A stretch of DNA of 58,234 nt from positions 1-58,234 of IMG/VR virus record IMGVR_UViG_3300031963_011225; one strand, written 5' to 3'. Under the pieces are notes generated by a model. It was not told the DNA's origin and made no database searches. It was given only the letters and a program-made list of their open reading frames with translations. The DNA comes from a virus. Within the stretch, counting starts at the first letter, position 1. Every line of letters begins with the position of its first letter. Both the position numbers and the translations under genes were made by a program. This document shows, piece after piece, positions 1 through 58,234 of this stretch.

Positions 1-3000
1 CATTTGTTCCACTAGTACCGTTTGTTCCATTTGTACCGCTAGTACCATTGGTACCGCTTGAACCATTTGTCCCATTCGTACCTGAAGTTCCGTTTGTACC
101 ACTAGTTCCGTTAGTACCTGATGTTCCGTTTGTACCATTAGTTCCGTTAGTACCCGATGTTCCATTTGTTCCATTCGTACCTGAGGTCCCGTTTGTACCA
201 TTTGTTCCGCTAGTTCCATTAGTTCCTGATGTTCCATTAGTACCATTTGTTCCGCTAGTTCCATTAGTCCCGTTGGTTCCTGAAGTTCCGTTTGTTCCAT
301 TAGTCCCCGAAGTCCCGTTTGTACCATTTGTTCCGCTAGTTCCATTAGTTCCTGATGTTCCATTAGTACCATTTGTTCCGCTAGTTCCATTAGTCCCGTT
401 GGTTCCTGAAGTTCCGTTTGTTCCATTAGTCCCCGAAGTCCCGTTTGTACCATTTGTTCCGCTAGTTCCATTAGTTCCTGATGTTCCATTAGTACCATTT
501 GTTCCGCTAGTTCCATTAGTCCCGTTGGTTCCTGAAGTGCCGTTTGTACCATTAGTCCCTGACGTTCCATTTGTACCTGATGTACCATTAGTTCCATTTG
601 TACCATTAGTCCCTGAAGTTCCATTTGTACCATTAGTCCCTGACGTTCCATTTGTTCCGCTAGTGCCGTTTGTACCGTTTGTTCCACTTGTACCATTTGT
701 ACCACTAGTTCCGTTAGTACCATTTGTACCGCTCGTTCCGTTTGTTCCTGACGTTCCGTTAGTCCCTGATGTCCCATTAGTACCGCTAGTTCCATTGGTC
801 CCGCTCGTACCATTTGTACCATTTGTTCCTGATGTTCCATTGGTCCCGCTAGTTCCATTGGTACCTGAAGTACCATTCGTTCCACTAGTGCCATTAGTTC
901 CGTTTGTTCCCGATGTTCCATTTGTGCCTGAAGATCCATTAGTTCCATTTGTTCCGCTAGTACCATTAGTACCTGAAGTTCCATTTGTACCATTTGTACC
1001 GCTAGTACCATTCGTTCCACTAGTACCATTAGTTCCGTTTGTACCTGATGTTCCATTTGTACCATTGGTTCCGCTAGTTCCGTTAGTTCCTGATGTACCA
1101 TTAGTACCGTTAGTTCCTGAAGTTCCATTTGTACCATTGGTTCCGCTAGTTCCGTTAGTTCCATTTGTACCATTGGTTCCGCTAGTTCCGTTAGTTCCTG
1201 ATGTACCATTAGTACCGTTAGTTCCTGAAGTTCCATTTGTCCCACTTGTACCGTTAGTGCCATTTGTTCCTGATGTTCCATTCGTACCTGAAGTGCCGTT
1301 TGTACCATTAGTTCCACTACTACCATTGGTTCCCGAAGTCCCATTAGTACCATTTGTACCTGATGTACCGTTAGTTCCATTTGTACCATTCGTTCCGCTA
1401 GTTCCATTTGTACCATTCGTTCCGCTAGTTCCATTTGTACCGCTTGAACCATTTGTTCCATTTGTTCCACTAGTCCCATTAGTACCTGATGTTCCATTAG
1501 TTCCTGATGTACCGTTAGTACCGTTAGTACCTGATGTGCCATTAGTTCCTGATGTACCATTAGTACCGTTAGTTCCTGATGTTCCATTTGTACCTGAGGT
1601 CCCATTAGTACCTGAAGTTCCATTTGTTCCATTCGTACCGCTAGTTCCATTTGTACCTGAGGTACCATTAGTACCTGAAGTTCCATTTGTTCCATTCGTA
1701 CCGCTAGTTCCATTTGTTCCATTAGTGCCAGAAGTCCCATTAGTCCCTGAAGTTCCATTGGTTCCGTTAGTACCATTCGTTCCACTAGTACCATTAGTTC
1801 CGTTTGTTCCCGATGTTCCATTTGTTCCACTAGTACCATTAGTTCCGTTAGTTCCTGATGTACCATTAGTACCGCTAGTTCCATTTGTTCCATTAGTTCC
1901 GTTTGTTCCCGATGTTCCATTAGTACCATTTGTTCCACTTGTGCCGTTAGTACCGTTAGTTCCTGAAGTACCATTTGTTCCGCTAGTTCCGTTAGTACCA
2001 TTTGTTCCACTTGTGCCGTTAGTACCGTTAGTTCCTGAAGTACCATTTGTTCCGCTAGTTCCGTTAGTACCATTCGTTCCACTAGTACCATTAGTTCCGT
2101 TTGTTCCCGATGTTCCATTCGTTCCACTAGTACCATTAGTTCCCGAAGTCCCATTAGTTCCTGATGTTCCATTTGTACCTGAGGTTCCATTTGTTCCATT
2201 TGTTCCGCTAGTGCCGTTTGTACCTGAAGTTCCGTTAGTTCCTGAAGTTCCATTTGTACCATTTGTACCTGAGGTACCATTTGTTCCACTTGTACCATTT
2301 GTTCCACTTGTACCATTTGTTCCATTTGTACCTGAAGTGCCATTCGTACCGCTAGTTCCATTTGTACCAGAAGTCCCGTTTGTACCTGATGTTCCATTTG
2401 TCCCATTCGTACCTGAGGTACCATTTGTTCCACTTGTACCGTTAGTACCATTTGTACCTGAAGTGCCGTTTGTACCATTTGTTCCGCTAGTACCATTCGT
2501 ACCGCTAGTTCCATTTGTTCCATTAGTACCAGATGTACCATTAGTTCCATTAGTTCCATTAGTACCTGATGATCCGTTTGTACCGTTGGTTCCTGAAGTT
2601 CCGTTCGTTCCACTTGTCCCATTGGTACCATTTGTTCCACTAGTTCCATCAGTACCTGACGTACCATTAGTTCCGTTTGTACCTGATGTACCATTCGTTC
2701 CGTTAGTTCCACTTGAACCATTTGTTCCACTAGTCCCATTTGTACCCGAAGTACCGTTTGTTCCATTCGTTCCACTAGTACCATTTGTACCGTTGGTCCC
2801 GCTAGTACCATCTGTTCCATTAGTACCGTTTGTTCCTGAAGTTCCGTTAGTTCCTGAAGTACCATTCGTTCCATTAGTACCTGATGATCCGTTAGTTCCG
2901 TTCGTTCCACTAGTTCCATTTGTACCATTAGTTCCTGATGTCCCATTCGTACCTGAAGTGCCGTTTGTACCATTTGTTCCTGAAGTACCATCTGTACCAT

Positions 3001-6000
3001 TTGTTCCGCTTGTACCATTAGTTCCATTAGTTCCATTTGTACCTGACGTACCGTTAGTACCGCTTGAACCATTTGTCCCATTCGTACCTGACGTACCGTT
3101 AGTACCGCTTGAACCATTTGTCCCATTCGTACCTGAAGTTCCGTTTGTACCGTTAGTACCATTGGTCCCGCTCGTACCATTAGTACCATTGGTTCCAGAA
3201 GTCCCATTTGTACCGTTCGTACCTGATGTTCCATTAGTTCCTGAAGTTCCGTTTGTACCGTTCGTACCTGATGTTCCATTAGTTCCTGAAGTACCATTTG
3301 TACCATTCGTACCAGAAGTCCCGTTTGTACCATTTGTTCCACTACTTCCATCAGTGCCTGACGTACCATTAGTTCCGTTTGTTCCTGAGGTTCCATTTGT
3401 ACCGTTCGTACCTGAGGTACCATTTGTCCCACTTGTACCGTTAGTTCCATTTGTTCCGTTGGTTCCTGAAGTTCCATTGGTACCATTTGTTCCTGAAGTT
3501 CCGTTTGTACCTGAAGTACCATTAGTACCATTTGTTCCACTAGTACCATTCGTTCCGCTAGTTCCATTGGTACCATTTGTTCCGCTAGTTCCATTGGTAC
3601 CATTTGTTCCTGAAGTTCCGTTTGTACCTGAAGTACCATTTGTTCCACTAGTACCATTCGTTCCGCTAGTTCCATTGGTACCATTTGTTCCTGAAGTTCC
3701 GTTTGTACCTGAAGTACCATTAGTACCATTTGTTCCTGAAGTTCCGTTTGTACCATTCGTACCTGAAGTACCATTAGTACCGTTTGTTCCACTAGTACCA
3801 TTCGTTCCGCTAGTTCCATTGGTACCATTTGTTCCTGAAGTTCCGTTTGTACCATTCGTACCTGAAGTACCATTAGTACCGTTTGTTCCACTACTTCCAT
3901 CAGTACCTGACGTACCATTAGTACCATTAGTACCATTTGTACCCGAAGTGCCGTTTGTTCCACTAGTCCCGTTGGTCCCGCTAGTACCATTTGTACCGTT
4001 GGTCCCGCTAGTACCATTTGTTCCTGAAGTTCCGTTAGTGCCCGATGTTCCATTCGTTCCGTTTGTACCTGAACTACCATTAGTACCATTAGTCCCTGAC
4101 GTTCCATTTGTTCCTGAGGTTCCGTTAGTACCATTTGTTCCGCTTGTACCATTAGTACCATTAGTTCCATTAGTACCTGAAGAACCGTTGGTTCCGTTAG
4201 TCCCATCAGTACCTGATGTTCCGTTTGTCCCATTGGTTCCACTTGTACCGTTAGTACCTGAAGATCCGTTTGTACCATTTGTTCCGCTAGTTCCATTGGT
4301 TCCACTAGTACCGTTTGTACCATTAGTTCCGCTAGTACCATTTGTACCATTTGTACCGCTAGTTCCATTTGTCCCACTAGTACCGTCAGTACCATTCGTT
4401 CCATTAGTTCCACTTGAACCATTCGTTCCATTAGTACCATTGGTCCCGCTACTTCCATTCGTACCTGATGTACCGTTTGTACCATTTGTCCCATTTGTAC
4501 CTGAAGTTCCATTTGTTCCGCTAGTACCATTAGTACCTGAGGTTCCATTTGTACCATTAGTACCTGAAGTTCCGTTCGTACCATTTGTTCCATCAGTACC
4601 TGATGTTCCGTTTGTTCCCGATGTTCCATTAGTACCGTTTGTTCCTGAGGTTCCATTTGTTCCGCTAGTTCCATTTGTACCGCTTGTACCATTCGTTCCA
4701 TTAGTTCCGTTCGTACCATTTGTACCACTTGTACCATTCGTTCCATTAGTACCTGATGATCCATTAGTTCCGTTTGTACCGCTAGTTCCGTTCGTGCCAG
4801 AAGTCCCATTGGTACCATTTGTTCCTGAAGTTCCATTAGTTCCATTAGTTCCGCTAGTACCATTTGTACCTGATGTCCCATTAGTACCGTTAGTTCCACT
4901 TGATCCATTTGTTCCCGAAGTCCCATTAGTACCATTAGTCCCTGATGTACCATTAGTTCCATTTGTCCCACTAGTACCATTTGTACCTGATGTTCCATTA
5001 GTTCCATTTGTCCCACTAGTACCATTTACACCCGATAACCCACTTGTTCCATTAGTACCATTAGTTCCGCTAGTTCCATTTGTTCCACTTGTACCGTTTG
5101 TTCCGTTTGTTCCGTTAGTACCTGAAGTCCCGTTAGTTCCGTTAGTGCCTGATGTTCCATTTGTACCTGAAGTTCCGTTGGTTCCATTAGTTCCGTTAGT
5201 ACCAGATGTTCCATTGGTGCCTGATGTTCCATTTGTACCTGATGTTCCATCTGTTCCTGAGGTTCCGTTAGTACCTGATGTTCCGTTTGTTCCCGATGTT
5301 CCATTAGTACCGTTTGTTCCTGATGTTCCGTTCGTTCCACTAGTTCCATTTGTACCATTTGTACCTGAAGATCCATCTGTTCCATTGGTTCCTGAGGTTC
5401 CATTAGTTCCGTTAGTACCTGAGGTACCATTTGTTCCGCTAGTACCATTCGTTCCGTTAGTACCTGATGTTCCGTTTGTCCCATTGGTTCCACTAGTACC
5501 ATTTGTACCGCTAGTTCCATCAGTACCATTTGTACCGCTAGTCCCATTAGTTCCATTTGTACCTGAAGTTCCATTGGTTCCCGATGTTCCATTAGTACCA
5601 TTTGTTCCCGATGTTCCATTAGTACCATTTGTTCCTGAGGTGCCATTAGTACCGTTGGTACCACTTGAACCATTAGTTCCGTTAGTGCCTGATGTTCCAT
5701 TTGTTCCATTTGTTCCACTAGTACCGTTGGTACCATTAGTTCCGTTAGTGCCTGATGTTCCATTCGTTCCGCTAGTTCCATTTGTACCATTTGTACCTGA
5801 AGTACCGTTTGTTCCATTTGTACCTGAAGTTCCGTTTGTACCTGAAGTACCGTTCGTTCCGTTAGTGCCTGAAGTACCATTAGTTCCGCTAGTTCCATTC
5901 GTACCATTTGTACCTGAAGTACCGTTTGTTCCATTTGTTCCACTAGTTCCGTTTGTTCCACTAGTTCCGTTTGTTCCATTCGTACCAGAAGTCCCATTAG

Positions 6001-8080
6001 TACCATTTGTTCCGCTAGTTCCATTTGTACCATTCGTTCCATTAGTTCCTGAGGTACCATTAGTCCCTGAGGTTCCATTCGTTCCGCTAGTACCATTGGT
6101 TCCATTTGTACCTGAAGTTCCATTTGTACCTGAAGTTCCATTTGTACCTGAAGTTCCGTTAGTGGCAGATGTTCCGTTGGTTCCGCTAGTACCGTTTGTA
6201 CCATTAGTTCCTGAAGTTCCATTAGTTCCTGATGTACCATTTACACCTGATAAACCACTTGTACCATTCGTTCCACTTGAACCATTAGTCCCGCTAGTTC
6301 CATTTGTGGCCGATGTACCATTCGTTCCATTGGTTCCTGATGTTCCATTAGTTCCATTAGTTCCGCTAGTACCGTTGGTACCACTTGAACCGTTTGTGCC
6401 GTTTGTTCCATTAGTACCGCTTGTACCATTAGTTCCATTAGTTCCTGAAGTTCCATTAGTACCGCTTGTCCCATTAGTACCGCTTGTCCCATTAGTTCCG
6501 TTAGTACCTGATGTTCCGTTAGTACCTGATGTTCCGTTAGTTCCGTTAGTTCCTGATGTTCCGTTAGTTCCGTTAGTACCTGATGTACCATTGGTACCAC
6601 TTGAACCATTAGTTCCGTTAGTGCCTGATGTTCCATTAGTTCCGTTAGTGCCTGATGTTCCGTTTGTTCCGCTAGTACCATTGGTTCCATTTGTACCTGA
6701 AGTTCCATTGGTTCCCGATGTTCCATTAGTACCATTTGTTCCTGAGGTGCCATTAGTTCCATTTGTACCGCTAGTTCCATTTGTTCCATTGGTTCCTGAG
6801 GTTCCATTGGTTCCTGAAGTTCCATTAGTTCCGCTAGTTCCATTTGTACCTGAACTACCATCTGTTCCGTTAGTTCCTGAACTACCATCTGTACCATTAG
6901 TTCCGTTAGTTCCATTTGTACCTGAACTACCATCTGTTCCGTTAGTGCCTGAACTACCATCTGTACCATTAGTTCCCGAAGTTCCGTTTGTACCATTAGT
7001 TCCCGAAGTTCCGTTTGTACCTGAAGTACCATTTACCCCTGATAACCCGCTTGTACCATTACTTCCGTTTGTGCCTGAAGTACCATCCGTACCATTAGTA
7101 CCTGAAGTCCCATCCGTACCATTAGTACCTGAAGTCCCATCCGTACCATTAGTACCTGAAGTCCCGTTGGTTCCGCTCGAACCGTTTGTTCCATTTGTAC
7201 CTGAAGTCCCGTTGGTTCCGCTTGAACCATTAGTCCCTGATGTACCACTTGAACCAGATGTACCACTTGAACCTGCAGCACCAGTTGCCGTAACACCTGT
7301 AATACTTATAATTCCACCTTGATTATCATATAAATCAATCGTACTCGACGCACTAAAATATGTTCCGCCTGTTGTATAAGTGTCTCCTGTTATATTAACA
7401 CCATTAACAATTAAAGTTCCTCCTGATACTGTTAAACCTGTAACAACATCAAATGATGCAGTAAACACACCACCGTTATCATCGTATATTGTAAAACTAT
7501 TATCGTTATTATATGTAAATCCTGTAATACAACAACCACCTGTATCTAACAATCTCCAATTAGAATTCGCAGTTCCACCACTGTGTCCTTGAATAGTTGA
7601 CCCCGTCCAAGCACTAATTAGTGCCTTTCCTGCCACTGAATTACTTTTAACTGTAGTTCCAAACTTTGATTGTACCACCGTTGGTCCTCCAGGTCCTGAG
7701 GATGCTAACGCATTATTCCAAAGTGTTGTATAATTTGGGATGTTATATTGAAATATCTCTTGTGTTGAATACACATATGCTAACATACCAAGTCTTCTAC
7801 GACCCGATGAAATGTTATCTGAATTTAATGTCAAAACATCGGGTGAAAAAACTGATCCGCTACCTTTTTGAAATTGTATTGGAATTGTATTACCTGAAAA
7901 TTCTATATCTCCTTGTGAACCTGATGGTATGGTGTATATTAAATCCTGAAGTTCATAAACTTCTACATAACCACCAACACCATATATACTAAAATTAGTA
8001 CCAAATGTTTGACTTGGTTGAACTGAAAAAGTTCCAACCGATAATAAAGGTGTTTGTGGATTTTTATACGGATTTGCCAT
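1..8080 (-). CDS. Giant collagen-like virion fibre protein (3' end outside window)
   Basis: The minus strand is open from the ATG at 8080 to the left edge, giving at least 2,693 codons with no stop. Residues 1 to about 266 are non-repetitive (start MANPYKNPQTPLLSVGTFSV) and look like an attachment domain. From about residue 267 the protein is almost pure Gly-X-Y triplets, mainly G-T-N and G-T-S with some G-T-D and G-S-S, about 800 triplets in all. Collagen-like triplets form trimeric rods in phage tail fibres, so a long fibre or whisker is inferred. Three G-L-S-G-V-N-G units and two Gly-to-Ala changes interrupt the rod. It begins 12 nt after the previous minus-strand gene and is probably co-transcribed with it. 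The Val-Pro-rich plus-strand frame over the same bases is its antisense. The C-terminal tip lies outside the window. Confidence 0.9.
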   Translation of the reverse strand, partial: MANPYKNPQTPLLSVGTFSVQPSQTFGTNFSIYGVGGYVEVYELQDLIYTIPSGSQGDIEFSGNTIPIQFQKGSGSVFSPDVLTLNSDNISSGRRRLGMLAYVYSTQEIFQYNIPNYTTLWNNALASSGPGGPTVVQSKFGTTVKSNSVAGKALISAWTGSTIQGHSGGTANSNWRLLDTGGCCITGFTYNNDNSFTIYDDNGGVFTASFDVVTGLTVSGGTLIVNGVNITGDTYTTGGTYFSASSTIDLYDNQGGIISITGVTATGAAGSSGTSGSSGTSGTNGSSGTNGTSGTNGTNGSSGTNGTSGTNGTDGTSGTNGTDGTSGTNGTDGTSGTNGSNGTSGLSGVNGTSGTNGTSGTNGTNGTSGTNGTDGSSGTNGTDGSSGTNGTNGTNGTDGSSGTNGTDGSSGTNGTSGTNGTSGTNGTSGTNGTNGTSGTNGTNGTSGTNGTNGTSGTNGTSGTNGTNGTSGTNGTSGTNGTNGTSGTNGTNGSSGTNGTSGTNGTNGTSGTNGTNGTSGTNGTSGTNGTNGTSGTNGTSGTNGTSGTNGTNGTSGTNGTNGTNGSSGTNGTSGTNGTNGTSGTNGTNGTSATNGTSGTNGSSGTNGTSGLSGVNGTSGTNGTSGTNGTNGTSGTNGTSATNGTSGTNGTSGTNGTSGTNGTNGTSGTNGTSGTNGTSGTNGTNGTNGTSGTNGTNGTSGTNGTNGTSGTNGTSGTNGTNGTSGTNGTNGTSGTNGTSGTNGTNGTSGTNGTSGTNGTNGTSGTNGTNGTSGTNGTSGTNGTNGTNGTSGTNGTNGTSGTNGTNGSSGTNGTNGTSGTNGTNGTSGTNGTNGTSGTNGTSGTNGTNGTSGTNGTDGTSGTNGTSGTNGTNGTSGTNGTNGTSGTNGTSGTNGTNGTSGTNGTDGSSGTNGTNGTSGTNGTSGTNGTNGTSGTNGTSGTNGTSGTDGTSGTNGTSGTNGTSGTNGTNGTNGTSGTNGTSGTNGTNGTSGTNGTNGTNGTSGTNGTSGTNGTNGTSGLSGVNGTSGTNGTNGTSGTNGTSGTNGTNGTSGTNGTNGTSGTNGSSGTNGTNGTSGTNGTSGTNGTNGTSGTNGTNGTSGTNGTSGTNGTNGSSGTNGTNGTSGTNGTNGTNGTNGTSGTNGTSGTNGTSGTNGTNGTSGTNGTSGTDGTNGTNGTSGTNGTNGTSGTNGTSGTNGTSGTNGTNGTNGTSGTNGSSGTNGTNGTNGSSGTNGTNGTDGTSGTNGTSGTNGTNGTSGTNGTNGTSGTNGTSGTNGTNGSSGTNGTSGTNGTNGTSGTDGTNGTNGSSGTNGTNGTNGTSGTNGTNGTSGTNGTSGTNGTNGSSGTNGTNGTSGTNGTSGTNGTSGTNGTNGTSGTNGTSGTNGTSGTNGTNGTNGTSGTDGSSGTNGTNGTSGTNGTNGTSGTNGTNGTSGTNGTSGTNGTNGTSGTNGTNGTSGTNGTNGTSGTNGTSGTNGTNGTSGTNGTSGTNGTSGTNGTSGTNGTNGTSGTNGTNGTSGTNGTSGTNGTNGTSGTNGTSGTNGTNGTSGTNGTNGTNGTSGTNGTSGTNGTNGTSGTNGTNGTSGTDGSSGTNGTNGTSGTNGTNGTSGTNGTSGTNGTNGTSGTNGTSGTNGTNGTSGTNGTNGTSGTNGTNGTNGTSGTNGTNGSSGTNGTSGTNGTNGSSGTNGTSGTNGTNGTNGTSGTNGTDGTSGTNGTNGTSGTNGTSGTNGTNGTSGTNGTNGSSGTNGTNGTSGTNGTSGTNGTNGTDGTSGTNGTNGTSGTNGTNGTSGTNGTSGTNGSSGTNGTNGTSGTNGTNGTSGTDGTSGTNGTNGTSGTNGTSGTNGTNGSSGTNGTNGTNGTSGTNGTNGTSGTNGTSGTNGTNGTSGTNGTNGTSGTNGTSGTNGTNGTSGTNGTSGTNGTSGTNGTSGTNGTNGTSGTNGTSGTNGTSGTNGTNGTSGTNGTSGTNGTSGTNGTNGTSGTNGTSGTNGTSGTNGTSGTNGTSGTNGTNGTSGTNGTNGTSGTNGTSGTNGTNGTSGTNGTNGTSGTNGTSGTNGTNGTSGTNGTNGTSGTNGTNGTNGTSGTNGTSGTNGTNGTSGTNGTSGTNGTNGTSGTNGTNGTNGTSGTNGTSGTNGTNGTSGTNGTNGTSGTNGTSGTNGTSGTNGTNGTSGTNGTSGTNGTSGTNGTNGTSGTNGTSGTNGTNGTSGTNGTSGTNGTSGTNGTNGSSGTNGTSGTNGTNGTSGTNGTNGTNGTSGTNGTNGTSGTNGSSGTNGTNGTSGTNGTSGTNGTNGTSGTNGTSGTNGTNGTSGTNGTSGTNGTNGTNGTSGTNGTNGTSGTNGTNGTSGTNGTSGTNGTNGTSGTNGTNGTSGTNGTSGTNGTNGTSGTNGTSGTNGTNGSSGTNGTSGTNGTNGTSGTNGTSGTNGTSGTNGTSGTNGTNGTSGTNGTSGTNGTSGTNGTSGTNGTSGTNGTNGTSGTNGTSGTNGTNGTSGTNGTSGTNGTNGTSGTNGTNGTNGTSGTNGTSGTNGTNGTSGTNGTNGTSGTNGTNGTSGTNGTSGTNGTNGTSGTNGTNGTSGTNGTNGTSGTNGTNGTSGTNGTSGTNGTNGTSGTNGTNGTSGTNGTNGTSGTNGTNGTSGTNGTSGTNGTNGTSGTNGTNGTSGTNGTNGTNGTSGTNGTSGTNGTSGTNGTNGSSGTNGTSGTNGTNGTSGTN
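2..7282 (-). repeat. Collagen-like Gly-X-Y codon repeat tract
   Basis: A 9-nt unit (GGN ACN AAY or GGN ACN TCN/AGY) is repeated about 800 times in one frame. Synonymous third positions vary, so most units are diverged in DNA but conserved in protein. The tract is visibly richer in GC than the neighbouring genes. Confidence 0.93.
186..538 (-). repeat. 126-bp perfect tandem repeat inside the collagen tract
   Basis: Bases 186-311 and 312-437 are identical 126-bp units (42 codons, 14 triplets). A third copy starts at 438 and matches to about 538 before diverging. The match includes synonymous sites, which indicates recent duplication. Confidence 0.85.
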
Positions 8081-8092
8081 TATATACTATTT

Positions 8093-9118
8093 TTATGGTT
8101 GGGTATCACTACCTCTAAAATAAATATTGTTATTATTGTTTAATCTAAATATTTGGTTAGGGAATGTCGTATAAACTCGATAAGTTCCTGAAGGAATTGT
8201 TGATCCTGTGTAATTAACTAAATAACTATTAATTGTAGGTTCAGTTCCAACAGATTCTTGTTGAGTTGGGTTACCCATTGCATTTATGTAGATTTCAGTT
8301 TGTATTTCATTGTTTGTTGCAATTACAGGAATAAACCAAGTGTACCACGCTTTTGAAAGTACTGTACCTGATTTAATTTCTGTTGTGAAGAAATTATATT
8401 TACTAATTGGATTTCCAAATGCATCATCACCACCTGTAGTCTGTGGAACAGATTGAACGACTATACTTGGGAATTGTCCATTAGTCCATGAAGCATAATT
8501 CATATATAAATTCATATCTATATTGAATTGTGTCTGACTTTGTGTTGGTTGAGAAGCATTAGTAAATCCAAAGAAGTTAGAACCATTTGCGTACATATAA
8601 GATCCAATTGCGGATGATCCTGAAACAGGTTCTATAAACAAGTATGCGAAATAGTTTGGAGGTGTAGTTGGCGTCGGCGTTGGCGTCGGCGTCGGTGTTT
8701 GTGACAAACAAGGAGGAAGAGTAGTCGTTGGTGTAGGTGTAGGTCTTGGAGTCCTTGTTGGTGTTGGAGTTGGGTTTTGTGTTGGTGCAGGTGTTGCAGA
8801 AGCACAAGGTTCGTATGTTGGTGTTACTGTAGGTGTTGGTGTTGGTGTAGGAGTCGCAGTTCTTGTCGGTGTTACTGTAGGTGTTGGTGTTGGTGTAGGA
8901 CGTGGTACTTGTAATATGTTAGTACATTTGTCTTCATATGTATAAATTGTGTATGTTCCGTAAACTTCTCTTGGTGGGATTAATAACGAAGGTTCAAAAA
9001 CCAAAGGTAATGTTACATCACCCAAATTTATTACAACAGGATCATTATCAGGCGTGAACAAAACATTGGCTAGTTCACCGTCGTGATTGATACTATTTAT
9101 TGTAATAATTTGACTCAT
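8093..9118 (-). CDS. Virion fibre/decoration protein with Pro-Thr linkers
   Basis: The product is 341 residues starting at MSQIITINSINHDG. The ATG at 9118 is preferred to a TTG seven codons upstream because it has the RTATTTAT element 11 nt before it. Residues 1-70 form a small beta-rich domain containing YGTYTIYTYEDKC. Residues 71-154 are a PTPTPT-type linker broken by short Cys-containing segments, and residues 155-341 form a second domain rich in Asn, Ser and Thr. Pro-Thr tracts usually act as extended stalks. It lies between another Pro-Thr-containing gene and the collagen-like fibre gene, which suggests a role in one appendage. I do not recognise a named family. Confidence 0.8.
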   Translation of the reverse strand: MSQIITINSINHDGELANVLFTPDNDPVVINLGDVTLPLVFEPSLLIPPREVYGTYTIYTYEDKCTNILQVPRPTPTPTPTVTPTRTATPTPTPTPTVTPTYEPCASATPAPTQNPTPTPTRTPRPTPTPTTTLPPCLSQTPTPTPTPTPTTPPNYFAYLFIEPVSGSSAIGSYMYANGSNFFGFTNASQPTQSQTQFNIDMNLYMNYASWTNGQFPSIVVQSVPQTTGGDDAFGNPISKYNFFTTEIKSGTVLSKAWYTWFIPVIATNNEIQTEIYINAMGNPTQQESVGTEPTINSYLVNYTGSTIPSGTYRVYTTFPNQIFRLNNNNNIYFRGSDTQP

Positions 9119-9129
9119 TGTATTTCTCA

Positions 9130-9136
9130 ATAAATA
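9130..9136 (-). promoter_or_regulatory. RTATTTAT element before the gene at 9118
   Basis: TTG-TATTTAT lies 11 nt before the ATG. A second, oppositely oriented TATAAATA occurs at 9149-9156. Confidence 0.45.
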
Positions 9137-9166
9137 CAACCATAACCTTATTTATATCTTTTTGAT

Positions 9167-11413
9167 TTAACCTAAAGTAAAAGAAACTCTACCTGTTGAC
9201 CCCGTTGTTGTTGTAGTTGTTGTTGTCACATCATTAGAAATGATATATGTATAATCATTAGGAGCACATGTTTCAGTATTACAAACAGGACAATCAGGAT
9301 CAAACATCATGAATTTATCTTTCAATAATTTAAAATTATGTTTGACTTCAGGTGCCGATAAAGGTTCTGTATAAAATCTAAATTGAGATATACCACCTTC
9401 AAAAGTTCCTGCAAAATTTTCTTCTAAAAGAATGTGAGTTTTAAGTTTATTTAAGGTTGTTGCACTTAAAATATTTTCAGGAAAACATTCAGGATCTTGT
9501 ATATAATCACCAATTGTTGTTGCCGTACAAGCAGATAATGTTAGATTTTCATGTAAACCTTGAGTTCCTCCACCCCAAGACATGTTAAATGGAACCGCAA
9601 CTTGTTTTTCTTTATCGGTATCCAAAGCTCTTGGTATTACTTCTTCAAAATCCTCAATTGTAAAAAATATTCTACCATTTATAAAAATTCTTAATCTTCC
9701 TCTTCTAAATTTTGTCTCATCCAACCATGTTTGATTTAGTTGTACTATTTCAACTTGTTTTGGAATTTCATACCCGTTTGTAACTGGTGGTTCAATCAAA
9801 GAAACTGTGTTATTTGCAAGTGATGCCAAATACTCAAGTCTTGTTATCTGATCTAAACCTCCAAACCATCTTAAATCACAATAATCAATAAAAGTGTATC
9901 TTTCAAATACAACATCTAGTTGGAACCAATGCTCGTACTCCAACCAAGCGGGATTAGTTTGTAAACAAAAAGGATAAATTGGTGGTGTACAAATATCTTG
10001 TATTGTGTAACCAGTTACATATGTTTGTCCTGTTACACATGTTCCTGTGGTCTCACAATCTCCCGTTATTTTTAAAACTCTAATACCAATTCCGGGATTT
10101 TTTGGGTCACCACATAATCTGATTGAAAAATTGTTTGATAGTGCATCAAACTTAGGATCTTTTTCACATGTATCCTCAATTGATGAAAATGTGTCAGATG
10201 GATATGCGGGTGGACAACCACAACTATCACACCCACAACTAACACATGTTGTACAACAAGGTTTTGGTGGACATGCAACTTGTGTTGGGTATGTATCACA
10301 AGGAGGTGTCGGCGTTGGTGTCGGCGTTGGCGTAGGAGAAGGTACTATAATTGTATTACATTTATGTTCAAAACACATCCAACCACAAGTAAGACAAGGA
10401 TCTAAATCACAACCACAACCACAAGTAAGTTTGGTTTCATAATTTCCATGACAAAGATTACAACCATAATTAAAATGTGGATCGTAGACACCGCCAATTG
10501 GTCTTGGTGGGTATACGTATATACATCTACTATTCTTTACTTCATAATTGCAACACGCACATGTTTGAAAGCATCCTGCTAATTCTGAAGTAACCCTAAC
10601 ATAATTAGGATCACATTTTGGTGAACCGTCCGCATAATGATAAAATTTATTCTCAGCTCTTGTTCCTAAATAAAATAAAGTATTTTTATTATTTGGGTAA
10701 ATTTGATTTAATGTTTCGTATCCAGGTTTTGGGATGTATTCATTAATCAGTCTAGGTTTTAAGATCATTTCTACAGACCAACCTTTTTTCATTCTTTCAG
10801 GTAAGATTTCATAATCATAACCAAATAATTTATAAAATCCTTGATAAAACCCACCATATAATTCAACGTATCTACCCACTTGTGGATTATTTTTAGATAC
10901 CATTTCATAAGCCGTATATTTTGGTATTCCTGAAAATTTATTATTTTGTGGGACATTTGTAGTTGTTTGAATAAACTTCATTCGTCTATCATAAAACATT
11001 CTATCAAACTTAACAGCGTCTGTGAATAAACCATTTGTATAGTTTAAAGTTTCACCAACAATATTGTCAACTAAACCATTATCTATTCCCGTTAAACCAA
11101 TATCACAAGTTGTACCTGCGGTAAAACAATCAATTCGTAAATCCTTAGGTTCATAAAATGATTCTGAGATTACAACATTATTAGGGTTATATACACCATA
11201 GGTTAATTTTAAGTTTTGAGTTGATAATGGACTATTCAAATCAACATTCACAGGTAATTTCTCACCATTGTCGGCACCTATTATATATGGAGAAAAAACT
11301 ACCTCTTGATTAAAGTCTACCTCATCAGACGCCAAAGACATATCTTGCCCATCATAAATGAGTTGTAACTTTAACTTTGGGTAGTTATATTGATTTATAT
11401 TTTGGTATGCCAT
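9167..11413 (-). CDS. Large virion protein, LamG-like fold with Cys-rich insertion
   Basis: The product is 748 residues. Residues 1-80 form a beta-rich N-terminal domain. GWSVEMILKP (211-220), LRIFINGRIFF (574-584) and GGISQFRFYTEPLSAPEV (673-690) resemble strands of a concanavalin A/LamG-like domain, in which the last element is typically G-x-I-D-x-x-R-x-Y-x-x-x-L-S-x-x-E. If so, the domain is split by a large insertion. That insertion carries dense CxxC and CC pairs (about 267-400) and a PTPTPTPTP stalk (about 360-371). The C-terminus has a poly-Thr run. A carbohydrate-binding or adhesin role is inferred. It is the first gene of the leftward fibre operon and is divergent from the gene at 11467. 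Confidence 0.8.
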   Translation of the reverse strand: MAYQNINQYNYPKLKLQLIYDGQDMSLASDEVDFNQEVVFSPYIIGADNGEKLPVNVDLNSPLSTQNLKLTYGVYNPNNVVISESFYEPKDLRIDCFTAGTTCDIGLTGIDNGLVDNIVGETLNYTNGLFTDAVKFDRMFYDRRMKFIQTTTNVPQNNKFSGIPKYTAYEMVSKNNPQVGRYVELYGGFYQGFYKLFGYDYEILPERMKKGWSVEMILKPRLINEYIPKPGYETLNQIYPNNKNTLFYLGTRAENKFYHYADGSPKCDPNYVRVTSELAGCFQTCACCNYEVKNSRCIYVYPPRPIGGVYDPHFNYGCNLCHGNYETKLTCGCGCDLDPCLTCGWMCFEHKCNTIIVPSPTPTPTPTPTPPCDTYPTQVACPPKPCCTTCVSCGCDSCGCPPAYPSDTFSSIEDTCEKDPKFDALSNNFSIRLCGDPKNPGIGIRVLKITGDCETTGTCVTGQTYVTGYTIQDICTPPIYPFCLQTNPAWLEYEHWFQLDVVFERYTFIDYCDLRWFGGLDQITRLEYLASLANNTVSLIEPPVTNGYEIPKQVEIVQLNQTWLDETKFRRGRLRIFINGRIFFTIEDFEEVIPRALDTDKEKQVAVPFNMSWGGGTQGLHENLTLSACTATTIGDYIQDPECFPENILSATTLNKLKTHILLEENFAGTFEGGISQFRFYTEPLSAPEVKHNFKLLKDKFMMFDPDCPVCNTETCAPNDYTYIISNDVTTTTTTTTGSTGRVSFTLG

Positions 11414-11425
11414 GAGTTTTACTTA

Positions 11426-11432
11426 TAAATAC
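11426..11432 (-). promoter_or_regulatory. RTATTTAT element before the gene at 11413
   Basis: TTG-TATTTAT lies 12 nt before the minus-strand ATG at 11413, inside a 53-bp divergent intergenic region. Confidence 0.5.
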
Positions 11433-11445
11433 AACAAATGAAAGT

Positions 11446-11452
11446 ATTTATT
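11446..11452 (+). promoter_or_regulatory. RTATTTAT element before the gene at 11467
   Basis: AAG-TATTTAT lies 14 nt before the ATG at 11467. It mirrors the minus-strand copy 13 bp away. Confidence 0.5.
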
Positions 11453-11466
11453 GTAAAAACTATATC

Positions 11467-12351
11467 ATGATAGAATTGAATAAAGAATATTTTGAAAAAC
11501 CTTATTATTTCTTTTTGAAAGATAAAGGAAGTAAAGTTGGTGTATATTATTCTGTATCTGAAACATTATCTGAATCTAGGAAAGAAGATGAATTTATTGA
11601 AGTTGATAAATCAGTATTTGAAGAAATCCAAGATGTAATTTCAAAAATTTTAAAATCGGGTAAAAAATTAACAAAACAGCAAGTTCATAAATTAATTGAT
11701 TCTAAAACTAAAAAAGAAACTAAAGATGGTGAAATTGATGAGTTAGTTGATCCTGACGGATCTTTAATAAGTTCTAATATCCCTGTCCTAAATCAAAGAA
11801 ACTTAGCTAAAAAGACTATGGACCAAACGGTTCGTATGACTAGAGCACAACAATGGCCTTTTATCCGTGTCTACTATGGTGAATCTGAAGATGTAAAAAA
11901 TAACACATTAAGTGAAGTTGATCAATCAGAGTCTTTTGGTTTTGAGGAAACCGAATTTGCGCCTACTTATGATGTCGCAAATAAAATATTGAAAAAGATG
12001 GAAGTTGAGGATCCCATTGAAAGGGATGAGAGATTAAAAAGATTGGGTTTTGATAGAAACTTAGATAAAGAATTAAAAAACGAAAAGAAACAAGGTAAAT
12101 GTAAAAATTGTTTTACAAAAAGAAGATTGTCTGAATTAGAAAAAGAAAAAATGGAAAGTTTAATTGATGAAATATTACTATCAAAAAAAACTAAAGACAA
12201 AGAAGTTGTAAAGAAAACAAAAGAAGATGATAAATTATCTAAACCAGTTTCTAAAATTTTAATAAGAAATATTGAAGCAATTAAAAGACTTGCAGATAAA
12301 GAAGGTATTAGTATTGATAAATTGGTAAAACATTTAAAACAGGGTGAATAG
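11467..12351 (+). CDS. Charged late protein, unknown function
   Basis: The product is 294 residues and very rich in Lys, Glu and Asp, with no signal peptide or membrane segment. The C-terminal third is probably helical and contains a small KCKNCF motif near residue 217, followed by a Lys-rich helix and a final helical segment (ILIRNIEAIKRLADKEG). It heads a five-gene rightward run in which neighbours overlap or nearly touch, and it is divergent from the fibre operon. No family was recognised. A structural or assembly role is inferred only from its late-type upstream motif and position. Confidence 0.75.
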   Translation: MIELNKEYFEKPYYFFLKDKGSKVGVYYSVSETLSESRKEDEFIEVDKSVFEEIQDVISKILKSGKKLTKQQVHKLIDSKTKKETKDGEIDELVDPDGSLISSNIPVLNQRNLAKKTMDQTVRMTRAQQWPFIRVYYGESEDVKNNTLSEVDQSESFGFEETEFAPTYDVANKILKKMEVEDPIERDERLKRLGFDRNLDKELKNEKKQGKCKNCFTKRRLSELEKEKMESLIDEILLSKKTKDKEVVKKTKEDDKLSKPVSKILIRNIEAIKRLADKEGISIDKLVKHLKQGE

Positions 12352-12814
12352 TAATTTATATAATAAAACTATTGAACTACCAAAAGAAGTAGTCGAGTAT
12401 CTTCAAGTATGTTTTGATCATATTCCTAATTCAGACCCTACAATTGAGGGCCACAAAAGAAATGAAGAATTAAGAGATACCGGATATGTTACGTACCAAC
12501 AACTTGGTAGAATAAAGAATTGGTTTGACAATTATGAGGGTGATGGTACGGACGCTCCTTTTATTTTAAATGGTGCCGACTACATGAGAAATTGGGTTGA
12601 GAATACAATTCAAGGACTAAGAAAAAATGATAATTTTTCAAATCAAGTACAAAACGATTATATGCCGGATGAAATAGATGATAAATTAATTAAAGATTTA
12701 GGACCTATTGCGGATATGTTAAGACCTTCTAAAGAACATAGCACTTTTTCACAAGATGTTAGAATTAAAGAAGACCTTGACAGAATAAACCAAATAATGA
12801 AACAAATAATTTAA
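12344..12814 (+). CDS. Hypothetical protein, GTG start
   Basis: The product is 156 residues. The GTG at 12344 overlaps the end of the upstream gene by 8 nt, and no in-frame ATG lies close by, so the overlap supports this start. The protein is soluble, acidic and mostly helical, with two conserved-looking blocks (GYVTYQQLGRIKNWFDNYEG and the C-terminal helix EDLDRINQIMKQII). No family was recognised. It sits in the same tightly packed rightward run as its neighbours, so translational coupling is likely. Confidence 0.72.
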   Translation: MNSNLYNKTIELPKEVVEYLQVCFDHIPNSDPTIEGHKRNEELRDTGYVTYQQLGRIKNWFDNYEGDGTDAPFILNGADYMRNWVENTIQGLRKNDNFSNQVQNDYMPDEIDDKLIKDLGPIADMLRPSKEHSTFSQDVRIKEDLDRINQIMKQII

Positions 12815-12815
12815 A

Positions 12816-13100
12816 ATGCAAACAGAAAGATTAGATTTTAGCCAACCAGCAAATGATTTGACTGCAGTTGCTGACATCCAAAGAAAGAGCCTTCTTGTAA
12901 AAAACGATTACAAAACGGTAAATCCTTATTCTGCGGTTAACCCTGATGCTTTGTCAGATGGAGATGAGTCAGGTAAAGGTACAGGAATTTTCTTAGATAC
13001 AATCAATGGTGGTTCATCAATTGATATTATTGAAAGAAAAAATGAAATAAAAATCAATGAATACCAACCAAACAAACCATATACGACTCCATCAGCATAA
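12816..13100 (+). CDS. Small hypothetical protein
   Basis: The product is 94 residues, starting one base after the preceding stop codon and ending with a TAATG-type overlap onto the next gene. The sequence is hydrophilic and low in predicted structure, with many Asn, Asp and Ser residues (for example NPYSAVNPDALSDGDESG). There is no Cys, signal peptide or membrane segment. No family was recognised. Tight packing within the run supports it as a real gene. Confidence 0.65.
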   Translation: MQTERLDFSQPANDLTAVADIQRKSLLVKNDYKTVNPYSAVNPDALSDGDESGKGTGIFLDTINGGSSIDIIERKNEIKINEYQPNKPYTTPSA

Positions 13101-13498
13101 TGAAACTTTACAACACATTAAATAAACTTATTTTAGAGGTAGCAACAGCTGATCAAATAACTGATGCTATAAGAAATAAAAAAGTATGTGTTATTTATTA
13201 CAACGGTGATGAACCTGGAGGTAAAGGTTTAAGAGTTATTGAACCTGTAGCTTACGGTTATAGTAAAAAAGGTAACCCTGTATTAAGAGCTTGGGATAGA
13301 GAAGGATCTTCTCATAGAGCTTTTTTAGGAAAAAAACCTCTTCCGAGTTGGAGATTTTTTAGAGTAGATAAAATGGAATTTATTAGACCTACTCAAGAAA
13401 TTTTTGATACGCCTCGACCAGGTTACAATCCTACAGGGGACAGAAGTATGGAAAGAATGATAATTAACGCAGTATTTGGAAACGAAAATATAACATAA
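13100..13498 (+). CDS. WYL-like domain protein
   Basis: The product is 132 residues. The core from about residue 29 (VCVIYYNGDE, RVIEPVAYGYSKKGNPVLRA, WRFFRVDKM) follows the WYL pattern of an initial strand, an R-x-x-x-P step, a small Gly-turn beta unit and a final R-x-F-R-x-D-(K/R)-(I/M). WYL domains are SH3-like ligand- or nucleic-acid-binding modules common in bacterial regulators. No DNA-binding helix-turn-helix is visible. The N-terminus (MKLYNTLNKLILEVAT) resembles the [L/I]-x-E leader seen in other late proteins of this window, so packaging into the head is possible. The WYL call is moderately secure; the function is not known. Confidence 0.7.
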   Translation: MKLYNTLNKLILEVATADQITDAIRNKKVCVIYYNGDEPGGKGLRVIEPVAYGYSKKGNPVLRAWDREGSSHRAFLGKKPLPSWRFFRVDKMEFIRPTQEIFDTPRPGYNPTGDRSMERMIINAVFGNENIT

Positions 13499-13499
13499 T

Positions 13500-14117
13500 A
13501 TGAATTCAGAAGCAGAATTACTACAAAAATTAATGGTCTCAAAAAAGATCATGGAAAAACATAATGATATGGGTAGAGGTCAAGCTCGTAACATAAACAT
13601 GGGAAATGATTACTCAAGTCCAATGGTTGAAAGTTATGACGCTCCTGTTGCAAAATACAATTTACCTGCAGATATTTTAGAAGAATCAAGACCTGTATCA
13701 CAACCAAGACAATCAAATATACCTATGGAAGATAGAATTGCAAGTTCTAAATTACCTGACGAAATTAAAAGACTAATGATGGAACACCCCATCCAACAAC
13801 CTACAATGGGTATGTCATCAGGAGCGGTTTTAAGTAATGATTTAGTAGAAAAAGCTTCAAGGTTAATGAATACAAATGCTAAAGGAGATCAAATTATTGA
13901 AGGTAAACAAAGACAACAAACACAACAAGTACAAACATCAAGTTCATTATCGGCAAATCAAATAAGAGAAATTGTTAGAGAAACAGTCCAAGACGTTTTA
14001 AAAGAAAACGGTCTTTTGGTTGAATCTGAGTCAAATAGTGGGGAAATGTTTAAATTTAGAGTTGGTCAACATTTATTTGAAGGTAAAGTTTTAAAAGTTA
14101 AAAAAATCGCAAAATAA
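13500..14117 (+). CDS. Hypothetical late protein, Gln-rich middle
   Basis: The product is 205 residues. The N-terminal half is Met-, Asn- and Pro-rich with little predicted structure. A Gln/Thr/Ser-rich stretch follows near residues 135-155, then a probable amphipathic helix (IREIVRETVQDVLKENG) and a short beta-like tail (FRVGQHLFEGKVLKVKKI). No catalytic motif or membrane segment is visible. It is the last gene of the run, with a terminator about 25 bp after its stop. No family was recognised. Confidence 0.72.
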   Translation: MNSEAELLQKLMVSKKIMEKHNDMGRGQARNINMGNDYSSPMVESYDAPVAKYNLPADILEESRPVSQPRQSNIPMEDRIASSKLPDEIKRLMMEHPIQQPTMGMSSGAVLSNDLVEKASRLMNTNAKGDQIIEGKQRQQTQQVQTSSSLSANQIREIVRETVQDVLKENGLLVESESNSGEMFKFRVGQHLFEGKVLKVKKIAK

Positions 14118-14141
14118 AAAATACTTTTCAGGCGTGAAATA

Positions 14142-14172
14142 AATACTCATCTTATGATGGGTATTTTTTTTT
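14142..14172 (+). terminator. Rho-independent terminator
   Basis: A 10-bp stem (AATACTCATC with GATGGGTATT, one G-U pair), loop TTAT and a run of nine T residues follow the gene ending at 14117. An ATAAATA sequence overlaps the left arm. Confidence 0.85.
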
Positions 14173-14175
14173 ATT

Positions 14176-14207
14176 ATTGATTATTGTGTGTAAAATTCTT
14201 AGATTTC
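14176..14207 (+). promoter_or_regulatory. Possible host-type promoter of the sugar island
   Basis: ATTG (14176-14179), a 20-bp spacer and TAGATTTC (14200-14207) approximate the Bacteroidota TTTG/TAnnTTTG form, with one mismatch in each box. It lies 14 nt before the ATG at 14222 and just after a terminator. Confidence 0.35.
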
Positions 14208-14221
14208 TACAAAAGAAATTT

Positions 14222-15433
14222 ATGTCTAAAATTAAAGTATTAGTATTACCTTCCGACACAAGTGGTGTTGGTAAATATCGTTCAGTAGATCCACACATCA
14301 ATCTACAAAATTTATATCCTAATGATTTCCACATTGATATTGATTATAAACCAAGAATTAATGATTTGAATTATTGGCAAAATTATCAAATAGTTCATTT
14401 TCATAGAAATTTTGGTGATTTGGATCAATGTCCAACAATAATTAAGTCTTTGAGGAGTTTGGGTATTATTGTAATTGCAGATATTGACGATTATTGGTTA
14501 CCTACAAAAGAACACCCAATTCACAACCTAATTATTAATGATAAAATGCACCTTAAGATTGTAGAAAATCTAAAGGCGTCAGATTATGTAACAACAACTA
14601 CAGAAATTTTTGCTAACGAAATTAGAAAATTTAACAAAAATGTTATTGTTTTCCCTAACGCAATTGATCCAAAAGAAGGTCAGTTTACAGAACCAACACT
14701 TCCTTCTGATAAAGTTCGTGTTGGTTGGTTAGGTGGATCATCACATTTACATGATTTAAAGTTGTTAGATGGTATGGTTAATAAACTTTCTCCTCTACAA
14801 GAAAAATTACAATACTATCTTTGTGGTTTTGACACAAGAGGAAGTGTTACAGAAATTAACAAAGATACTGGAGAAAAAAGACAAAGACCGATTAAGCCTC
14901 AAGAAACGGTTTGGTCGATGTATGAACATATTTTTACAGACAACTATAAAATTATTTCACCTGAATACAAATTGTTTTTAGATAGATTTAAAGAGGAAGA
15001 ATATCCCGCAATCAAAACTGAAAACTATGTTAGAGTTTGGACTAGACCTACTGATTCATACGCAAGAAATTACGCTAAATTTGACATTTCATTAGCACCA
15101 ATTAAAAATCACATTTTTAATAGAATGAAATCTCAATTGAAAGTTATTGAGGCCGGATTTTACAAAAAAGCTCTCATAGCCTCCAATATAGGTCCTTACA
15201 CAATTGATTTGAAACATTCATTAAAAAATGGTCAGTTTGTCGATGGAAATGCATTATTAGTTGATGAGTCAAAAAATCATAGTGATTGGGTAAAAAATAT
15301 TAAAAAACTTGTTGAAAACCCGAATATGATTGTAGATCTTGGTGAAAGGTTATACGAAACCGTAAAAGACAAATATGATATAAACAATGTGTCACGTGAA
15401 AGAGCATCATTTTACAAATCTTTAATTAAATAA
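14222..15433 (+). CDS. GT-B glycosyltransferase-like protein
   Basis: The product is 403 residues from MSKIKVLVLPSDTSG; this ATG is preferred to one 15 codons upstream because the extra residues do not fit the fold. The N-terminal half has a Rossmann-like pattern (IKVLVLPSDTSGVGKYR, IVHFHRNFGD, IIVIADIDDYW). The C-terminal half begins at RVGWLGGSSHLHD and contains the block LKVIEAGFYKKALIASNIGPY, typical of the sugar-nucleotide domain of GT-B enzymes. It probably transfers an activated sugar in the cytoplasm, but donor and acceptor are unknown. It opens the island, directly before an exonuclease gene. Confidence 0.82.
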   Translation: MSKIKVLVLPSDTSGVGKYRSVDPHINLQNLYPNDFHIDIDYKPRINDLNYWQNYQIVHFHRNFGDLDQCPTIIKSLRSLGIIVIADIDDYWLPTKEHPIHNLIINDKMHLKIVENLKASDYVTTTTEIFANEIRKFNKNVIVFPNAIDPKEGQFTEPTLPSDKVRVGWLGGSSHLHDLKLLDGMVNKLSPLQEKLQYYLCGFDTRGSVTEINKDTGEKRQRPIKPQETVWSMYEHIFTDNYKIISPEYKLFLDRFKEEEYPAIKTENYVRVWTRPTDSYARNYAKFDISLAPIKNHIFNRMKSQLKVIEAGFYKKALIASNIGPYTIDLKHSLKNGQFVDGNALLVDESKNHSDWVKNIKKLVENPNMIVDLGERLYETVKDKYDINNVSRERASFYKSLIK

Positions 15434-15435
15434 TC

Positions 15436-16161
15436 ATGATTAATATCCCAATAACAAAAATTTTATTTTTAGATATAGAAACTGTTGGCGGATGTGCCGA
15501 TTACCAAACATGTCTTCAATCAAACCCAAGAGTTGCAGAACAATTTGACAAATATTTTGATTGGTTTCTAAAAAGATTTCCTGAAGACAAAGAATGGGGA
15601 GAAGATAGAACAACAGAAGAACATATGGACATTGTTTTTAAAAAAAGATCAGCACTTGTTCCTGAATTTGCAAAAATTGTGTGTGTTTCTATGGCGTTTG
15701 TTTTAGACAATGGTGAAACAAAAAAACAAACTTTTTCGGGAGATGATGAATACAAATTACTTTTAGAGGTTAGGGATTTGTTAAATAGATGTCATAAATT
15801 GGATTTTTATCTTTGTGGTCATAACCTTAAAAACTTTGACATTCCAATGTTAGCGAAAAGAATGATTGTGAATGGAATTATGCCATCAAAGATTCTTCCT
15901 TCATATGATACAAAACCATGGGAAGTAAAGGCAATTGATACTAAAGAAATTTGGCAATATGGTGCGTACACTGCTATTGGTTCATTAGATTTGATGTGTG
16001 CATGTTTAGATATTCCAACACCAAAAGATGGTGAGGTAAACGGGGGAATGGTTCACGAAGCATATTGGGGACACAACAGATTGAAAGAAATATCTGAATA
16101 TTGCGAAAGAGATGTTGAGGTATTAATTGACGCAATAATGAAATTAAAAAGTTTAAAATAA
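15436..16161 (+). CDS. DEDDy-type 3'-5' exonuclease (PolB-like exonuclease family)
   Basis: The product is 241 residues with all three exonuclease motifs. ExoI is FLDIET (11-16, metal ligands D13 and E15), ExoII is GHNLKNFDIP (128-137, D135), and ExoIII is YCERD (222-226, Tyr then Asp four residues on), which defines the DEDDy subtype. No polymerase domain is present, so it is a stand-alone exonuclease of the DnaQ/PolB-like superfamily, probably trimming DNA or RNA 3' ends. It sits between a glycosyltransferase and dUTPase and overlaps the latter by one base (TAATG), which suggests coupled translation of two nucleic-acid enzymes. Confidence 0.88.
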   Translation: MINIPITKILFLDIETVGGCADYQTCLQSNPRVAEQFDKYFDWFLKRFPEDKEWGEDRTTEEHMDIVFKKRSALVPEFAKIVCVSMAFVLDNGETKKQTFSGDDEYKLLLEVRDLLNRCHKLDFYLCGHNLKNFDIPMLAKRMIVNGIMPSKILPSYDTKPWEVKAIDTKEIWQYGAYTAIGSLDLMCACLDIPTPKDGEVNGGMVHEAYWGHNRLKEISEYCERDVEVLIDAIMKLKSLK

Positions 16162-16769
16162 TGAGTGAAGAATTAGATAACATTAACGAGGAAGAAATAA
16201 ACATGTTAATGAAACTACTTGATGAAATTGAAGTAGATGAATCCGATGATATTGATTACAATGCAATTATGGATTCTTTTGGAATTGACATTGAGGAATT
16301 AGAAAAGGAAATGGAAGAGTACGTCCCTAAAATTGAAATGGGGGTTGTAAAATCAAATGAAGATGCGGTTTTTCCATCGTATAATTATGAATCTGATTCA
16401 GGATTTGATTTGTATTCAATTGAGGAATGTTGGGTACACGCATTTGATAGAAAATTAATTAACACTGGTTTGATCCTTGACATTCCTGAAGGATATGAAA
16501 TACAAGTAAGATCTAAAAGCGGTTTAGCACTTAAACAAGGTCTTATGGTTTTAAACTCGCCAGGTACTGTAGATCAAGGGTATTTAGGTGAAATTCAAGT
16601 CATATTATTTAATACGACAAATCAAAAAGTAAAAATCGAAAAGGGTCAAAAAATTGCTCAAGCAGTCCTTTGTCCTGTTGTATCGGGAAAATGGGTTGAA
16701 TTTATTGAAAAAAATAAATTAGAAAATAAAGATAGAAACGATAACGGTTTCGGATCAACAGGGGTATGA
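16161..16769 (+). CDS. dut: dUTPase with acidic N-terminal extension
   Basis: It hydrolyses dUTP to dUMP and pyrophosphate, keeping uracil out of phage DNA and supplying dUMP for dTTP synthesis. All five trimeric dUTPase motifs are visible: SDSGFDLYS (78-86), RSKSGLA (117-123), GTVDQGYLGEI (135-145, with the catalytic Asp), KIEKGQKIAQAVLCPV (158-173) and NGFGSTG (195-201). The extra feature is an acidic N-terminus of about 58 residues absent from ordinary dUTPases of about 150 residues. The gene overlaps both neighbours by 1-4 nt. Confidence 0.95.
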   Translation: MSEELDNINEEEINMLMKLLDEIEVDESDDIDYNAIMDSFGIDIEELEKEMEEYVPKIEMGVVKSNEDAVFPSYNYESDSGFDLYSIEECWVHAFDRKLINTGLILDIPEGYEIQVRSKSGLALKQGLMVLNSPGTVDQGYLGEIQVILFNTTNQKVKIEKGQKIAQAVLCPVVSGKWVEFIEKNKLENKDRNDNGFGSTGV

Positions 16770-18268
16770 TTACAATAGTTTATTCAACACATAAAGACGA
16801 AAACTATAATAACAAATTTAAACAACACTTATTACAAACTGTTGGTTTAAAAGATGTTCAAATTTTAGAGTTTGTAAATCACAATCAATATTCTCTTTCA
16901 CAAGTTTATAATAGTGGTATTACACAATCTATTTATAATATTGTGGTTTGTTGTCATAATGATATTAAATTAGAGAAAAATTGGGGTAAAAAATTATTGG
17001 AGGATTTTTCAAATAATAATAGTTTTGGTATAATTGGAAAAGCGGGATCATGTTATTTTCCTGAAACAGGAGTTTATTGGGATAGGATGCATTATACAAT
17101 GGTAGGTCAAGTTTACCACCACCCCGAAGGTCAAAAAAAATGGTTAAATAAATATTCTTCAAAATTACCATTTTTAATTCCTGTTGTAACAATTGATGGT
17201 CTTTTTATTTCTTTTGATAAAAACAAAATTAAACACAAATTTGATGAAACAATTGGTAAATTTCACTTCTATGATCATTTGTTTTGTTTACCAAATTATT
17301 TAGATGGTGTAAAAATTGGGGTCACCTCATCTTTTGAGATTATTCATGAATCCGTGGGTCAACCAAATAAAGAATTTTTTGATAGTAAAGAAAAATTTCT
17401 TGAGAAATGGGGAAGTAATCTACCATTAGATTTGAAACCATCTGAAGTCTATGTTCCACAAATTAAAATTAAACCAATAAAAAATGTTGGTAAAGTAGCG
17501 GTTATAATCCCAACTAAGGGAAAAGTTGAAATCCTAAAAAAATGTGTTGACTCTTTTCGTAAAAATTGTGATGAAAATCTATATGATATTTTTGTTGCCG
17601 ATACAGGATCTTCAGAAGAAGAAAAAAAATGGGTCAAAGAAAATATTAGTAATATAAATTTAATAGAATATGATTACTACAATTTTGGTAAGATAAATAA
17701 TGATGTTGTTAAAAATCACATTACTAATGATTATGAGTTTTTGTTATTTTGTAATAATGATGTTGAGTTATTAAATAATATCATTTACGGAATGTTAAAA
17801 ACTTTTAAAACAAAAACCAAAGTAGGTACTGTTGGTGCTAGACTGCACTACCCAAACAATACAGTTCAACACGACGGAATTTCAATAATAATGAAACAAA
17901 CCTCTAAGACTATACTTGTTGATCATTTGACAAAAGAAACATATTATAAATTTATAACCGAAACTCAAGAAGTCGGAGGTAATACCGCAGCATTAATGAT
18001 GATCAGAAAAAAAATGTTTGATTCTTTAGGTGGTTTTAATGAGAAATTTACACATTGTTTTGAGGATGCATATTTAAATTTACAAATAATAAAAAATGGA
18101 TATCTTAATTATTGTTGTGGTGAGTGTGTTGCATATCATTACGAATCATTAACAAGAAATATTGATGAATCTAAAAAAGAATATATTGATGAATTTGACC
18201 AAATAATGTCTCCATACATAAGGGAAAATTTTGATAAATTTAAAAAATACGCTATAATATCAAATTAA
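16766..18268 (+). CDS. Two-domain GT-A glycosyltransferase
   Basis: The product is 500 residues with two GT-A-like units. The N-terminal half (1-225) contains VVCCHNDIKLEKNW, where HND takes the place of the DxD metal site, and later VTIDGLFISFDK. The C-terminal half (from about 238, VAVIIPTKGKVEILKKCVDS) is a clear GT2 domain with FVADTGS, FLLFCNNDVELL and the acceptor-side region GGFNEKFTHCFEDAYLNLQI. The fusion could add two sugars or use one domain for acceptor binding. Donor and acceptor are unknown. It overlaps dut by 4 nt. Confidence 0.87.
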   Translation: MITIVYSTHKDENYNNKFKQHLLQTVGLKDVQILEFVNHNQYSLSQVYNSGITQSIYNIVVCCHNDIKLEKNWGKKLLEDFSNNNSFGIIGKAGSCYFPETGVYWDRMHYTMVGQVYHHPEGQKKWLNKYSSKLPFLIPVVTIDGLFISFDKNKIKHKFDETIGKFHFYDHLFCLPNYLDGVKIGVTSSFEIIHESVGQPNKEFFDSKEKFLEKWGSNLPLDLKPSEVYVPQIKIKPIKNVGKVAVIIPTKGKVEILKKCVDSFRKNCDENLYDIFVADTGSSEEEKKWVKENISNINLIEYDYYNFGKINNDVVKNHITNDYEFLLFCNNDVELLNNIIYGMLKTFKTKTKVGTVGARLHYPNNTVQHDGISIIMKQTSKTILVDHLTKETYYKFITETQEVGGNTAALMMIRKKMFDSLGGFNEKFTHCFEDAYLNLQIIKNGYLNYCCGECVAYHYESLTRNIDESKKEYIDEFDQIMSPYIRENFDKFKKYAIISN

Positions 18269-18269
18269 T

Positions 18270-18830
18270 ATGGAATCAATTATAACTTTTATAATCCCGT
18301 CTTTAAATAGACCAACAATTTTAAGAACAGTAGATTCATTATTGAATCAAACTAATTCAAATTGGAAAGCAATTATACTTTATGATGGAGTTGACGGGAC
18401 TGAATTTAATAATGAAAAAATTAAAACTATCCGATTACCAAAAAAAGGATTGATGGGACCAAACAACGGTCAATCTGGTTTGGTAAGAAATGAAGGGATT
18501 AAAATTGCAGACACCGAATGGATTGGATTTTTAGACGATGATGACACTATACATCCAAATTATGTACAAACACTTTCAGAGAAATATCAAAAAAATGATT
18601 TTGTTGTTTGGAGAATGAAATATTTAAATGGGTTAGTTTTACCTGGCCTTACCGAAAACGACCTGAGATTCTCTAGGGTAGGTATATCTTTCTGTTTTAA
18701 AAGAAGTTTAGGTACAATTTTATTTGATGTTAATCGTGATGGTGAAGACTTTGATTTTTTAATGAAATTAAAAGGTTTAACAAATAATTGGGTCATAACC
18801 CCTGAAATATATTATAATGTAAGACACTAA
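18270..18830 (+). CDS. GT2 family glycosyltransferase, short
   Basis: The product is 186 residues, at the small end for a GT2 enzyme. ITFIIPSLNRPTILRTVDSL is the usual N-terminal nucleotide-binding strand and helix, and WIGFLDDDDTIHPNY carries the DxD motif within a run of four Asp. GEDFDFLMKL near the end may supply the catalytic (E/D)D base. The protein stops soon after, so the C-terminal acceptor region is minimal. It overlaps the next gene by one base. Confidence 0.87.
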   Translation: MESIITFIIPSLNRPTILRTVDSLLNQTNSNWKAIILYDGVDGTEFNNEKIKTIRLPKKGLMGPNNGQSGLVRNEGIKIADTEWIGFLDDDDTIHPNYVQTLSEKYQKNDFVVWRMKYLNGLVLPGLTENDLRFSRVGISFCFKRSLGTILFDVNRDGEDFDFLMKLKGLTNNWVITPEIYYNVRH

Positions 18831-19489
18831 TGAAAATACTAATCAAATTTCCAACTAGAGGTAGACAAGAAAAATTTTTTAAGGTTTTGGATATGTATTA
18901 TTCCTTTGCCAACAATTTAGATTTAATTGAATTTCAAATTTCTATAGATTCAGACGACCATTCAATGAATAACGATGAAGTTATTCATAAATTCTCAACA
19001 TACAAAAACTTAAAATACTCAATAGGTGAGAGTGTAAACAAAATACATGCCGTAAATAGGGATATAGTTGTTGGTGATTGGGACATAATATTGTTGGCAT
19101 CAGATGACATGATACCAAAAATAAAAGGTTATGATGACATTATTAGAACAAAAATGAAAGATATCTATCCTGATACTGACGGTATTTTATGGTTTCATGA
19201 TGGAAACCGAAAAGACCTTAACACTTTATGTATTTTAGGTAGAGAATATTATAAAAGATTCAACTACATATACCACCCTGATTATAAATCTTTATGGGCG
19301 GATAATGAATTTATGGTGGTTGGTAACATTTTGAAAAAACAGACATTCATCGATCAAGTAATTATTCACCACGAACATCCAGACTGGGGTTATGGTGGTG
19401 GAGATCAAATTCATAAATTAAACGTAAATAATAATAATCACGATATGGGAGTTTTTATGAGACGACAAAAAAATAATTTTGATTTATGA
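18830..19489 (+). CDS. GT-A fold glycosyltransferase-like protein
   Basis: The product is 219 residues. The fold is suggested by MKILIKFPTRGRQEKF at the N-terminus, a second strand ending in SIDSDDHSM, and IILLASDDMIPKIKGYD, a DD-containing metal site. IIHHEHPDWGYGGGD near the C-terminus resembles the His/Asp-rich end of such enzymes. Similar stand-alone proteins occur in surface-glycan clusters. Its sugar specificity cannot be read. It starts within the stop of the previous gene and overlaps the next by 4 nt. Confidence 0.78.
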   Translation: MKILIKFPTRGRQEKFFKVLDMYYSFANNLDLIEFQISIDSDDHSMNNDEVIHKFSTYKNLKYSIGESVNKIHAVNRDIVVGDWDIILLASDDMIPKIKGYDDIIRTKMKDIYPDTDGILWFHDGNRKDLNTLCILGREYYKRFNYIYHPDYKSLWADNEFMVVGNILKKQTFIDQVIIHHEHPDWGYGGGDQIHKLNVNNNNHDMGVFMRRQKNNFDL

Positions 19490-20133
19490 AAAAAATAATT
19501 TCTTTTAGTTTATGGGGTGACAATCCAGTTTACACTCAGGGAGCAATTAGAAATGCCGAATTGGCAAAAGAAATTTATTCTGATTGGGTTTGTAGATATT
19601 ATATTGGTAAATCAACACCAAATAATATTATTGAAAGTTTGAGAAATTTTGATAATACTGAAGTTATTGAAATGGATAATGAGGGAGATTGGACTGGAAT
19701 GTTTTGGAGATTTTACCCCGCCGGTGAAGATGATGTTGATGTTGTTATTGTCAGGGACTGCGATTCAAGATTAAACAATAGAGAAAAAGAAGCTGTTAAT
19801 GAATGGTTAAATTCGGATAAAGGATTTCATATAATGAGGGACCACCCTTGGCACACAACCGCAATACTTGGTGGTATGTGGGGTTCAAAAAAAGGAGTAA
19901 CTCCAAACATTAAACAACAAATAGAAAATTACGTTAAAGGTAATTTTTGGCAAGTTGACCAAAATTTTTTAAGAGATGTAATCTACCCGACAGTAAAAAA
20001 TAACTCTTTAGTACACGATGAGTTTTTTGACAAAAAACCTTTTCCAACAAAAAGAGAACCAAAAAGATTTGTAGGTCAAGCCTTCAATGATAAAGATGAA
20101 TTATTACATCCTGAACATATTAATTTAATATAA
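19486..20133 (+). CDS. Putative glycosyltransferase (RDCDSR motif)
   Basis: The product is 215 residues. IISFSLWGDNPVYTQGAIRN at the N-terminus and VVIVRDCDSRLNNREKEAVN, with DCD as a likely DxD metal site, match a group of small predicted glycosyltransferases found in phage and bacterial glycan clusters. HIMRDHPWH and GGMWGSKKG follow and look conserved. No membrane segment is present. Overlaps of 4 nt upstream and one base downstream show that it belongs to the transcription unit. Substrates are unknown. Confidence 0.75.
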   Translation: MKKIISFSLWGDNPVYTQGAIRNAELAKEIYSDWVCRYYIGKSTPNNIIESLRNFDNTEVIEMDNEGDWTGMFWRFYPAGEDDVDVVIVRDCDSRLNNREKEAVNEWLNSDKGFHIMRDHPWHTTAILGGMWGSKKGVTPNIKQQIENYVKGNFWQVDQNFLRDVIYPTVKNNSLVHDEFFDKKPFPTKREPKRFVGQAFNDKDELLHPEHINLI

Positions 20134-20888
20134 TGTTAGAACATAAAATATATTGTTGGTGGTTAAATAATGAAGATATGTCACAGAATAGACATGTCTC
20201 GTTGAACGATTTAAGAAACAAATCTAATTGTGAAGTTATTTTTATAACTAAAGATAATCTTAAAGATTATATTTTACCTGACTATCCTCTACACGAAGGG
20301 TATCAATATTTGTCTGAAATACAAAAAGGGGATTATCTTAAATGTTATTTTATGCATCATTATGGTGGTGGTTATTCTGACATAAAAAAAACTTTAGGTT
20401 CTTGGATCCCTTTTTTTAATCAATTAAATAATAATGAAAATTTATATGCTATAGGTTATGGTGAAAAGGAACCTGGTCATGTTGCAAGATTAGAAAACTG
20501 TGATTTAGACCCAACTAAGTCAAAATATTGTTTGGATTTTACAACAAATGAAGATGGTACCAAATGGAGTTCATCACACATAGTAAGAGAATGGTTTCAT
20601 TTGATTGGTAATGGTGCATTTATATGTAAAAAAAATACACCATTTACAAGAGATTGGTGGAATGGATTAAACGAAAAGATGGATGGATATTTAGAGGATC
20701 TTAAAAAAAATCCATCTTCTTGGGGTAGAGATTCTAAAGACCATATAAATCCAAATACAGGGCAGATGTCTAATTACCCAATAAGATGGGCGGTAATAAA
20801 TGGTAATATTTTTCACCCCCTTACCTTAAAATATAAGGATCATATTCTTAAAAACTTACACTATCCAATAACAATAAATTACCAATAA
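20133..20888 (+). CDS. GT32-like (Och1/capsular type) glycosyltransferase
   Basis: The product is 251 residues. GDYLKCYFMHHYGGGYSDI (about 68-86) is the hallmark of the DXD sugar-binding family that includes Och1-like mannosyltransferases and capsular polysaccharide synthesis proteins, in which the pattern is D-x-x-R-Y-x-x-L-x-x-x-G-G-x-Y-x-D. Here the second acidic position is the Asp of YSDI. It is predicted to be a retaining glycosyltransferase acting in the cytoplasm. Donor sugar and acceptor are not known. Confidence 0.83.
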   Translation: MLEHKIYCWWLNNEDMSQNRHVSLNDLRNKSNCEVIFITKDNLKDYILPDYPLHEGYQYLSEIQKGDYLKCYFMHHYGGGYSDIKKTLGSWIPFFNQLNNNENLYAIGYGEKEPGHVARLENCDLDPTKSKYCLDFTTNEDGTKWSSSHIVREWFHLIGNGAFICKKNTPFTRDWWNGLNEKMDGYLEDLKKNPSSWGRDSKDHINPNTGQMSNYPIRWAVINGNIFHPLTLKYKDHILKNLHYPITINYQ

Positions 20889-20899
20889 ACTATAAACAA

Positions 20900-21619
20900 A
20901 TGAAAATTAGCTTAGTAATCCCATCAACACCAAATCACTTTCGTTATATAGATTGTATATTAAAAAATTACGAAAATGGAACTGAAAAACCTGATGAAGT
21001 AATTATATCCGTATCAGAAGGAAACAGAATTAATTCTCAACTTATTGAAGAATTAAAATCTAAATATAGTAATTCTTTTGGTCGATTAGAATTTGTGTTA
21101 AACAACAGGCAAGTTATGGAGGGTCCTAACAGAGGTATTGGGTCTGAACATACCACATGTGAATATATAACTTATCACGATTCAGACGATATACCTCATC
21201 CACAAAGAATAGAAATTATAAAACATTTTTTTAAAAATTATGACATACTACATTTGAATCATTCTTATAAATATGAAACGGGATTTGATGAAATAAAAAT
21301 TGAAGACATAAAAATTGCGGATTCAAAAAAATTGTATAGTGATCATTTTGGGGATGGGAATTATACTGAAAGACCTTTAAACTATTTTCCTGACCCAAAT
21401 AATAGAGCTTATGGTTGTTGTGTAGGTTTTTGGGTTTGTGGTGGACCAACAACAATTCATAGAAGTGTTTTGGATCATATTAAGTGGAATGAAAATAGAA
21501 TCCTATCATATGATTACGATTTTTGTATGGATGTATTATTTAAATTTAATAAATCTATGGCAATTGACTCAACGTTAATTTGGTATAATAAAACGGGTGA
21601 TGCTTCTTGGGCTTGTTAA
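20900..21619 (+). CDS. GT2 family glycosyltransferase
   Basis: The product is 239 residues. MKISLVIPSTPNHFRYIDC gives the N-terminal strand and helix, VIISVSEGNRI follows, and EYITYHDSDDIPHPQRIEI carries the DSDD metal site. The region CVGFWVCGGPTTIHRSVLD matches the donor-site loop and the motif in which the enzyme senses the acceptor. LSYDYDFCMDVLF probably holds the catalytic acidic residue. It is separated by only 11-12 bp from each neighbour. Specificity is unknown. Confidence 0.87.
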   Translation: MKISLVIPSTPNHFRYIDCILKNYENGTEKPDEVIISVSEGNRINSQLIEELKSKYSNSFGRLEFVLNNRQVMEGPNRGIGSEHTTCEYITYHDSDDIPHPQRIEIIKHFFKNYDILHLNHSYKYETGFDEIKIEDIKIADSKKLYSDHFGDGNYTERPLNYFPDPNNRAYGCCVGFWVCGGPTTIHRSVLDHIKWNENRILSYDYDFCMDVLFKFNKSMAIDSTLIWYNKTGDASWAC

Positions 21620-21630
21620 TTTTATAATTT

Positions 21631-22311
21631 ATGAAATATATTTACCACCATTTAGGTTTAGGTGACCATATAATATGTAACGGACTTGTAAGACATTTTT
21701 GTGATTTACATGATGGAATTTCTATATTTTGTAAAACAAACAATTATGAAAATGTATCATGTATGTTCAGAGATGACGATAGAATAAAAATAATACCGTT
21801 AAAAGATGATAACGAAGTTATTAATTATATAAATCGTAATAAACTACATAATGATTTAATAAAAGTTGGTTTTGATAGTCTTTGGATTGGTAATCCCAAA
21901 ACATTTGATATTGGTTTTTATAATACGGCAAATATACCATTTGAGTACAGATTCACAAAGTTTAAGTTTGAAAGGGACTATGAATTAGAAAAACAAATCA
22001 TGAATGAGTTGAACCCAACAGGGGAGGATTATATATTTATTCACGACGACAAAACAAGGGGATTTTCAATTGACAGGAATAAAATTAGAAAAGATTTAAA
22101 AATAATTGAAAATGATGTTAAATATAATTTATTCCATATGTTAGGGATTATTGAGAATGCTAATGAAGTTCATATAATGCAATCATCATTCAAAGATTTT
22201 ATCAACTCATTTAGACTTGATAAACCTTTATTCTATTATCATACTTATGTTAGGGATTACCCAGATAGTTACAACACAGAAGGACACAATAAATTTATAA
22301 AAATTAATTAA
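21631..22311 (+). CDS. GT9/heptosyltransferase-like GT-B protein, reduced
   Basis: The product is 226 residues. The N-terminus YIYHHLGLGDHIICNGLVRH matches the G-x-G-D start of heptosyltransferase-like (GT9) and related GT-B proteins, and IFIHDDKTRGFSIDR resembles the second-domain strand with its nucleotide loop. At 226 residues it is much shorter than typical GT9 enzymes of about 320-350, so one domain may be cut down. The neighbouring DUF4254-like gene supports the assignment, because such proteins accompany GT9 enzymes in Bacteroidota glycan clusters. The function may be glycosyl transfer or glycan sensing. Confidence 0.65.
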   Translation: MKYIYHHLGLGDHIICNGLVRHFCDLHDGISIFCKTNNYENVSCMFRDDDRIKIIPLKDDNEVINYINRNKLHNDLIKVGFDSLWIGNPKTFDIGFYNTANIPFEYRFTKFKFERDYELEKQIMNELNPTGEDYIFIHDDKTRGFSIDRNKIRKDLKIIENDVKYNLFHMLGIIENANEVHIMQSSFKDFINSFRLDKPLFYYHTYVRDYPDSYNTEGHNKFIKIN

Positions 22312-22314
22312 ATA

Positions 22315-22662
22315 ATGATCGGAGAAAAAATAGAAGATTTGATTAAAAACAAGACACAAAAACTTTTAAACGAAGGTAAAAATGTCGAATTACCTGAAGA
22401 TATCATTGAGACAGATAATTTAGGTGAAGTAATTGAAAAATTATCAATTTTACATTGTAGAATGTGGTATTTAGAAGATGCCATTAGTGACGCAAAGTCT
22501 GATAATGAAATTGCGGAATTGAAAAGAAAAATAGATATTTGTTTTAAAATTAAAAGACCTAAATACGTCCAAGCAATTAATAGAATGGTTGAAAATTCTA
22601 TAGTAAATAATAAGTCTTTAGTTGAGGATTCTGTTAAATTATACAAAGGGGTAAATGAATAA
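22315..22662 (+). CDS. DUF4254-like helical protein
   Basis: The product is 115 residues and all helical. The block VIEKLSILHCRMWYLEDAI (about 39-57) resembles the conserved core of DUF4254 proteins, where a Leu/His/Trp/Glu-Asp pattern recurs. Full-length members are somewhat longer. Such proteins are found beside heptosyltransferase-type genes, as here, but have no established activity. It overlaps the next gene by 8 nt. The family match is by eye only. Confidence 0.6.
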   Translation: MIGEKIEDLIKNKTQKLLNEGKNVELPEDIIETDNLGEVIEKLSILHCRMWYLEDAISDAKSDNEIAELKRKIDICFKIKRPKYVQAINRMVENSIVNNKSLVEDSVKLYKGVNE

Positions 22663-23440
22663 TTTAGTAATTGGGAATACTTCACAATTAAGTTATTATT
22701 TCCCAAAAGATTACGAAAAGATTTCCTCAAGAAATTTAGATTTTAATAAAATAAAAGAAAAAAAATATAATAGGATATATCTTTTATTTGCGGAACAAAG
22801 AACATTCTTAAATGAAACTTTAGATTTTTTTAAAGAAGTTAATTTTAATTACACATTGAAAGTAATAGACGAGTTAAAAGACGTATGTAATAAAATTGTA
22901 ATTTATTCTACTTCTGAATTGTGGAATAAATACGATGGCTGTGTGTCGGTAAATGATCCATATAATTATAACCCAACATCATATATCACATCTAAAGAAC
23001 ATTTATGTAATCACATAAATAACAATCGAGAAAACTATAGTAATGTGATTATTATTTACCCATTTAATTTTAACTCAGTCCACAGAAAAGAGGGATTCTT
23101 GTTTGGTAAAATATTCAAATCAATTTTGAATGACGAAAAAATTTCAATTGGTAACGTAGATTTTGAAAGAGATTTAATTCACCCAAGTGTAATTGTGAAT
23201 GAATCAATAAAAACTAATGAGGACATATTAGTAGGGTCAGGTGAGTTATATAATGTAAAAAACTTTATCAAGGATATCTTTACACTATACAATAAAAATT
23301 TAGATGAATATATTTTAACTGATAATAAGAACAATTTAAATAATAAACGAAATGGTTACTATAGTTGTAAAAAATATTCTAACTATAATGACCTATTAAA
23401 TCTTTCAATAAAAGACATATATGAGTATAAAGTTAGTTAA
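22655..23440 (+). CDS. Diverged SDR-type sugar epimerase/reductase
   Basis: The product is 261 residues. The N-terminus MNNLVIGNTSQLSYYF sits where extended short-chain dehydrogenases have G-x-x-G-x-x-G, but the Gly residues are mostly lost. A Ser in IVIYSTSELW and Y-I-T-S-K (about residues 110-114) provide the Ser/Tyr/Lys set of this superfamily. IIIYPFNFNSVHRKEGFLFG matches the substrate-binding strand after it. It may be an NDP-sugar reductase or epimerase, or a weakly active relative. It overlaps the ColD-like gene by 20 nt, consistent with work on the same substrate. Confidence 0.65.
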   Translation: MNNLVIGNTSQLSYYFPKDYEKISSRNLDFNKIKEKKYNRIYLLFAEQRTFLNETLDFFKEVNFNYTLKVIDELKDVCNKIVIYSTSELWNKYDGCVSVNDPYNYNPTSYITSKEHLCNHINNNRENYSNVIIIYPFNFNSVHRKEGFLFGKIFKSILNDEKISIGNVDFERDLIHPSVIVNESIKTNEDILVGSGELYNVKNFIKDIFTLYNKNLDEYILTDNKNNLNNKRNGYYSCKKYSNYNDLLNLSIKDIYEYKVS

Positions 23441-24572
23441 AGACACCATTGATTTTGATGATGTATCATTATTAATTGAGTGGTTAAAAACAAACCCAAG
23501 ATTAACAAAAGGAGATCTTACAATCGAATTTGAGAAGGCTTGGTCTAAGTGGTTAGGAGTTAAATATTCGGTATTTGTTAATTCAGGTTCTTCTGCAAAT
23601 TTAGCGGCAATATATTCTCTTATGTTGTCAAATAGAATGAGAAATAAAAAAATTGTGGTACCCGCCGTTTCTTGGGTTACTACCGTAACACCCGCAATAC
23701 AACTTGGTTTAGAACCAATAATGTGTGAATGTGATGTGGATAATTTAGGTTTAGATATAAATCATTTGAAAGAAATTATTAAAAAAGACGACCCATCTGC
23801 AATTATTTTAGTTCATGTTTTAGGGATTCCTAATAATATGGATGAAATTGTCGAACTATGTAATGAAAATAATATTTTGTTAGTTGAGGACACTTGTGAG
23901 TCTATTGGTTCAAAATATAACGATAAAATGGTTGGTACTTTTGGTAAGATGTCAACATTTTCTTTTTATTTTGGTCACCATATCTCAACTATAGAAGGTG
24001 GTATGATATCTACAAATGATGAAGAATTATACCATATTTTACTATCAGTTAGATCACATGGTTGGGATAGAGATTTACCAAAAGAAACTCAAATTAAATT
24101 GAGGGAAAAATATAATATAAATAATTTTAGGGCTCTATATACGTTCTATTATCCAGGTTTCAATCTTAGATCAACAGACCTACAAGCATTTTTAGGATTA
24201 GGTCAGTTAAAAAAAATAGATCAAATTGTTGAAAACAGACATAAAAATTATTTGAAATATAAAAATGAAATAAAAAATGATTTTTGGAATGTTTCAGAAC
24301 CAAAAGGATCATACGTGTCAAATTTTTCATTCCCAATAATTACAAAAAATATTGATAAATTAATTGAAAAATTAAATGAAAATGATGTTGAGTGTAGACC
24401 ATTAATTTGTGGTTCAATTAATGAACATCCGTTTTGGTATGAAAGATATGGTAAACAAGAATTACCAAATTCAAAATTAGTACATGAGTACGGATTGTAT
24501 TTACCAAACAATCATCAAATGACAGATGAAGAATTAAATAAAGTTATAAAAATTGTAAACGAAAATATATGA
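23421..24572 (+). CDS. colD: ColD-like PLP-dependent GDP-4-keto-6-deoxymannose 3-dehydratase
   Basis: The product is 383 residues of the DegT/DnrJ/EryC1 sugar aminotransferase fold: NSGSSANL (54-61, PLP phosphate loop), VPAVSWVTTV (80-89) and VEDTCES (155-161, Asp against the pyridine nitrogen). At the position of the PLP lysine it has His (H186 in FGHHISTIEGG). Loss of that lysine to His is the signature of ColD, which removes the 3-OH of GDP-4-keto-6-deoxymannose instead of transaminating. VECRPLICG near 318 also resembles ColD. Directly downstream are gmd, which makes this substrate, and a GDP-fucose-synthase-like gene. A GDP-colitose route is inferred. Confidence 0.85.
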   Translation: MSIKLVKDTIDFDDVSLLIEWLKTNPRLTKGDLTIEFEKAWSKWLGVKYSVFVNSGSSANLAAIYSLMLSNRMRNKKIVVPAVSWVTTVTPAIQLGLEPIMCECDVDNLGLDINHLKEIIKKDDPSAIILVHVLGIPNNMDEIVELCNENNILLVEDTCESIGSKYNDKMVGTFGKMSTFSFYFGHHISTIEGGMISTNDEELYHILLSVRSHGWDRDLPKETQIKLREKYNINNFRALYTFYYPGFNLRSTDLQAFLGLGQLKKIDQIVENRHKNYLKYKNEIKNDFWNVSEPKGSYVSNFSFPIITKNIDKLIEKLNENDVECRPLICGSINEHPFWYERYGKQELPNSKLVHEYGLYLPNNHQMTDEELNKVIKIVNENI

Positions 24573-25546
24573 AAAAAGCGTTGATAACAGGTATTAACGG
24601 TCAGGATGGTTCTTACTTGGCGGAACTTTTATTAGAAAAAGGTTATGAAGTTTGGGGAACAGTAAAAAGAAACTCCGTTTCTGAAACTCAATCATCAAGA
24701 ATTGAAAATCTTAGAGATAGTAATTCAGTAAATCTTGAATATGCTGATTTGTCTGACATGGCTTCACTAGTTCGTGTTTTAAGTAAAGTACAACCTGATG
24801 AGGTTTATAATTTAGCAGCACAATCTCACGTAAGAATTAGTTTTGACCAACCAATATACACAGCAAATGTTACAGGTGTTGGTACATTAAATTTATTAGA
24901 AGCGGTTAGGTTGGTTTCACCACATTCAAAAATATATCAAGCATCTTCTTCTGAAATGTTTGGTAATAGTATTGACAACGATGGTTATCAAAGAGAAACA
25001 ACACCAATGAATCCTGTGTCACCTTATGGGTGTGCAAAAGTATTTTCATATAATATTTGTAGAAATTATAGAAATTCTTATGGTATGAAAATATGGAATG
25101 GTATTTTATTTAATCATGAATCACCTAGAAGAGGGACAAACTTTGTAACTAATAAAGTTGTAAAAGCGGCAGTAAGAATTAGTTTGGGATTACAAGATAA
25201 ATTACATTTGGGGAATCTTGAAGCAACGAGAGATTGGGGACATGCAAAAGATTACGTTGAAGCAATGTGGTTAATGTTACAAACTGATAAACCTGATGAT
25301 TATGTATGTGCCACTGGTATATCTCACTCTGTGAGGGATCTATGTAAATATACATTCTCAAAATTAGGTTTAGATTTTAACAACTATGTTATTGTTGACG
25401 AAAAACATTTCAGACCTGAAGAGTTAGAAAATTTAAAAGGAGACTCAACTAAAATGAGAAAAGCTTTGTCTTGGGAACCTAAATACACATTTGAATCTAT
25501 GATAGATGAGATGGTTGAATATTGGTTAGATTATTATGGAAAATAA
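24569..25546 (+). CDS. gmd: GDP-mannose 4,6-dehydratase
   Basis: It converts GDP-D-mannose to GDP-4-keto-6-deoxy-D-mannose using bound NADP. The product is 325 residues, close to the usual length. Visible motifs are ITGINGQDGSYLAELLL (6-22, dinucleotide loop), NLAAQSHV (81-88), YQASSSEMFG (123-132, catalytic Ser/Glu), the Tyr-Lys pair in SPYGCAK (Y153, K157), NGILFNHESPRRG and RDWGHAKDYVEAMW. All are typical of Gmd. It overlaps the ColD-like gene by 4 nt and the following SDR gene by 11 nt, so the three are coupled in translation. Confidence 0.95.
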   Translation: MKKALITGINGQDGSYLAELLLEKGYEVWGTVKRNSVSETQSSRIENLRDSNSVNLEYADLSDMASLVRVLSKVQPDEVYNLAAQSHVRISFDQPIYTANVTGVGTLNLLEAVRLVSPHSKIYQASSSEMFGNSIDNDGYQRETTPMNPVSPYGCAKVFSYNICRNYRNSYGMKIWNGILFNHESPRRGTNFVTNKVVKAAVRISLGLQDKLHLGNLEATRDWGHAKDYVEAMWLMLQTDKPDDYVCATGISHSVRDLCKYTFSKLGLDFNNYVIVDEKHFRPEELENLKGDSTKMRKALSWEPKYTFESMIDEMVEYWLDYYGK

Positions 25547-26447
25547 AATATTAATAACAGGCGGATATGGTTTAGTTGGTTCTGAGTTTGTCGGTGAACA
25601 ATATTTCAAACCTACATCAAAAGAATATGATCTAAGAAAAACAGAAGACACTAATAGATTAATGGTTAAACATTTTGATGGTGTCATACATTGTGCAGGT
25701 AAAGTAGGTGGTGTTGGTGGTAATATGAATCACAAAGGTGAATTTTTTTACGATAATATAATGATGAATACGAATGTGATTGAGGGTGCTAGATTATCTA
25801 AAGTTAAAAATTTAGTGGCTTTTTTATCAACATGCGTCTTTCCTGACCAAGTTGATTATCCTCTAACTGAGAAAAAAATTCATTTAGGACCACCTCATTT
25901 CTCTAACGACGCTTATGCATATTCAAAAAGAATGACAGATATTCAAATCAGATCGTATAAAGAACAATACGGATTAAATTATAAATCTGTCATACCTTGT
26001 AACATTTATGGTCCAAACGATAACTACGATGTAGTTAATGGACACGTAATACCATCTCTTATACATAAATGTTATTTAGCAAGAGAAAATAAAACCCCAC
26101 TTAAAATATGGGGTTCTGGAAAACCATTGAGAGAGTTTATTTTTAGTAGGGATGTTGCAAAACTAACTGAATGGGTTTTACACAATTATAATGAAAATGA
26201 ACCAATTATATTGTCAACTTCAGAAGAAGTACAAATAATGGATGTCGTAAGTATAATTGTTGAATTAATGAATTTTAAAGGTGAGGTAATATATGACTCA
26301 TCAAAACCTGACGGTCAATTTAGAAAACCGTCAGACAATTTCAAAATAAAACATTATTTACCTAATTTTGAATTTACCCCAATTTACGAAGGTTTGAAAG
26401 AAACTATACATTTTTTTGAGAGTAACTATAATAAAATTAGAAAATAA
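25536..26447 (+). CDS. fcl: GDP-L-fucose synthase family (Fcl/ColC-like) epimerase-reductase
   Basis: The product is 303 residues of the extended SDR superfamily. Motifs include ITGGYGLVGS (7-16), STCVFPD (98-104), IHLGPPHFSNDAYAYSKRM with catalytic Y127 and K131, and IPCNIYGPNDNYD. These identify the GDP-4-keto-6-deoxymannose 3,5-epimerase/4-reductase family. The same family includes ColC, which acts on the 3-deoxy ColD product to make GDP-L-colitose. Beside a ColD-like enzyme the ColC role is likely, but sequence motifs alone do not exclude GDP-L-fucose synthesis. Confidence 0.88.
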   Translation: MENKILITGGYGLVGSEFVGEQYFKPTSKEYDLRKTEDTNRLMVKHFDGVIHCAGKVGGVGGNMNHKGEFFYDNIMMNTNVIEGARLSKVKNLVAFLSTCVFPDQVDYPLTEKKIHLGPPHFSNDAYAYSKRMTDIQIRSYKEQYGLNYKSVIPCNIYGPNDNYDVVNGHVIPSLIHKCYLARENKTPLKIWGSGKPLREFIFSRDVAKLTEWVLHNYNENEPIILSTSEEVQIMDVVSIIVELMNFKGEVIYDSSKPDGQFRKPSDNFKIKHYLPNFEFTPIYEGLKETIHFFESNYNKIRK

Positions 26448-26450
26448 TAT

Positions 26451-27446
26451 ATGATAAGAAACATACTAGTAACAGGTGGTTTAGGATATATTGGTAGCCA
26501 CACTGTTGTCCAATTAATAGAAAATAACTACAATGTTATAATTTTAGATAATTTGTCTAACTCAGATCTAACCATGTTAGATAAGATTGAGGTTATTACC
26601 AATAAAAAACCAAAACTATATATCGGTGACATAAGGGATAAAGACTTACTTAATAAAATTTTGAGTGAGAATATAATAACTGACGTAATTCATTTTGCGG
26701 CATTAAAATCTGTATATGAATCTACAATTAAACCATTAGAATATTATGAAAATAATGTTGTTGGTACAATTACATTATTAGAAATGATGAAAAAGTTTAA
26801 CGTTAAAAATTTAATTTTTTCATCTTCTTGTACCGTGTATGGTGAACCTGATAACTATCCAGTAAACGAATATACACCAGTAAAAAAACCCAAAACAACT
26901 TACGGACTAACTAAAAGTATTTGTGAAACAATAATAGAAGATATCACAGATATCAGATGTGTTTGCTTAAGATACTTTAACCCTATCGGTAATCATAAAA
27001 CAGGAATTATTTACGAAAAACCAAATGGTGTCCCTGAAAATTTAATGCCATACTTAATAGGTGTTATAAAAGGAGAATATGAATATTTGAGAGTCTTTGG
27101 TAACGACTACAATACAAAAGATGGTACTGCAATACGAGATTATATAGACGTTAATGATTTAGCAAATGCTCACGTAAAATCATTAAATATTGTCAACGAT
27201 ATAACACATGAAATAATCAATGTTGGTACTGGAAATGGGTATAGTGTTATGGAAATTATCAACACATTTAAAAATAAAGGTTATGATGTACCCTATAAAA
27301 TATATCCAAAAAGAACCGGAGATATAGAAAAAATATGGGCCGATATAAGTAAGTCCAAAAAGATCTTAAATTGGGAACCAAAAAATAACATTTCAAACAG
27401 TATAGATTCCATAATAAACTCAATAAACCTTGATGTTGACAAATAA
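26451..27446 (+). CDS. galE: UDP-glucose 4-epimerase
   Basis: It interconverts UDP-glucose and UDP-galactose, and some relatives act on the GlcNAc/GalNAc pair. The product is 331 residues, the standard length. VTGGLGYIGSHT (7-18) is the NAD loop, FSSSCTVYG (123-131) holds the catalytic Ser, and TTYGLTK (Y151, K155) completes the triad. LRYFNPIGNH, NLMPYLIGV and GTAIRDYIDVNDLA are classic GalE blocks. It ends the nucleotide-sugar run and could supply galactose-type donors to the island's transferases. Confidence 0.95.
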   Translation: MIRNILVTGGLGYIGSHTVVQLIENNYNVIILDNLSNSDLTMLDKIEVITNKKPKLYIGDIRDKDLLNKILSENIITDVIHFAALKSVYESTIKPLEYYENNVVGTITLLEMMKKFNVKNLIFSSSCTVYGEPDNYPVNEYTPVKKPKTTYGLTKSICETIIEDITDIRCVCLRYFNPIGNHKTGIIYEKPNGVPENLMPYLIGVIKGEYEYLRVFGNDYNTKDGTAIRDYIDVNDLANAHVKSLNIVNDITHEIINVGTGNGYSVMEIINTFKNKGYDVPYKIYPKRTGDIEKIWADISKSKKILNWEPKNNISNSIDSIINSINLDVDK

Positions 27447-27470
27447 AACATCGTAGAGTAAAATTAAAAT

Positions 27471-28202
27471 ATGACAAGAAGAAAACCACAACCAACAGAG
27501 GAACCTTATGTACCTTTGAATTCTAAAAGAGATGTAATCTCCCAAGTAGTTAAGAAAAAACAAAAAAGTAAATTTCTTACCGAAAATCAAAAAATATATT
27601 ACGAAACATTATTAAATAATCAAATTACAATCTGTTCAGGTCCTGCGGGTGTTGGTAAAAGTTTTATTGCCATGAAAACAGCGGTAGATCTTTTATTAGA
27701 TGATGGTAATGGATATGATAAAATCATAATTGTAAGACCAGCGGTTGAGGCAGAAGAAAAATTAGGGGCTTTACCTGGTAATTTAGAAGAAAAATTAGAT
27801 CCATATATTTTCCCATCTTACTATTTGTTAAATAAAATTATTGGTAAAGAGGCTAGAGAAAAATTAAAAGATGCAGAAGTAATTGAGGTTTTTGCTTTGG
27901 CATATATGAGAGGTATGACAATAGACAATTCAATTTTAATTTTTGAGGAAGCACAAAATGCAACACCAAAACAAATGAAATTACTATTGACAAGAATCGG
28001 TACCAACACTAAATTCTTTATCTCTGGCGACATTGAGCAAACCGATAGATATAAAGATAAAAAACACTCAGGTCTTTATGATGCGATAACAAGATTTAAT
28101 GGTATAAACGGAATTGGGATTTTTGAGTTTGGCGATAAAGATGGTGTAAGAAATCCAATAATTACTAAAATATTACAAAAATATGATGAAGATAGGGATT
28201 GA
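27471..28202 (+). CDS. phoH: PhoH-like ATPase
   Basis: The product is 243 residues. SGPAGVGKS (56-64) is the Walker A loop, IIIVRPAVEAEEKLGALPG is the diagnostic PhoH block, ILIFEEAQNATPKQMKLLL includes Walker B, and FFISGDIEQTDR is the sensor region with the conserved Gly-Asp. PhoH is a P-loop ATPase widespread in phages and bacteria, proposed to act on RNA; its phage role is unsettled. It overlaps the next gene by about 20 nt. Confidence 0.92.
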   Translation: MTRRKPQPTEEPYVPLNSKRDVISQVVKKKQKSKFLTENQKIYYETLLNNQITICSGPAGVGKSFIAMKTAVDLLLDDGNGYDKIIIVRPAVEAEEKLGALPGNLEEKLDPYIFPSYYLLNKIIGKEAREKLKDAEVIEVFALAYMRGMTIDNSILIFEEAQNATPKQMKLLLTRIGTNTKFFISGDIEQTDRYKDKKHSGLYDAITRFNGINGIGIFEFGDKDGVRNPIITKILQKYDEDRD

Positions 28203-28848
28203 TATTAATGGTGTATTGAGAGATACGGTTGGTAAATTTACTCAACTATATGAAAAACATTTGATCGAGAGTAATGAAAATGAAGAGGTCACCCAAACAA
28301 CCTATGAACTTGATATGTCAGGTAATACAACACCAATAACAGAAACTTTAGAAAAATTCGAATATAAAAAAATATCTGATGTAGATTCTTTAGAGTTGGA
28401 CAAACATTTTTCTTTTAGAAGTAAGGATGAGTTATTTAATTTTATGTACGAAGAATATGCGATGGAATTATTTGGTCACGCTCCATCTACAGAAATGACG
28501 ACATTTAATATACTTAATGAAATTTATTTTAATTTAAGAGATAAGAATGAATTAGTAGTTGTTTCAGGAGAAATAGGTAAATCAAAACCATCTTCATTGT
28601 TTTTCTTATCAAAATTTGGATGCTTGTTGGAAAAAGTTATTTTTTTTAGTGAAATAACAAAAAAAAATATGTGGGACCAAATAGACATTTTACTTACTGC
28701 GGATCCTATTCTATTATTAGAAAAACCTGTAGGTAAAATTGTTGTTAAGTTTAACACTTCCTACAATAAACAAATCAAATCAGATTATGAAATTTCTTCA
28801 CTTTCTGAGTTTGAGCAAATTATACAAAACCTTAAACAAAATGTTTAA
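28186..28848 (+). CDS. HAD-superfamily phosphatase-like protein
   Basis: The product is 220 residues; ATG at 28183 or 28186 is possible. The N-terminal IGIDINGVLRDT (4-15) matches HAD motif I (D-x-D-G-x-x-x-D) but with Asn in place of the second Asp, the residue that normally acts as general acid. LVVVSGEIGKSKPSSLFF corresponds to motif II and the Lys region, and ILLTADPILLL to the last acidic motif. Overall it resembles 5'-deoxynucleotidase-type HADs. The missing acid suggests reduced or altered activity. It overlaps phoH and the following small gene. Confidence 0.7.
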   Translation: MKIGIDINGVLRDTVGKFTQLYEKHLIESNENEEVTQTTYELDMSGNTTPITETLEKFEYKKISDVDSLELDKHFSFRSKDELFNFMYEEYAMELFGHAPSTEMTTFNILNEIYFNLRDKNELVVVSGEIGKSKPSSLFFLSKFGCLLEKVIFFSEITKKNMWDQIDILLTADPILLLEKPVGKIVVKFNTSYNKQIKSDYEISSLSEFEQIIQNLKQNV

Positions 28849-29095
28849 TATTTTTGATGAACATTACTATATCGACTTAGACAAAATTGAAGACGAGGTT
28901 GCTTTAGTAGGTACAAGCGGGGAATCGCAAATTCATTTAGTTAAATACGAAATGATAAAAAATATGGTAGAAACCGTTCTTACAGAAGACGAAATAGTTG
29001 ATGAAAAAATGGGATTTAAAACTAATGAAGTTTCCATCCCTTTCAAAATTTCTTTCAACACATTACTGATGAAAAAAATAATAAATAAATTATAA
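28841..29095 (+). CDS. Small hypothetical protein
   Basis: The product is 84 residues from MFNIFDEHYYIDLDKI. This ATG overlaps the end of the HAD gene by 8 nt. A longer reading from further upstream would lie inside the HAD gene and is not supported. The protein is acidic with a beta-rich N-terminus and probable C-terminal helices. Five bases separate it from the next gene. No family was recognised. Confidence 0.65.
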   Translation: MFNIFDEHYYIDLDKIEDEVALVGTSGESQIHLVKYEMIKNMVETVLTEDEIVDEKMGFKTNEVSIPFKISFNTLLMKKIINKL

Positions 29096-29100
29096 TAGAT

Positions 29101-30159
29101 ATGAATACAGAACAAATCACAAAATTGGAAAATTCTATCAACAACATGAAAGAGAAGTTGTCTAGAATTTATTTCATAGTACAAGACACCAAAGGAAACG
29201 CTAAGGCATCTGTTAGATACATTTACCAAATGGCATTAACATTGAAGAGAAATGGATATAACTCAATCATCCTTCATGAAAAACCTGAATACTACGGTGT
29301 TGATTCTTGGTTAGGAGAAGAATATATGACTGAATTAGAACACAGAGCAATTGAAGGTACTAGCTTGGAAATTTCACCTGATGATCTAATTATCATTCCC
29401 GAAATCTATGGTTTTATTATGGACCAAATTACTAAATTACCTTGTGGCAAAATTGTTCTTTGTCAAGCATTTGATCATATATTTGAGACTTTACAACCAG
29501 GTCAAACTTGGAGTCAATTAGGATTCTACAAATGTATTACAACTTCTAACAAACAAAAAGAACTTATTGAGTCAGTTATGAGAAATGTATATACTGATGT
29601 TATTTCACCATATATTTCGGATACTTTCCAAAAAAATATTTTCCCACCTAAAACTATTGTGAACATCCACACAAGAGATCATAGAGATACTACTAACTTG
29701 ATTAAATCATTCTATGCTAAATTCCCACAATATAGATGGATTACATTTAGAGATTTAAGAGGTTTGTCTGAAGAAGAATTTAGCGAAGCCATGAAAGATA
29801 GTTTTATTTCAGTTTGGATTGACCAAACAAGTTCTTTTGGGACTTTCCCATTAGAGTCTATGAAAATGGGTATACCAGTGTTAGGTTTAGTTCCTGACTA
29901 TGTACCGTCATGGATGAATGAAGATAATGGTCTGTGGGTAAATAATAAAACGATTATTGTTGACGTATTATCAGATTTTATTCAGAATTGGTTAGAAGAC
30001 AATTTAAACCCTGAGTTGTTTTCTAATATGGATTCAACAATTGAATCAATAAGTAATTTTGAAAAATTCCAATCTGAAACATTAGAATTATTTGGTAAAA
30101 TGTTCGAGAGTAGAATCGCTTCTTTTGAAGATCAACTAACTAAAATTGAAACAGTATAA
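29101..30159 (+). CDS. GT-B glycosyltransferase-like protein
   Basis: The product is 352 residues. After a short N-terminal helix come Rossmann-like elements (IYFIVQDTKGNAKASVRYI, IIIPEIYG, KIVLCQAFDH). The C-terminal domain begins near IFPPKTIVNIHTRDHRD. SSFGTFPLESMKMGIPVLG is the E-containing nucleotide-sugar loop typical of GT4-like enzymes. The C-terminus is a long helix. It resumes the glycosyltransferase series after the phoH-HAD insertion. Donor and acceptor are unknown. Confidence 0.8.
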   Translation: MNTEQITKLENSINNMKEKLSRIYFIVQDTKGNAKASVRYIYQMALTLKRNGYNSIILHEKPEYYGVDSWLGEEYMTELEHRAIEGTSLEISPDDLIIIPEIYGFIMDQITKLPCGKIVLCQAFDHIFETLQPGQTWSQLGFYKCITTSNKQKELIESVMRNVYTDVISPYISDTFQKNIFPPKTIVNIHTRDHRDTTNLIKSFYAKFPQYRWITFRDLRGLSEEEFSEAMKDSFISVWIDQTSSFGTFPLESMKMGIPVLGLVPDYVPSWMNEDNGLWVNNKTIIVDVLSDFIQNWLEDNLNPELFSNMDSTIESISNFEKFQSETLELFGKMFESRIASFEDQLTKIETV

Positions 30160-30161
30160 TT

Positions 30162-30968
30162 ATGAGTATCGAAAATAAAATATCAGTTATTTTACCTATT
30201 AAATCAGGTAAAGCAATAGACTTCAAAGAGTTCTTTGATAAGTGTATCCAATCAATAAGAAATCAAGGTGAATATTTAAATGAACTAATTATTGTTCATG
30301 GTTCTGAAGATTTTTTAACTAACTTCTTAGATGAGTATGAATTTAGTGGTTTGACAGTTGTAAGAGAAGTTTGGTCAGAATCTCCTAATTTTGCAAAACA
30401 AGTTAATAGAGGTGTTGAGTTATCAACATCTGAATGGTGTTCAATTGCAGAGTTTGACGATGAATATTCAAATATTTGGTTCAAAAACGCAACTAAATAT
30501 ATGGATATTTATAAAGATGTAGATGCTTTTTTACCAATCGTTGTTGACGTTGATGATAAGTTGGTTTTCGCTGGTTTTACTAACGAAGCTACTTTTGCAG
30601 CAAACGTATCAACAGATATGGGAATTTTGACAAATGAAACATTACAAACATATCAAAATTTCCAAACATCAGGTATGGTTTTCAAGAAAGAAAAATACCA
30701 AGAAGTTGGTGGTATTAAGTCTAACATTAAACTTACTTTCGGATATGAATTATTTTTAAGACTAACACACAACTCAGTAAAAATTATGACAATACCTCGT
30801 ATTGGTTATAAACACATGAATTTAAGAGAAGGATCTATATTTTGGAATTACAAAAATGGTGATGATAGATTAGATCAGGATGAAGCAAGATTTTGGATTG
30901 AGTCAGCAAAAAAAGAATATTTTTTCAAAAACGAAAGAGATATAAATTATGAACCACAAAATATTTGA
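30162..30968 (+). CDS. GT2-like glycosyltransferase
   Basis: The product is 268 residues. ISVILPIKSGKAIDFKEFFD is the N-terminal strand and helix, NELIIVHGSEDFL follows, and EWCSIAEFDDEYSNIWF carries an EFDDE site where GT2 enzymes have DxD. SGMVFKKEKYQEVGGI is the usual donor-side loop before the catalytic helix, and GYELFLRL may carry the acidic base. It overlaps the sigma-factor gene by one base (TGATG) and ends the glycosyltransferase series. Confidence 0.82.
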   Translation: MSIENKISVILPIKSGKAIDFKEFFDKCIQSIRNQGEYLNELIIVHGSEDFLTNFLDEYEFSGLTVVREVWSESPNFAKQVNRGVELSTSEWCSIAEFDDEYSNIWFKNATKYMDIYKDVDAFLPIVVDVDDKLVFAGFTNEATFAANVSTDMGILTNETLQTYQNFQTSGMVFKKEKYQEVGGIKSNIKLTFGYELFLRLTHNSVKIMTIPRIGYKHMNLREGSIFWNYKNGDDRLDQDEARFWIESAKKEYFFKNERDINYEPQNI

Positions 30969-31711
30969 TGGTAAACAATGAAACTGAAATTTCAATAGAA
31001 AAGAAGAAGAAAGGAAGAAAACCAAAAGCTAATAATTATTTTGATGAACGGGAAGAGACGGCGGTTAAAATGTTTTTAATCGCCGAAACTTATGAAGAAA
31101 GAAACAAAATATATAATGAATTTTTGAGAGACCCTTTAGATAAAATGATATCTTCAATTATTAGAAGATATAAATTGTACAGGAAGGATATGAACTACGA
31201 AGAAATACACGTAGACACACATTCTTTTCTTATGACAAAAATTGAGAAGTTTAAGCCTTCTAAAGAAAAGAAAGCATATTCTTACTTTGGTACGATCTGT
31301 AAAAATTATTTGATGGGTCAAATAATGAAAGATCAAAAAGAAATGAATAGAAAAATATCTTATGAAGATATTTCATCTGATCTTTCCAATAGAGCTGAAA
31401 TGTCATATTTCATTGATAATGACGAATTAAGTTCTGAAACAATTATAAAAAAGTTTCTTGAAAGACTGAAAGATAATTTAGATAATAATGAGACAAATGA
31501 TCAAGAACACAAATTAGGTTCTGCGATTTATGACTTATTTGAAAACTATAATCAAATTTTTCACGAGTCAAGTAACAACAAGTTTAATAAGAATCTTATT
31601 CTTTTTGAATTGAGGGAAATGACTAATCTATCCACTAAAGAAATAAGAAATTCTATTAAAAAATATAAAAAGTTATATTTTGATTTAGTTCAAGAATTAC
31701 TGAAAGATTGA
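30968..31711 (+). CDS. gp55: gp55-like late sigma factor
   Basis: The product is 247 residues. It starts at the ATG overlapping the previous stop, after a discarded TTG. The N-terminus is basic (EKKKKGRKPK). Residues 55-128 (MISSIIRRYKLYRKD, THSFLMTKIEKFKPSKEKKA, YSYFGTICKNYLMGQIMKD) show the sigma region 2 pattern seen in T4 gp55, which binds core RNA polymerase and reads late promoters. As in gp55, no clear region 4 is visible. The C-terminal helices could contact a sliding-clamp co-activator. It is placed immediately before the virion genes. The conserved motif before late genes is its possible target. Confidence 0.82.
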   Translation: MVNNETEISIEKKKKGRKPKANNYFDEREETAVKMFLIAETYEERNKIYNEFLRDPLDKMISSIIRRYKLYRKDMNYEEIHVDTHSFLMTKIEKFKPSKEKKAYSYFGTICKNYLMGQIMKDQKEMNRKISYEDISSDLSNRAEMSYFIDNDELSSETIIKKFLERLKDNLDNNETNDQEHKLGSAIYDLFENYNQIFHESSNNKFNKNLILFELREMTNLSTKEIRNSIKKYKKLYFDLVQELLKD

Positions 31712-31718
31712 TATTTAC
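31712..31718 (+). promoter_or_regulatory. Variant late element (TATTTAC)
   Basis: TGA-TATTTAC lies 4 nt before the ATG at 31723, with one mismatch to RTATTTAT. Confidence 0.35.
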
Positions 31719-31722
31719 TAGT

Positions 31723-32094
31723 ATGCCAAGACCACCAAAAAAAGAGATAAATTTATCAAAAGAGTCAATGTTATCTTTGATGCAAGAAATCTACAATGAA
31801 TTAGTAGAACAAAGAAACACCGCAATTAGAATTCAAAATAAAATGTTGACAATGATGAAGGAACCTGAAGATATGACTCTTATTGGCCCTGTAATTGAAA
31901 AGCAACAAAAAATAATTAATGATTGTGTTGAAAAAAAATTAACACTTTCTAAATTACAATCAACAATGTGGCAAAAATCAACCGATAAAGAACAGGACTT
32001 TACTCTTTCTGATTTAGATATGGATGATGTTGCAATTCAAAGCCTACTTCAAAAAGACATCAACAATGATGGAACCTATAAAATGAAAAAATAA
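31723..32094 (+). CDS. Helical hypothetical protein
   Basis: The product is 123 residues from MPRPPKKEINLSKESM. The ATG is preferred to a TTG five codons upstream. It is strongly helical and probably coiled coil (MLSLMQEIYNELVEQRNTAI, VIEKQQKIINDCVEKKLTLS), with an acidic C-terminal segment. It could be an assembly chaperone, a small adaptor or a transcription partner of gp55, given its position. No family was recognised and none of these is demonstrated. Confidence 0.7.
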   Translation: MPRPPKKEINLSKESMLSLMQEIYNELVEQRNTAIRIQNKMLTMMKEPEDMTLIGPVIEKQQKIINDCVEKKLTLSKLQSTMWQKSTDKEQDFTLSDLDMDDVAIQSLLQKDINNDGTYKMKK

Positions 32095-32101
32095 TTTTTA
32101 T

Positions 32102-34021
32102 ATGGCTGTCGATATAAATGAAGAATTAAAAAAAGCAAGTAACAAAACAGGTGTTTATAAAACTTATAAAGAATACAAAAAAAGTTACGAAAGCTTAAAA
32201 AAGAAAGCGGGTAGTTCTCAAGAAACCGCAAATAAATTTCTATCTCAACCACTTACAGATTATAAAAAGTGGAGAAAAAAACATACCTCAAACGCCAAAA
32301 GTTTCTTACAAGAATTAATCAAACAACTAAAAGAAACTAAAGGTTCTGGTGTTGAGACCGATAAATTGATCAAAAGAATATTTTTAAATTCTTTGAAGAA
32401 GATTAAACCCCAACTTAAAACAATTTTAATTGAGGAAGCAATAAAAGCTTTGGGTTGTAGTAATACGATGACTACAATACCATCAACATACTATGTTCCA
32501 GTAAGGTGTGTCGATTTGTTTGGGTCTTTTGAATTGGGTCCTGACGATAAAATTGGTAAATTTTTCTACGAAAAAAAACCTATTCAGTATAATGATTTTC
32601 CATTTTCAATGAATAGAGAACTTTACCAAAGAACTCAAAATTTAAATCAACCTTATCAGGCAGTTGCGGGATCCCCATATAGAGGTAAATCAAACCAAAA
32701 TTTATTTAATGTTACATATATAGAAACATATACGGATCCAATAACCCTACTAGTTGTAAACGAGCCAACATTTAAAGTTGACATAAGTACAAGAGTTGGT
32801 GTACCAGCGGTTGACATTTTTTTAGCGGATTATTATGAATCAATAGATATTTTGGATTATAAACAGTTCTTCACAAATCTAACTGATTACGTTACAGGTG
32901 TTATTTCATTTGGTAGGGGTGATGGATTTTTGAAATTACAAACAATCCAAAAAACTTTATTAATAATGCAAAGAATACTTGGTCTTTGTTCTGACTCTAA
33001 TAAAGAAATTAATGTGGGTGCATCATCTAAAGTATCTGAAGTTGATAATGTTGATGAGTCATTTTATGAATTTAATGATATTGATTTAAGAATTATAGAA
33101 CAAAGTATTTCAGACATTAAATTAGGTGTTATCGAATTTGAAGAATGTGAAAATTTGAAAATCTCTTTAAATTTAGAGGCAACCCTTACGGCTTTAGATA
33201 ATTTAGAATTTAATGAAGACACTTCAGATTTAAATGAAATTGAGGCGGCATCAGGAATAATTTACCCAACGCTAGATGACGGATTTAAACTATCTTTGGA
33301 TGAAGGCTTTTTCGAGCAATTTTTAAAAGCTTTAGTCAATACTGTTTTATCACCAAAAAATGTTTTACCAATTATGACAATAGCTGCAATGTTTGACCAA
33401 CCATTTTATAAACAGATCTCAAACATTGAGGATTTTCAAAAAAAATTCAGAACATTTTTTAATGAATTTATGACCAAGGTTGTTGCAATTTTTACAAAAG
33501 AAGTTTTCAATGAATTGAAAAAAGAGGTTAAAGCTTTAGTTAAATTATTACTCCAAGACATCAGTGAAGAAAAAATAAAAAAACGTTACAGAATGGTTTT
33601 AGCAATTGTTGCGATAATACCAGGATTGGCGGTAATTACTAAAGATTTTAGAGATTGTAAAAGTGTATTAGACGAACTACTTCAATTACTTAATATTGGT
33701 ATCAAAAAAAGGTTAGATAAATTGAAAGAAAAAGGAGGGGATTTACCATTACCACTTTTATTATCTGCAAAATTATTAGACGGATATTCACCGACAAGAT
33801 CTTTTCTGAATACTGTTCAAAATTTACAAGAAATAGGTGTTCCAACAGGTCCTATGCCTGACGGGAGTCCAAATAAATTTTTAGCATCAATTAAAGCGAT
33901 GATTGATGGTAATGCACAAGAAGTTGAGGAGAATGGAAAAGTCGCTATCGGTATTGGTCCATTAACTATAACACCGGCTGGTGTAACAATCCCAAAAGAC
34001 GCATATGGAAAGTTCATTTAA
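32102..34021 (+). CDS. Large virion (probably baseplate/tail) protein, unknown
   Basis: The product is 639 residues. Residues 1-115 are Lys-rich and helical. The middle third is mixed and contains aromatic blocks (for example YVPVRCVDLFGSFELGP). The C-terminal third is helical, with a hydrophobic stretch at 498-512 (MVLAIVAIIPGLAVI) that could be membrane-active or buried. It ends in a Gly/Pro beta tail (IGIGPLTITPAGVTIP). It overlaps the next gene by 17 nt and precedes the gp5-like gene, so a baseplate or tail role is inferred from context. No family was recognised. Confidence 0.7.
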   Translation: MAVDINEELKKASNKTGVYKTYKEYKKSYESLKKKAGSSQETANKFLSQPLTDYKKWRKKHTSNAKSFLQELIKQLKETKGSGVETDKLIKRIFLNSLKKIKPQLKTILIEEAIKALGCSNTMTTIPSTYYVPVRCVDLFGSFELGPDDKIGKFFYEKKPIQYNDFPFSMNRELYQRTQNLNQPYQAVAGSPYRGKSNQNLFNVTYIETYTDPITLLVVNEPTFKVDISTRVGVPAVDIFLADYYESIDILDYKQFFTNLTDYVTGVISFGRGDGFLKLQTIQKTLLIMQRILGLCSDSNKEINVGASSKVSEVDNVDESFYEFNDIDLRIIEQSISDIKLGVIEFEECENLKISLNLEATLTALDNLEFNEDTSDLNEIEAASGIIYPTLDDGFKLSLDEGFFEQFLKALVNTVLSPKNVLPIMTIAAMFDQPFYKQISNIEDFQKKFRTFFNEFMTKVVAIFTKEVFNELKKEVKALVKLLLQDISEEKIKKRYRMVLAIVAIIPGLAVITKDFRDCKSVLDELLQLLNIGIKKRLDKLKEKGGDLPLPLLLSAKLLDGYSPTRSFLNTVQNLQEIGVPTGPMPDGSPNKFLASIKAMIDGNAQEVEENGKVAIGIGPLTITPAGVTIPKDAYGKFI

Positions 34022-34238
34022 AATTGACGAAAAAAGAATTAAGGCTAACGAAGTTTTATTGATAATTAAAGAACATAAAGAAAGATCAAATAGAGATCTT
34101 CAAATTGCAATGGAATTTATTAATGAAGACCACAAAGTAACAAAAGATTCTATAATCAAACTTACACACCATTTAGATGCTTTAGAAAACACCTATAATG
34201 TATTACATAAAGAATATACTGAAAGAACTAAAATCTAA
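34005..34238 (+). CDS. Small helical protein
   Basis: The product is 77 residues, entirely helical and charged (KANEVLLIIKEHKERSNRDL, LDALENTYNVLHKEYTER). It is wedged between two virion genes with a 17-nt overlap upstream and a one-base overlap downstream, so translation is probably coupled. Small helical proteins in tail operons often act as assembly chaperones, but there is no direct evidence here. Confidence 0.65.
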   Translation: MESSFKIDEKRIKANEVLLIIKEHKERSNRDLQIAMEFINEDHKVTKDSIIKLTHHLDALENTYNVLHKEYTERTKI

Positions 34239-35788
34239 TGAATGAACAAAAGATAATATTTCAAGGTTATGTAATTAATAACCAAGATCCTTTAATGTTA
34301 GGAAGAATTAGAGCGTTACCAATTGATCAAGTTGAGGCCGATGTATTACCAACTAATTGGAACCCTGAAAAGGATATTTGGACTGAAAGAGATCCATTGA
34401 TTTATTTACCTTTGTTACCTTACTATGTGAGTCAAGTACCTAAGGTTGAGGAGTATATTCACATTTTCTACTATAATAAAGATTATGTTGTAGATAACAC
34501 TAAATTCTACATTCAGGGTCCTATAACAAGACCTCAGAACAATTTTTACGAAAATTGGCATAATTCCGAGTCAATGTTAGCAAGTGGTGTATTTTTAAAA
34601 CAAGCTAACAATATTAAAGATCCTATAAGTTTTGAAATCAAAGGTCAAGCAAAAGGTATTTATCCCGAACCTGGTGATAATGCCTTATTAGGTAGAGGAA
34701 CCGCAGACGTTATTGTAAAACAAGATGAGGTTTTAGTAAGAGCAGGTAAGAACATACCAACCCAAACCGCAGGATTTAATCTACCAACACCAAGACTAAA
34801 TCGAGGATTTTTACAAATTTCAAATTTTGATTTAGAAAGAGTTGAGAAAGACCCAATTAAAAAAACTATTCTAAAAAATAAACCTCAGTTAGTGAAGAAA
34901 CTAATTGAGTGGGAGGTTACCAATCAAGTAACTATTACTGGAAATACTTCAGGTGGTGGTGTTACAGGATCTACGTTTTATAATGGTAATATAAGTCTAT
35001 ACTCCTTACTACCTAAAGACAAAACTAAAACTAACGAAATATATATGGATACCCCGTTAGATCAATTTAAAAGTGGACCTGAATATACTTTAGTATTTAC
35101 AGGAAAAACTTTAGATGAAGGGGTAAAAATTATAAACCAATTTATAAACGGATTAAATCAAGGAAAGATTAATATTCAAGGGTATGATCAATTCCCTTTT
35201 GATAATGATCTTAAAATATCAAATCAGTTTCCATTCTATTTCAGACCAACCAAAAATAATATTGATAAATTAAGTTCAACAGGATCAACAGATTTCAATA
35301 TGGTCAACAACTTTTTTACTAAAGTTAAATTATTACCCTCAGATAGACAATTTGGTAGTGTTTTAGTTTGGTCTAAAAATGTTGTTGGTCAACAACTAAC
35401 ACCTGAAACTTCAACATTAAGACAGAACACCTATAATCCTAATCCTGTTTCTTACGGAACAGTTGCAGCAGACTTTTTATATTTATTATCACATAAATCC
35501 GACATACCTTCAAAAAGAAAAATTATGTTGGAACCTAAAGAAACTTTATACGGTATACCACAACCATATTTTACCGAAAACATTCTACAAAATACTGACC
35601 CAATGGTTAGAGGAAATGAGTTGATGAAATTATTAAAGTTGATCGTAGATTTTTTAGGAGCACATGTCCATAATATAAATGAGGCTCCGATTCCAATTGG
35701 AGTTGATGGAACTAAGTTGGAAGAGATCTACAAAATTCTACAGGACGCTGACAATTCAATACTAAATCAAAATATTCGAATTAATTGA
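34238..35788 (+). CDS. Baseplate hub/spike protein with gp5-like OB fold
   Basis: The product is 516 residues. The N-terminus (FQGYVINNQDPLMLGRIRAL) has the D-P-x-x-x-G-R-I/V-R pattern of the OB-fold domain of T4 gp5 and related spike proteins. It is followed by YLPLLPYYVSQVPKVEEYIH, matching the later strands. GDNALLGRGTADVIVKQDEV resembles the beta-rich stem start, and the C-terminal MKLLKLIVDFLGAHVHNI block is common in baseplate proteins. No lysozyme domain is present. It would sit at the tail tip. Confidence 0.68.
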   Translation: MNEQKIIFQGYVINNQDPLMLGRIRALPIDQVEADVLPTNWNPEKDIWTERDPLIYLPLLPYYVSQVPKVEEYIHIFYYNKDYVVDNTKFYIQGPITRPQNNFYENWHNSESMLASGVFLKQANNIKDPISFEIKGQAKGIYPEPGDNALLGRGTADVIVKQDEVLVRAGKNIPTQTAGFNLPTPRLNRGFLQISNFDLERVEKDPIKKTILKNKPQLVKKLIEWEVTNQVTITGNTSGGGVTGSTFYNGNISLYSLLPKDKTKTNEIYMDTPLDQFKSGPEYTLVFTGKTLDEGVKIINQFINGLNQGKINIQGYDQFPFDNDLKISNQFPFYFRPTKNNIDKLSSTGSTDFNMVNNFFTKVKLLPSDRQFGSVLVWSKNVVGQQLTPETSTLRQNTYNPNPVSYGTVAADFLYLLSHKSDIPSKRKIMLEPKETLYGIPQPYFTENILQNTDPMVRGNELMKLLKLIVDFLGAHVHNINEAPIPIGVDGTKLEEIYKILQDADNSILNQNIRIN

Positions 35789-35795
35789 TATTTAT
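35789..35795 (+). promoter_or_regulatory. RTATTTAT element before the gene at 35809
   Basis: TGA-TATTTAT, extended to the palindrome TATTTATAAATA, lies 13 nt before the ATG. Confidence 0.5.
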
Positions 35796-35808
35796 AAATA
35801 AAAGATAA

Positions 35809-37275
35809 ATGTCAATTAATAATTCTTATTTCAATAGAAACAATACTATAGTTTTTAATAGTTATGTAAACACGGGAAGAAATCCTGTTATGCAACTATA
35901 CTACGGAGATGGTGGTTTAGTAAATCCTATAGGATATTCTCGTTTCATTTTTGACTTGGATCTAACTCTTTTAAGAGAGAAATTAGCGTCAGGAGTAATT
36001 TCAACTGGATGTACTGATAACATGAGACATATACTTAAAATGACTAACACTTCTTCATTTAGTGAAGATTTATTAAATACATCTATGCCTGATGGTAGTC
36101 TAAGAGCAACATCATTTGATTTAATTTTATTTAGAATACCCCCAAGAGATTTAGACCCTAATCAACCACAATATTGGGATGAGGGTGTTGGTTACGATTT
36201 TTACGATATTCCTGATGGATTAGGTCCTAATAGGGCTTATTCAAATAGACCGTCAAATTGGTATCAAACAACAACTATTGATAATTGGGAACAAGCAGGA
36301 ATCTACAATAATATGAACTTGGGACCAATGCCATTTTCAGGATTAACGATAGTAGATATACAACATTTTGAATTTGGTAATGAAGATATTGAATTTGATA
36401 TGACCGACGAAATAAATGATTTATTAATTGGGGGGATTGTGAATCCATCAGGTTGGGGTATTGCTTATTTACCTGAAGTTGAGAATTTGATGGGTACCAC
36501 AGGTGCTTATTCTGTAGGTTTCTTTACAAGACATACACAAACATTTTATGAACCATACCTTCAAACAACATATAATGATCTAATCGAAGATGATAGAAAT
36601 AATTTTACATTAGGAACTGTAAACAAATTATATCTATATGTTTATGAAGATGGTGATTTTAAAAATTTAGATACTCCACCATTAGTGACAATTTCAGATT
36701 CTTCAGGAACACCTGTTACAGGGTTAATTAATTTACCATCTTGTCAAAGAACTAAAGGGGTTTATGAAATAACAATACCACCCCTTATAGGATACAAGAC
36801 CCCATGTTTATTTACAGATACTTGGTCAAATATAAAATTAAATGGTTTTTCATTACCAAATGAGATAAATGAATTTACTATCTACCCAACTAAAAGATCT
36901 GTACAAATTGGTACAAATACAAACGATCCCGCACAATATGGGTTTACTTATTATGGATTGAAACAAAACGAAAAGATTTTAAACTCTGAAATTAGAAAAG
37001 TTGGTGTCATTATTAAACAGGCATATACAACAAATAAACAGCTTCCAAATGTCGATGGACAATACAGAGTTTATGTTAGAGAAGGTCAAACTGAAGTTAT
37101 AGTTCAGGATTGGACTAACTTAAATAGGACACCTAATGAATACTATTTTATTTTTGATATGAGAGATAAAATACCTAATGAATATTTTGTCGATCTGAAA
37201 GTTACAACATCTGGACAGGTTAATGTTTACAAACAACAAATAAATTTCCAAATCGTAAATGAGAAAGTAGAATAA
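35809..37275 (+). CDS. Virion structural protein, unknown
   Basis: The product is 488 residues, beta-rich with many aromatic residues and few charged clusters, typical of virion appendage proteins. Blocks such as YSRFIFDLDLTLLREKL, IQHFEFGNEDIEFDMTDEIN and GWGIAYLPEVE recall the N-terminal domain of tail-attached proteins that repeat in some large phages. The C-terminal part looks like two beta sandwich repeats (ITIPPLIGY, VDLKVTTSGQVNVYKQQ). No enzyme motif was found. It has its own late-type element and sits after the gp5-like gene, so a tail or baseplate location is inferred. Confidence 0.72.
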   Translation: MSINNSYFNRNNTIVFNSYVNTGRNPVMQLYYGDGGLVNPIGYSRFIFDLDLTLLREKLASGVISTGCTDNMRHILKMTNTSSFSEDLLNTSMPDGSLRATSFDLILFRIPPRDLDPNQPQYWDEGVGYDFYDIPDGLGPNRAYSNRPSNWYQTTTIDNWEQAGIYNNMNLGPMPFSGLTIVDIQHFEFGNEDIEFDMTDEINDLLIGGIVNPSGWGIAYLPEVENLMGTTGAYSVGFFTRHTQTFYEPYLQTTYNDLIEDDRNNFTLGTVNKLYLYVYEDGDFKNLDTPPLVTISDSSGTPVTGLINLPSCQRTKGVYEITIPPLIGYKTPCLFTDTWSNIKLNGFSLPNEINEFTIYPTKRSVQIGTNTNDPAQYGFTYYGLKQNEKILNSEIRKVGVIIKQAYTTNKQLPNVDGQYRVYVREGQTEVIVQDWTNLNRTPNEYYFIFDMRDKIPNEYFVDLKVTTSGQVNVYKQQINFQIVNEKVE

Positions 37276-37280
37276 AGAAG

Positions 37281-37287
37281 TATTTAT
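37281..37287 (+). promoter_or_regulatory. RTATTTAT element before the gene at 37301
   Basis: AAG-TATTTAT, again within TATTTATAAATA, lies 13 nt before the ATG, as for the preceding gene. Confidence 0.5.
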
Positions 37288-37300
37288 AAATAAAAAAGAC

Positions 37301-37690
37301 ATGTCAACATTTCAAATACTTTTATGTACTGATGAACAATACGTTCTTGGTGAATCGGGAGAAGAAACTCTAAATGCCGGTGAAACTTGGGCTTTCAGTG
37401 GTGCTAATGGACAAATTATATGTGGTACAGTTGTTGCGGCAGCTGCTGGGGTTCCAAACTATTCTGCAGTAACCCTTTATGATGGATGTGGAGAATGTTT
37501 AAACGCAACACTTGAGTTTTTTACTGCAGGAACACCATATGAAGCTTGTGTTATATGTTGCCCTTGTGGTACAGGTTCGACTGTTAATTCAGTATCAACC
37601 CCTCATCCTACATGGACAGGTTTAAATGGACAAGTAGTTGTTCAAGCAAATGCGGTTGAATTAGGAGGAATGAACGGATTATACGCTTGA
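37301..37690 (+). CDS. Small Cys-rich virion-type protein
   Basis: The product is 129 residues. It is beta-rich with Gly, Thr and Ala, and has Cys clusters at CGEC and CVICCPC (about residues 65-90). There is no signal peptide, so disulfides would have to form after lysis or the Cys residues may bind metal. The separate upstream element suggests strong late expression, consistent with a decoration or small tail protein. No family was recognised. Confidence 0.68.
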   Translation: MSTFQILLCTDEQYVLGESGEETLNAGETWAFSGANGQIICGTVVAAAAGVPNYSAVTLYDGCGECLNATLEFFTAGTPYEACVICCPCGTGSTVNSVSTPHPTWTGLNGQVVVQANAVELGGMNGLYA

Positions 37691-37692
37691 TT

Positions 37693-38166
37693 ATGAATGT
37701 TTTAGATAAAATCATCAGAAAAGTTATTCAAGAAAATATAGGAGATAAACCATCAAAACAAGAAATGGAATCTTCAAGATATATGTTCTTTTCAAATTTG
37801 GAACAAATGAAAAGACAATGTGATCTTCTTTTGGAAATCGATCATAATATGATCGAGGAAATATTAGATCAAGGTCATGATTGGGCTCAGGATCATATTG
37901 CCGAGGCAAAAAACAATTTAGATCAAGTTTTTGATTTTTTAATGAATGAAACAAATTCTGAATTTGATGCTGAGATGAAAGATAATGTGATGATGGAAGG
38001 TAGAAAAAAAACAGGAACGAAACTTTGTGCTAGAGGTAAATCAGCAGCTAAAGCTAAGTTTGACGTTTACCCTTCGGCGTACGCCAACGGATACGCAGTT
38101 CAGGTATGTAAAGGGACCAAACCTGGATTGGACGGTAAAAAGAGATGCTCAGGAGCATATTGTTAA
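37693..38166 (+). CDS. Basic C-terminal Cys-domain protein with CTS-like N-terminus
   Basis: The product is 157 residues from MNVLDKIIRKVIQENIG; the ATG is preferred to a TTG two codons earlier. The N-terminus is a short helix ending in V-I-Q-E, like the head-targeting leaders cut by T4 gp21. The middle is acidic and helical. The C-terminus is basic, with four Cys and the phrase YPSAYANGYAVQVCKG, a motif I recall from other phage and large-virus proteins, but whose function I do not know. A packaged, DNA-associated head protein is one possibility. Confidence 0.7.
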   Translation: MNVLDKIIRKVIQENIGDKPSKQEMESSRYMFFSNLEQMKRQCDLLLEIDHNMIEEILDQGHDWAQDHIAEAKNNLDQVFDFLMNETNSEFDAEMKDNVMMEGRKKTGTKLCARGKSAAKAKFDVYPSAYANGYAVQVCKGTKPGLDGKKRCSGAYC

Positions 38167-38183
38167 ATTTTTTTAACTTCCTT

Positions 38184-38214
38184 TTTGTTAATCAATATTT
38201 TTTTTATATATTTG
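38184..38214 (+). promoter_or_regulatory. Bacteroidota-type promoter
   Basis: TTTG (38184-38187), a 19-bp spacer and TATATTTG (38207-38214) match the Bacteroidota primary-sigma consensus TTTG and TAnnTTTG exactly. It lies 24 nt before the ATG at 38239 and so suggests host-sigma, early-type expression. Confidence 0.7.
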
Positions 38215-38238
38215 TAGTTAGAAACATAAACACTAACT

Positions 38239-38652
38239 ATGAAAAACTTTTTTAAAAGACTCTACAAAAGATTTAAGGTCAAAATGGCAAAAAGAATGAG
38301 AAAATCTATGCCAACTCATGAAGAAATAGAACCTTATGAAAAAACCGCATTCAAGATTGTTGTGAAAATGATATCACATAAAAAATCTGATTTTATGATT
38401 GCACCTATGTCTAACAAAAGGTACATTATAAATGAAGAATTAGGTCTTTTCGTCCTTATTGATTTTGGAAGAGTTGAGATTACTAATCACGTATTTCATT
38501 ATGATGTAAAAATGAGTAGTAGAGATTTTGAACGTGTTACCTACTTATACGATACTGAAACTGAAAAAAGAAGAAACCTAACTGAAGCTGAAGTAAAATC
38601 AAATATTAAAAATTCTTTAGTTAAGGTTTACAATAAAATATCTGAACAATAG
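38239..38652 (+). CDS. Hypothetical basic protein under a host-type promoter
   Basis: The product is 137 residues. The N-terminus is very basic (MKNFFKRLYKRFKVKMAKRM), a possible nucleic-acid or membrane-surface contact. A compact mixed domain follows (FKIVVKMISHKKSDFMIAPM, YIINEELGLFVLIDFGRVEI), and the C-terminus is helical. No family was recognised. Unlike the surrounding late genes it has a host-sigma promoter and no RTATTTAT element, so it is probably expressed early. Its stop codon directly abuts that of the opposite-strand gene at 38653. Confidence 0.72.
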   Translation: MKNFFKRLYKRFKVKMAKRMRKSMPTHEEIEPYEKTAFKIVVKMISHKKSDFMIAPMSNKRYIINEELGLFVLIDFGRVEITNHVFHYDVKMSSRDFERVTYLYDTETEKRRNLTEAEVKSNIKNSLVKVYNKISEQ

Positions 38653-39597
38653 TTATTTTCTTGGTTTGTAAGAAGTCATAACAGGTTTTTGTCCTTTACC
38701 CGTTTGAGTGTCTTTTTTCTCCGCGGCTCTTTTTTGTTGACAAGCGGCTCTTTTAGCCGAATCTGACATTTTACCGGCAACTCCTGCGGCACGACATTTT
38801 GGGTATGAACCTTTAGAAGTGTCGTGTCGTCCACAGGGAGGGTGTTTTCCGTCGACTTTTCTACAAATATTAACCCAAGGACCTTTTGGTTGAGAAGATC
38901 CCTTAGGTTTCTTCTTTTTACCAAACCAAACAGCTAAGTCTTCATTAATTGTTTCAGGATAATCAATATCTCTTTTATAAGAACCATCTTTATTTTTTTC
39001 CCAAACACCAACATTTCTTTTAATATTATTTTTCAAGGTATTTTTCAATGATTTTTTATTAAAATCTGTTGGTACTTTTACAGTAAATGGATCTAATTCA
39101 TTTTTTTTCCACTCCAAACTTCCAATTTCTAATGGAGCATTATATGGTCCAGCTGTAACAGTGGAACTAATTTCGTTCAATAAATTATCATAAGATAAAT
39201 CAACCCATTCATTGAATTTTACTTTATTTGTAAATGGTCTCATCGGGCTATCCCCTTTAGGTATTTTGTGATCGTACATATATTGATTAATAACCCCACC
39301 ATCATCATCTCCTGTTGCCAAATCGGGATGTTTTTTTATAAAATTAGTTATTTTATTTGCCTCTTTTTCTAATTTCACTATTTGATCCCTTCTCAAATCC
39401 ATTTTATGGTCTAAACTATCATATTGGACTAATGGACTATCGTATTTAGAAACAGGTACATTAAATGGTGCTAAACTATCATCATTAAAAGGTCTGAAAC
39501 CTGGTTGTACTGGTGTGACATACGCACCTGCAGCACCTCCTCTTTGTGAAGTGGCTTCTTTAATAACTTTTTTAATTATTTGATTTAGTCTATCCAT
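38653..39597 (-). CDS. Late protein with CTS-like N-terminus and basic Cys C-terminal domain
   Basis: The product is 314 residues. MDRLNQIIKKVIKEATSQ ends in I-K-E/A, matching the [L/I]-x-E cleavage rule of the T4 gp21 protease. The middle part is Asp-, Asn- and Pro-rich. From about residue 225 the protein is strongly basic with four Cys and a conserved-looking block (WVNICRKVDGKHPPCGR, YPKCRAAGVAGKM, CQQKRAAEKK), possibly a zinc-binding, DNA-contacting module. Like the gene at 37693 it could be an internal head protein. It has a late-type element and faces its convergent neighbour without a gap. Confidence 0.72.
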   Translation of the reverse strand: MDRLNQIIKKVIKEATSQRGGAAGAYVTPVQPGFRPFNDDSLAPFNVPVSKYDSPLVQYDSLDHKMDLRRDQIVKLEKEANKITNFIKKHPDLATGDDDGGVINQYMYDHKIPKGDSPMRPFTNKVKFNEWVDLSYDNLLNEISSTVTAGPYNAPLEIGSLEWKKNELDPFTVKVPTDFNKKSLKNTLKNNIKRNVGVWEKNKDGSYKRDIDYPETINEDLAVWFGKKKKPKGSSQPKGPWVNICRKVDGKHPPCGRHDTSKGSYPKCRAAGVAGKMSDSAKRAACQQKRAAEKKDTQTGKGQKPVMTSYKPRK

Positions 39598-39609
39598 TTT
39601 ATTATAATT

Positions 39610-39616
39610 ATAAATA
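39610..39616 (-). promoter_or_regulatory. RTATTTAT element before the gene at 39597
   Basis: AGA-TATTTAT lies 12 nt before the minus-strand ATG at 39597. Read on the plus strand the site is TATAAATA (39609-39616), 15 nt before the ATG at 39632, so it may serve both genes. Confidence 0.45.
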
Positions 39617-39631
39617 TCTCACTTTTTGAAT

Positions 39632-39841
39632 ATGGAAGAAGAAAACAAAATCTATGGTAATTTATTTGGGTCTATTAACTTGTTAAGTGAAGATCATTTA
39701 GAACTTATATTAAGTACGATGGATAAAGAACACGCACTTTATTATTTAATTGAATCTGTTAAATCAGCACACTCTAAGGGTGTGTTTACAATTGGTGAAT
39801 CTGAAGTAATCTCTAAATCTATTAGAACTTTAATAAAATAA
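39632..39841 (+). CDS. Small hypothetical protein
   Basis: The product is 69 residues from MEEENKIYGNLFGS; the ATG is preferred to a TTG two codons earlier. It is soluble and helical (EDHLELILSTMDKEHALYYL). It stands alone between two minus-strand genes, divergent from one and convergent with the capsid gene across a shared terminator. No family was recognised. Confidence 0.62.
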   Translation: MEEENKIYGNLFGSINLLSEDHLELILSTMDKEHALYYLIESVKSAHSKGVFTIGESEVISKSIRTLIK

Positions 39842-39868
39842 AAAAGGTCAGATTTCTCTGACCTTTTT
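39841..39868. terminator. Bidirectional terminator
   Basis: A 12-bp perfect stem (AAAAAGGTCAGA with TCTGACCTTTTT) and loop TTTC is flanked by A-rich and T-rich tracts. It can end both the small plus-strand gene and the capsid gene on the minus strand. Confidence 0.9.
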
Positions 39869-39887
39869 CTTATTCGGTTTTAATTGA

Positions 39888-41834
39888 TTATCTCAATTCT
39901 CTCAAGTCGAATGTTCTAACTCCATCAACTGTGATACGTCCGTAGAAACGGTTGTTAACCATTTTCTTAGCGTAACGTGTCATAATACCTTTAATAGGTG
40001 TAAAGTTGAATGGGTTGTACATTGTAGGTGTCAATTGTAGAGGTACATACGGTGCGTAGATGTAACCTGTGTCTAACAATGATGTTCCTTTGTGACCGAT
40101 TAACACTTGGTTAGGCGGGAAGTAAGGATCACGGTAAACTTGGTATCTACCAGATAATGTACCAACTCTCTCAATACCCATGTTGTACTGATCTTGCTCA
40201 GGAGCTGCGTTAGATACGTGGAAGTATTCTAAATCGTCAAAGATAGCAGAAACCTCAGATGAAACAACGATCCAGTTAGCACCACCTCTCAAAGTAGATT
40301 TGTGGATTTGTGCTGACAATTGGTTGATTGCTGTAATCAAAGTTTGGTTCCAGTCTTTTTGAGTGTAAGATACTTGGTTGTTGATTCTTCTCCATCCGTT
40401 GTAATCCCAACGTAATTGCCATGCTGCACCTTTACGTAAGTCACGTAAGATTTCACGGTCAATCTCAGCTGCTACTTGCTCAGATAACAATGCCGTTAAC
40501 TCAGCTTCAGCGTCGATGTTATGGAATGCTGCAACGTCTTGAGCTAATTCAGGAGACCATTGTGCTCTTAGTTTTCTTTCTGTAACAGATACAGTTACTG
40601 ACTCAAGGTCAAAAGAAACCTCACCAATTTGATCTTCGAACTCAAGGTTAGCATATCTTCTATACCATGCAGTAAATGAAGTAGCTGATCCACCTGATGC
40701 GATTGTAGTACCTGTGTAACCATCTAAAGATGTTGCGTCACAGTCAGCACATACAGGACAAGAAAGGTCAACTTCTAACCAAATACATCCGTTAGCATCA
40801 CAAATGTCATTATAGTTACCACCGTTACCTGTTGGAGGTGTGTAATCTACAGTATTGTTGTTACCTGCATTTCTGAATGTAGTTCCTTGGTTTGTTCCGT
40901 ATTTAACAATACCTTTACCATAGATTTGAGTTACAACTCTAAACAATAGAGGTGCGTATACTGTAGATCCGTTGTAAGTAGTTGTTGTCACACTACAAGG
41001 TGAACTTGTGTTAGCAGAGAACCCGTTAGCTGCGTACAATCTAAGGTCAGAAAGGAATGATTCTGTATCCATTTCGTTACCGTCAGGACCAATTAATTTA
41101 CCTGCTCCTGCACTTGCAAATCCACAAAGTTTAACGATTACTTTTCTATAGTTTCCAGCTGGTATAATTTCTCCTGCTCCAATGTTAGCGTCAACCAATG
41201 CTGATCCAGCCCAAGCTTGAACAGATGTAGTTGCAGTAACTGCAGTCCATTTACCTTTAGAGTAGTCAAATAATCCTGGAGGATCTAAAGACGCTTCATT
41301 ACCTTCATAGAATAAATCATAAAGATCTTTCTTGTAATAGTAATCATTGTCAGGGTATCCTTGATTAGGGTTATTTAATCCTGCGTTAACAGCTTCAGGA
41401 GATCCAATAGGTGCGTAGTGGTCACCACCAGCAGTACTGTTAGAAGGTGTCGAGTTAGGATATAAGTTAGCATACTCAGAAGATGCGTTTGCATATCCTT
41501 GGATTCTTGGTACAAAGTAGAACAATTTACCAATAGGTAAGTTCATTGCTTGTACTGATACGATGTCGTTAGCTAACAATTTAGAGAAAACTCTTCTTAC
41601 GATTGGGAAAACAACTGTTTCGAACGCTCCGTTTGATTGACCGTCAGAAGTTGCTTCGTTGATTAAGTAAGATGCTTGGTTTTCGTATAATTGTGCAACG
41701 TTTTCTTTTAAGTGACCTTTTAGACCATCCAAAAAGCCTAATTTGTCCCACTTGTTAATTGTGTCTTCTTTGATAACTTTAAGGTGTTTCAACCCGATGT
41801 TACCTACAAGACCTGATTCTAATAATGCTCCCAT
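39888..41834 (-). CDS. gp23: Major capsid protein, T4 gp23-like
   Basis: The product is 648 residues and forms the hexameric shell of the head. The gp23 family is shown by TERKLRAQWSPELAQDVAAF, followed by IDAEAELTALLSEQVAAEI, and by the C-terminal block on NPFNFTPIKG and MTRYAKKMVNN. The N-terminal about 60 residues are helical and end in YLINE/ATSDG, which aligns with the T4 site FLTE/AEIGG cut by the prohead protease, so the mature shell protein probably starts at A61. A surface-exposed insertion with Cys pairs (CPVCADCDATS) is unlike T4. Codon use is visibly less AT-biased than neighbours, as expected for very high expression. Confidence 0.95.
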   Translation of the reverse strand: MGALLESGLVGNIGLKHLKVIKEDTINKWDKLGFLDGLKGHLKENVAQLYENQASYLINEATSDGQSNGAFETVVFPIVRRVFSKLLANDIVSVQAMNLPIGKLFYFVPRIQGYANASSEYANLYPNSTPSNSTAGGDHYAPIGSPEAVNAGLNNPNQGYPDNDYYYKKDLYDLFYEGNEASLDPPGLFDYSKGKWTAVTATTSVQAWAGSALVDANIGAGEIIPAGNYRKVIVKLCGFASAGAGKLIGPDGNEMDTESFLSDLRLYAANGFSANTSSPCSVTTTTYNGSTVYAPLLFRVVTQIYGKGIVKYGTNQGTTFRNAGNNNTVDYTPPTGNGGNYNDICDANGCIWLEVDLSCPVCADCDATSLDGYTGTTIASGGSATSFTAWYRRYANLEFEDQIGEVSFDLESVTVSVTERKLRAQWSPELAQDVAAFHNIDAEAELTALLSEQVAAEIDREILRDLRKGAAWQLRWDYNGWRRINNQVSYTQKDWNQTLITAINQLSAQIHKSTLRGGANWIVVSSEVSAIFDDLEYFHVSNAAPEQDQYNMGIERVGTLSGRYQVYRDPYFPPNQVLIGHKGTSLLDTGYIYAPYVPLQLTPTMYNPFNFTPIKGIMTRYAKKMVNNRFYGRITVDGVRTFDLRELR

Positions 41835-41864
41835 TTTTTTAGGTTTTTTATTTTTAGTTTATGT

Positions 41865-43391
41865 TTATTTTATTTTTCCCATTAAATCCTTCATTCTCAA
41901 GAATTGAGGATTTTCATAAGTTTTTGATTCAATTAAGTTTACCGCTGAACCTGTTTCAACAGTTCTATTTACAGTTCTTTCAATTGATTCAGTTATTTTT
42001 TGTTCTGATGAAGAGCCAGTTGAGTTTAACTCATTTTTAATAACTCTGTACAGATTTTTTGATTCTTTCAAAGATTCAACATTATCAAATCTTCTTAAGA
42101 TGTTAACTTTTTCTTGTTTAGTAGTTGAGTGTTCAGTAAACAAACGAGTAGCGTACGCCAAATTTGAGTTAAACACAGCAACCTCGTTCAATTTAGTTCT
42201 AAAAACGTCAAGTGCTTTTTTGTACTCATCATTTTTATTTTTCAATAATTGAACTTCTTCGTTAACTCTTGTGTTAGGTCTTACTCTAATTTCTTGTCTA
42301 TTCACATTTTGGTTAGAACCTTTTCTGTTACCAACTTTGTTAGCTCTAGGATAACTATTAGTTCTCACAGCTTCTTTAGTTTCTTTCTTTTCATAGTCTT
42401 TATAGTGACCATCTTTATCACCTACTTTGTGACCTTTACTTCTCTTGTAGTCACCTTTGTTACCACCCCACTCTTTTTCTTCTTTGTATTCAAATTTAGC
42501 TTTACCTGTACCCATTGCTTTAGTTCCTTTTCCAAAAGCTTCTTTTCTTTTTTCATTGAAACCTCCACCCATGTTAGGTTTTTTGTCATAGCTAAATTTT
42601 GGACCTTTTCCAATTCCAACACCTTTTGGTTTAACAGATTTTTTGATTGACTCCATAATACCGTCCATGTCAAATTCATTTTCCATTTCCATCATTTCGT
42701 CATCCATTTCCATCATGTCATCTTCCATTTCCATCATGTCATCTTCCATTTCCATCATGTCATATTCCATCATGTCATCTTCCATTTCCATCATGTCATC
42801 TTCCATTTCCATCATGTCGTCTTCTTCGTCCATTTCTATTTCGTAAATTGTTTCATTCATATCTTCTTCAGATTCACCCAAATGGATCATGTATTCATTA
42901 TCACCGTCTGTAAAGTGAATATTCTCACCTTCTTTTTTCACGACGATTCCATCATTATCACCCATAGCTTTGAAAACTCTTAAGACTTCAGCGTCAGAAG
43001 CTCCTGTCATATCGATAGTTTCTTCATCTTCCATTTCGTCTCCTTCCATGTCCACATCTTCGACTTCGTCTTCACCTTCCATATCAGAATCTTCAGTGTC
43101 CATTTCCATTTCAGCATCAGCCTCCATATCATCGTCCATGTCCTCATCTTCTACTTCAGTTTCTGTGTCCATTTCAGCTTCTCCACCTGTTACGGGTTCA
43201 TCTTGCTCATCAATCTCCTCATCTTTTTTTGATTCTTTAAGAGATTCTTTTACTAATTGTTTGATTTCTTCGCTCATTGTGGATTGAAGTATTCCTTTTG
43301 CATTTTCTTGTAAGGTCTCTTCCAAATTTCTAATTTGATAAAGAGCATCCTCTACTACATTTTGGTTGTTTGCCATATTTGTATTTTTCAT
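41865..43391 (-). CDS. Acidic prohead scaffold (gp22-like position)
   Basis: The product is 508 residues. A start at 43391 fits the upstream element; 43376 (MANNQ) is an alternative. The gene lies exactly between the prohead protease and capsid, where T4 has scaffold gene 22. Residues 55-130 are almost all Asp, Glu and Met, and 191-240 are E-M-E-D-D-M-M repeats. Residues 250-370 are basic with Gly, and 375-508 are helical with several [L/I]-x-E sites. Scaffold function is inferred from position and composition. It is nearly twice as long as T4 gp22. Confidence 0.75.
   Translation of the reverse strand: MKNTNMANNQNVVEDALYQIRNLEETLQENAKGILQSTMSEEIKQLVKESLKESKKDEEIDEQDEPVTGGEAEMDTETEVEDEDMDDDMEADAEMEMDTEDSDMEGEDEVEDVDMEGDEMEDEETIDMTGASDAEVLRVFKAMGDNDGIVVKKEGENIHFTDGDNEYMIHLGESEEDMNETIYEIEMDEEDDMMEMEDDMMEMEDDMMEYDMMEMEDDMMEMEDDMMEMDDEMMEMENEFDMDGIMESIKKSVKPKGVGIGKGPKFSYDKKPNMGGGFNEKRKEAFGKGTKAMGTGKAKFEYKEEKEWGGNKGDYKRSKGHKVGDKDGHYKDYEKKETKEAVRTNSYPRANKVGNRKGSNQNVNRQEIRVRPNTRVNEEVQLLKNKNDEYKKALDVFRTKLNEVAVFNSNLAYATRLFTEHSTTKQEKVNILRRFDNVESLKESKNLYRVIKNELNSTGSSSEQKITESIERTVNRTVETGSAVNLIESKTYENPQFLRMKDLMGKIK
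42672..42821 (-). repeat. 21-bp coding repeat (EMEDDMM)
   Basis: A 21-bp unit encoding E-M-E-D-D-M-M recurs about six times in the scaffold gene with small changes, giving a Met-rich acidic tract. Confidence 0.85.
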
Positions 43392-43401
43392 TTATTATCA
43401 A

Positions 43402-43408
43402 ATAAATA
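43402..43408 (-). promoter_or_regulatory. RTATTTAT element before the scaffold gene
   Basis: TGA-TATTTAT lies 10 nt before the ATG at 43391, just past the terminator of the upstream unit. It would allow separate high expression of scaffold and capsid. Confidence 0.5.
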
Positions 43409-43450
43409 TCATGGATTTTAAAAAAAATTTATTTCTTGGGTGTTTCAGAC

Positions 43451-43489
43451 AAAAAAAAATGGGAGAAGACATTTTTGTCAACTCCCATT
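43451..43489 (-). terminator. Rho-independent terminator
   Basis: On the minus strand an outer stem (AATGGGAG with CTCCCATT) and a nested inner stem (GACA with TGTC) are followed by nine T residues. It separates the protease-side genes from scaffold and capsid. Confidence 0.85.
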
Positions 43490-43509
43490 CCTTTAATTTT
43501 TTGTTACTA

Positions 43510-43722
43510 TTAACCTTCTATAACCTCATCAATTTTCGATTCAACTATTGCAGTGATTCTCCAATCCATAGAATAATTTTCGTAAACTTTGGTAACTTTA
43601 GCCTCAACATCGGTAGGTGAGTACCCACGAACCAATTTTTCTTCTCTTAGTTTTTTAATCTTACCTGTGTTCTCATCAACCATATCAGTGGTGATTTTTG
43701 CTACAAAATATTTTTCGTCCAT
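43510..43722 (-). CDS. Small protein, DUF4494-like
   Basis: The product is 70 residues, with an N-terminal beta strand (MDEKYFVAKITTDMVD), a Lys/Glu turn and the phrase EEKLVRGYSPTDVEAKV, then a C-terminal strand (ITAIVESKIDEVI). The pattern resembles DUF4494, a small family in Bacteroidota and their phages, but the match is by eye. It lies between the protease and scaffold genes, where T4 has no counterpart, and ends at a terminator. Confidence 0.62.
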   Translation of the reverse strand: MDEKYFVAKITTDMVDENTGKIKKLREEKLVRGYSPTDVEAKVTKVYENYSMDWRITAIVESKIDEVIEG

Positions 43723-43728
43723 AATTAA

Positions 43729-44457
43729 TTATTTATTCAAATAATCGGACAATCTATTCATTAAGTCAAGCGATTTTGATCCTGTTTCACCAATATGTCT
43801 TTCTGCTTGCATTTTTTTCTCCTCATCCAAATTCTCCTCATAATTCATTCTTTCGTCTTTGTCTCTGAAAAGATATGCACCTGGCGTAGATGGTGATGAT
43901 ACTAAGTCAAAACAAATTAATTCAAAATCATCTTGTACTTCATTTTGTTCACCAACTTTTTTAAGAGATCCAACCCCACGAGAAGATATACCTAAAGTAA
44001 CTCCTTGACGAAGGTAGTTAGCGGCCAAATCTCCTTTAGTTGATACAATACCTCTTTCGTGAAAACCTGGACTTGTAAGTAATTTCAATTTACCTAATAA
44101 CACAGGACCTTCCCACCATATATCGGTAATGGCGTGTGATACTCGATCTAAATCTATTAGAGATGATTCAGGGTGATTTAATTCAGAAAGTGCAGTTCCT
44201 TTTTGAATCATTTTTTTGTAATTCTCAGCTTCTCTTTTGAGAATCTTTTCAGGATAAACTCTCCCGTTTCTATTAGGGGTATTATATTTTTGTAATACCG
44301 CATAAAATTCAAATGGTTTAGAATGATCTAACATATCACGATTCTCTCTAATCATAGATAAGTTTCTTCTTTCATTTGGATCTATATATCCTGCGTCATA
44401 CTCAACAAGAATCCCTTTTCCTGAATCTCTTGGTCCTAATATTTTTAAATCGCTCAT
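43729..44457 (-). CDS. gp21: Prohead maturation protease, T4 gp21-like
   Basis: The product is 242 residues. It is a serine protease that cleaves scaffold and capsid precursors inside the prohead. NRNGRVYPEKIL (62-73), ALSELNHPES (89-98, catalytic His95) and TLGISSRGVG (154-163, catalytic Ser at 158 or 159) are the defining blocks of the gp21 family. IDLDRVSHAITDIWWEG and DLVSSPSTPGA support it. It lies in T4 order, upstream of scaffold and capsid. The predicted substrate sites ([L/I]-x-E) are present in several neighbours. Confidence 0.92.
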   Translation of the reverse strand: MSDLKILGPRDSGKGILVEYDAGYIDPNERRNLSMIRENRDMLDHSKPFEFYAVLQKYNTPNRNGRVYPEKILKREAENYKKMIQKGTALSELNHPESSLIDLDRVSHAITDIWWEGPVLLGKLKLLTSPGFHERGIVSTKGDLAANYLRQGVTLGISSRGVGSLKKVGEQNEVQDDFELICFDLVSSPSTPGAYLFRDKDERMNYEENLDEEKKMQAERHIGETGSKSLDLMNRLSDYLNK

Positions 44458-44471
44458 TTAATATTTTATTT

Positions 44472-44478
44472 ATAAATA
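44472..44478 (-). promoter_or_regulatory. RTATTTAT element before the protease gene
   Basis: TAG-TATTTAT, as the palindrome TATTTATAAATA, lies 14 nt before the ATG at 44457. Confidence 0.5.
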
Positions 44479-44946
44479 CTAAATAGTTTCAGTTTCTTTC
44501 TTGACAAGTTTTTGATTTCCGTTTTTTGTAAGGAAACATTTAAAATATTTGTGTTTACTAAAAACGTCACTATAAACTTCTTTGATTAAATTTTTAACTG
44601 ATTTTTTTAATTTGGGGGATTTGAAATCCATTGGTTCTAACACAAATAAATTTATTTCTAAATTCATAAAGGATTTCTTTTTTAATTGTAGTCCACTTGT
44701 TCTAAGGTCTAAATCTACAATAAATTTTGTGTCGAATGTGTCTTTGTTTATGTTTTCTAATACACAATGTTTAACTGATCTTGTCATATTTAAAACGACT
44801 CTATTCCAGTTTTCCACTTCTTCTTTGGGTTCTACCCATGTTTGGATGTTGATGTAAATTGATTTTAAGTTTTGAGAATCAATAGTCCCATATTGGGCTT
44901 TGAATGTTCGATATCCACTTAATTTTGTGGTTTTTCCTTTTTTCAT
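44479..44946 (-). CDS. Hypothetical head-module protein
   Basis: The product is 155 residues. It is basic at both ends, with a beta-rich middle (SIYINIQTWVEPKEEVENW, FIVDLDLRTSGLQLKKKSFM). Another ATG 15 nt upstream is in a different frame. It lies between the bS21 locus and the prohead protease. A head-completion or connector-associated role is possible from position only. No family was recognised. Confidence 0.68.
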   Translation of the reverse strand: MKKGKTTKLSGYRTFKAQYGTIDSQNLKSIYINIQTWVEPKEEVENWNRVVLNMTRSVKHCVLENINKDTFDTKFIVDLDLRTSGLQLKKKSFMNLEINLFVLEPMDFKSPKLKKSVKNLIKEVYSDVFSKHKYFKCFLTKNGNQKLVKKETETI

Positions 44947-44994
44947 AGAATTTTTTCATGCTCTGAATGTTTATTTTTGATTAAATCTAACAAA

Positions 44995-45007
44995 TATTTA
45001 TATTTAT
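44995..45007 (+). promoter_or_regulatory. Tandem RTATTTAT elements before rpsU
   Basis: Two overlapping TATTTAT copies (44995-45001 and 45001-45007) end 19 nt before the ATG at 45027. Read on the minus strand the same bases are TATAAATATAAATA, facing the gene at 44946. Confidence 0.45.
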
Positions 45008-45026
45008 ATCAACAACCAAAAATTTT

Positions 45027-45212
45027 ATGTTATTAGTAGAAGTAAAAAAAGGAAACATTGAGAAGGCCTTAAAAGACCTGAAAGGAAAAGTTATTAGAAC
45101 CAAACAAAACTCAGCTTTGTTTGAGAGAAAAGAGTTTGTGAAACCTTCAGTTAAGAAAAGAGCCCAAATCATTAAGGCTTCCTATATTCAAAAATTAAAG
45201 TCCCTCGTTTAG
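45027..45212 (+). CDS. rpsU: Phage-encoded ribosomal protein bS21
   Basis: The product is 61 residues, the size of bacterial bS21. The N-terminal strand and helix (MLLVEVKKGNIEKALKDLKG) match the start of bS21, and FVKPSVKKRAQIIKASYIQK matches the form seen in Flavobacteriia (K-P-S-V-x-K-R-x-Q then A-x-Y-x-Q-K-L-K). bS21 binds the 30S platform next to the 16S 3' end; in Bacteroidota it helps hide the anti-Shine-Dalgarno sequence. A phage copy could replace the host protein and bias translation to phage mRNA. It is the only plus-strand gene within the head module and overlaps its convergent neighbour by 18 nt. No Shine-Dalgarno sequence precedes it. Confidence 0.9.
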   Translation: MLLVEVKKGNIEKALKDLKGKVIRTKQNSALFERKEFVKPSVKKRAQIIKASYIQKLKSLV

Positions 45213-45905
45213 TTTTCCTAACTTATAGTAATTCAATTCGTTAAACGATTCGTTTTGCAATTTGTTTAAAACTTGATCTATAGTCTTTGACGTTTCTTCG
45301 TCTGAGGTATCTTTTTGCGAGTTTAATTTTTCAAAAACATCCAACTTTAATTTATTATAGTTTTCAATTAAAGTTTCTTTTGGGATGGATAACAATTTCT
45401 TTAATTCTTTTCTTTCAGATTCAGAAAGTGACTGAATGTATTTTTCTACAGTTTTGTTTGCAACATTCACCATAGATTTTAAAGGTACGTTAATTATCTC
45501 TTTCTTTTCTTGTTCTTTAGTTTTTAAATTTTCTAAAATAACTTTTTTACTCTTAATTTTGTTTTCTAAAGTTAAAACATTTGTTGAGAATAGATTATCA
45601 ATTTCTTTGTATGTATTTTCACACTGAACATGACCAACCCACATTTTAATTTCTTTTACACTGAAAGGAGAAACTTTATTATATAAGTTTTCATATGCTG
45701 TTATTGACTCATTTATGAATTCATTAGCAACACTTTCTTGAAGCCCTTTATTACTTGATAATTCGTCGTACAAGAAAAATATTTTTGATATATTTTTGTT
45801 TTTCAACACTAACTCCTCAAATACAAATAAGTTATCCTTTAAAGTTCCTTTTTTATAAGATTCAGTTAAGTATGTTTCTATTTTTGATTTTAATTCTCCG
45901 AACAT
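45195..45905 (-). CDS. Helical head-module protein, unknown
   Basis: The product is 236 residues, almost all helical with Lys/Glu heptad-like stretches (LENKIKSKKVILENLKTKEQ), consistent with a scaffold or core protein. The N-terminus ELKSKIETYLTESYKK contains YLTE, a possible gp21-type cleavage site. It lies between portal and protease, the position of the small core proteins 67 and 68 in T4, which suggests but does not prove a prohead-core role. Its 3' end overlaps rpsU on the other strand. Confidence 0.7.
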   Translation of the reverse strand: MFGELKSKIETYLTESYKKGTLKDNLFVFEELVLKNKNISKIFFLYDELSSNKGLQESVANEFINESITAYENLYNKVSPFSVKEIKMWVGHVQCENTYKEIDNLFSTNVLTLENKIKSKKVILENLKTKEQEKKEIINVPLKSMVNVANKTVEKYIQSLSESERKELKKLLSIPKETLIENYNKLKLDVFEKLNSQKDTSDEETSKTIDQVLNKLQNESFNELNYYKLGKLNEGL

Positions 45906-45920
45906 TTTTGTTTTTTTCTA

Positions 45921-45927
45921 ATAAATA
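45921..45927 (-). promoter_or_regulatory. RTATTTAT element before the gene at 45905
   Basis: TGA-TATTTAT lies 15 nt before the ATG at 45905. Confidence 0.45.
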
Positions 45928-46374
45928 TCAACTAAGTTTATTTATTTCATCTGTTTCCGTTTCAGAAGTTTCTTCATCGAATTCCTCTCGGTCAATCATT
46001 TCACCATCCCACCAATCACCACCACCAAACCAAGAAATAAAATCTTCAACATCATTCTCATTATCTAAATAACTTTCATGTGTGTTTTTCCAATATTCTC
46101 TAATGCTAATAGTAGCATATCTTTTTGTTACTATTTCATATTCGTGAACTTTAGGTAATTTAATCTCTTCAGTTAAAAAATTTGGATTATCTCTATAAAG
46201 TGCAAAAACAAACTCAATATCTTTTTTATTAATATCTATTCCAATATCATCAAAAGTTCTTCTTATTAGTCTTTGATTGGCATGTGAAAACAAATCTTTC
46301 TCATAAACACCTTCACTAATTTTTTTTAGAATGAACTTAAGATTTTTTTGTGGTAGTTTTTCTAATTTACTCAT
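45928..46374 (-). CDS. Hypothetical head-module protein
   Basis: The product is 148 residues. The N-terminal two thirds are mixed helix and strand (LKFILKKISEGVYEKDLF, YEIVTKRYATISIREYWKN). A Gly/Trp turn (FGGGDWWDGEM) leads to a very acidic C-terminal tail. It directly follows the portal gene, with the upstream element overlapping the portal stop codon. No family was recognised; a neck or portal-associated role would be inference only. Confidence 0.68.
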   Translation of the reverse strand: MSKLEKLPQKNLKFILKKISEGVYEKDLFSHANQRLIRRTFDDIGIDINKKDIEFVFALYRDNPNFLTEEIKLPKVHEYEIVTKRYATISIREYWKNTHESYLDNENDVEDFISWFGGGDWWDGEMIDREEFDEETSETETDEINKLS

Positions 46375-46378
46375 AATA

Positions 46379-46385
46379 ATAAATA
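46379..46385 (-). promoter_or_regulatory. RTATTTAT element before the gene at 46374
   Basis: TAA-TATTTAT lies 4 nt before the ATG at 46374 and abuts the portal stop codon. This spacing is too short for a conventional leader. Confidence 0.4.
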
Positions 46386-48200
46386 TTAGTCACCAAGAAG
46401 TTTATTTAATTCCTCCTCAATAAGACCCAAAGATCCATTCATCTTTTGGAAATCTAAAAACTCATCTTCATCAAAATCATCATCTTTAGATTCTAATATC
46501 AATTTATTTTTTTCTTTTCTAATACTTTCAGGAACTGTTGGTGCTGCTTCTGCAGGTGCTGCTTCTGCAGGTGCTGCTTCGGCTCCTGGTGCTGCTCCTG
46601 CCTCAGCCCCTGGTGCCGCAGGTGCTGTAGGTGTCATTGTTCCACCTGTTACAGGTTTATAAAGTCTATCTACAGTATCAAAAATACCTGTTTTTGTGAT
46701 AATTGTTGCGGTATTATCAAGTTCAGTAGAAACCGCTCTCTCCATTCTAATTTGTTGTAACTCAAGTTTAATTTCTTCATCTGAGAAACCAAAGATATGT
46801 TTCTTCGCCCAAGTGGCTGAAACAGGTTGAATTGATTTTGGAATTTCACTAACCATATCTTTGTATAGTGTTACCTTCTCTTTCCAAACATCAATCATTA
46901 ACAAGTCGGCTTGTTTTGATGGGTTTGTAAGTTGTAATGTAAAGTTAGATAATTCATCCTCAAATCCCATTAAAAATAAGTGGATGATTGCAATTTTGTT
47001 CATTTCTGCAATTGCAGATTTTTGAATTCTATTGATTGTTCTTGCAAAACGGATATCTAATAATGATAAGTTTTTACCATCACCTACAGGTTCCTCAAAT
47101 CCTAAATAAGCTTTAGGAATTCTAAGTGCTGTAACTAATTTCTTTTGGATGTACTCGATATCTGCAATTTCAGATAAGTTTTGAGCTCCTGCTAGAGTCT
47201 CAATTGGACTTGCTTGTGCCGGATCACGTACAGGAATAAAGTAATCTTGATCCACTGCCATTTGGTTAAAACGTAAATCAACATTTCCTGTTTTTCTATC
47301 TACAACTTGATCTCTTTTAAATTTGTTCGCAACTCTTTGTACGTATGGTTCCACATCTTTGTCATCCATGTTACCAACGTAAACTTTAAATACTCTTCTT
47401 TCAGGTGCTCTTGATGTTCTATAAATTAACATGGCGTCTTCCGCCAATACCAACTGTTTCCAAATACGACGAGCCTTTTCTAACATCGATGTTCCATAAG
47501 GAAGTTTTCTATCATCACCTAGTAATCTAAAGTGAGCAACCTCCCAAGTATTAAATTCAGTATCTCTTGCTTTCCACGAAAACTTAAGTGCCTTTCTATT
47601 TAAATTCATTGTTGCTTGGTATGTTCTTGAGTCAACACCTCTTTCTAATCTTTCAATTTCAATGTTAGGTAGTTGTAAACATCCTGTAACCCCTTTTTCT
47701 GGGTCCAATTTTAAATAAACAAAATTATCACCATACTTACACATGTTTCTAATCCACATAGGTAAGTTGGTGTTTATATCTAAAGTATTGATAAATAAAT
47801 CAACTAATATACTTTTTATTCTTTTGGATTCTGAGTAAACCTGTAAAACATAACCGTTTTGATCAGGTGTTGTCGATTCCTCGGCATAGATATCTAAAGC
47901 TGTTGATATCTCAGGGGTATATTCCATTGATTCATAGTCATAGAATGCCGCCAATCTTGTTGGTTCGTAATATACAGCTTGGGTGTATAAATTATTTTCT
48001 ACTTTAGCCCAATTGCCACTTAAATAAAGAGATTGCTGATTTTGAAGTTTTGCCCTTTCATATTCAGCTTTATCTTGAGTTTTTAAAATTTCTTTTTTAT
48101 CTAACTTGTAATCAGGTTGACCTTGACCTAATGTAGAATCAGGTCCAAAAGTCGTAGCTAACCTTTGCCAAACTGTTAGATTTTTATTGTTATTTTCCAT
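46386..48200 (-). CDS. gp20: Portal vertex protein, T4 gp20-like
   Basis: The product is 604 residues and forms the dodecameric portal through which DNA enters the head. WQRLATTFG and the YYEPTRLAAFYDYESME region lead to the core. LAEDAMLIYRTSRAPERR (252-269) and VFKVYVGNM are the diagnostic gp20 blocks, followed by GKNLSLLDIRFARTINRIQK. The C-terminus carries an Ala/Pro/Glu-rich low-complexity stretch (about 525-554) not found in T4, then an acidic helical tail. It lies downstream of the terminase gene, as in T4. Confidence 0.95.
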   Translation of the reverse strand: MENNNKNLTVWQRLATTFGPDSTLGQGQPDYKLDKKEILKTQDKAEYERAKLQNQQSLYLSGNWAKVENNLYTQAVYYEPTRLAAFYDYESMEYTPEISTALDIYAEESTTPDQNGYVLQVYSESKRIKSILVDLFINTLDINTNLPMWIRNMCKYGDNFVYLKLDPEKGVTGCLQLPNIEIERLERGVDSRTYQATMNLNRKALKFSWKARDTEFNTWEVAHFRLLGDDRKLPYGTSMLEKARRIWKQLVLAEDAMLIYRTSRAPERRVFKVYVGNMDDKDVEPYVQRVANKFKRDQVVDRKTGNVDLRFNQMAVDQDYFIPVRDPAQASPIETLAGAQNLSEIADIEYIQKKLVTALRIPKAYLGFEEPVGDGKNLSLLDIRFARTINRIQKSAIAEMNKIAIIHLFLMGFEDELSNFTLQLTNPSKQADLLMIDVWKEKVTLYKDMVSEIPKSIQPVSATWAKKHIFGFSDEEIKLELQQIRMERAVSTELDNTATIITKTGIFDTVDRLYKPVTGGTMTPTAPAAPGAEAGAAPGAEAAPAEAAPAEAAPTVPESIRKEKNKLILESKDDDFDEDEFLDFQKMNGSLGLIEEELNKLLGD

Positions 48201-48221
48201 ATTAAAAGTTTAACTATAGAT

Positions 48222-48228
48222 ATAAATA
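48222..48228 (-). promoter_or_regulatory. RTATTTAT element before the portal gene
   Basis: AAA-TATTTAT lies 21 nt before the ATG at 48200. Confidence 0.45.
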
Positions 48229-48237
48229 TTTCAATAG

Positions 48238-48420
48238 TTAGTTAGTCGTCGATCCACTTAAAGATTGTAACGCTTCTTTTTGTGTTGGGGTAAGATCGTA
48301 AGGGTTAGTTTTTTTAAAAGTTACAGGAAATACTTTTTGTCCTGTCGTCACTTCACCTGAAACAACCAATCTTGATCCATTTGCTATTTTTCCTGTTTTT
48401 GCTCTAAAATCTAGTCCCAT
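48238..48420 (-). CDS. Small hypothetical protein between terminase and portal
   Basis: The product is 60 residues (MGLDFRAKTGKIANGSRLVV at the start). It is basic and probably a small beta barrel or strand-rich unit, with no Cys and no membrane segment. It starts 4 nt after the terminase stop, so translation is likely coupled. No family was recognised. Confidence 0.6.
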   Translation of the reverse strand: MGLDFRAKTGKIANGSRLVVSGEVTTGQKVFPVTFKKTNPYDLTPTQKEALQSLSGSTTN

Positions 48421-48424
48421 AATT

Positions 48425-50203
48425 TTATTTCATTAAACCACCAAATAACCAACCATATGTTTGATAGTCGTCTCTTGATGGACCATTATTATGTAATCCC
48501 GCTCTATCTCTAAGTACATTCTGATTGGGTATTACAGGATCAAAATGTGCTTCTTTGGCGACCGCATCATTATTTACGACAGCCCAAGACTCAATCATAT
48601 TTTTTGTGTGTTCAGTGGCTCTCTCTAATTTTGAAAATGATGACTCCCCAACATATAACGCCATCGATATACCCATAATAAGGTCATCATGTTGTCCTTT
48701 TTGGTGATCAGGTCTACCGTTTATGTAGACAAATGTGTTCATCTCGTTATACAAACGAACGCTTCTAATACCAAATTTATGTCTTACACTTTCCTCAAAT
48801 GCAGCAATAATCTGAACTCTTTTATTGTTAAAATTAATACCTGGTATTTTATCCGCCGAAGTTTTATTTACCGCCCATATATTCATAGAATCAACTCCAT
48901 CAATATATAAACTTTTATAACCCAACTCTTGCATTTTTCTAACTGTCGTTATACCCATACCACCGGTGATATCGACAACAACAAACGCATTATACATCAT
49001 ACCCCACTTATATGCGACTTCCGCCAAAGTATCAGGTGGAATTTTTCCTACATACTCTAAGACTTGTTCTCTTTCGTCAAAATCAATTATTTGAATGGAT
49101 GAAAAGTCCTCACTATCACCTCGAGAAACATCGACACCCATTATGTACTTGTGACCTTCGATCGGTTCTTTCCAAATCCATAGAGAATTTCCCATAAGTT
49201 TTGAAGGTGGTTCTTGTATTGTATTTTCTTTAATAAATTCTAATTGTTTGTTATCAAATACGTTATCTCCCGAACCTAAAAATTCACAATTTAACTCTTG
49301 GTTAATTTTACGTTTATCGTATTTAAGTTTTTTAACCATTTTTTCGTACCAAGAAGAACAAGGTTTGTATCCTTGATTAAAGAAATGTTTCATTTCATCA
49401 TAATCCCTATTAAATGGGTCAGTATGTGCCCAAGAAATATTTTTTGATTCATCAAAATCTTCACGATTCAAAAGATAATGAACAATGTCATCAGTTGGTA
49501 CCAAATAAAGATCCTTGGCGTATCTTGGATCTCTATACCAATACATCTCAGAAATTTTGAAGTTATTCATTCCTTTCAATGATTGATCATATATCTCATA
49601 ATAAATTGGGTCATATCCGTTTGGTGTAGAAACCACAATTACCTTACCCCCTGTGGATAAGGATGCCATACAAGCCGCCCAGAAATCACTATCGGCTTCG
49701 ATAAACGCCGCTTCGTCAAATACAAGAATTGTCGGGGTAAATCCACGAAGTGCATCTTTTGAGGTTGCTACCGCTTTTACCTCTGATCCGTTGTTTAATT
49801 TGTAGTGTCTTTGTGAATTTTTTTCTGCCGCAAAACCTGCACCAACCCAATTAGGCCATTGGTCAACAAAGGCTCTAATCTTATTTGCCATCTCCATTGA
49901 CGTATCAAGTTTGTTGGCGATAATTAGAATTTTTTCAGGTTGAGTTTTTTTAGCAAAAACCAATCTTTTTGATATCCAAGCTGCGGTAACTGTTGATACC
50001 CCGGCTTGACGATACTTTAACGCAATATTTTCTTCAAAATTTTCGTAATCATTTAACAAAGATACTTGATCAGGAAATAGTTCCAAAGGAACGTATTTGG
50101 ATACTGTATTATCGTAGGTTTGTAAATACGTTCTCAGAGCATATGGAGTATCACTCATACACCTAGCGTATTCAATTAAGACTTGTTCTTTAGTTAATCC
50201 CAT
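48425..50203 (-). CDS. terL: Terminase large subunit, T4 gp17-like
   Basis: The product is 592 residues. It is the packaging ATPase and headful nuclease. The ATPase half has a variant Walker A, YRQAGVSTV (64-72), as usual in phage terminases, with Walker B ILVFDEAA (159-166, catalytic Glu) and coupling motif VVSTPNG (190-196). The RNase H-like nuclease half has MGVDVSRGDSEDF (355-367, D358), VVVDITGG (408-415, D411) and GQHDDLIMG (503-511). All metal ligands are present. It is the upstream gene of the portal, in T4 order. Confidence 0.96.
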   Translation of the reverse strand: MGLTKEQVLIEYARCMSDTPYALRTYLQTYDNTVSKYVPLELFPDQVSLLNDYENFEENIALKYRQAGVSTVTAAWISKRLVFAKKTQPEKILIIANKLDTSMEMANKIRAFVDQWPNWVGAGFAAEKNSQRHYKLNNGSEVKAVATSKDALRGFTPTILVFDEAAFIEADSDFWAACMASLSTGGKVIVVSTPNGYDPIYYEIYDQSLKGMNNFKISEMYWYRDPRYAKDLYLVPTDDIVHYLLNREDFDESKNISWAHTDPFNRDYDEMKHFFNQGYKPCSSWYEKMVKKLKYDKRKINQELNCEFLGSGDNVFDNKQLEFIKENTIQEPPSKLMGNSLWIWKEPIEGHKYIMGVDVSRGDSEDFSSIQIIDFDEREQVLEYVGKIPPDTLAEVAYKWGMMYNAFVVVDITGGMGITTVRKMQELGYKSLYIDGVDSMNIWAVNKTSADKIPGINFNNKRVQIIAAFEESVRHKFGIRSVRLYNEMNTFVYINGRPDHQKGQHDDLIMGISMALYVGESSFSKLERATEHTKNMIESWAVVNNDAVAKEAHFDPVIPNQNVLRDRAGLHNNGPSRDDYQTYGWLFGGLMK

Positions 50204-50208
50204 ATTAC

Positions 50209-50215
50209 ATAAATA
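50209..50215 (-). promoter_or_regulatory. RTATTTAT element before terL
   Basis: TGA-TATTTAT lies only 5 nt before the ATG at 50203. Confidence 0.42.
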
Positions 50216-50241
50216 TCAATTCAGGGATTTTGTTGTAAAGA

Positions 50242-51102
50242 CTATTTTTTACCGATAGAAAACATTTTACCTATAGGTAGTTCCATTGGTGCCTCATCAG
50301 AAAACATTGTGACTTTTTTTGGTCTACGAATTATCATAGACTTCATTTTTTTAGATTTTTTTTTTACTGTCTCAATAATATCTTTTTTAGTCATTTTTGG
50401 TGAGATATTATTATCTACCATTTCTGATATTTTTTTTTCCAGAAATTTTTCAAACTGCTCTTTTGTTTCTTTCTTTTTACTTTTGACAGTTTTTTCAGGG
50501 TGTTTTTTTTCTGGCATATTTTTATATTGTTTTTTTGACGTTGAGTCAGAAAACTCTTTTGCCATTTTACACCACTTACATTTCTTATCTGAACATTTGT
50601 TACAACGAGCCCAAAATAAACCTTGTTGAGCTTTAGACTCAAACTTTTCATTAATTGTCGATTCAGCCATACCCATCATTGATCTATTTTCACCAGAATC
50701 GTCTCCCATACCATCATCAGCCATATCATTTGCATCATGTGGTGGTTCTTGACCTGTATATTTTTGTAAATTAACTTTTCCTTGAGCATTTGATGTAGTA
50801 ACACCATCGGTTTCATCTTCAGATAATTCTTTTTCAACAACTTCAACAGTACCTGGTTGTGCGTTTGGTACAGGTTTTAAACTTACAGTAGTTTGTCCAG
50901 GTTTTAAAGGAATGTTACCACCTTTAGGACCTACAATAGTTTTAGTTGTTTGTTGTTGTTGGACTTGTTCTTTGTTTTCTTCTTTTTTCATTTTTTTGAA
51001 TTTCTCAAAAAGAAGATTTATTTGAGATTCAGTCATTACTGATACAGTCTTTGATGAAAGACCGTTTTCTATTAAAAATTTTATTTTGTTATTAGTTTTC
51101 AT
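50242..51102 (-). CDS. Late protein with Cys cluster and CTS-like N-terminus
   Basis: The product is 286 residues from MKTNNKIKFLIENGLSSK; an ATG two codons earlier is possible. The first residues resemble T4 internal-protein leaders (MKTYQEF...), and FLIE/N fits the [L/I]-x-E rule. Acidic low-complexity follows. A compact cluster CNKCSDKKCKWC (about 167-178) looks like a zinc knuckle, and the C-terminal third is strongly Lys-rich with a final beta segment. A packaged or head-associated nucleic-acid-binding role is inferred. It overlaps the upstream gene. Confidence 0.68.
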   Translation of the reverse strand: MKTNNKIKFLIENGLSSKTVSVMTESQINLLFEKFKKMKKEENKEQVQQQQTTKTIVGPKGGNIPLKPGQTTVSLKPVPNAQPGTVEVVEKELSEDETDGVTTSNAQGKVNLQKYTGQEPPHDANDMADDGMGDDSGENRSMMGMAESTINEKFESKAQQGLFWARCNKCSDKKCKWCKMAKEFSDSTSKKQYKNMPEKKHPEKTVKSKKKETKEQFEKFLEKKISEMVDNNISPKMTKKDIIETVKKKSKKMKSMIIRRPKKVTMFSDEAPMELPIGKMFSIGKK

Positions 51103-51499
51103 ATACAACTTCTTTTTCGAATTGTAATACTATATCTCTTTCATATAGTTTGTTTTTAACAGATTCTTCAGTTTCTCCAAATTGAAACACCAATCTTTTA
51201 ACAATAGAAAAATCTACATTATCAGTTTCTTTTTCCCATCCCAAAGCAATTACTCCGTCCATAGAATCAATAACTGAAAATACATCAGAATCTTGAACCA
51301 ATTCAAATGATACCTCTTCATTAATCAAAGTACCAACTTTTTTAATATACTCTAAATCAGGTGGTAAAGGATATCCATTTGCTGGTTTAGATTCCCAATT
51401 TTCTCCAAATACTTCTAAAGTGTCAGAAAAAATAAATTCATAAATGTTGTCCCCTTTATAATTGGGTCCTAAACCATTAATATAGATTAATTGATTCAT
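51092..51499 (-). CDS. Hypothetical protein upstream of terminase
   Basis: The product is 135 residues, acidic with mixed strands and helices (MNQLIYINGLGPNYKGDNIY, YIKKVGTLINEEVSFELVQD). There are no Cys residues and no membrane segment. The 4-nt overlap upstream and the 11-nt overlap downstream show that it belongs to one transcription unit with its neighbours. No family was recognised. Its location before terL would suit a small head or packaging component, but that is context only. Confidence 0.68.
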   Translation of the reverse strand: MNQLIYINGLGPNYKGDNIYEFIFSDTLEVFGENWESKPANGYPLPPDLEYIKKVGTLINEEVSFELVQDSDVFSVIDSMDGVIALGWEKETDNVDFSIVKRLVFQFGETEESVKNKLYERDIVLQFEKEVVYEN

Positions 51500-53049
51500 A
51501 AAATATTTCCAGTTCTTGTTATTTTAACTTCATTAATTCCTTGTTTAAAAATCAAATTTTTCTTTTCTGATAAACCCATAAGTTTAACTCTTGGGTTTTC
51601 TGAAATAAATTCAAGAGCCGAATCCATTTGATCTACTGTTTCAGAAAGTCTTATAACATTCTTTTTATTCAATTGATAATTTTGATTAGATTTTAAATCT
51701 TGTTTTTTTATTTCGTCTTCTGACATTGTAAAATATTTACTTAAAACCTTATCTACTGAAGATTCACCAAAAGTTCCGTGTGTGAAAGCATCTACTTCAG
51801 GATAAAAATGTCTTTTTCTTCTGTTTTTTGATGCATAATCTTCTTCGTCAATTTCTTCAAAATCAATAACATCGTAGTCATCTTCATAATCTTCTGTTTG
51901 TTCACCTGATACACCTTTCATTGCGGCATTACCATAAGCAGCTGGTAAGTAATCTCTAAAGGCGTCGCCATAACTTTCATATTCTTCGGCCATTTCAGGT
52001 GATGGTATTTCTTCTTCACCTTCAGGTGACGGTGGAGGGGGAACCATTTCTTGTTCTTCCTCATAACCTTCAACTTCAGCTTCCATATCCATTTCTTCAT
52101 CACCACCTTCTTCATCTTCATCACCACCTTCTAATTTTGAAATGATTTCTTCGATATCGTCCTCATCTAAAACGTCAACATCAAGTGCGGATAAAATTGA
52201 ATTGATTACGTATTTAACGTTTTGAGAAGAAAGTTCTTTTTCTTCCTCATAAGATCTAATTTTTTGTGCTAACTTACCAACAAGAATTTGTATTCTTTTA
52301 AGGTCTGAAACTTTTTTTTCTTTTGGTTTTTTTTCAACGTCGATTTCTAGTTCCTCTTCGCCTTCTTCTCCTTCAGGTGCCGGTGGCATTTCTCCTCCTT
52401 CTTCAGGTGCCGGTGGCATTTCTCCTCCTTCTTCAGGTGCTGGGGGTAATTCTGCTCCCGCATCAGGTGCCGGTGGTAATTCTGCTCCCGCATCAGGTGC
52501 CGGTGGTAATTCTGCTCCCGCATCAGGTGCCGGTGGTAATTCTGCTCCCGCATCAGGTGCTGGAGGTAATTCTGCTCCTGCGTCAGGTGCTGGAGGTAAA
52601 GCTGCGCCCGCATCAGGTGCTGGTGGTAATTCTGCTCCTGCATCAGGAGCTGCAGCCGCTTTAGGTTTTTTAGTTTTTAGTACGTACTTTTTTTTTTGCT
52701 CTCCGATAAGGGGAGTACCTTCTTCGTTTTCAAAAAGGGTATTAACTTCTTTTGTTATCAAGTTAAGACGTTTTAAAGCCTGAGAATAAGATGAATAATA
52801 TTTTCTACCTTTCATTGGTTCAATATAGTCGAACTCAGATTCATTGATAGATTTTTTAATAATATAACCTTGTCTTTCTTTAGCAATTTCATATGTGTTA
52901 CCATCAGCCAAATTTATTCTATATTCGGATGACTTTGTCTCATTTACTGATTGAGGAATATTTTCATTGTAACGAGCAATTTCCATTATTCGTCTGATTT
53001 TATCCATTCCCTCAAGTTTTTCACTTCCAATAGGTCTAAGTCCTGCCAT
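51496..53049 (-). CDS. Acidic late protein with PPAPDAGAEL repeats
   Basis: The product is 517 residues. Residues 1-125 form a domain with a strand-rich part (YRINLADGNTYEIAKERQGY) and a helix. Residues 131-226 are ten-residue repeats of the type PPAPDAGAEL. Residues 227-370 are highly acidic with helices, and the C-terminal 140 residues form a compact domain (VDKVLSKYFTMSEDEIKKQD, IRLSETVDQMDSALEFISEN). It leads the terminase operon. The composition recalls a head-core or scaffold-associated protein, but no family was recognised. Confidence 0.7.
   Translation of the reverse strand: MAGLRPIGSEKLEGMDKIRRIMEIARYNENIPQSVNETKSSEYRINLADGNTYEIAKERQGYIIKKSINESEFDYIEPMKGRKYYSSYSQALKRLNLITKEVNTLFENEEGTPLIGEQKKKYVLKTKKPKAAAAPDAGAELPPAPDAGAALPPAPDAGAELPPAPDAGAELPPAPDAGAELPPAPDAGAELPPAPDAGAELPPAPEEGGEMPPAPEEGGEMPPAPEGEEGEEELEIDVEKKPKEKKVSDLKRIQILVGKLAQKIRSYEEEKELSSQNVKYVINSILSALDVDVLDEDDIEEIISKLEGGDEDEEGGDEEMDMEAEVEGYEEEQEMVPPPPSPEGEEEIPSPEMAEEYESYGDAFRDYLPAAYGNAAMKGVSGEQTEDYEDDYDVIDFEEIDEEDYASKNRRKRHFYPEVDAFTHGTFGESSVDKVLSKYFTMSEDEIKKQDLKSNQNYQLNKKNVIRLSETVDQMDSALEFISENPRVKLMGLSEKKNLIFKQGINEVKITRTGNIL
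52372..52659 (-). repeat. 30-bp coding repeats (PPAPDAGAEL)
   Basis: Nine to ten 30-bp units, several identical at the DNA level, encode a Pro/Ala/Asp linker within the gene at 51496-53049. They are in frame and without spacers, so they are not a CRISPR array. Confidence 0.88.
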
Positions 53050-53083
53050 ATTTGTGTTATTTAATGTAAATTATTTTTTCTTA

Positions 53084-53090
53084 ATAAATA
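53084..53090 (-). promoter_or_regulatory. RTATTTAT element before the gene at 53049
   Basis: ATA-TATTTAT lies 34 nt before the ATG at 53049, the longest spacing of the set. Confidence 0.4.
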
Positions 53091-53125
53091 TATCGATAAA
53101 CGTAATTATTTTTAATTACCGATTT

Positions 53126-53863
53126 TTATTGTTTCATCGACAATTTTTTGTCTATAAGATCTGTTGGTAATTCGTATAATTTCCCAATGTACCCATTTCT
53201 TCTCAGTAATTTGAATACTAAATTTTCTAAGGACATTTCTCCGTTTTTTTCAAGTCCGCAATTTCTGAATTTCTTTAATTTTTCTTTGTATTTTTTTACC
53301 AAACGTTTGATTTCATCGGGATCTTCATCACTGATATTATCAACAACACCATCAATAATTCTCATCCACTGATTGGCCTTTTCCTTTAGAAGATCTATAT
53401 CAATTTTTTTATCTTCAGATTTTTTTGGTTCATTAACCCACATATCATATAAAACAGAATATATTCCACTACTAAATGTTGTTTCACTTTCGCTTTGAAC
53501 AAAACATTCAACGTCGTACCCAAATAATTTTATATTATGTCTATCGTTAAATATTATTTTTTTTAAATCAAAAAATTCAACATATAATTCTTGTGAGTTA
53601 TTTGGGAATTGGTTGTAATTTACAACTATATGTAAATCTATATCCGAAAACTTAGACCAGTTATAATTTACCAATGAACCAATCATTATTATATCAGTTA
53701 CAATCACATCAACACCTAAAAAATCTATAAATACGTTTGCAGTTTCCAAAAGTTTTTCTCTTACTTCAGGTCTCATCATATATGACTTACCTTCCTTCTC
53801 CCAAATTTTAGGATTTAGATTTTCTTGGGATTCAAAACTTTTTATAATATCTGAAGTATTCAT
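53126..53863 (-). CDS. MNT-type nucleotidyltransferase-like protein
   Basis: The product is 245 residues from MNTSDIIKSFESQE. The ATG at 53863 has a late-type element 4 nt upstream; a longer reading would run into the KTSC gene and is rejected. IMIGSLVNYNWSKFSDIDLH (about 60-79) is the nucleotidyltransferase signature G-S-x(n)-S-D-x-D with the two metal-binding Asp residues, and VECFVQ later may supply the third acidic residue. The C-terminal half is helical. Such proteins transfer a nucleotide to a protein, antibiotic or RNA target; the target here is unknown. Confidence 0.78.
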   Translation of the reverse strand: MNTSDIIKSFESQENLNPKIWEKEGKSYMMRPEVREKLLETANVFIDFLGVDVIVTDIIMIGSLVNYNWSKFSDIDLHIVVNYNQFPNNSQELYVEFFDLKKIIFNDRHNIKLFGYDVECFVQSESETTFSSGIYSVLYDMWVNEPKKSEDKKIDIDLLKEKANQWMRIIDGVVDNISDEDPDEIKRLVKKYKEKLKKFRNCGLEKNGEMSLENLVFKLLRRNGYIGKLYELPTDLIDKKLSMKQ

Positions 53864-53867
53864 ATAG

Positions 53868-53874
53868 ATAAATA
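53868..53874 (-). promoter_or_regulatory. RTATTTAT element before the nucleotidyltransferase
   Basis: AAG-TATTTAT lies 4 nt before the ATG at 53863. Confidence 0.4.
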
Positions 53875-53882
53875 CTTTATAA

Positions 53883-54125
53883 TTATAGTTTCTTATATGT
53901 GTGTGCTTTGGAAATGTTTTTGTTAAAGAAGTTTCCTTGAGATTCTGCCATTCTAAACTGAGTATATTTCTGATGTGGTACTTCACTATACTCATATCTC
54001 GCACCATTTTTAAACTCTGCAATCATTTTTTTAGTAAGGGTATCGTACTCAGTTCTTACAATATTTGATGATTCTATTTCATTCAAAATCGTTGTTCCAC
54101 TAATTAATTCACTTGTTATTGCCAT
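53883..54125 (-). CDS. KTSC domain protein
   Basis: The product is 80 residues. EYDTLTKKMIAEFKNGARYE and YSEVPHQKYTQFRMAESQGN, followed by FFNKNI and a final aromatic/basic segment, match the KTSC domain: a first strand pair with F-x-x-G-x-x-Y-x-Y, then V-P, a helix and S-x-G-x-(F/Y). KTSC is a small domain of unknown function, often found in phages and as an appendage to lysyl-tRNA synthetase. It sits between dnaK (with a terminator in between) and the nucleotidyltransferase gene. Confidence 0.82.
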   Translation of the reverse strand: MAITSELISGTTILNEIESSNIVRTEYDTLTKKMIAEFKNGARYEYSEVPHQKYTQFRMAESQGNFFNKNISKAHTYKKL

Positions 54126-54142
54126 AATTTTTTTATTTAAAA

Positions 54143-54149
54143 ATAAATA
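54143..54149 (-). promoter_or_regulatory. RTATTTAT element before the KTSC gene
   Basis: TCA-TATTTAT lies 17 nt before the ATG at 54125, directly after the dnaK terminator. The base before the core is A. Confidence 0.45.
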
Positions 54150-54154
54150 TGAGT

Positions 54155-54182
54155 AAAAAAAAATCCACCCTAAGGTGGATTT
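54155..54182 (-). terminator. Rho-independent terminator after dnaK
   Basis: On the minus strand AAATCCACC and GGTGGATTT pair around loop TTAG and are followed by a run of T residues. It isolates dnaK from the late genes downstream. Confidence 0.9.
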
Positions 54183-54203
54183 CTAACTTTAAAATTTAAG
54201 AGA

Positions 54204-56060
54204 TTATTTAACTTCCTCGAACTCTACATTTGCAAAGTCTTCTTCTGTTGCTTCAGCGTTGTTTGTTTGTTCATACAACTTCTGACTTATGGTTTGGAAT
54301 TTTTTATTAACCTCTTCCATTAAAATTTTTACTTCTGAAATGTCTTTCTTGTCGTAAGCCGATTTTAATTTATCGATTGATGAATTAATTTCAGTTTTTT
54401 CATCTTCAGTAATTTTACTTTCAAGATCTTCCATAGATTTACCGACTTGAAAAATTAATGAGTCAGCGGAGTTTAAAGTATCAACTTCCTCTTTTAATTT
54501 TTTATCAGCTTCCGCATTCATTTCAGCTTCTTGTTTCATTCTCTCAACTTCTTCTTTTGATAGACCTGAAGATGACTCAATTCGGATTGATTGTTGTTTG
54601 TTAGTTGCTTTATCAACTGCAGATACATTTATAATACCATTTGCATCGATATCAAAAGTTACCTCGATTTGAGGAGTTCCTCTTCTTGCTGGTGGTAATC
54701 CATCAAGGTGGAATTTACCAATAGTTCTGTTATCTCTTGCCATTGCTCTTTCACCTTGTAAAACATGTATTTCTACTGTTGGTTGATTATCTGCAGCTGT
54801 TGAGAATGTTTCTGATTTTTTTGTTGGAATAGTTGTGTTCGCATCAATCAATTTTGTAAATACACCTCCCATAGTTTCAATACCTAATGAAAGTGGTGTT
54901 ACGTCTAACAACAATACGTCTGTTACATCACCAGCCAAAACACCTCCTTGGATTGCAGCTCCCAAAGCAACAACCTCATCAGGATTTACCCCTTTTGAAG
55001 GTTCTTTACCAAAGAATTTTTTAACTGCTTCTTGGATGGAAGGAATACGAGTAGATCCACCAACTAAAATAATCTCATCAATATCAGATGGTTTTAGTTT
55101 GGCATTTTTCAAAGCGGATTCACAAGGTTTAATTGTTCTATCAACCAATGATTGTGTTAATTGATCAAACTTAGATTTTGTGATAGTCATTACTAAGTGT
55201 TTTGGTCCTGTTGCATCTGCAGTTACATATGGTAAGTTAATTTCAGTTTGAGGTGAAGAAGATAACTCAATTTTAGCCTTTTCAGCCGCCTCACGAAGTC
55301 TCTGAAGTGCCATAGGATCTTTTGAAATATCCATACCATTTTCTTTTTTGAATTCGGAAACTAAGTGGTCAATTAAAGCCTGATCAAAGTCATCCCCACC
55401 TAAGTGAGTGTCCCCGTCAGTTGCTAACACCTCAAATACACCGTCACCAAGTTCCAATACTGATACGTCATGTGTTCCACCACCACAGTCAAATACTACA
55501 ATTTTCATGTCTTTTGACATTTTATCAAGACCATAAGCCAAAGCCGCGGCTGTTGGTTCATTGATAATTCTTTTTACTGTAAGACCAGCAATTTCACCAG
55601 CTTCTTTAGTCGCTTGACGTTGAGCATCGTTAAAATAAGCAGGAACTGTGATTACGGCTTCAGTTACAGATTGACCTAAATAGTCTTCTGCCGTTTGTTT
55701 CATTTTTTGAAGGACGGCCGCTGAGATTTCTTGTGGTGAATAAGTTCTATCGTTAATTTGAACTTTTGGTGAGTTATTTTCTTTAATAACTTTGTAAGGG
55801 ACCTTTGTTGTTTCATTTTTAACCTCATCAAAAGATGATCCCATAAATCTTTTAATTGAGTAAATTGTTTTGTCAGGGTTTGTTACCGCTTGACGTTTTG
55901 CAGGATCTCCGATTTTTCTTTCACCGTCTTTAATAAACCCCACAATTGATGGTGTTGTTCTTTTTCCTTCACTGTTAGCAATAACCACAGGTTCCTTGCC
56001 TTCCATTACGGCAACACACGAGTTAGTTGTTCCCAAGTCAATTCCAATTATTTTTCCCAT
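54204..56060 (-). CDS. dnaK: Full-length DnaK (Hsp70) chaperone
   Basis: The product is 618 residues, close to the bacterial length of about 610-640. [17 protein letters not shown] opens the ATPase domain. [52 protein letters not shown] and [16 protein letters not shown] are all intact. The linker [19 protein letters not shown] and substrate domain follow, and the C-terminus ends NVEFEEVK, like bacterial DnaK tails. No disabling change is visible, so it is probably an active ATP-dependent foldase. No dnaJ or grpE lies in the window, so it probably uses host co-chaperones. A host-type promoter precedes it and a terminator follows. Recent host origin is likely. Confidence 0.97.
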
Positions 56061-56106
56061 TTTTTTATCATTTTATTTTTATGTTTATTTTTTCCACACT
56101 TTTTAC

Positions 56107-56138
56107 CAAATATATGCCATTCCATAAAACCTGTCAAT
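56107..56138 (-). promoter_or_regulatory. Bacteroidota-type promoter of dnaK
   Basis: On the minus strand ATTG (56135-56138), a 20-bp spacer and TATATTTG (56107-56114) match the TTTG/TAnnTTTG form with one mismatch. The -7 box is about 46 nt before the dnaK ATG. No RTATTTAT element is present. Confidence 0.6.
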
Positions 56139-56140
56139 AT

Positions 56141-56165
56141 GTCAGTATATTTTTTTTATACTGAC
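56141..56165. promoter_or_regulatory. Operator-like inverted repeat between dnaK and clp
   Basis: GTCAGTATA and TATACTGAC form a perfect 9-bp dyad around seven T residues. A direct TGTCA-N3-TGTCA repeat lies just to the left and touches the dnaK promoter upstream box. No T-run follows on either strand, so a terminator is unlikely; a repressor site or mRNA hairpin is possible. Confidence 0.5.
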
Positions 56166-56229
56166 AAAATAACAATATTGGACTTTTCTAAATTTATTTA
56201 TTAGTTTTTGAATGTAAAACAATAGAAGT

Positions 56230-58234
56230 ATGTTAGAATTTATGGATGAAGGAAATGATAAAGCGAAAAAAAAGTCTGATTCAGGAACACCTGTGTTAGA
56301 TAATTTTAGCAAGGATTTAAACAAATTAGCTCAAGAAGGTAAATTAGATCCTGTAATTGGTAGAAAGAAGGAAATCTTAAGGATTGCTCAGATACTTTCT
56401 CGAAGAAAGAAAAATAACCCAATTATTATTGGTGAGCCAGGTGCAGGAAAAACTGCAATAGTTGAGGGTCTTGCCATGATGATTCATGATGGTGAGTGTC
56501 CTAAGAATTTAATGGATAAAAGAATTGTTTCTTTAGACATGAATTCTTTGGTTGCTGGAACAAAATACCGTGGTCAGTTTGAAGAAAGAATGAAGGTAAT
56601 CATTGAAGAACTTCAATCATCCCCAAACATCATCTTGTTTATTGACGAGATTCATACAATAGTTGGTGCGGGAAATAGTTCAGGTTCATTAGATGCATCT
56701 AACATCTTCAAACCTGCACTTTCTCGAGGTGAAATTCAGTGTATTGGTGCAACTACTTTAGATGAGTATAGAACTAACTTTGAAAAGGACGGAGCATTAG
56801 AAAGAAGATTCCAAAAGGTAGTTGTGGATCCTGCAACAAAAGATGAAACTTTTGAAATCCTTAAATTAAGTAAGGAAAAGTATGAAGATCACCATAAAGT
56901 GACTTATGATGATGAGACGTTATGGACATTTGTTGAGTTAGCGGACCGTTATATTACAGATCGTGAGTTTCCTGATAAGGCTTTTGATATCTTGGATGAG
57001 GTTGGTGCAAGAATGCAAATTGACATAAAACTTCCTGAAGTTATTGAAAACTTAAAAGATGAGGCTAACAAAATTAAACAAGAAAAAATAAACGTAATCA
57101 AAAGACAAGACTACGAACAAGCCGCAGAACTCCGTGATCGTGAAAGAGGTGTAATTGCAAAACTTGAGGAAGAAAAGAAAAAATTTGAGGAACATTTGAG
57201 AAGTAGTAAAAGAACTATTCCTGAAGAATTAGTTTACGAGGTTGTTTCAAACATGACTAAAATCCCAATTTCAAACATCAATCTTGATGAAAGGAATAAT
57301 CTTATTAATTTGACTGATAATTTGAGTTCAAAAGTAATTGGTCAAGAAGAAGCGGTTTTAAAAATTACAAAAGCAATCCGTAGAAATAGAATGGGTATTA
57401 AAGACCCAAATAAACCAATCGGTTCATTTATTTTCTTAGGATCTACAGGTGTTGGTAAAACATATTTGGCAAAACAATTGGCAAAAGAAATCTTTGGAAG
57501 TGAAGATAATATGATTCGTGTGGACATGAGTGAATACCAAGAAAAACATACTATTTCTCGTTTGATCGGATCACCTCCAGGATATGTTGGTCATGATGAA
57601 GGAGGTCAATTAACAGAACAAGTTAAAAACAAACCTTACTCTGTTGTATTATTTGATGAGATTGAAAAAGCTCACAAAGACATTTTCTCAACACTTCTTC
57701 AGTTGTTAGATGATGGTCACATTACGGATTCGTTAGGTCGTAAGATCAACTTCAAAAATTGTTTGATCATTATGACTTCCAATATTGGTGTTAAAAGATT
57801 ACAAGATTTTGGTGCTGGTGTTGGATTCAAAACAGGTAAAAGTGAGGCGGTTAGAGAAGAAGAGAAAAGAGAAATTCTTAAAAAAGAACTAAGTAAATTC
57901 TTCGCCCCTGAATTCTTAAATCGTATTGATGATGTAGTTATATTCAATTCACTTGAAAAGAAACATATTGATGTAATTACAAAACTTGAGGTTGACAGAC
58001 TACTAAAAAGAGTCTTAGAAAAGAAATATATTTTCACTTATGAACAAGATCTAATCGATTACATTTCTAAAGTGGGATTTGATGAAACATTTGGAGCTCG
58101 ACCAATCAAAAGAGCAATCCAAGATAAAATTGAGGATTTAATTTCTGAAAAAATCTTGATGATGGAGATTGAAGAAAATAAAGACTATGTCTTGAAGGTT
58201 GAGAATGATGAGGTTGTTGTTTCTAATAAAGAAG
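56230..58234 (+). CDS. clpC: ClpC-like AAA+ unfoldase lacking the N-domain (3' end outside window)
   Basis: There are 668 codons from the ATG at 56230 to the right edge, with no stop. The usual N-domain of about 150 residues is missing; the protein starts just before the first ATPase module. D1 has GEPGAGKT (68-75), ILFIDE (135-140) and the ERRF arginine finger. A UVR-like middle domain (288-320, QDYEQAAELRDRER) marks it as ClpC-like. D2 has GSTGVGKT (404-411), VVLFDE (472-477), a VGF tripeptide (531-533) where ClpP-binding [L/I/V]-G-F loops lie, and GARPIKRAIQ. It should unfold proteins and may deliver them to host ClpP. It is divergent from dnaK across a shared control region. Confidence 0.93.
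   Translation, partial: MLEFMDEGNDKAKKKSDSGTPVLDNFSKDLNKLAQEGKLDPVIGRKKEILRIAQILSRRKKNNPIIIGEPGAGKTAIVEGLAMMIHDGECPKNLMDKRIVSLDMNSLVAGTKYRGQFEERMKVIIEELQSSPNIILFIDEIHTIVGAGNSSGSLDASNIFKPALSRGEIQCIGATTLDEYRTNFEKDGALERRFQKVVVDPATKDETFEILKLSKEKYEDHHKVTYDDETLWTFVELADRYITDREFPDKAFDILDEVGARMQIDIKLPEVIENLKDEANKIKQEKINVIKRQDYEQAAELRDRERGVIAKLEEEKKKFEEHLRSSKRTIPEELVYEVVSNMTKIPISNINLDERNNLINLTDNLSSKVIGQEEAVLKITKAIRRNRMGIKDPNKPIGSFIFLGSTGVGKTYLAKQLAKEIFGSEDNMIRVDMSEYQEKHTISRLIGSPPGYVGHDEGGQLTEQVKNKPYSVVLFDEIEKAHKDIFSTLLQLLDDGHITDSLGRKINFKNCLIIMTSNIGVKRLQDFGAGVGFKTGKSEAVREEEKREILKKELSKFFAPEFLNRIDDVVIFNSLEKKHIDVITKLEVDRLLKRVLEKKYIFTYEQDLIDYISKVGFDETFGARPIKRAIQDKIEDLISEKILMMEIEENKDYVLKVENDEVVVSNKE

Follow-up and report, generated by a model that had tools for sequence, protein, structure and literature searches.

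Which sugar does this phage locus make? The window, the whole 58,234-base viral record analysed here, encodes a T4-type capsid protein (Gp23), a terminase and a portal protein, together with a run of nucleotide-sugar genes. A sequence-only reading had assigned three of these genes to a full GDP-L-colitose pathway: a PLP enzyme with His in place of the Schiff-base Lys, as in the 3-dehydratase ColD, followed by Gmd and a relative of GDP-fucose synthase that could act as ColC. We found all three as open reading frames with profile and PDB matches (Table 1). The range given in that reading, from 22655, also takes in the SDRx gene, which its text did not mention. The SDRx, PLP, Gmd and FCL1 frames are all open and successive frames overlap; the GalE gene then lies downstream.

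Table 1. Features of the nucleotide-sugar locus in the window.
Feature	Position	Strand	Remarks
Small conserved protein, 115 aa	22315..22662	+	DUF4254 similarity weak; recurs beside SDRx and the PLP gene
SDRx, short extended-SDR, 261 aa	22655..23440	+	Gmd/Rmd branch; putative 4-ketoreductase partner of the PLP enzyme
PLP/PMP enzyme, ColD-like sugar 3-dehydratase	23421..24572	+	H186 in place of Lys
Gmd	24569..25546	+	TIGR01472, 414.9 bits; top PDB match GDP-mannose 4,6-dehydratase
FCL1, GDP-L-fucose synthase relative	25536..26447	+	Probably GDP-L-fucose pair with Gmd
GalE-type epimerase	26451..27446	+	TIGR01179, 365 bits against a cut-off of 262; outside the conserved cassette

The PLP enzyme belongs to the DegT/DnrJ/EryC1/StrS family (Pfam, 254 bits), and its top PDB matches are ColD entries (245–250 bits), followed by E1 (161 bits) and perosamine synthase (124 bits). 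Its Schiff-base position is occupied by H186, which aligns with His in 2gms, Asn in 3b8x and Lys in 2r0t. The adjacent H187 was considered as the catalytic residue and rejected because aligned PDB mutants put the catalytic position at H186: 3b8x is titled H188N, and H186 aligns with ColD H188. H186 is kept in 103 of 103 non-Lys-type rows of a 107-row alignment (Lys-type aminotransferases excluded), and H187 is Gln in 26 of the 103. The ColD hallmark claimed in the sequence-only reading thus stands, with H186 as the residue and ColD as the closest solved structure. An E1/RfbH-type Cys cluster was also sought. The stretch from RSHGWDRD to YYPGFN is free of Cys in the window enzyme, in contrast to the RfbH-like phage protein L130, where several lie between the corresponding motifs; in E1 and RfbH, Cys residues between the RSHGW-like and PGFN-like motifs presumably bind a [2Fe-2S] cluster.

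Does the enzyme belong to the ColD clade, as that reading would have it? In the PLP tree it falls outside a starred branch of 11 ColD-type rows (support 100) and inside a separate starred set of 20 rows (support 99) that includes an Acidobacteria MAG, Pelagibacter and Nitrospira-type enzymes, the joining order of the two sets being unresolved in this quick tree. All trees reported here are quick trees with SH-aLRT support. Ten ColD relatives were added because long branches had met when ColD was represented by a single sequence beside an RfbH-like row; the ColD label stands for at least 44% identity to 2gms (partial L137 and L143 excluded), and a full-length ColC-type gene is visible in only five of the 12 loci so labelled. 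Fold ranking was rejected as a test of function: a structure search with the PLP model placed ColD first (Z 43.7), yet all 50 entries listed had Z of at least 38.9. A BFVD search, on which no conclusion here draws, yielded 28 matches with E of 0.001 or lower, none above 21% identity for the top one.

What is the partner of this enzyme? Gmd and the Fcl/ColC-like gene had been taken as its full set, but the closest partner is the upstream SDRx gene, which the start of the PLP gene overlaps by 20 bases. Among 25 distinct phage loci from the PLP scan (L001–L040 dereplicated at 97% protein identity), SDRx was nearby in 12 and FCL2, another Fcl relative, in 13; no locus had both and none had neither. 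The search distance from the PLP gene was 3.5 kb for SDRx and 3.8 kb for Fcl, some loci (L030, L034) being short. The count excludes L041–L043 and L045 (34–36% identity) and the truncated L044, and L015, which lacks SDRx because its contig starts 57 bases before the PLP gene, was merged with L016. Mapped on the PLP tree, the exchange of SDRx and FCL2 needs five switches, at least two of them forced by starred branches. Scans for the partner genes themselves covered 49 SDRx clusters (five without full flanks) and 13 FCL2 clusters (three without). A PLP gene was near in 33 of the 44 flank-complete SDRx clusters and absent nearby from 11, and some Fcl was near in 14 of the 33. For FCL2, the PLP gene was found in nine of the 10 flank-complete clusters and SDRx in none; in the FCL2 cluster L222, no PLP gene is near and the 77-kb record gave no PLP match. 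A search of 12 records with the SDRx model gave no match in any, in a run without a positive among its records; the same model matched in another run. Since FCL2 has reductase residues, its alternation with SDRx suggests that both do the same step.

SDRx matches TIGR01472 (gmd) weakly, at 29 bits. Its AlphaFold2 model (pLDDT 89.9) has GDP-mannose 4,6-dehydratases as top Foldseek matches (E 6.5e-16) and also matches 2pk3, a GDP-4-keto-6-deoxymannose reductase (E 2.1e-13). Here too fold ranking was rejected as a test of function, GalE, Gmd and Rmd chains being tied in Z. As expected of an Rmd, SDRx belongs to the Gmd/Rmd branch and has Ser/Thr, Tyr and Lys within an extended SDR fold; T86, S87, E88, Y110 and K114 are invariant in 12 sequences. 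It resembles the Rmd structures 2pk3 and 6x3b (2pk3: Z 23.2, rmsd 2.8, 256 aligned) but is some 30–50 residues shorter, with 12–18% identity in fold alignments. No counterparts of Fcl Cys109 and His179 were found when SDRx was aligned to Fcl (14–17% identity); as a reductase lacking these two epimerase residues, SDRx would probably leave the sugar in the D series. SDRx is probably the 4-ketoreductase partner of the PLP enzyme. A Gmd-type 4-ketoreductase has a viral precedent in the GMD of PBCV-1 (excerpt of PMC4691112).

How would these enzymes work together? We favour, with the case evenly poised between right and wrong, two modules that overlap and draw on a single Gmd, the first leading through SDRx to a GDP-3,6-dideoxyhexose and the second, beside it, to GDP-L-fucose. 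The genes, residues, predicted folds and gene associations are established, and from them we infer every reaction, substrate and product. Gmd would supply both modules. The PLP enzyme would remove the C3 hydroxyl of GDP-4-keto-6-deoxymannose in the ColD manner, with PMP as cofactor, His as acid/base and glutamate regenerating PMP; SDRx would then reduce the 4-keto group, releasing the GDP-3,6-dideoxyhexose. Candidate products are GDP-3,6-dideoxy-D-mannose (tyvelose configuration), which to our knowledge is known from no organism, or its C4 epimer. In parallel, FCL1 and Gmd, probably a GDP-L-fucose pair, would make GDP-L-fucose, and neighbouring glycosyltransferases may put both sugars on a virion protein or on the host surface. 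If SDRx does finish the sugar, it would define a new family of reductases, and its product could be a new GDP-sugar as well.

Alternatively, the locus could make GDP-L-colitose after all, with Gmd, the ColD-like enzyme and FCL1 as ColC (5-epimerase and 4-reductase) and with SDRx as an accessory, which we consider unlikely. Several features speak for this pathway: (i) Gmd, the PLP gene and FCL1 are contiguous in one gene run; (ii) bacteria commonly have an Fcl relative next to ColD-like enzymes, and the FCL2 phages are alike; and (iii) FCL1 has the epimerase and reductase residues, as do ColC-type proteins beside ColD. In Fcl, S107, Y136, K140 and H179 have roles in epimerase/reductase catalysis. 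FCL1, which is full length, keeps these and C109 (E. coli numbering; Cys109 is named in an excerpt of PMC8787198), as do FCL2 and the ColC-type rows. A loss of H179 in FCL1 (GPND against GPHD) was considered and rejected, H179 being the later, conserved His of GHV. Since GDP-fucose synthases keep the five residues too, they do not separate ColC from GDP-fucose synthase.

Ancestry and gene company point away from ColC. The Fcl tree, with bacterial Fcl rows chosen by score and length, has five ColC-type rows in a starred 34-row set with E. coli Fcl (support 98), and FCL1 and FCL2 in a starred 34-row set with human GDP-fucose synthase (support 99). The top PDB matches of FCL1 are likewise GDP-L-fucose synthases, the human enzyme first (292 bits), and its score against NCBIfam NF047922 (210.7 bits) does not reach the cut-off of 500. 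A viral scan for FCL1 (80 of 136 stretches retained; eight of 56 clusters without full flanks) found Gmd in 46 of 48 flank-complete clusters and the PLP gene in seven, two of these PLP matches having just 32–37% identity. The window FCL1 is nested among copies with no PLP gene near in a tree that took in part of the FCL1 clusters (39 scan rows), four rows of the SDRx-PLP-FCL1-Gmd type and three FCL2 rows. When the PLP gene was searched for in 13 records, mostly FCL1 records with none nearby, four matched, three at 32–33% and one, L282, closely (60%). The PLP gene of L282 adjoins an FCL1-type gene and another SDR, with neither SDRx nor FCL2, a pairing in favour of colitose. Conversely, eight records (22–269 kb) with SDRx, the PLP gene and Gmd gave no Fcl match, as if Fcl were dispensable, though a missing Fcl could come from the host or sit outside the fragments searched, no searched record being rated at least 90% complete. 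With Gmd nearly always near and a PLP gene mostly not, FCL1 has the look of a fucose synthase.

Less probable again, SDRx could have another role, catalysing a different step after C3 deoxygenation or serving as a non-catalytic partner, with a host enzyme or FCL1 completing the keto sugar. The nucleotide-binding loop of SDRx is degenerate, GNTSQLS instead of GxxGxxG, in a shortened Rossmann region; this loop, the low identity to Fcl and the quarter of clusters (11 of 44) with no PLP gene near mean that SDRx may act otherwise. Against such a role stand the invariance of the SDR active-site Thr, Glu, Tyr and Lys in the 12 SDRx proteins, the confident extended-SDR fold and the alternation with FCL2.

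It is improbable that the cassette acts on a sugar not derived from GDP-mannose, such as a CDP-hexose or GDP-heptose, with Gmd serving FCL1 alone. In Pelagibacter, His-type relatives of the PLP enzyme adjoin a gene for CDP-glucose 4,6-dehydratase (424 bits against a cut-off of 278 for L080, the locus tested), so the substrate is not readable from the PLP enzyme alone; in Nitrospira/Elusimicrobia, relatives adjoin a heptose-kinase-like GHMP kinase. A Gmd match was absent from four of 16 SDRx-PLP records searched and present in the other 12; most of the 16 had been picked because no Gmd was visible nearby. In the window, however, Gmd directly follows the PLP gene, as the sequence-only reading had it; its profile score stands against a curated cut-off of 415, its top PDB match scores 343 bits, and the E. 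coli Gmd motif STSE is SSSE. Among flank-complete clusters with a PLP gene, Gmd is near SDRx in 20 of 33 and near FCL2 in nine of nine. Finally, it is scarcely credible that the PLP enzyme is an aminotransferase for the synthesis of GDP-perosamine or a different amino sugar: perosamine synthase has the same DegT fold (Z 41.5 against the PLP model), but all 103 rows, the window enzyme included, have His where a GDP-perosamine synthase has its catalytic Lys, the ColD sequence score lies far above that of perosamine synthase, and neither ColD nor E1 acted as an aminotransferase under conditions in which SpnQ did (excerpt of PMC8987622).

The reading with SDRx as finishing enzyme bears on related phages. 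Sister phages with FCL2 are better candidates for colitose than the window phage. We propose, tentatively, that a T4-like phage lineage could swap the finishing enzyme repeatedly, FCL2 leading to GDP-L-colitose and SDRx to a GDP-linked D-3,6-dideoxyhexose. If true, the exchange would change this sugar from one hand to the other, whether the phage shows it on itself or writes it onto the host, and its occurrence beside nearly the same 3-dehydratase offers natural pairs for studying the effect of the last enzyme on the sugar. A GT11 fucosyltransferase-like motif, tried as a marker of L-sugars, was rejected, occurring in seven of 13 FCL2 loci and six of 12 SDRx loci; none was found in the window.

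Among known systems, E. coli ColD (2gms, 3b8x, 3gr9) shares with the window enzyme the fold, the His at the Lys position, the Gmd neighbour and the absence of an E1-like Cys insert. It differs from the phage group in sequence (about 36% mean identity, separate clade), and the nearest partner of the window gene is SDRx, not a ColC-type gene. Pseudomonadota gmd-colC-colD-type sets (L132, L134, L135, L138 and L139, three of which show the end of a gmd gene) also have an Fcl relative by a His-type 3-dehydratase. Unlike them, the window has an FCL1 outside the ColC branch, of a type mostly found with no PLP gene near, and an extra SDR gene overlapping that of the 3-dehydratase. A further comparison is the chlorella virus PBCV-1, which derives GDP-deoxysugars of the D as well as the L series by way of Gmd, whose Gmd is itself also a 4-ketoreductase where the window has a separate short SDR candidate, and whose pathway, as described in the excerpt of PMC4691112, has no 3-dehydratase.

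The sequence-only reading knew of no such full set in a phage. Gmd-Fcl-ColD-like sets are, however, already deposited under generic names in the cyanophages ACG-2014f (NC_026927) and S-CAM7 (NC_031927); no paper describing a full phage set was found among the matches listed. Like the window, these cyanophages have adjacent Gmd (52–53% identity), Fcl (34%) and His-type PLP (35–39%) genes, but their PLP enzymes fall in a different clade and their Fcl proteins lie with E. coli GDP-fucose synthase in the tree, and no SDRx match was found in the loci examined. 3,6-Dideoxyhexoses are strong bacterial surface antigens, and a phage making such sugars could change the host's receptor surface or carry them as decoration on its virion. 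Our finding also bears on the annotation of phage PLP enzymes and Fcl relatives. Such proteins go under the names 'aminotransferase' and 'nucleotide-sugar epimerase'; two S-CAM7 deposits carry CDP-sugar 3-dehydrase.

Two flanking genes differ in how widely they recur. Among 46 loci compared, L001–L007, near-copies of the window, were the only ones with a GalE above 30% identity. The gene for the 115-aa protein, whose match to Pfam DUF4254 (E 0.00068, 19.9 bits) lies under the cut-off of 27, is near SDRx in 20 of the 44 flank-complete SDRx clusters.

The window's PLP enzyme is a member of the DegT family whose top solved matches are ColD entries, at 245–250 bits versus 161 for E1 and 124 for a perosamine synthase. 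As the sequence-only reading had noted, the Schiff-base Lys site holds the ColD-type His (H186). Its aligned counterpart is likewise His in 2gms but Lys in 2r0t, and 3b8x, titled H188N, has Asn there; H186 is kept in 103/103 non-Lys-type rows of a 107-row alignment. A review describes 3-dehydratases in which His replaces the catalytic Lys, and hydrolysis of the ColD intermediate followed by regeneration of PMP by glutamate (PMC8987622). ColD also ranks first by structure when compared with an AlphaFold2 model (pLDDT 88.1; below 50 in loop 185–190, which bears H186), with a small margin over other DegT enzymes.

We used ColD as a query on 398 Pseudomonadota genomes, of which 12 matched at E 1e-80 or better; a full-length Fcl relative (ColC-type) adjoins the ColD match in 5 of the 12 loci, about 1.5 kb per side being covered. 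Contrary to the expected placement in the ColD clade, a quick 54-row PLP tree, which supports the following sets and not the order of their joining, unites 11 ColD-type rows (SH-aLRT 100) without the window enzyme. Its group of 6 phage rows (99) lies inside a separate set of 20 rows (99) that also holds enzymes of an Acidobacteria MAG, Pelagibacter and Nitrospira/Elusimicrobia type; cyanophage enzymes form a further set (98), and another (100) comprises bacterial-cluster enzymes often beside Gmd and an Fcl relative. The PLP enzyme thus in all likelihood shares the chemistry of ColD, but its separate clade means that it is not the orthologue of the tested ColD.

The partner of the PLP enzyme, left unnamed by the sequence-only reading, is SDRx, encoded by a short Gmd/Rmd-like extended-SDR gene. 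SDRx has no PHROG match, and in NCBIfam it matches gmd only weakly; the best Foldseek matches of its predicted structure (AlphaFold2, pLDDT 89.9) include GDP-mannose 4,6-dehydratases, then a GDP-4-keto-6-deoxymannose reductase. Twelve SDRx sequences share T86-S87-E88, Y110 and K114 and keep the RD..H motif of Gmd (R172, D173, H176); no counterpart of Cys109 or His179 was seen in an alignment at only 14–17% identity. Scanning viral contigs with the SDRx alignment yielded 71 loci in 49 clusters, 44 of them with both flanks, and the PLP gene was near in 33 of these (20 with Gmd, 14 with Fcl), Gmd in 23 and any Fcl in 14. At one locus (L198) SDRx stands immediately 5' of Gmd with no PLP gene near, an order that might be expected if SDRx reduced what Gmd makes.

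Gmd directly follows the PLP gene, as proposed, and is ordinary judged by its best matches, which are of GDP-mannose 4,6-dehydratase type. The ColC role given to FCL1, the window's GDP-fucose-synthase relative, fared less well: S107, C109, Y136, K140 and H179 are all kept, but the best match is human GDP-L-fucose synthase, and in a 73-row Fcl tree FCL1 (8 rows) groups with that human enzyme and with FCL2 (13 rows), a different Fcl of sister phages, whereas ColC-type rows group with E. coli Fcl. An FCL1 scan of viral contigs yielded 79 loci, which fall into 56 clusters at 95%. Both flanks are present in 48 of these clusters, and of the 48, Gmd is near in 46, a PLP gene in 7 (two at 32–37% identity) and SDRx in 4. 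Mapping the presence of a PLP gene onto a tree of FCL1 takes 6 changes, and the window copy is nested among copies that have none near. Thus, Gmd-FCL1 resembles a self-contained pair for GDP-L-fucose, with the SDRx-PLP pair added alongside.

A PLP-enzyme scan gave 45 relatives from 46 matched stretches; 40 loci were at least 72% identical over most of the protein, and 25 remained after dereplication. SDRx was nearby in 12 and FCL2 in 13, with no locus having both or neither, and FCL1 was present in 8/12 SDRx loci versus 0/13 FCL2 loci. With the SDRx-scan loci added, the split became 34/47 and 13/47, a sampling biased by construction. The SDRx/FCL2 labels take 5 changes on the PLP tree, at least 2 of them forced by supported branches; because this is fewer than the shuffled mean of 11.7, the labels are also inherited. 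Among 18 records searched whole, Fcl was found in 15 (7 of FCL2 and 8 of FCL1 type) and SDRx in 11, with none in the 7 FCL2 records bar one weak match on the Gmd gene. A reciprocal scan with FCL2 as the query yielded 13 clusters; of the 10 that have both flanks, 9 carry the PLP gene, all 10 carry Gmd and none carries SDRx. Owing to shared descent, these SDRx/FCL2 counts are not independent, and every record may be a fragment. Two exceptions are L282, where the PLP gene is accompanied by an FCL1-type gene and a different SDR but by neither SDRx nor FCL2, and L222, which has FCL2 and Gmd and no PLP match in its whole 77-kb record.

What sugar would be made? We infer that Gmd would produce GDP-4-keto-6-deoxymannose, that the PLP enzyme would then deoxygenate its C3, and that SDRx would reduce C4 of the deoxygenated product. 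Because SDRx lacks the epimerase pair, it would keep the C5 configuration and a D sugar would be expected; FCL2, with the pair, would yield L-colitose. Eight records carry SDRx, the PLP gene and Gmd without an Fcl match (G423, 269 kb; G444, 136 kb; G007, 95 kb; G012, 51 kb; G430, 44 kb; G014, 39 kb; G447, 25 kb; G442, 22 kb), and the SDRx-PLP-Gmd set would appear to need no Fcl. Of 16 SDRx-PLP records, mostly selected for showing no Gmd nearby, 4 gave no Gmd match at E 1e-20. PBCV-1 is described as a virus that has a Gmd with reductase activity (GDP-D-rhamnose) as well as an enzyme for GDP-L-fucose (PMC4691112), and a published cyanophage carries annotated Gmd and GDP-L-fucose synthase (PMC9602691).

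On the suggestion that such a full set is undescribed in phages, no phage-borne 3,6-dideoxyhexose pathway was found among the literature matches listed (titles and abstract openings, most subscription journals not covered), but genes for Gmd, an Fcl and a His-type PLP enzyme already stand side by side in the deposited cyanophages ACG-2014f and S-CAM7. The PLP enzyme is matched in 83/50,697 phage records, 0 at 60% identity or above. An SDRx homologue (42.5%) occurs in two, both 735,411-base uncultured phages (LR756501 and LR756503, at 315,882–316,652).

Among bacterial relatives of the PLP enzyme, FGHQ replaces FGHH in a clade of His-type enzymes (26 loci within L048–L118; Nitrospira, Elusimicrobia and others). 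Across all bacterial loci compared, a heptose-kinase-like GHMP kinase recurs in 19, radical-SAM B12 proteins in 12, a sugar-1-phosphate guanylyltransferase/HddC-like protein in 9 and E1 alpha/beta-like thiamine-diphosphate enzymes in 6 and 7, each time mostly in FGHQ loci; FGHQ-clade clusters possibly make branched or heptose-derived 3-deoxy sugars. In Pelagibacter (L080, L083, L084), the neighbours of a His-type 3-dehydratase are a further sugar aminotransferase, this one of Lys type, and a CDP-glucose 4,6-dehydratase, the latter cluster checked on L080 (424 bits versus a cut-off of 278).

The 58,234-base viral window encodes a T4-type capsid protein (Gp23), a T4-type terminase and a portal protein. 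Several glycosyltransferase-like genes, some with weak matches, lie between 14,177 and 30,968, interspersed with other genes, among them those for a dUTPase and PhoH. The DUF4254-like gene is in some loci placed between SDRx and the PLP gene.

Features of the window of this T4-like phage
Feature	Position	Strand	Remarks
Fibre-like open frame	2-8080	-	at least 2,693 aa; continues past window edge
DUF4254-like small protein	22315-22662		recurrent neighbour of SDRx and PLP gene
SDRx	22655-23440		overlaps PLP gene by 20 bases, head to tail
PLP enzyme	23421-24572		overlaps Gmd gene by 4 bases, head to tail
Gmd	24569-25546		overlaps FCL1 by 11 bases, head to tail
FCL1	25536-26447		last of four overlapping genes; GalE gene next
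ClpA/ClpB-type AAA protein	56230-58233	+	two AAA modules; continues past window end

The fibre-like frame holds 807 Gly-x-y triplets in runs of at least five, with Thr at x in 768/807, mostly as GTN and GTS. A (GTx)6 coding pattern was present in 5/28 related records (one a near-copy of the window), versus 0/28 for the reversed control pattern. As a guess, this Gly-Thr-rich protein could be O-glycosylated with sugars from the cassette.
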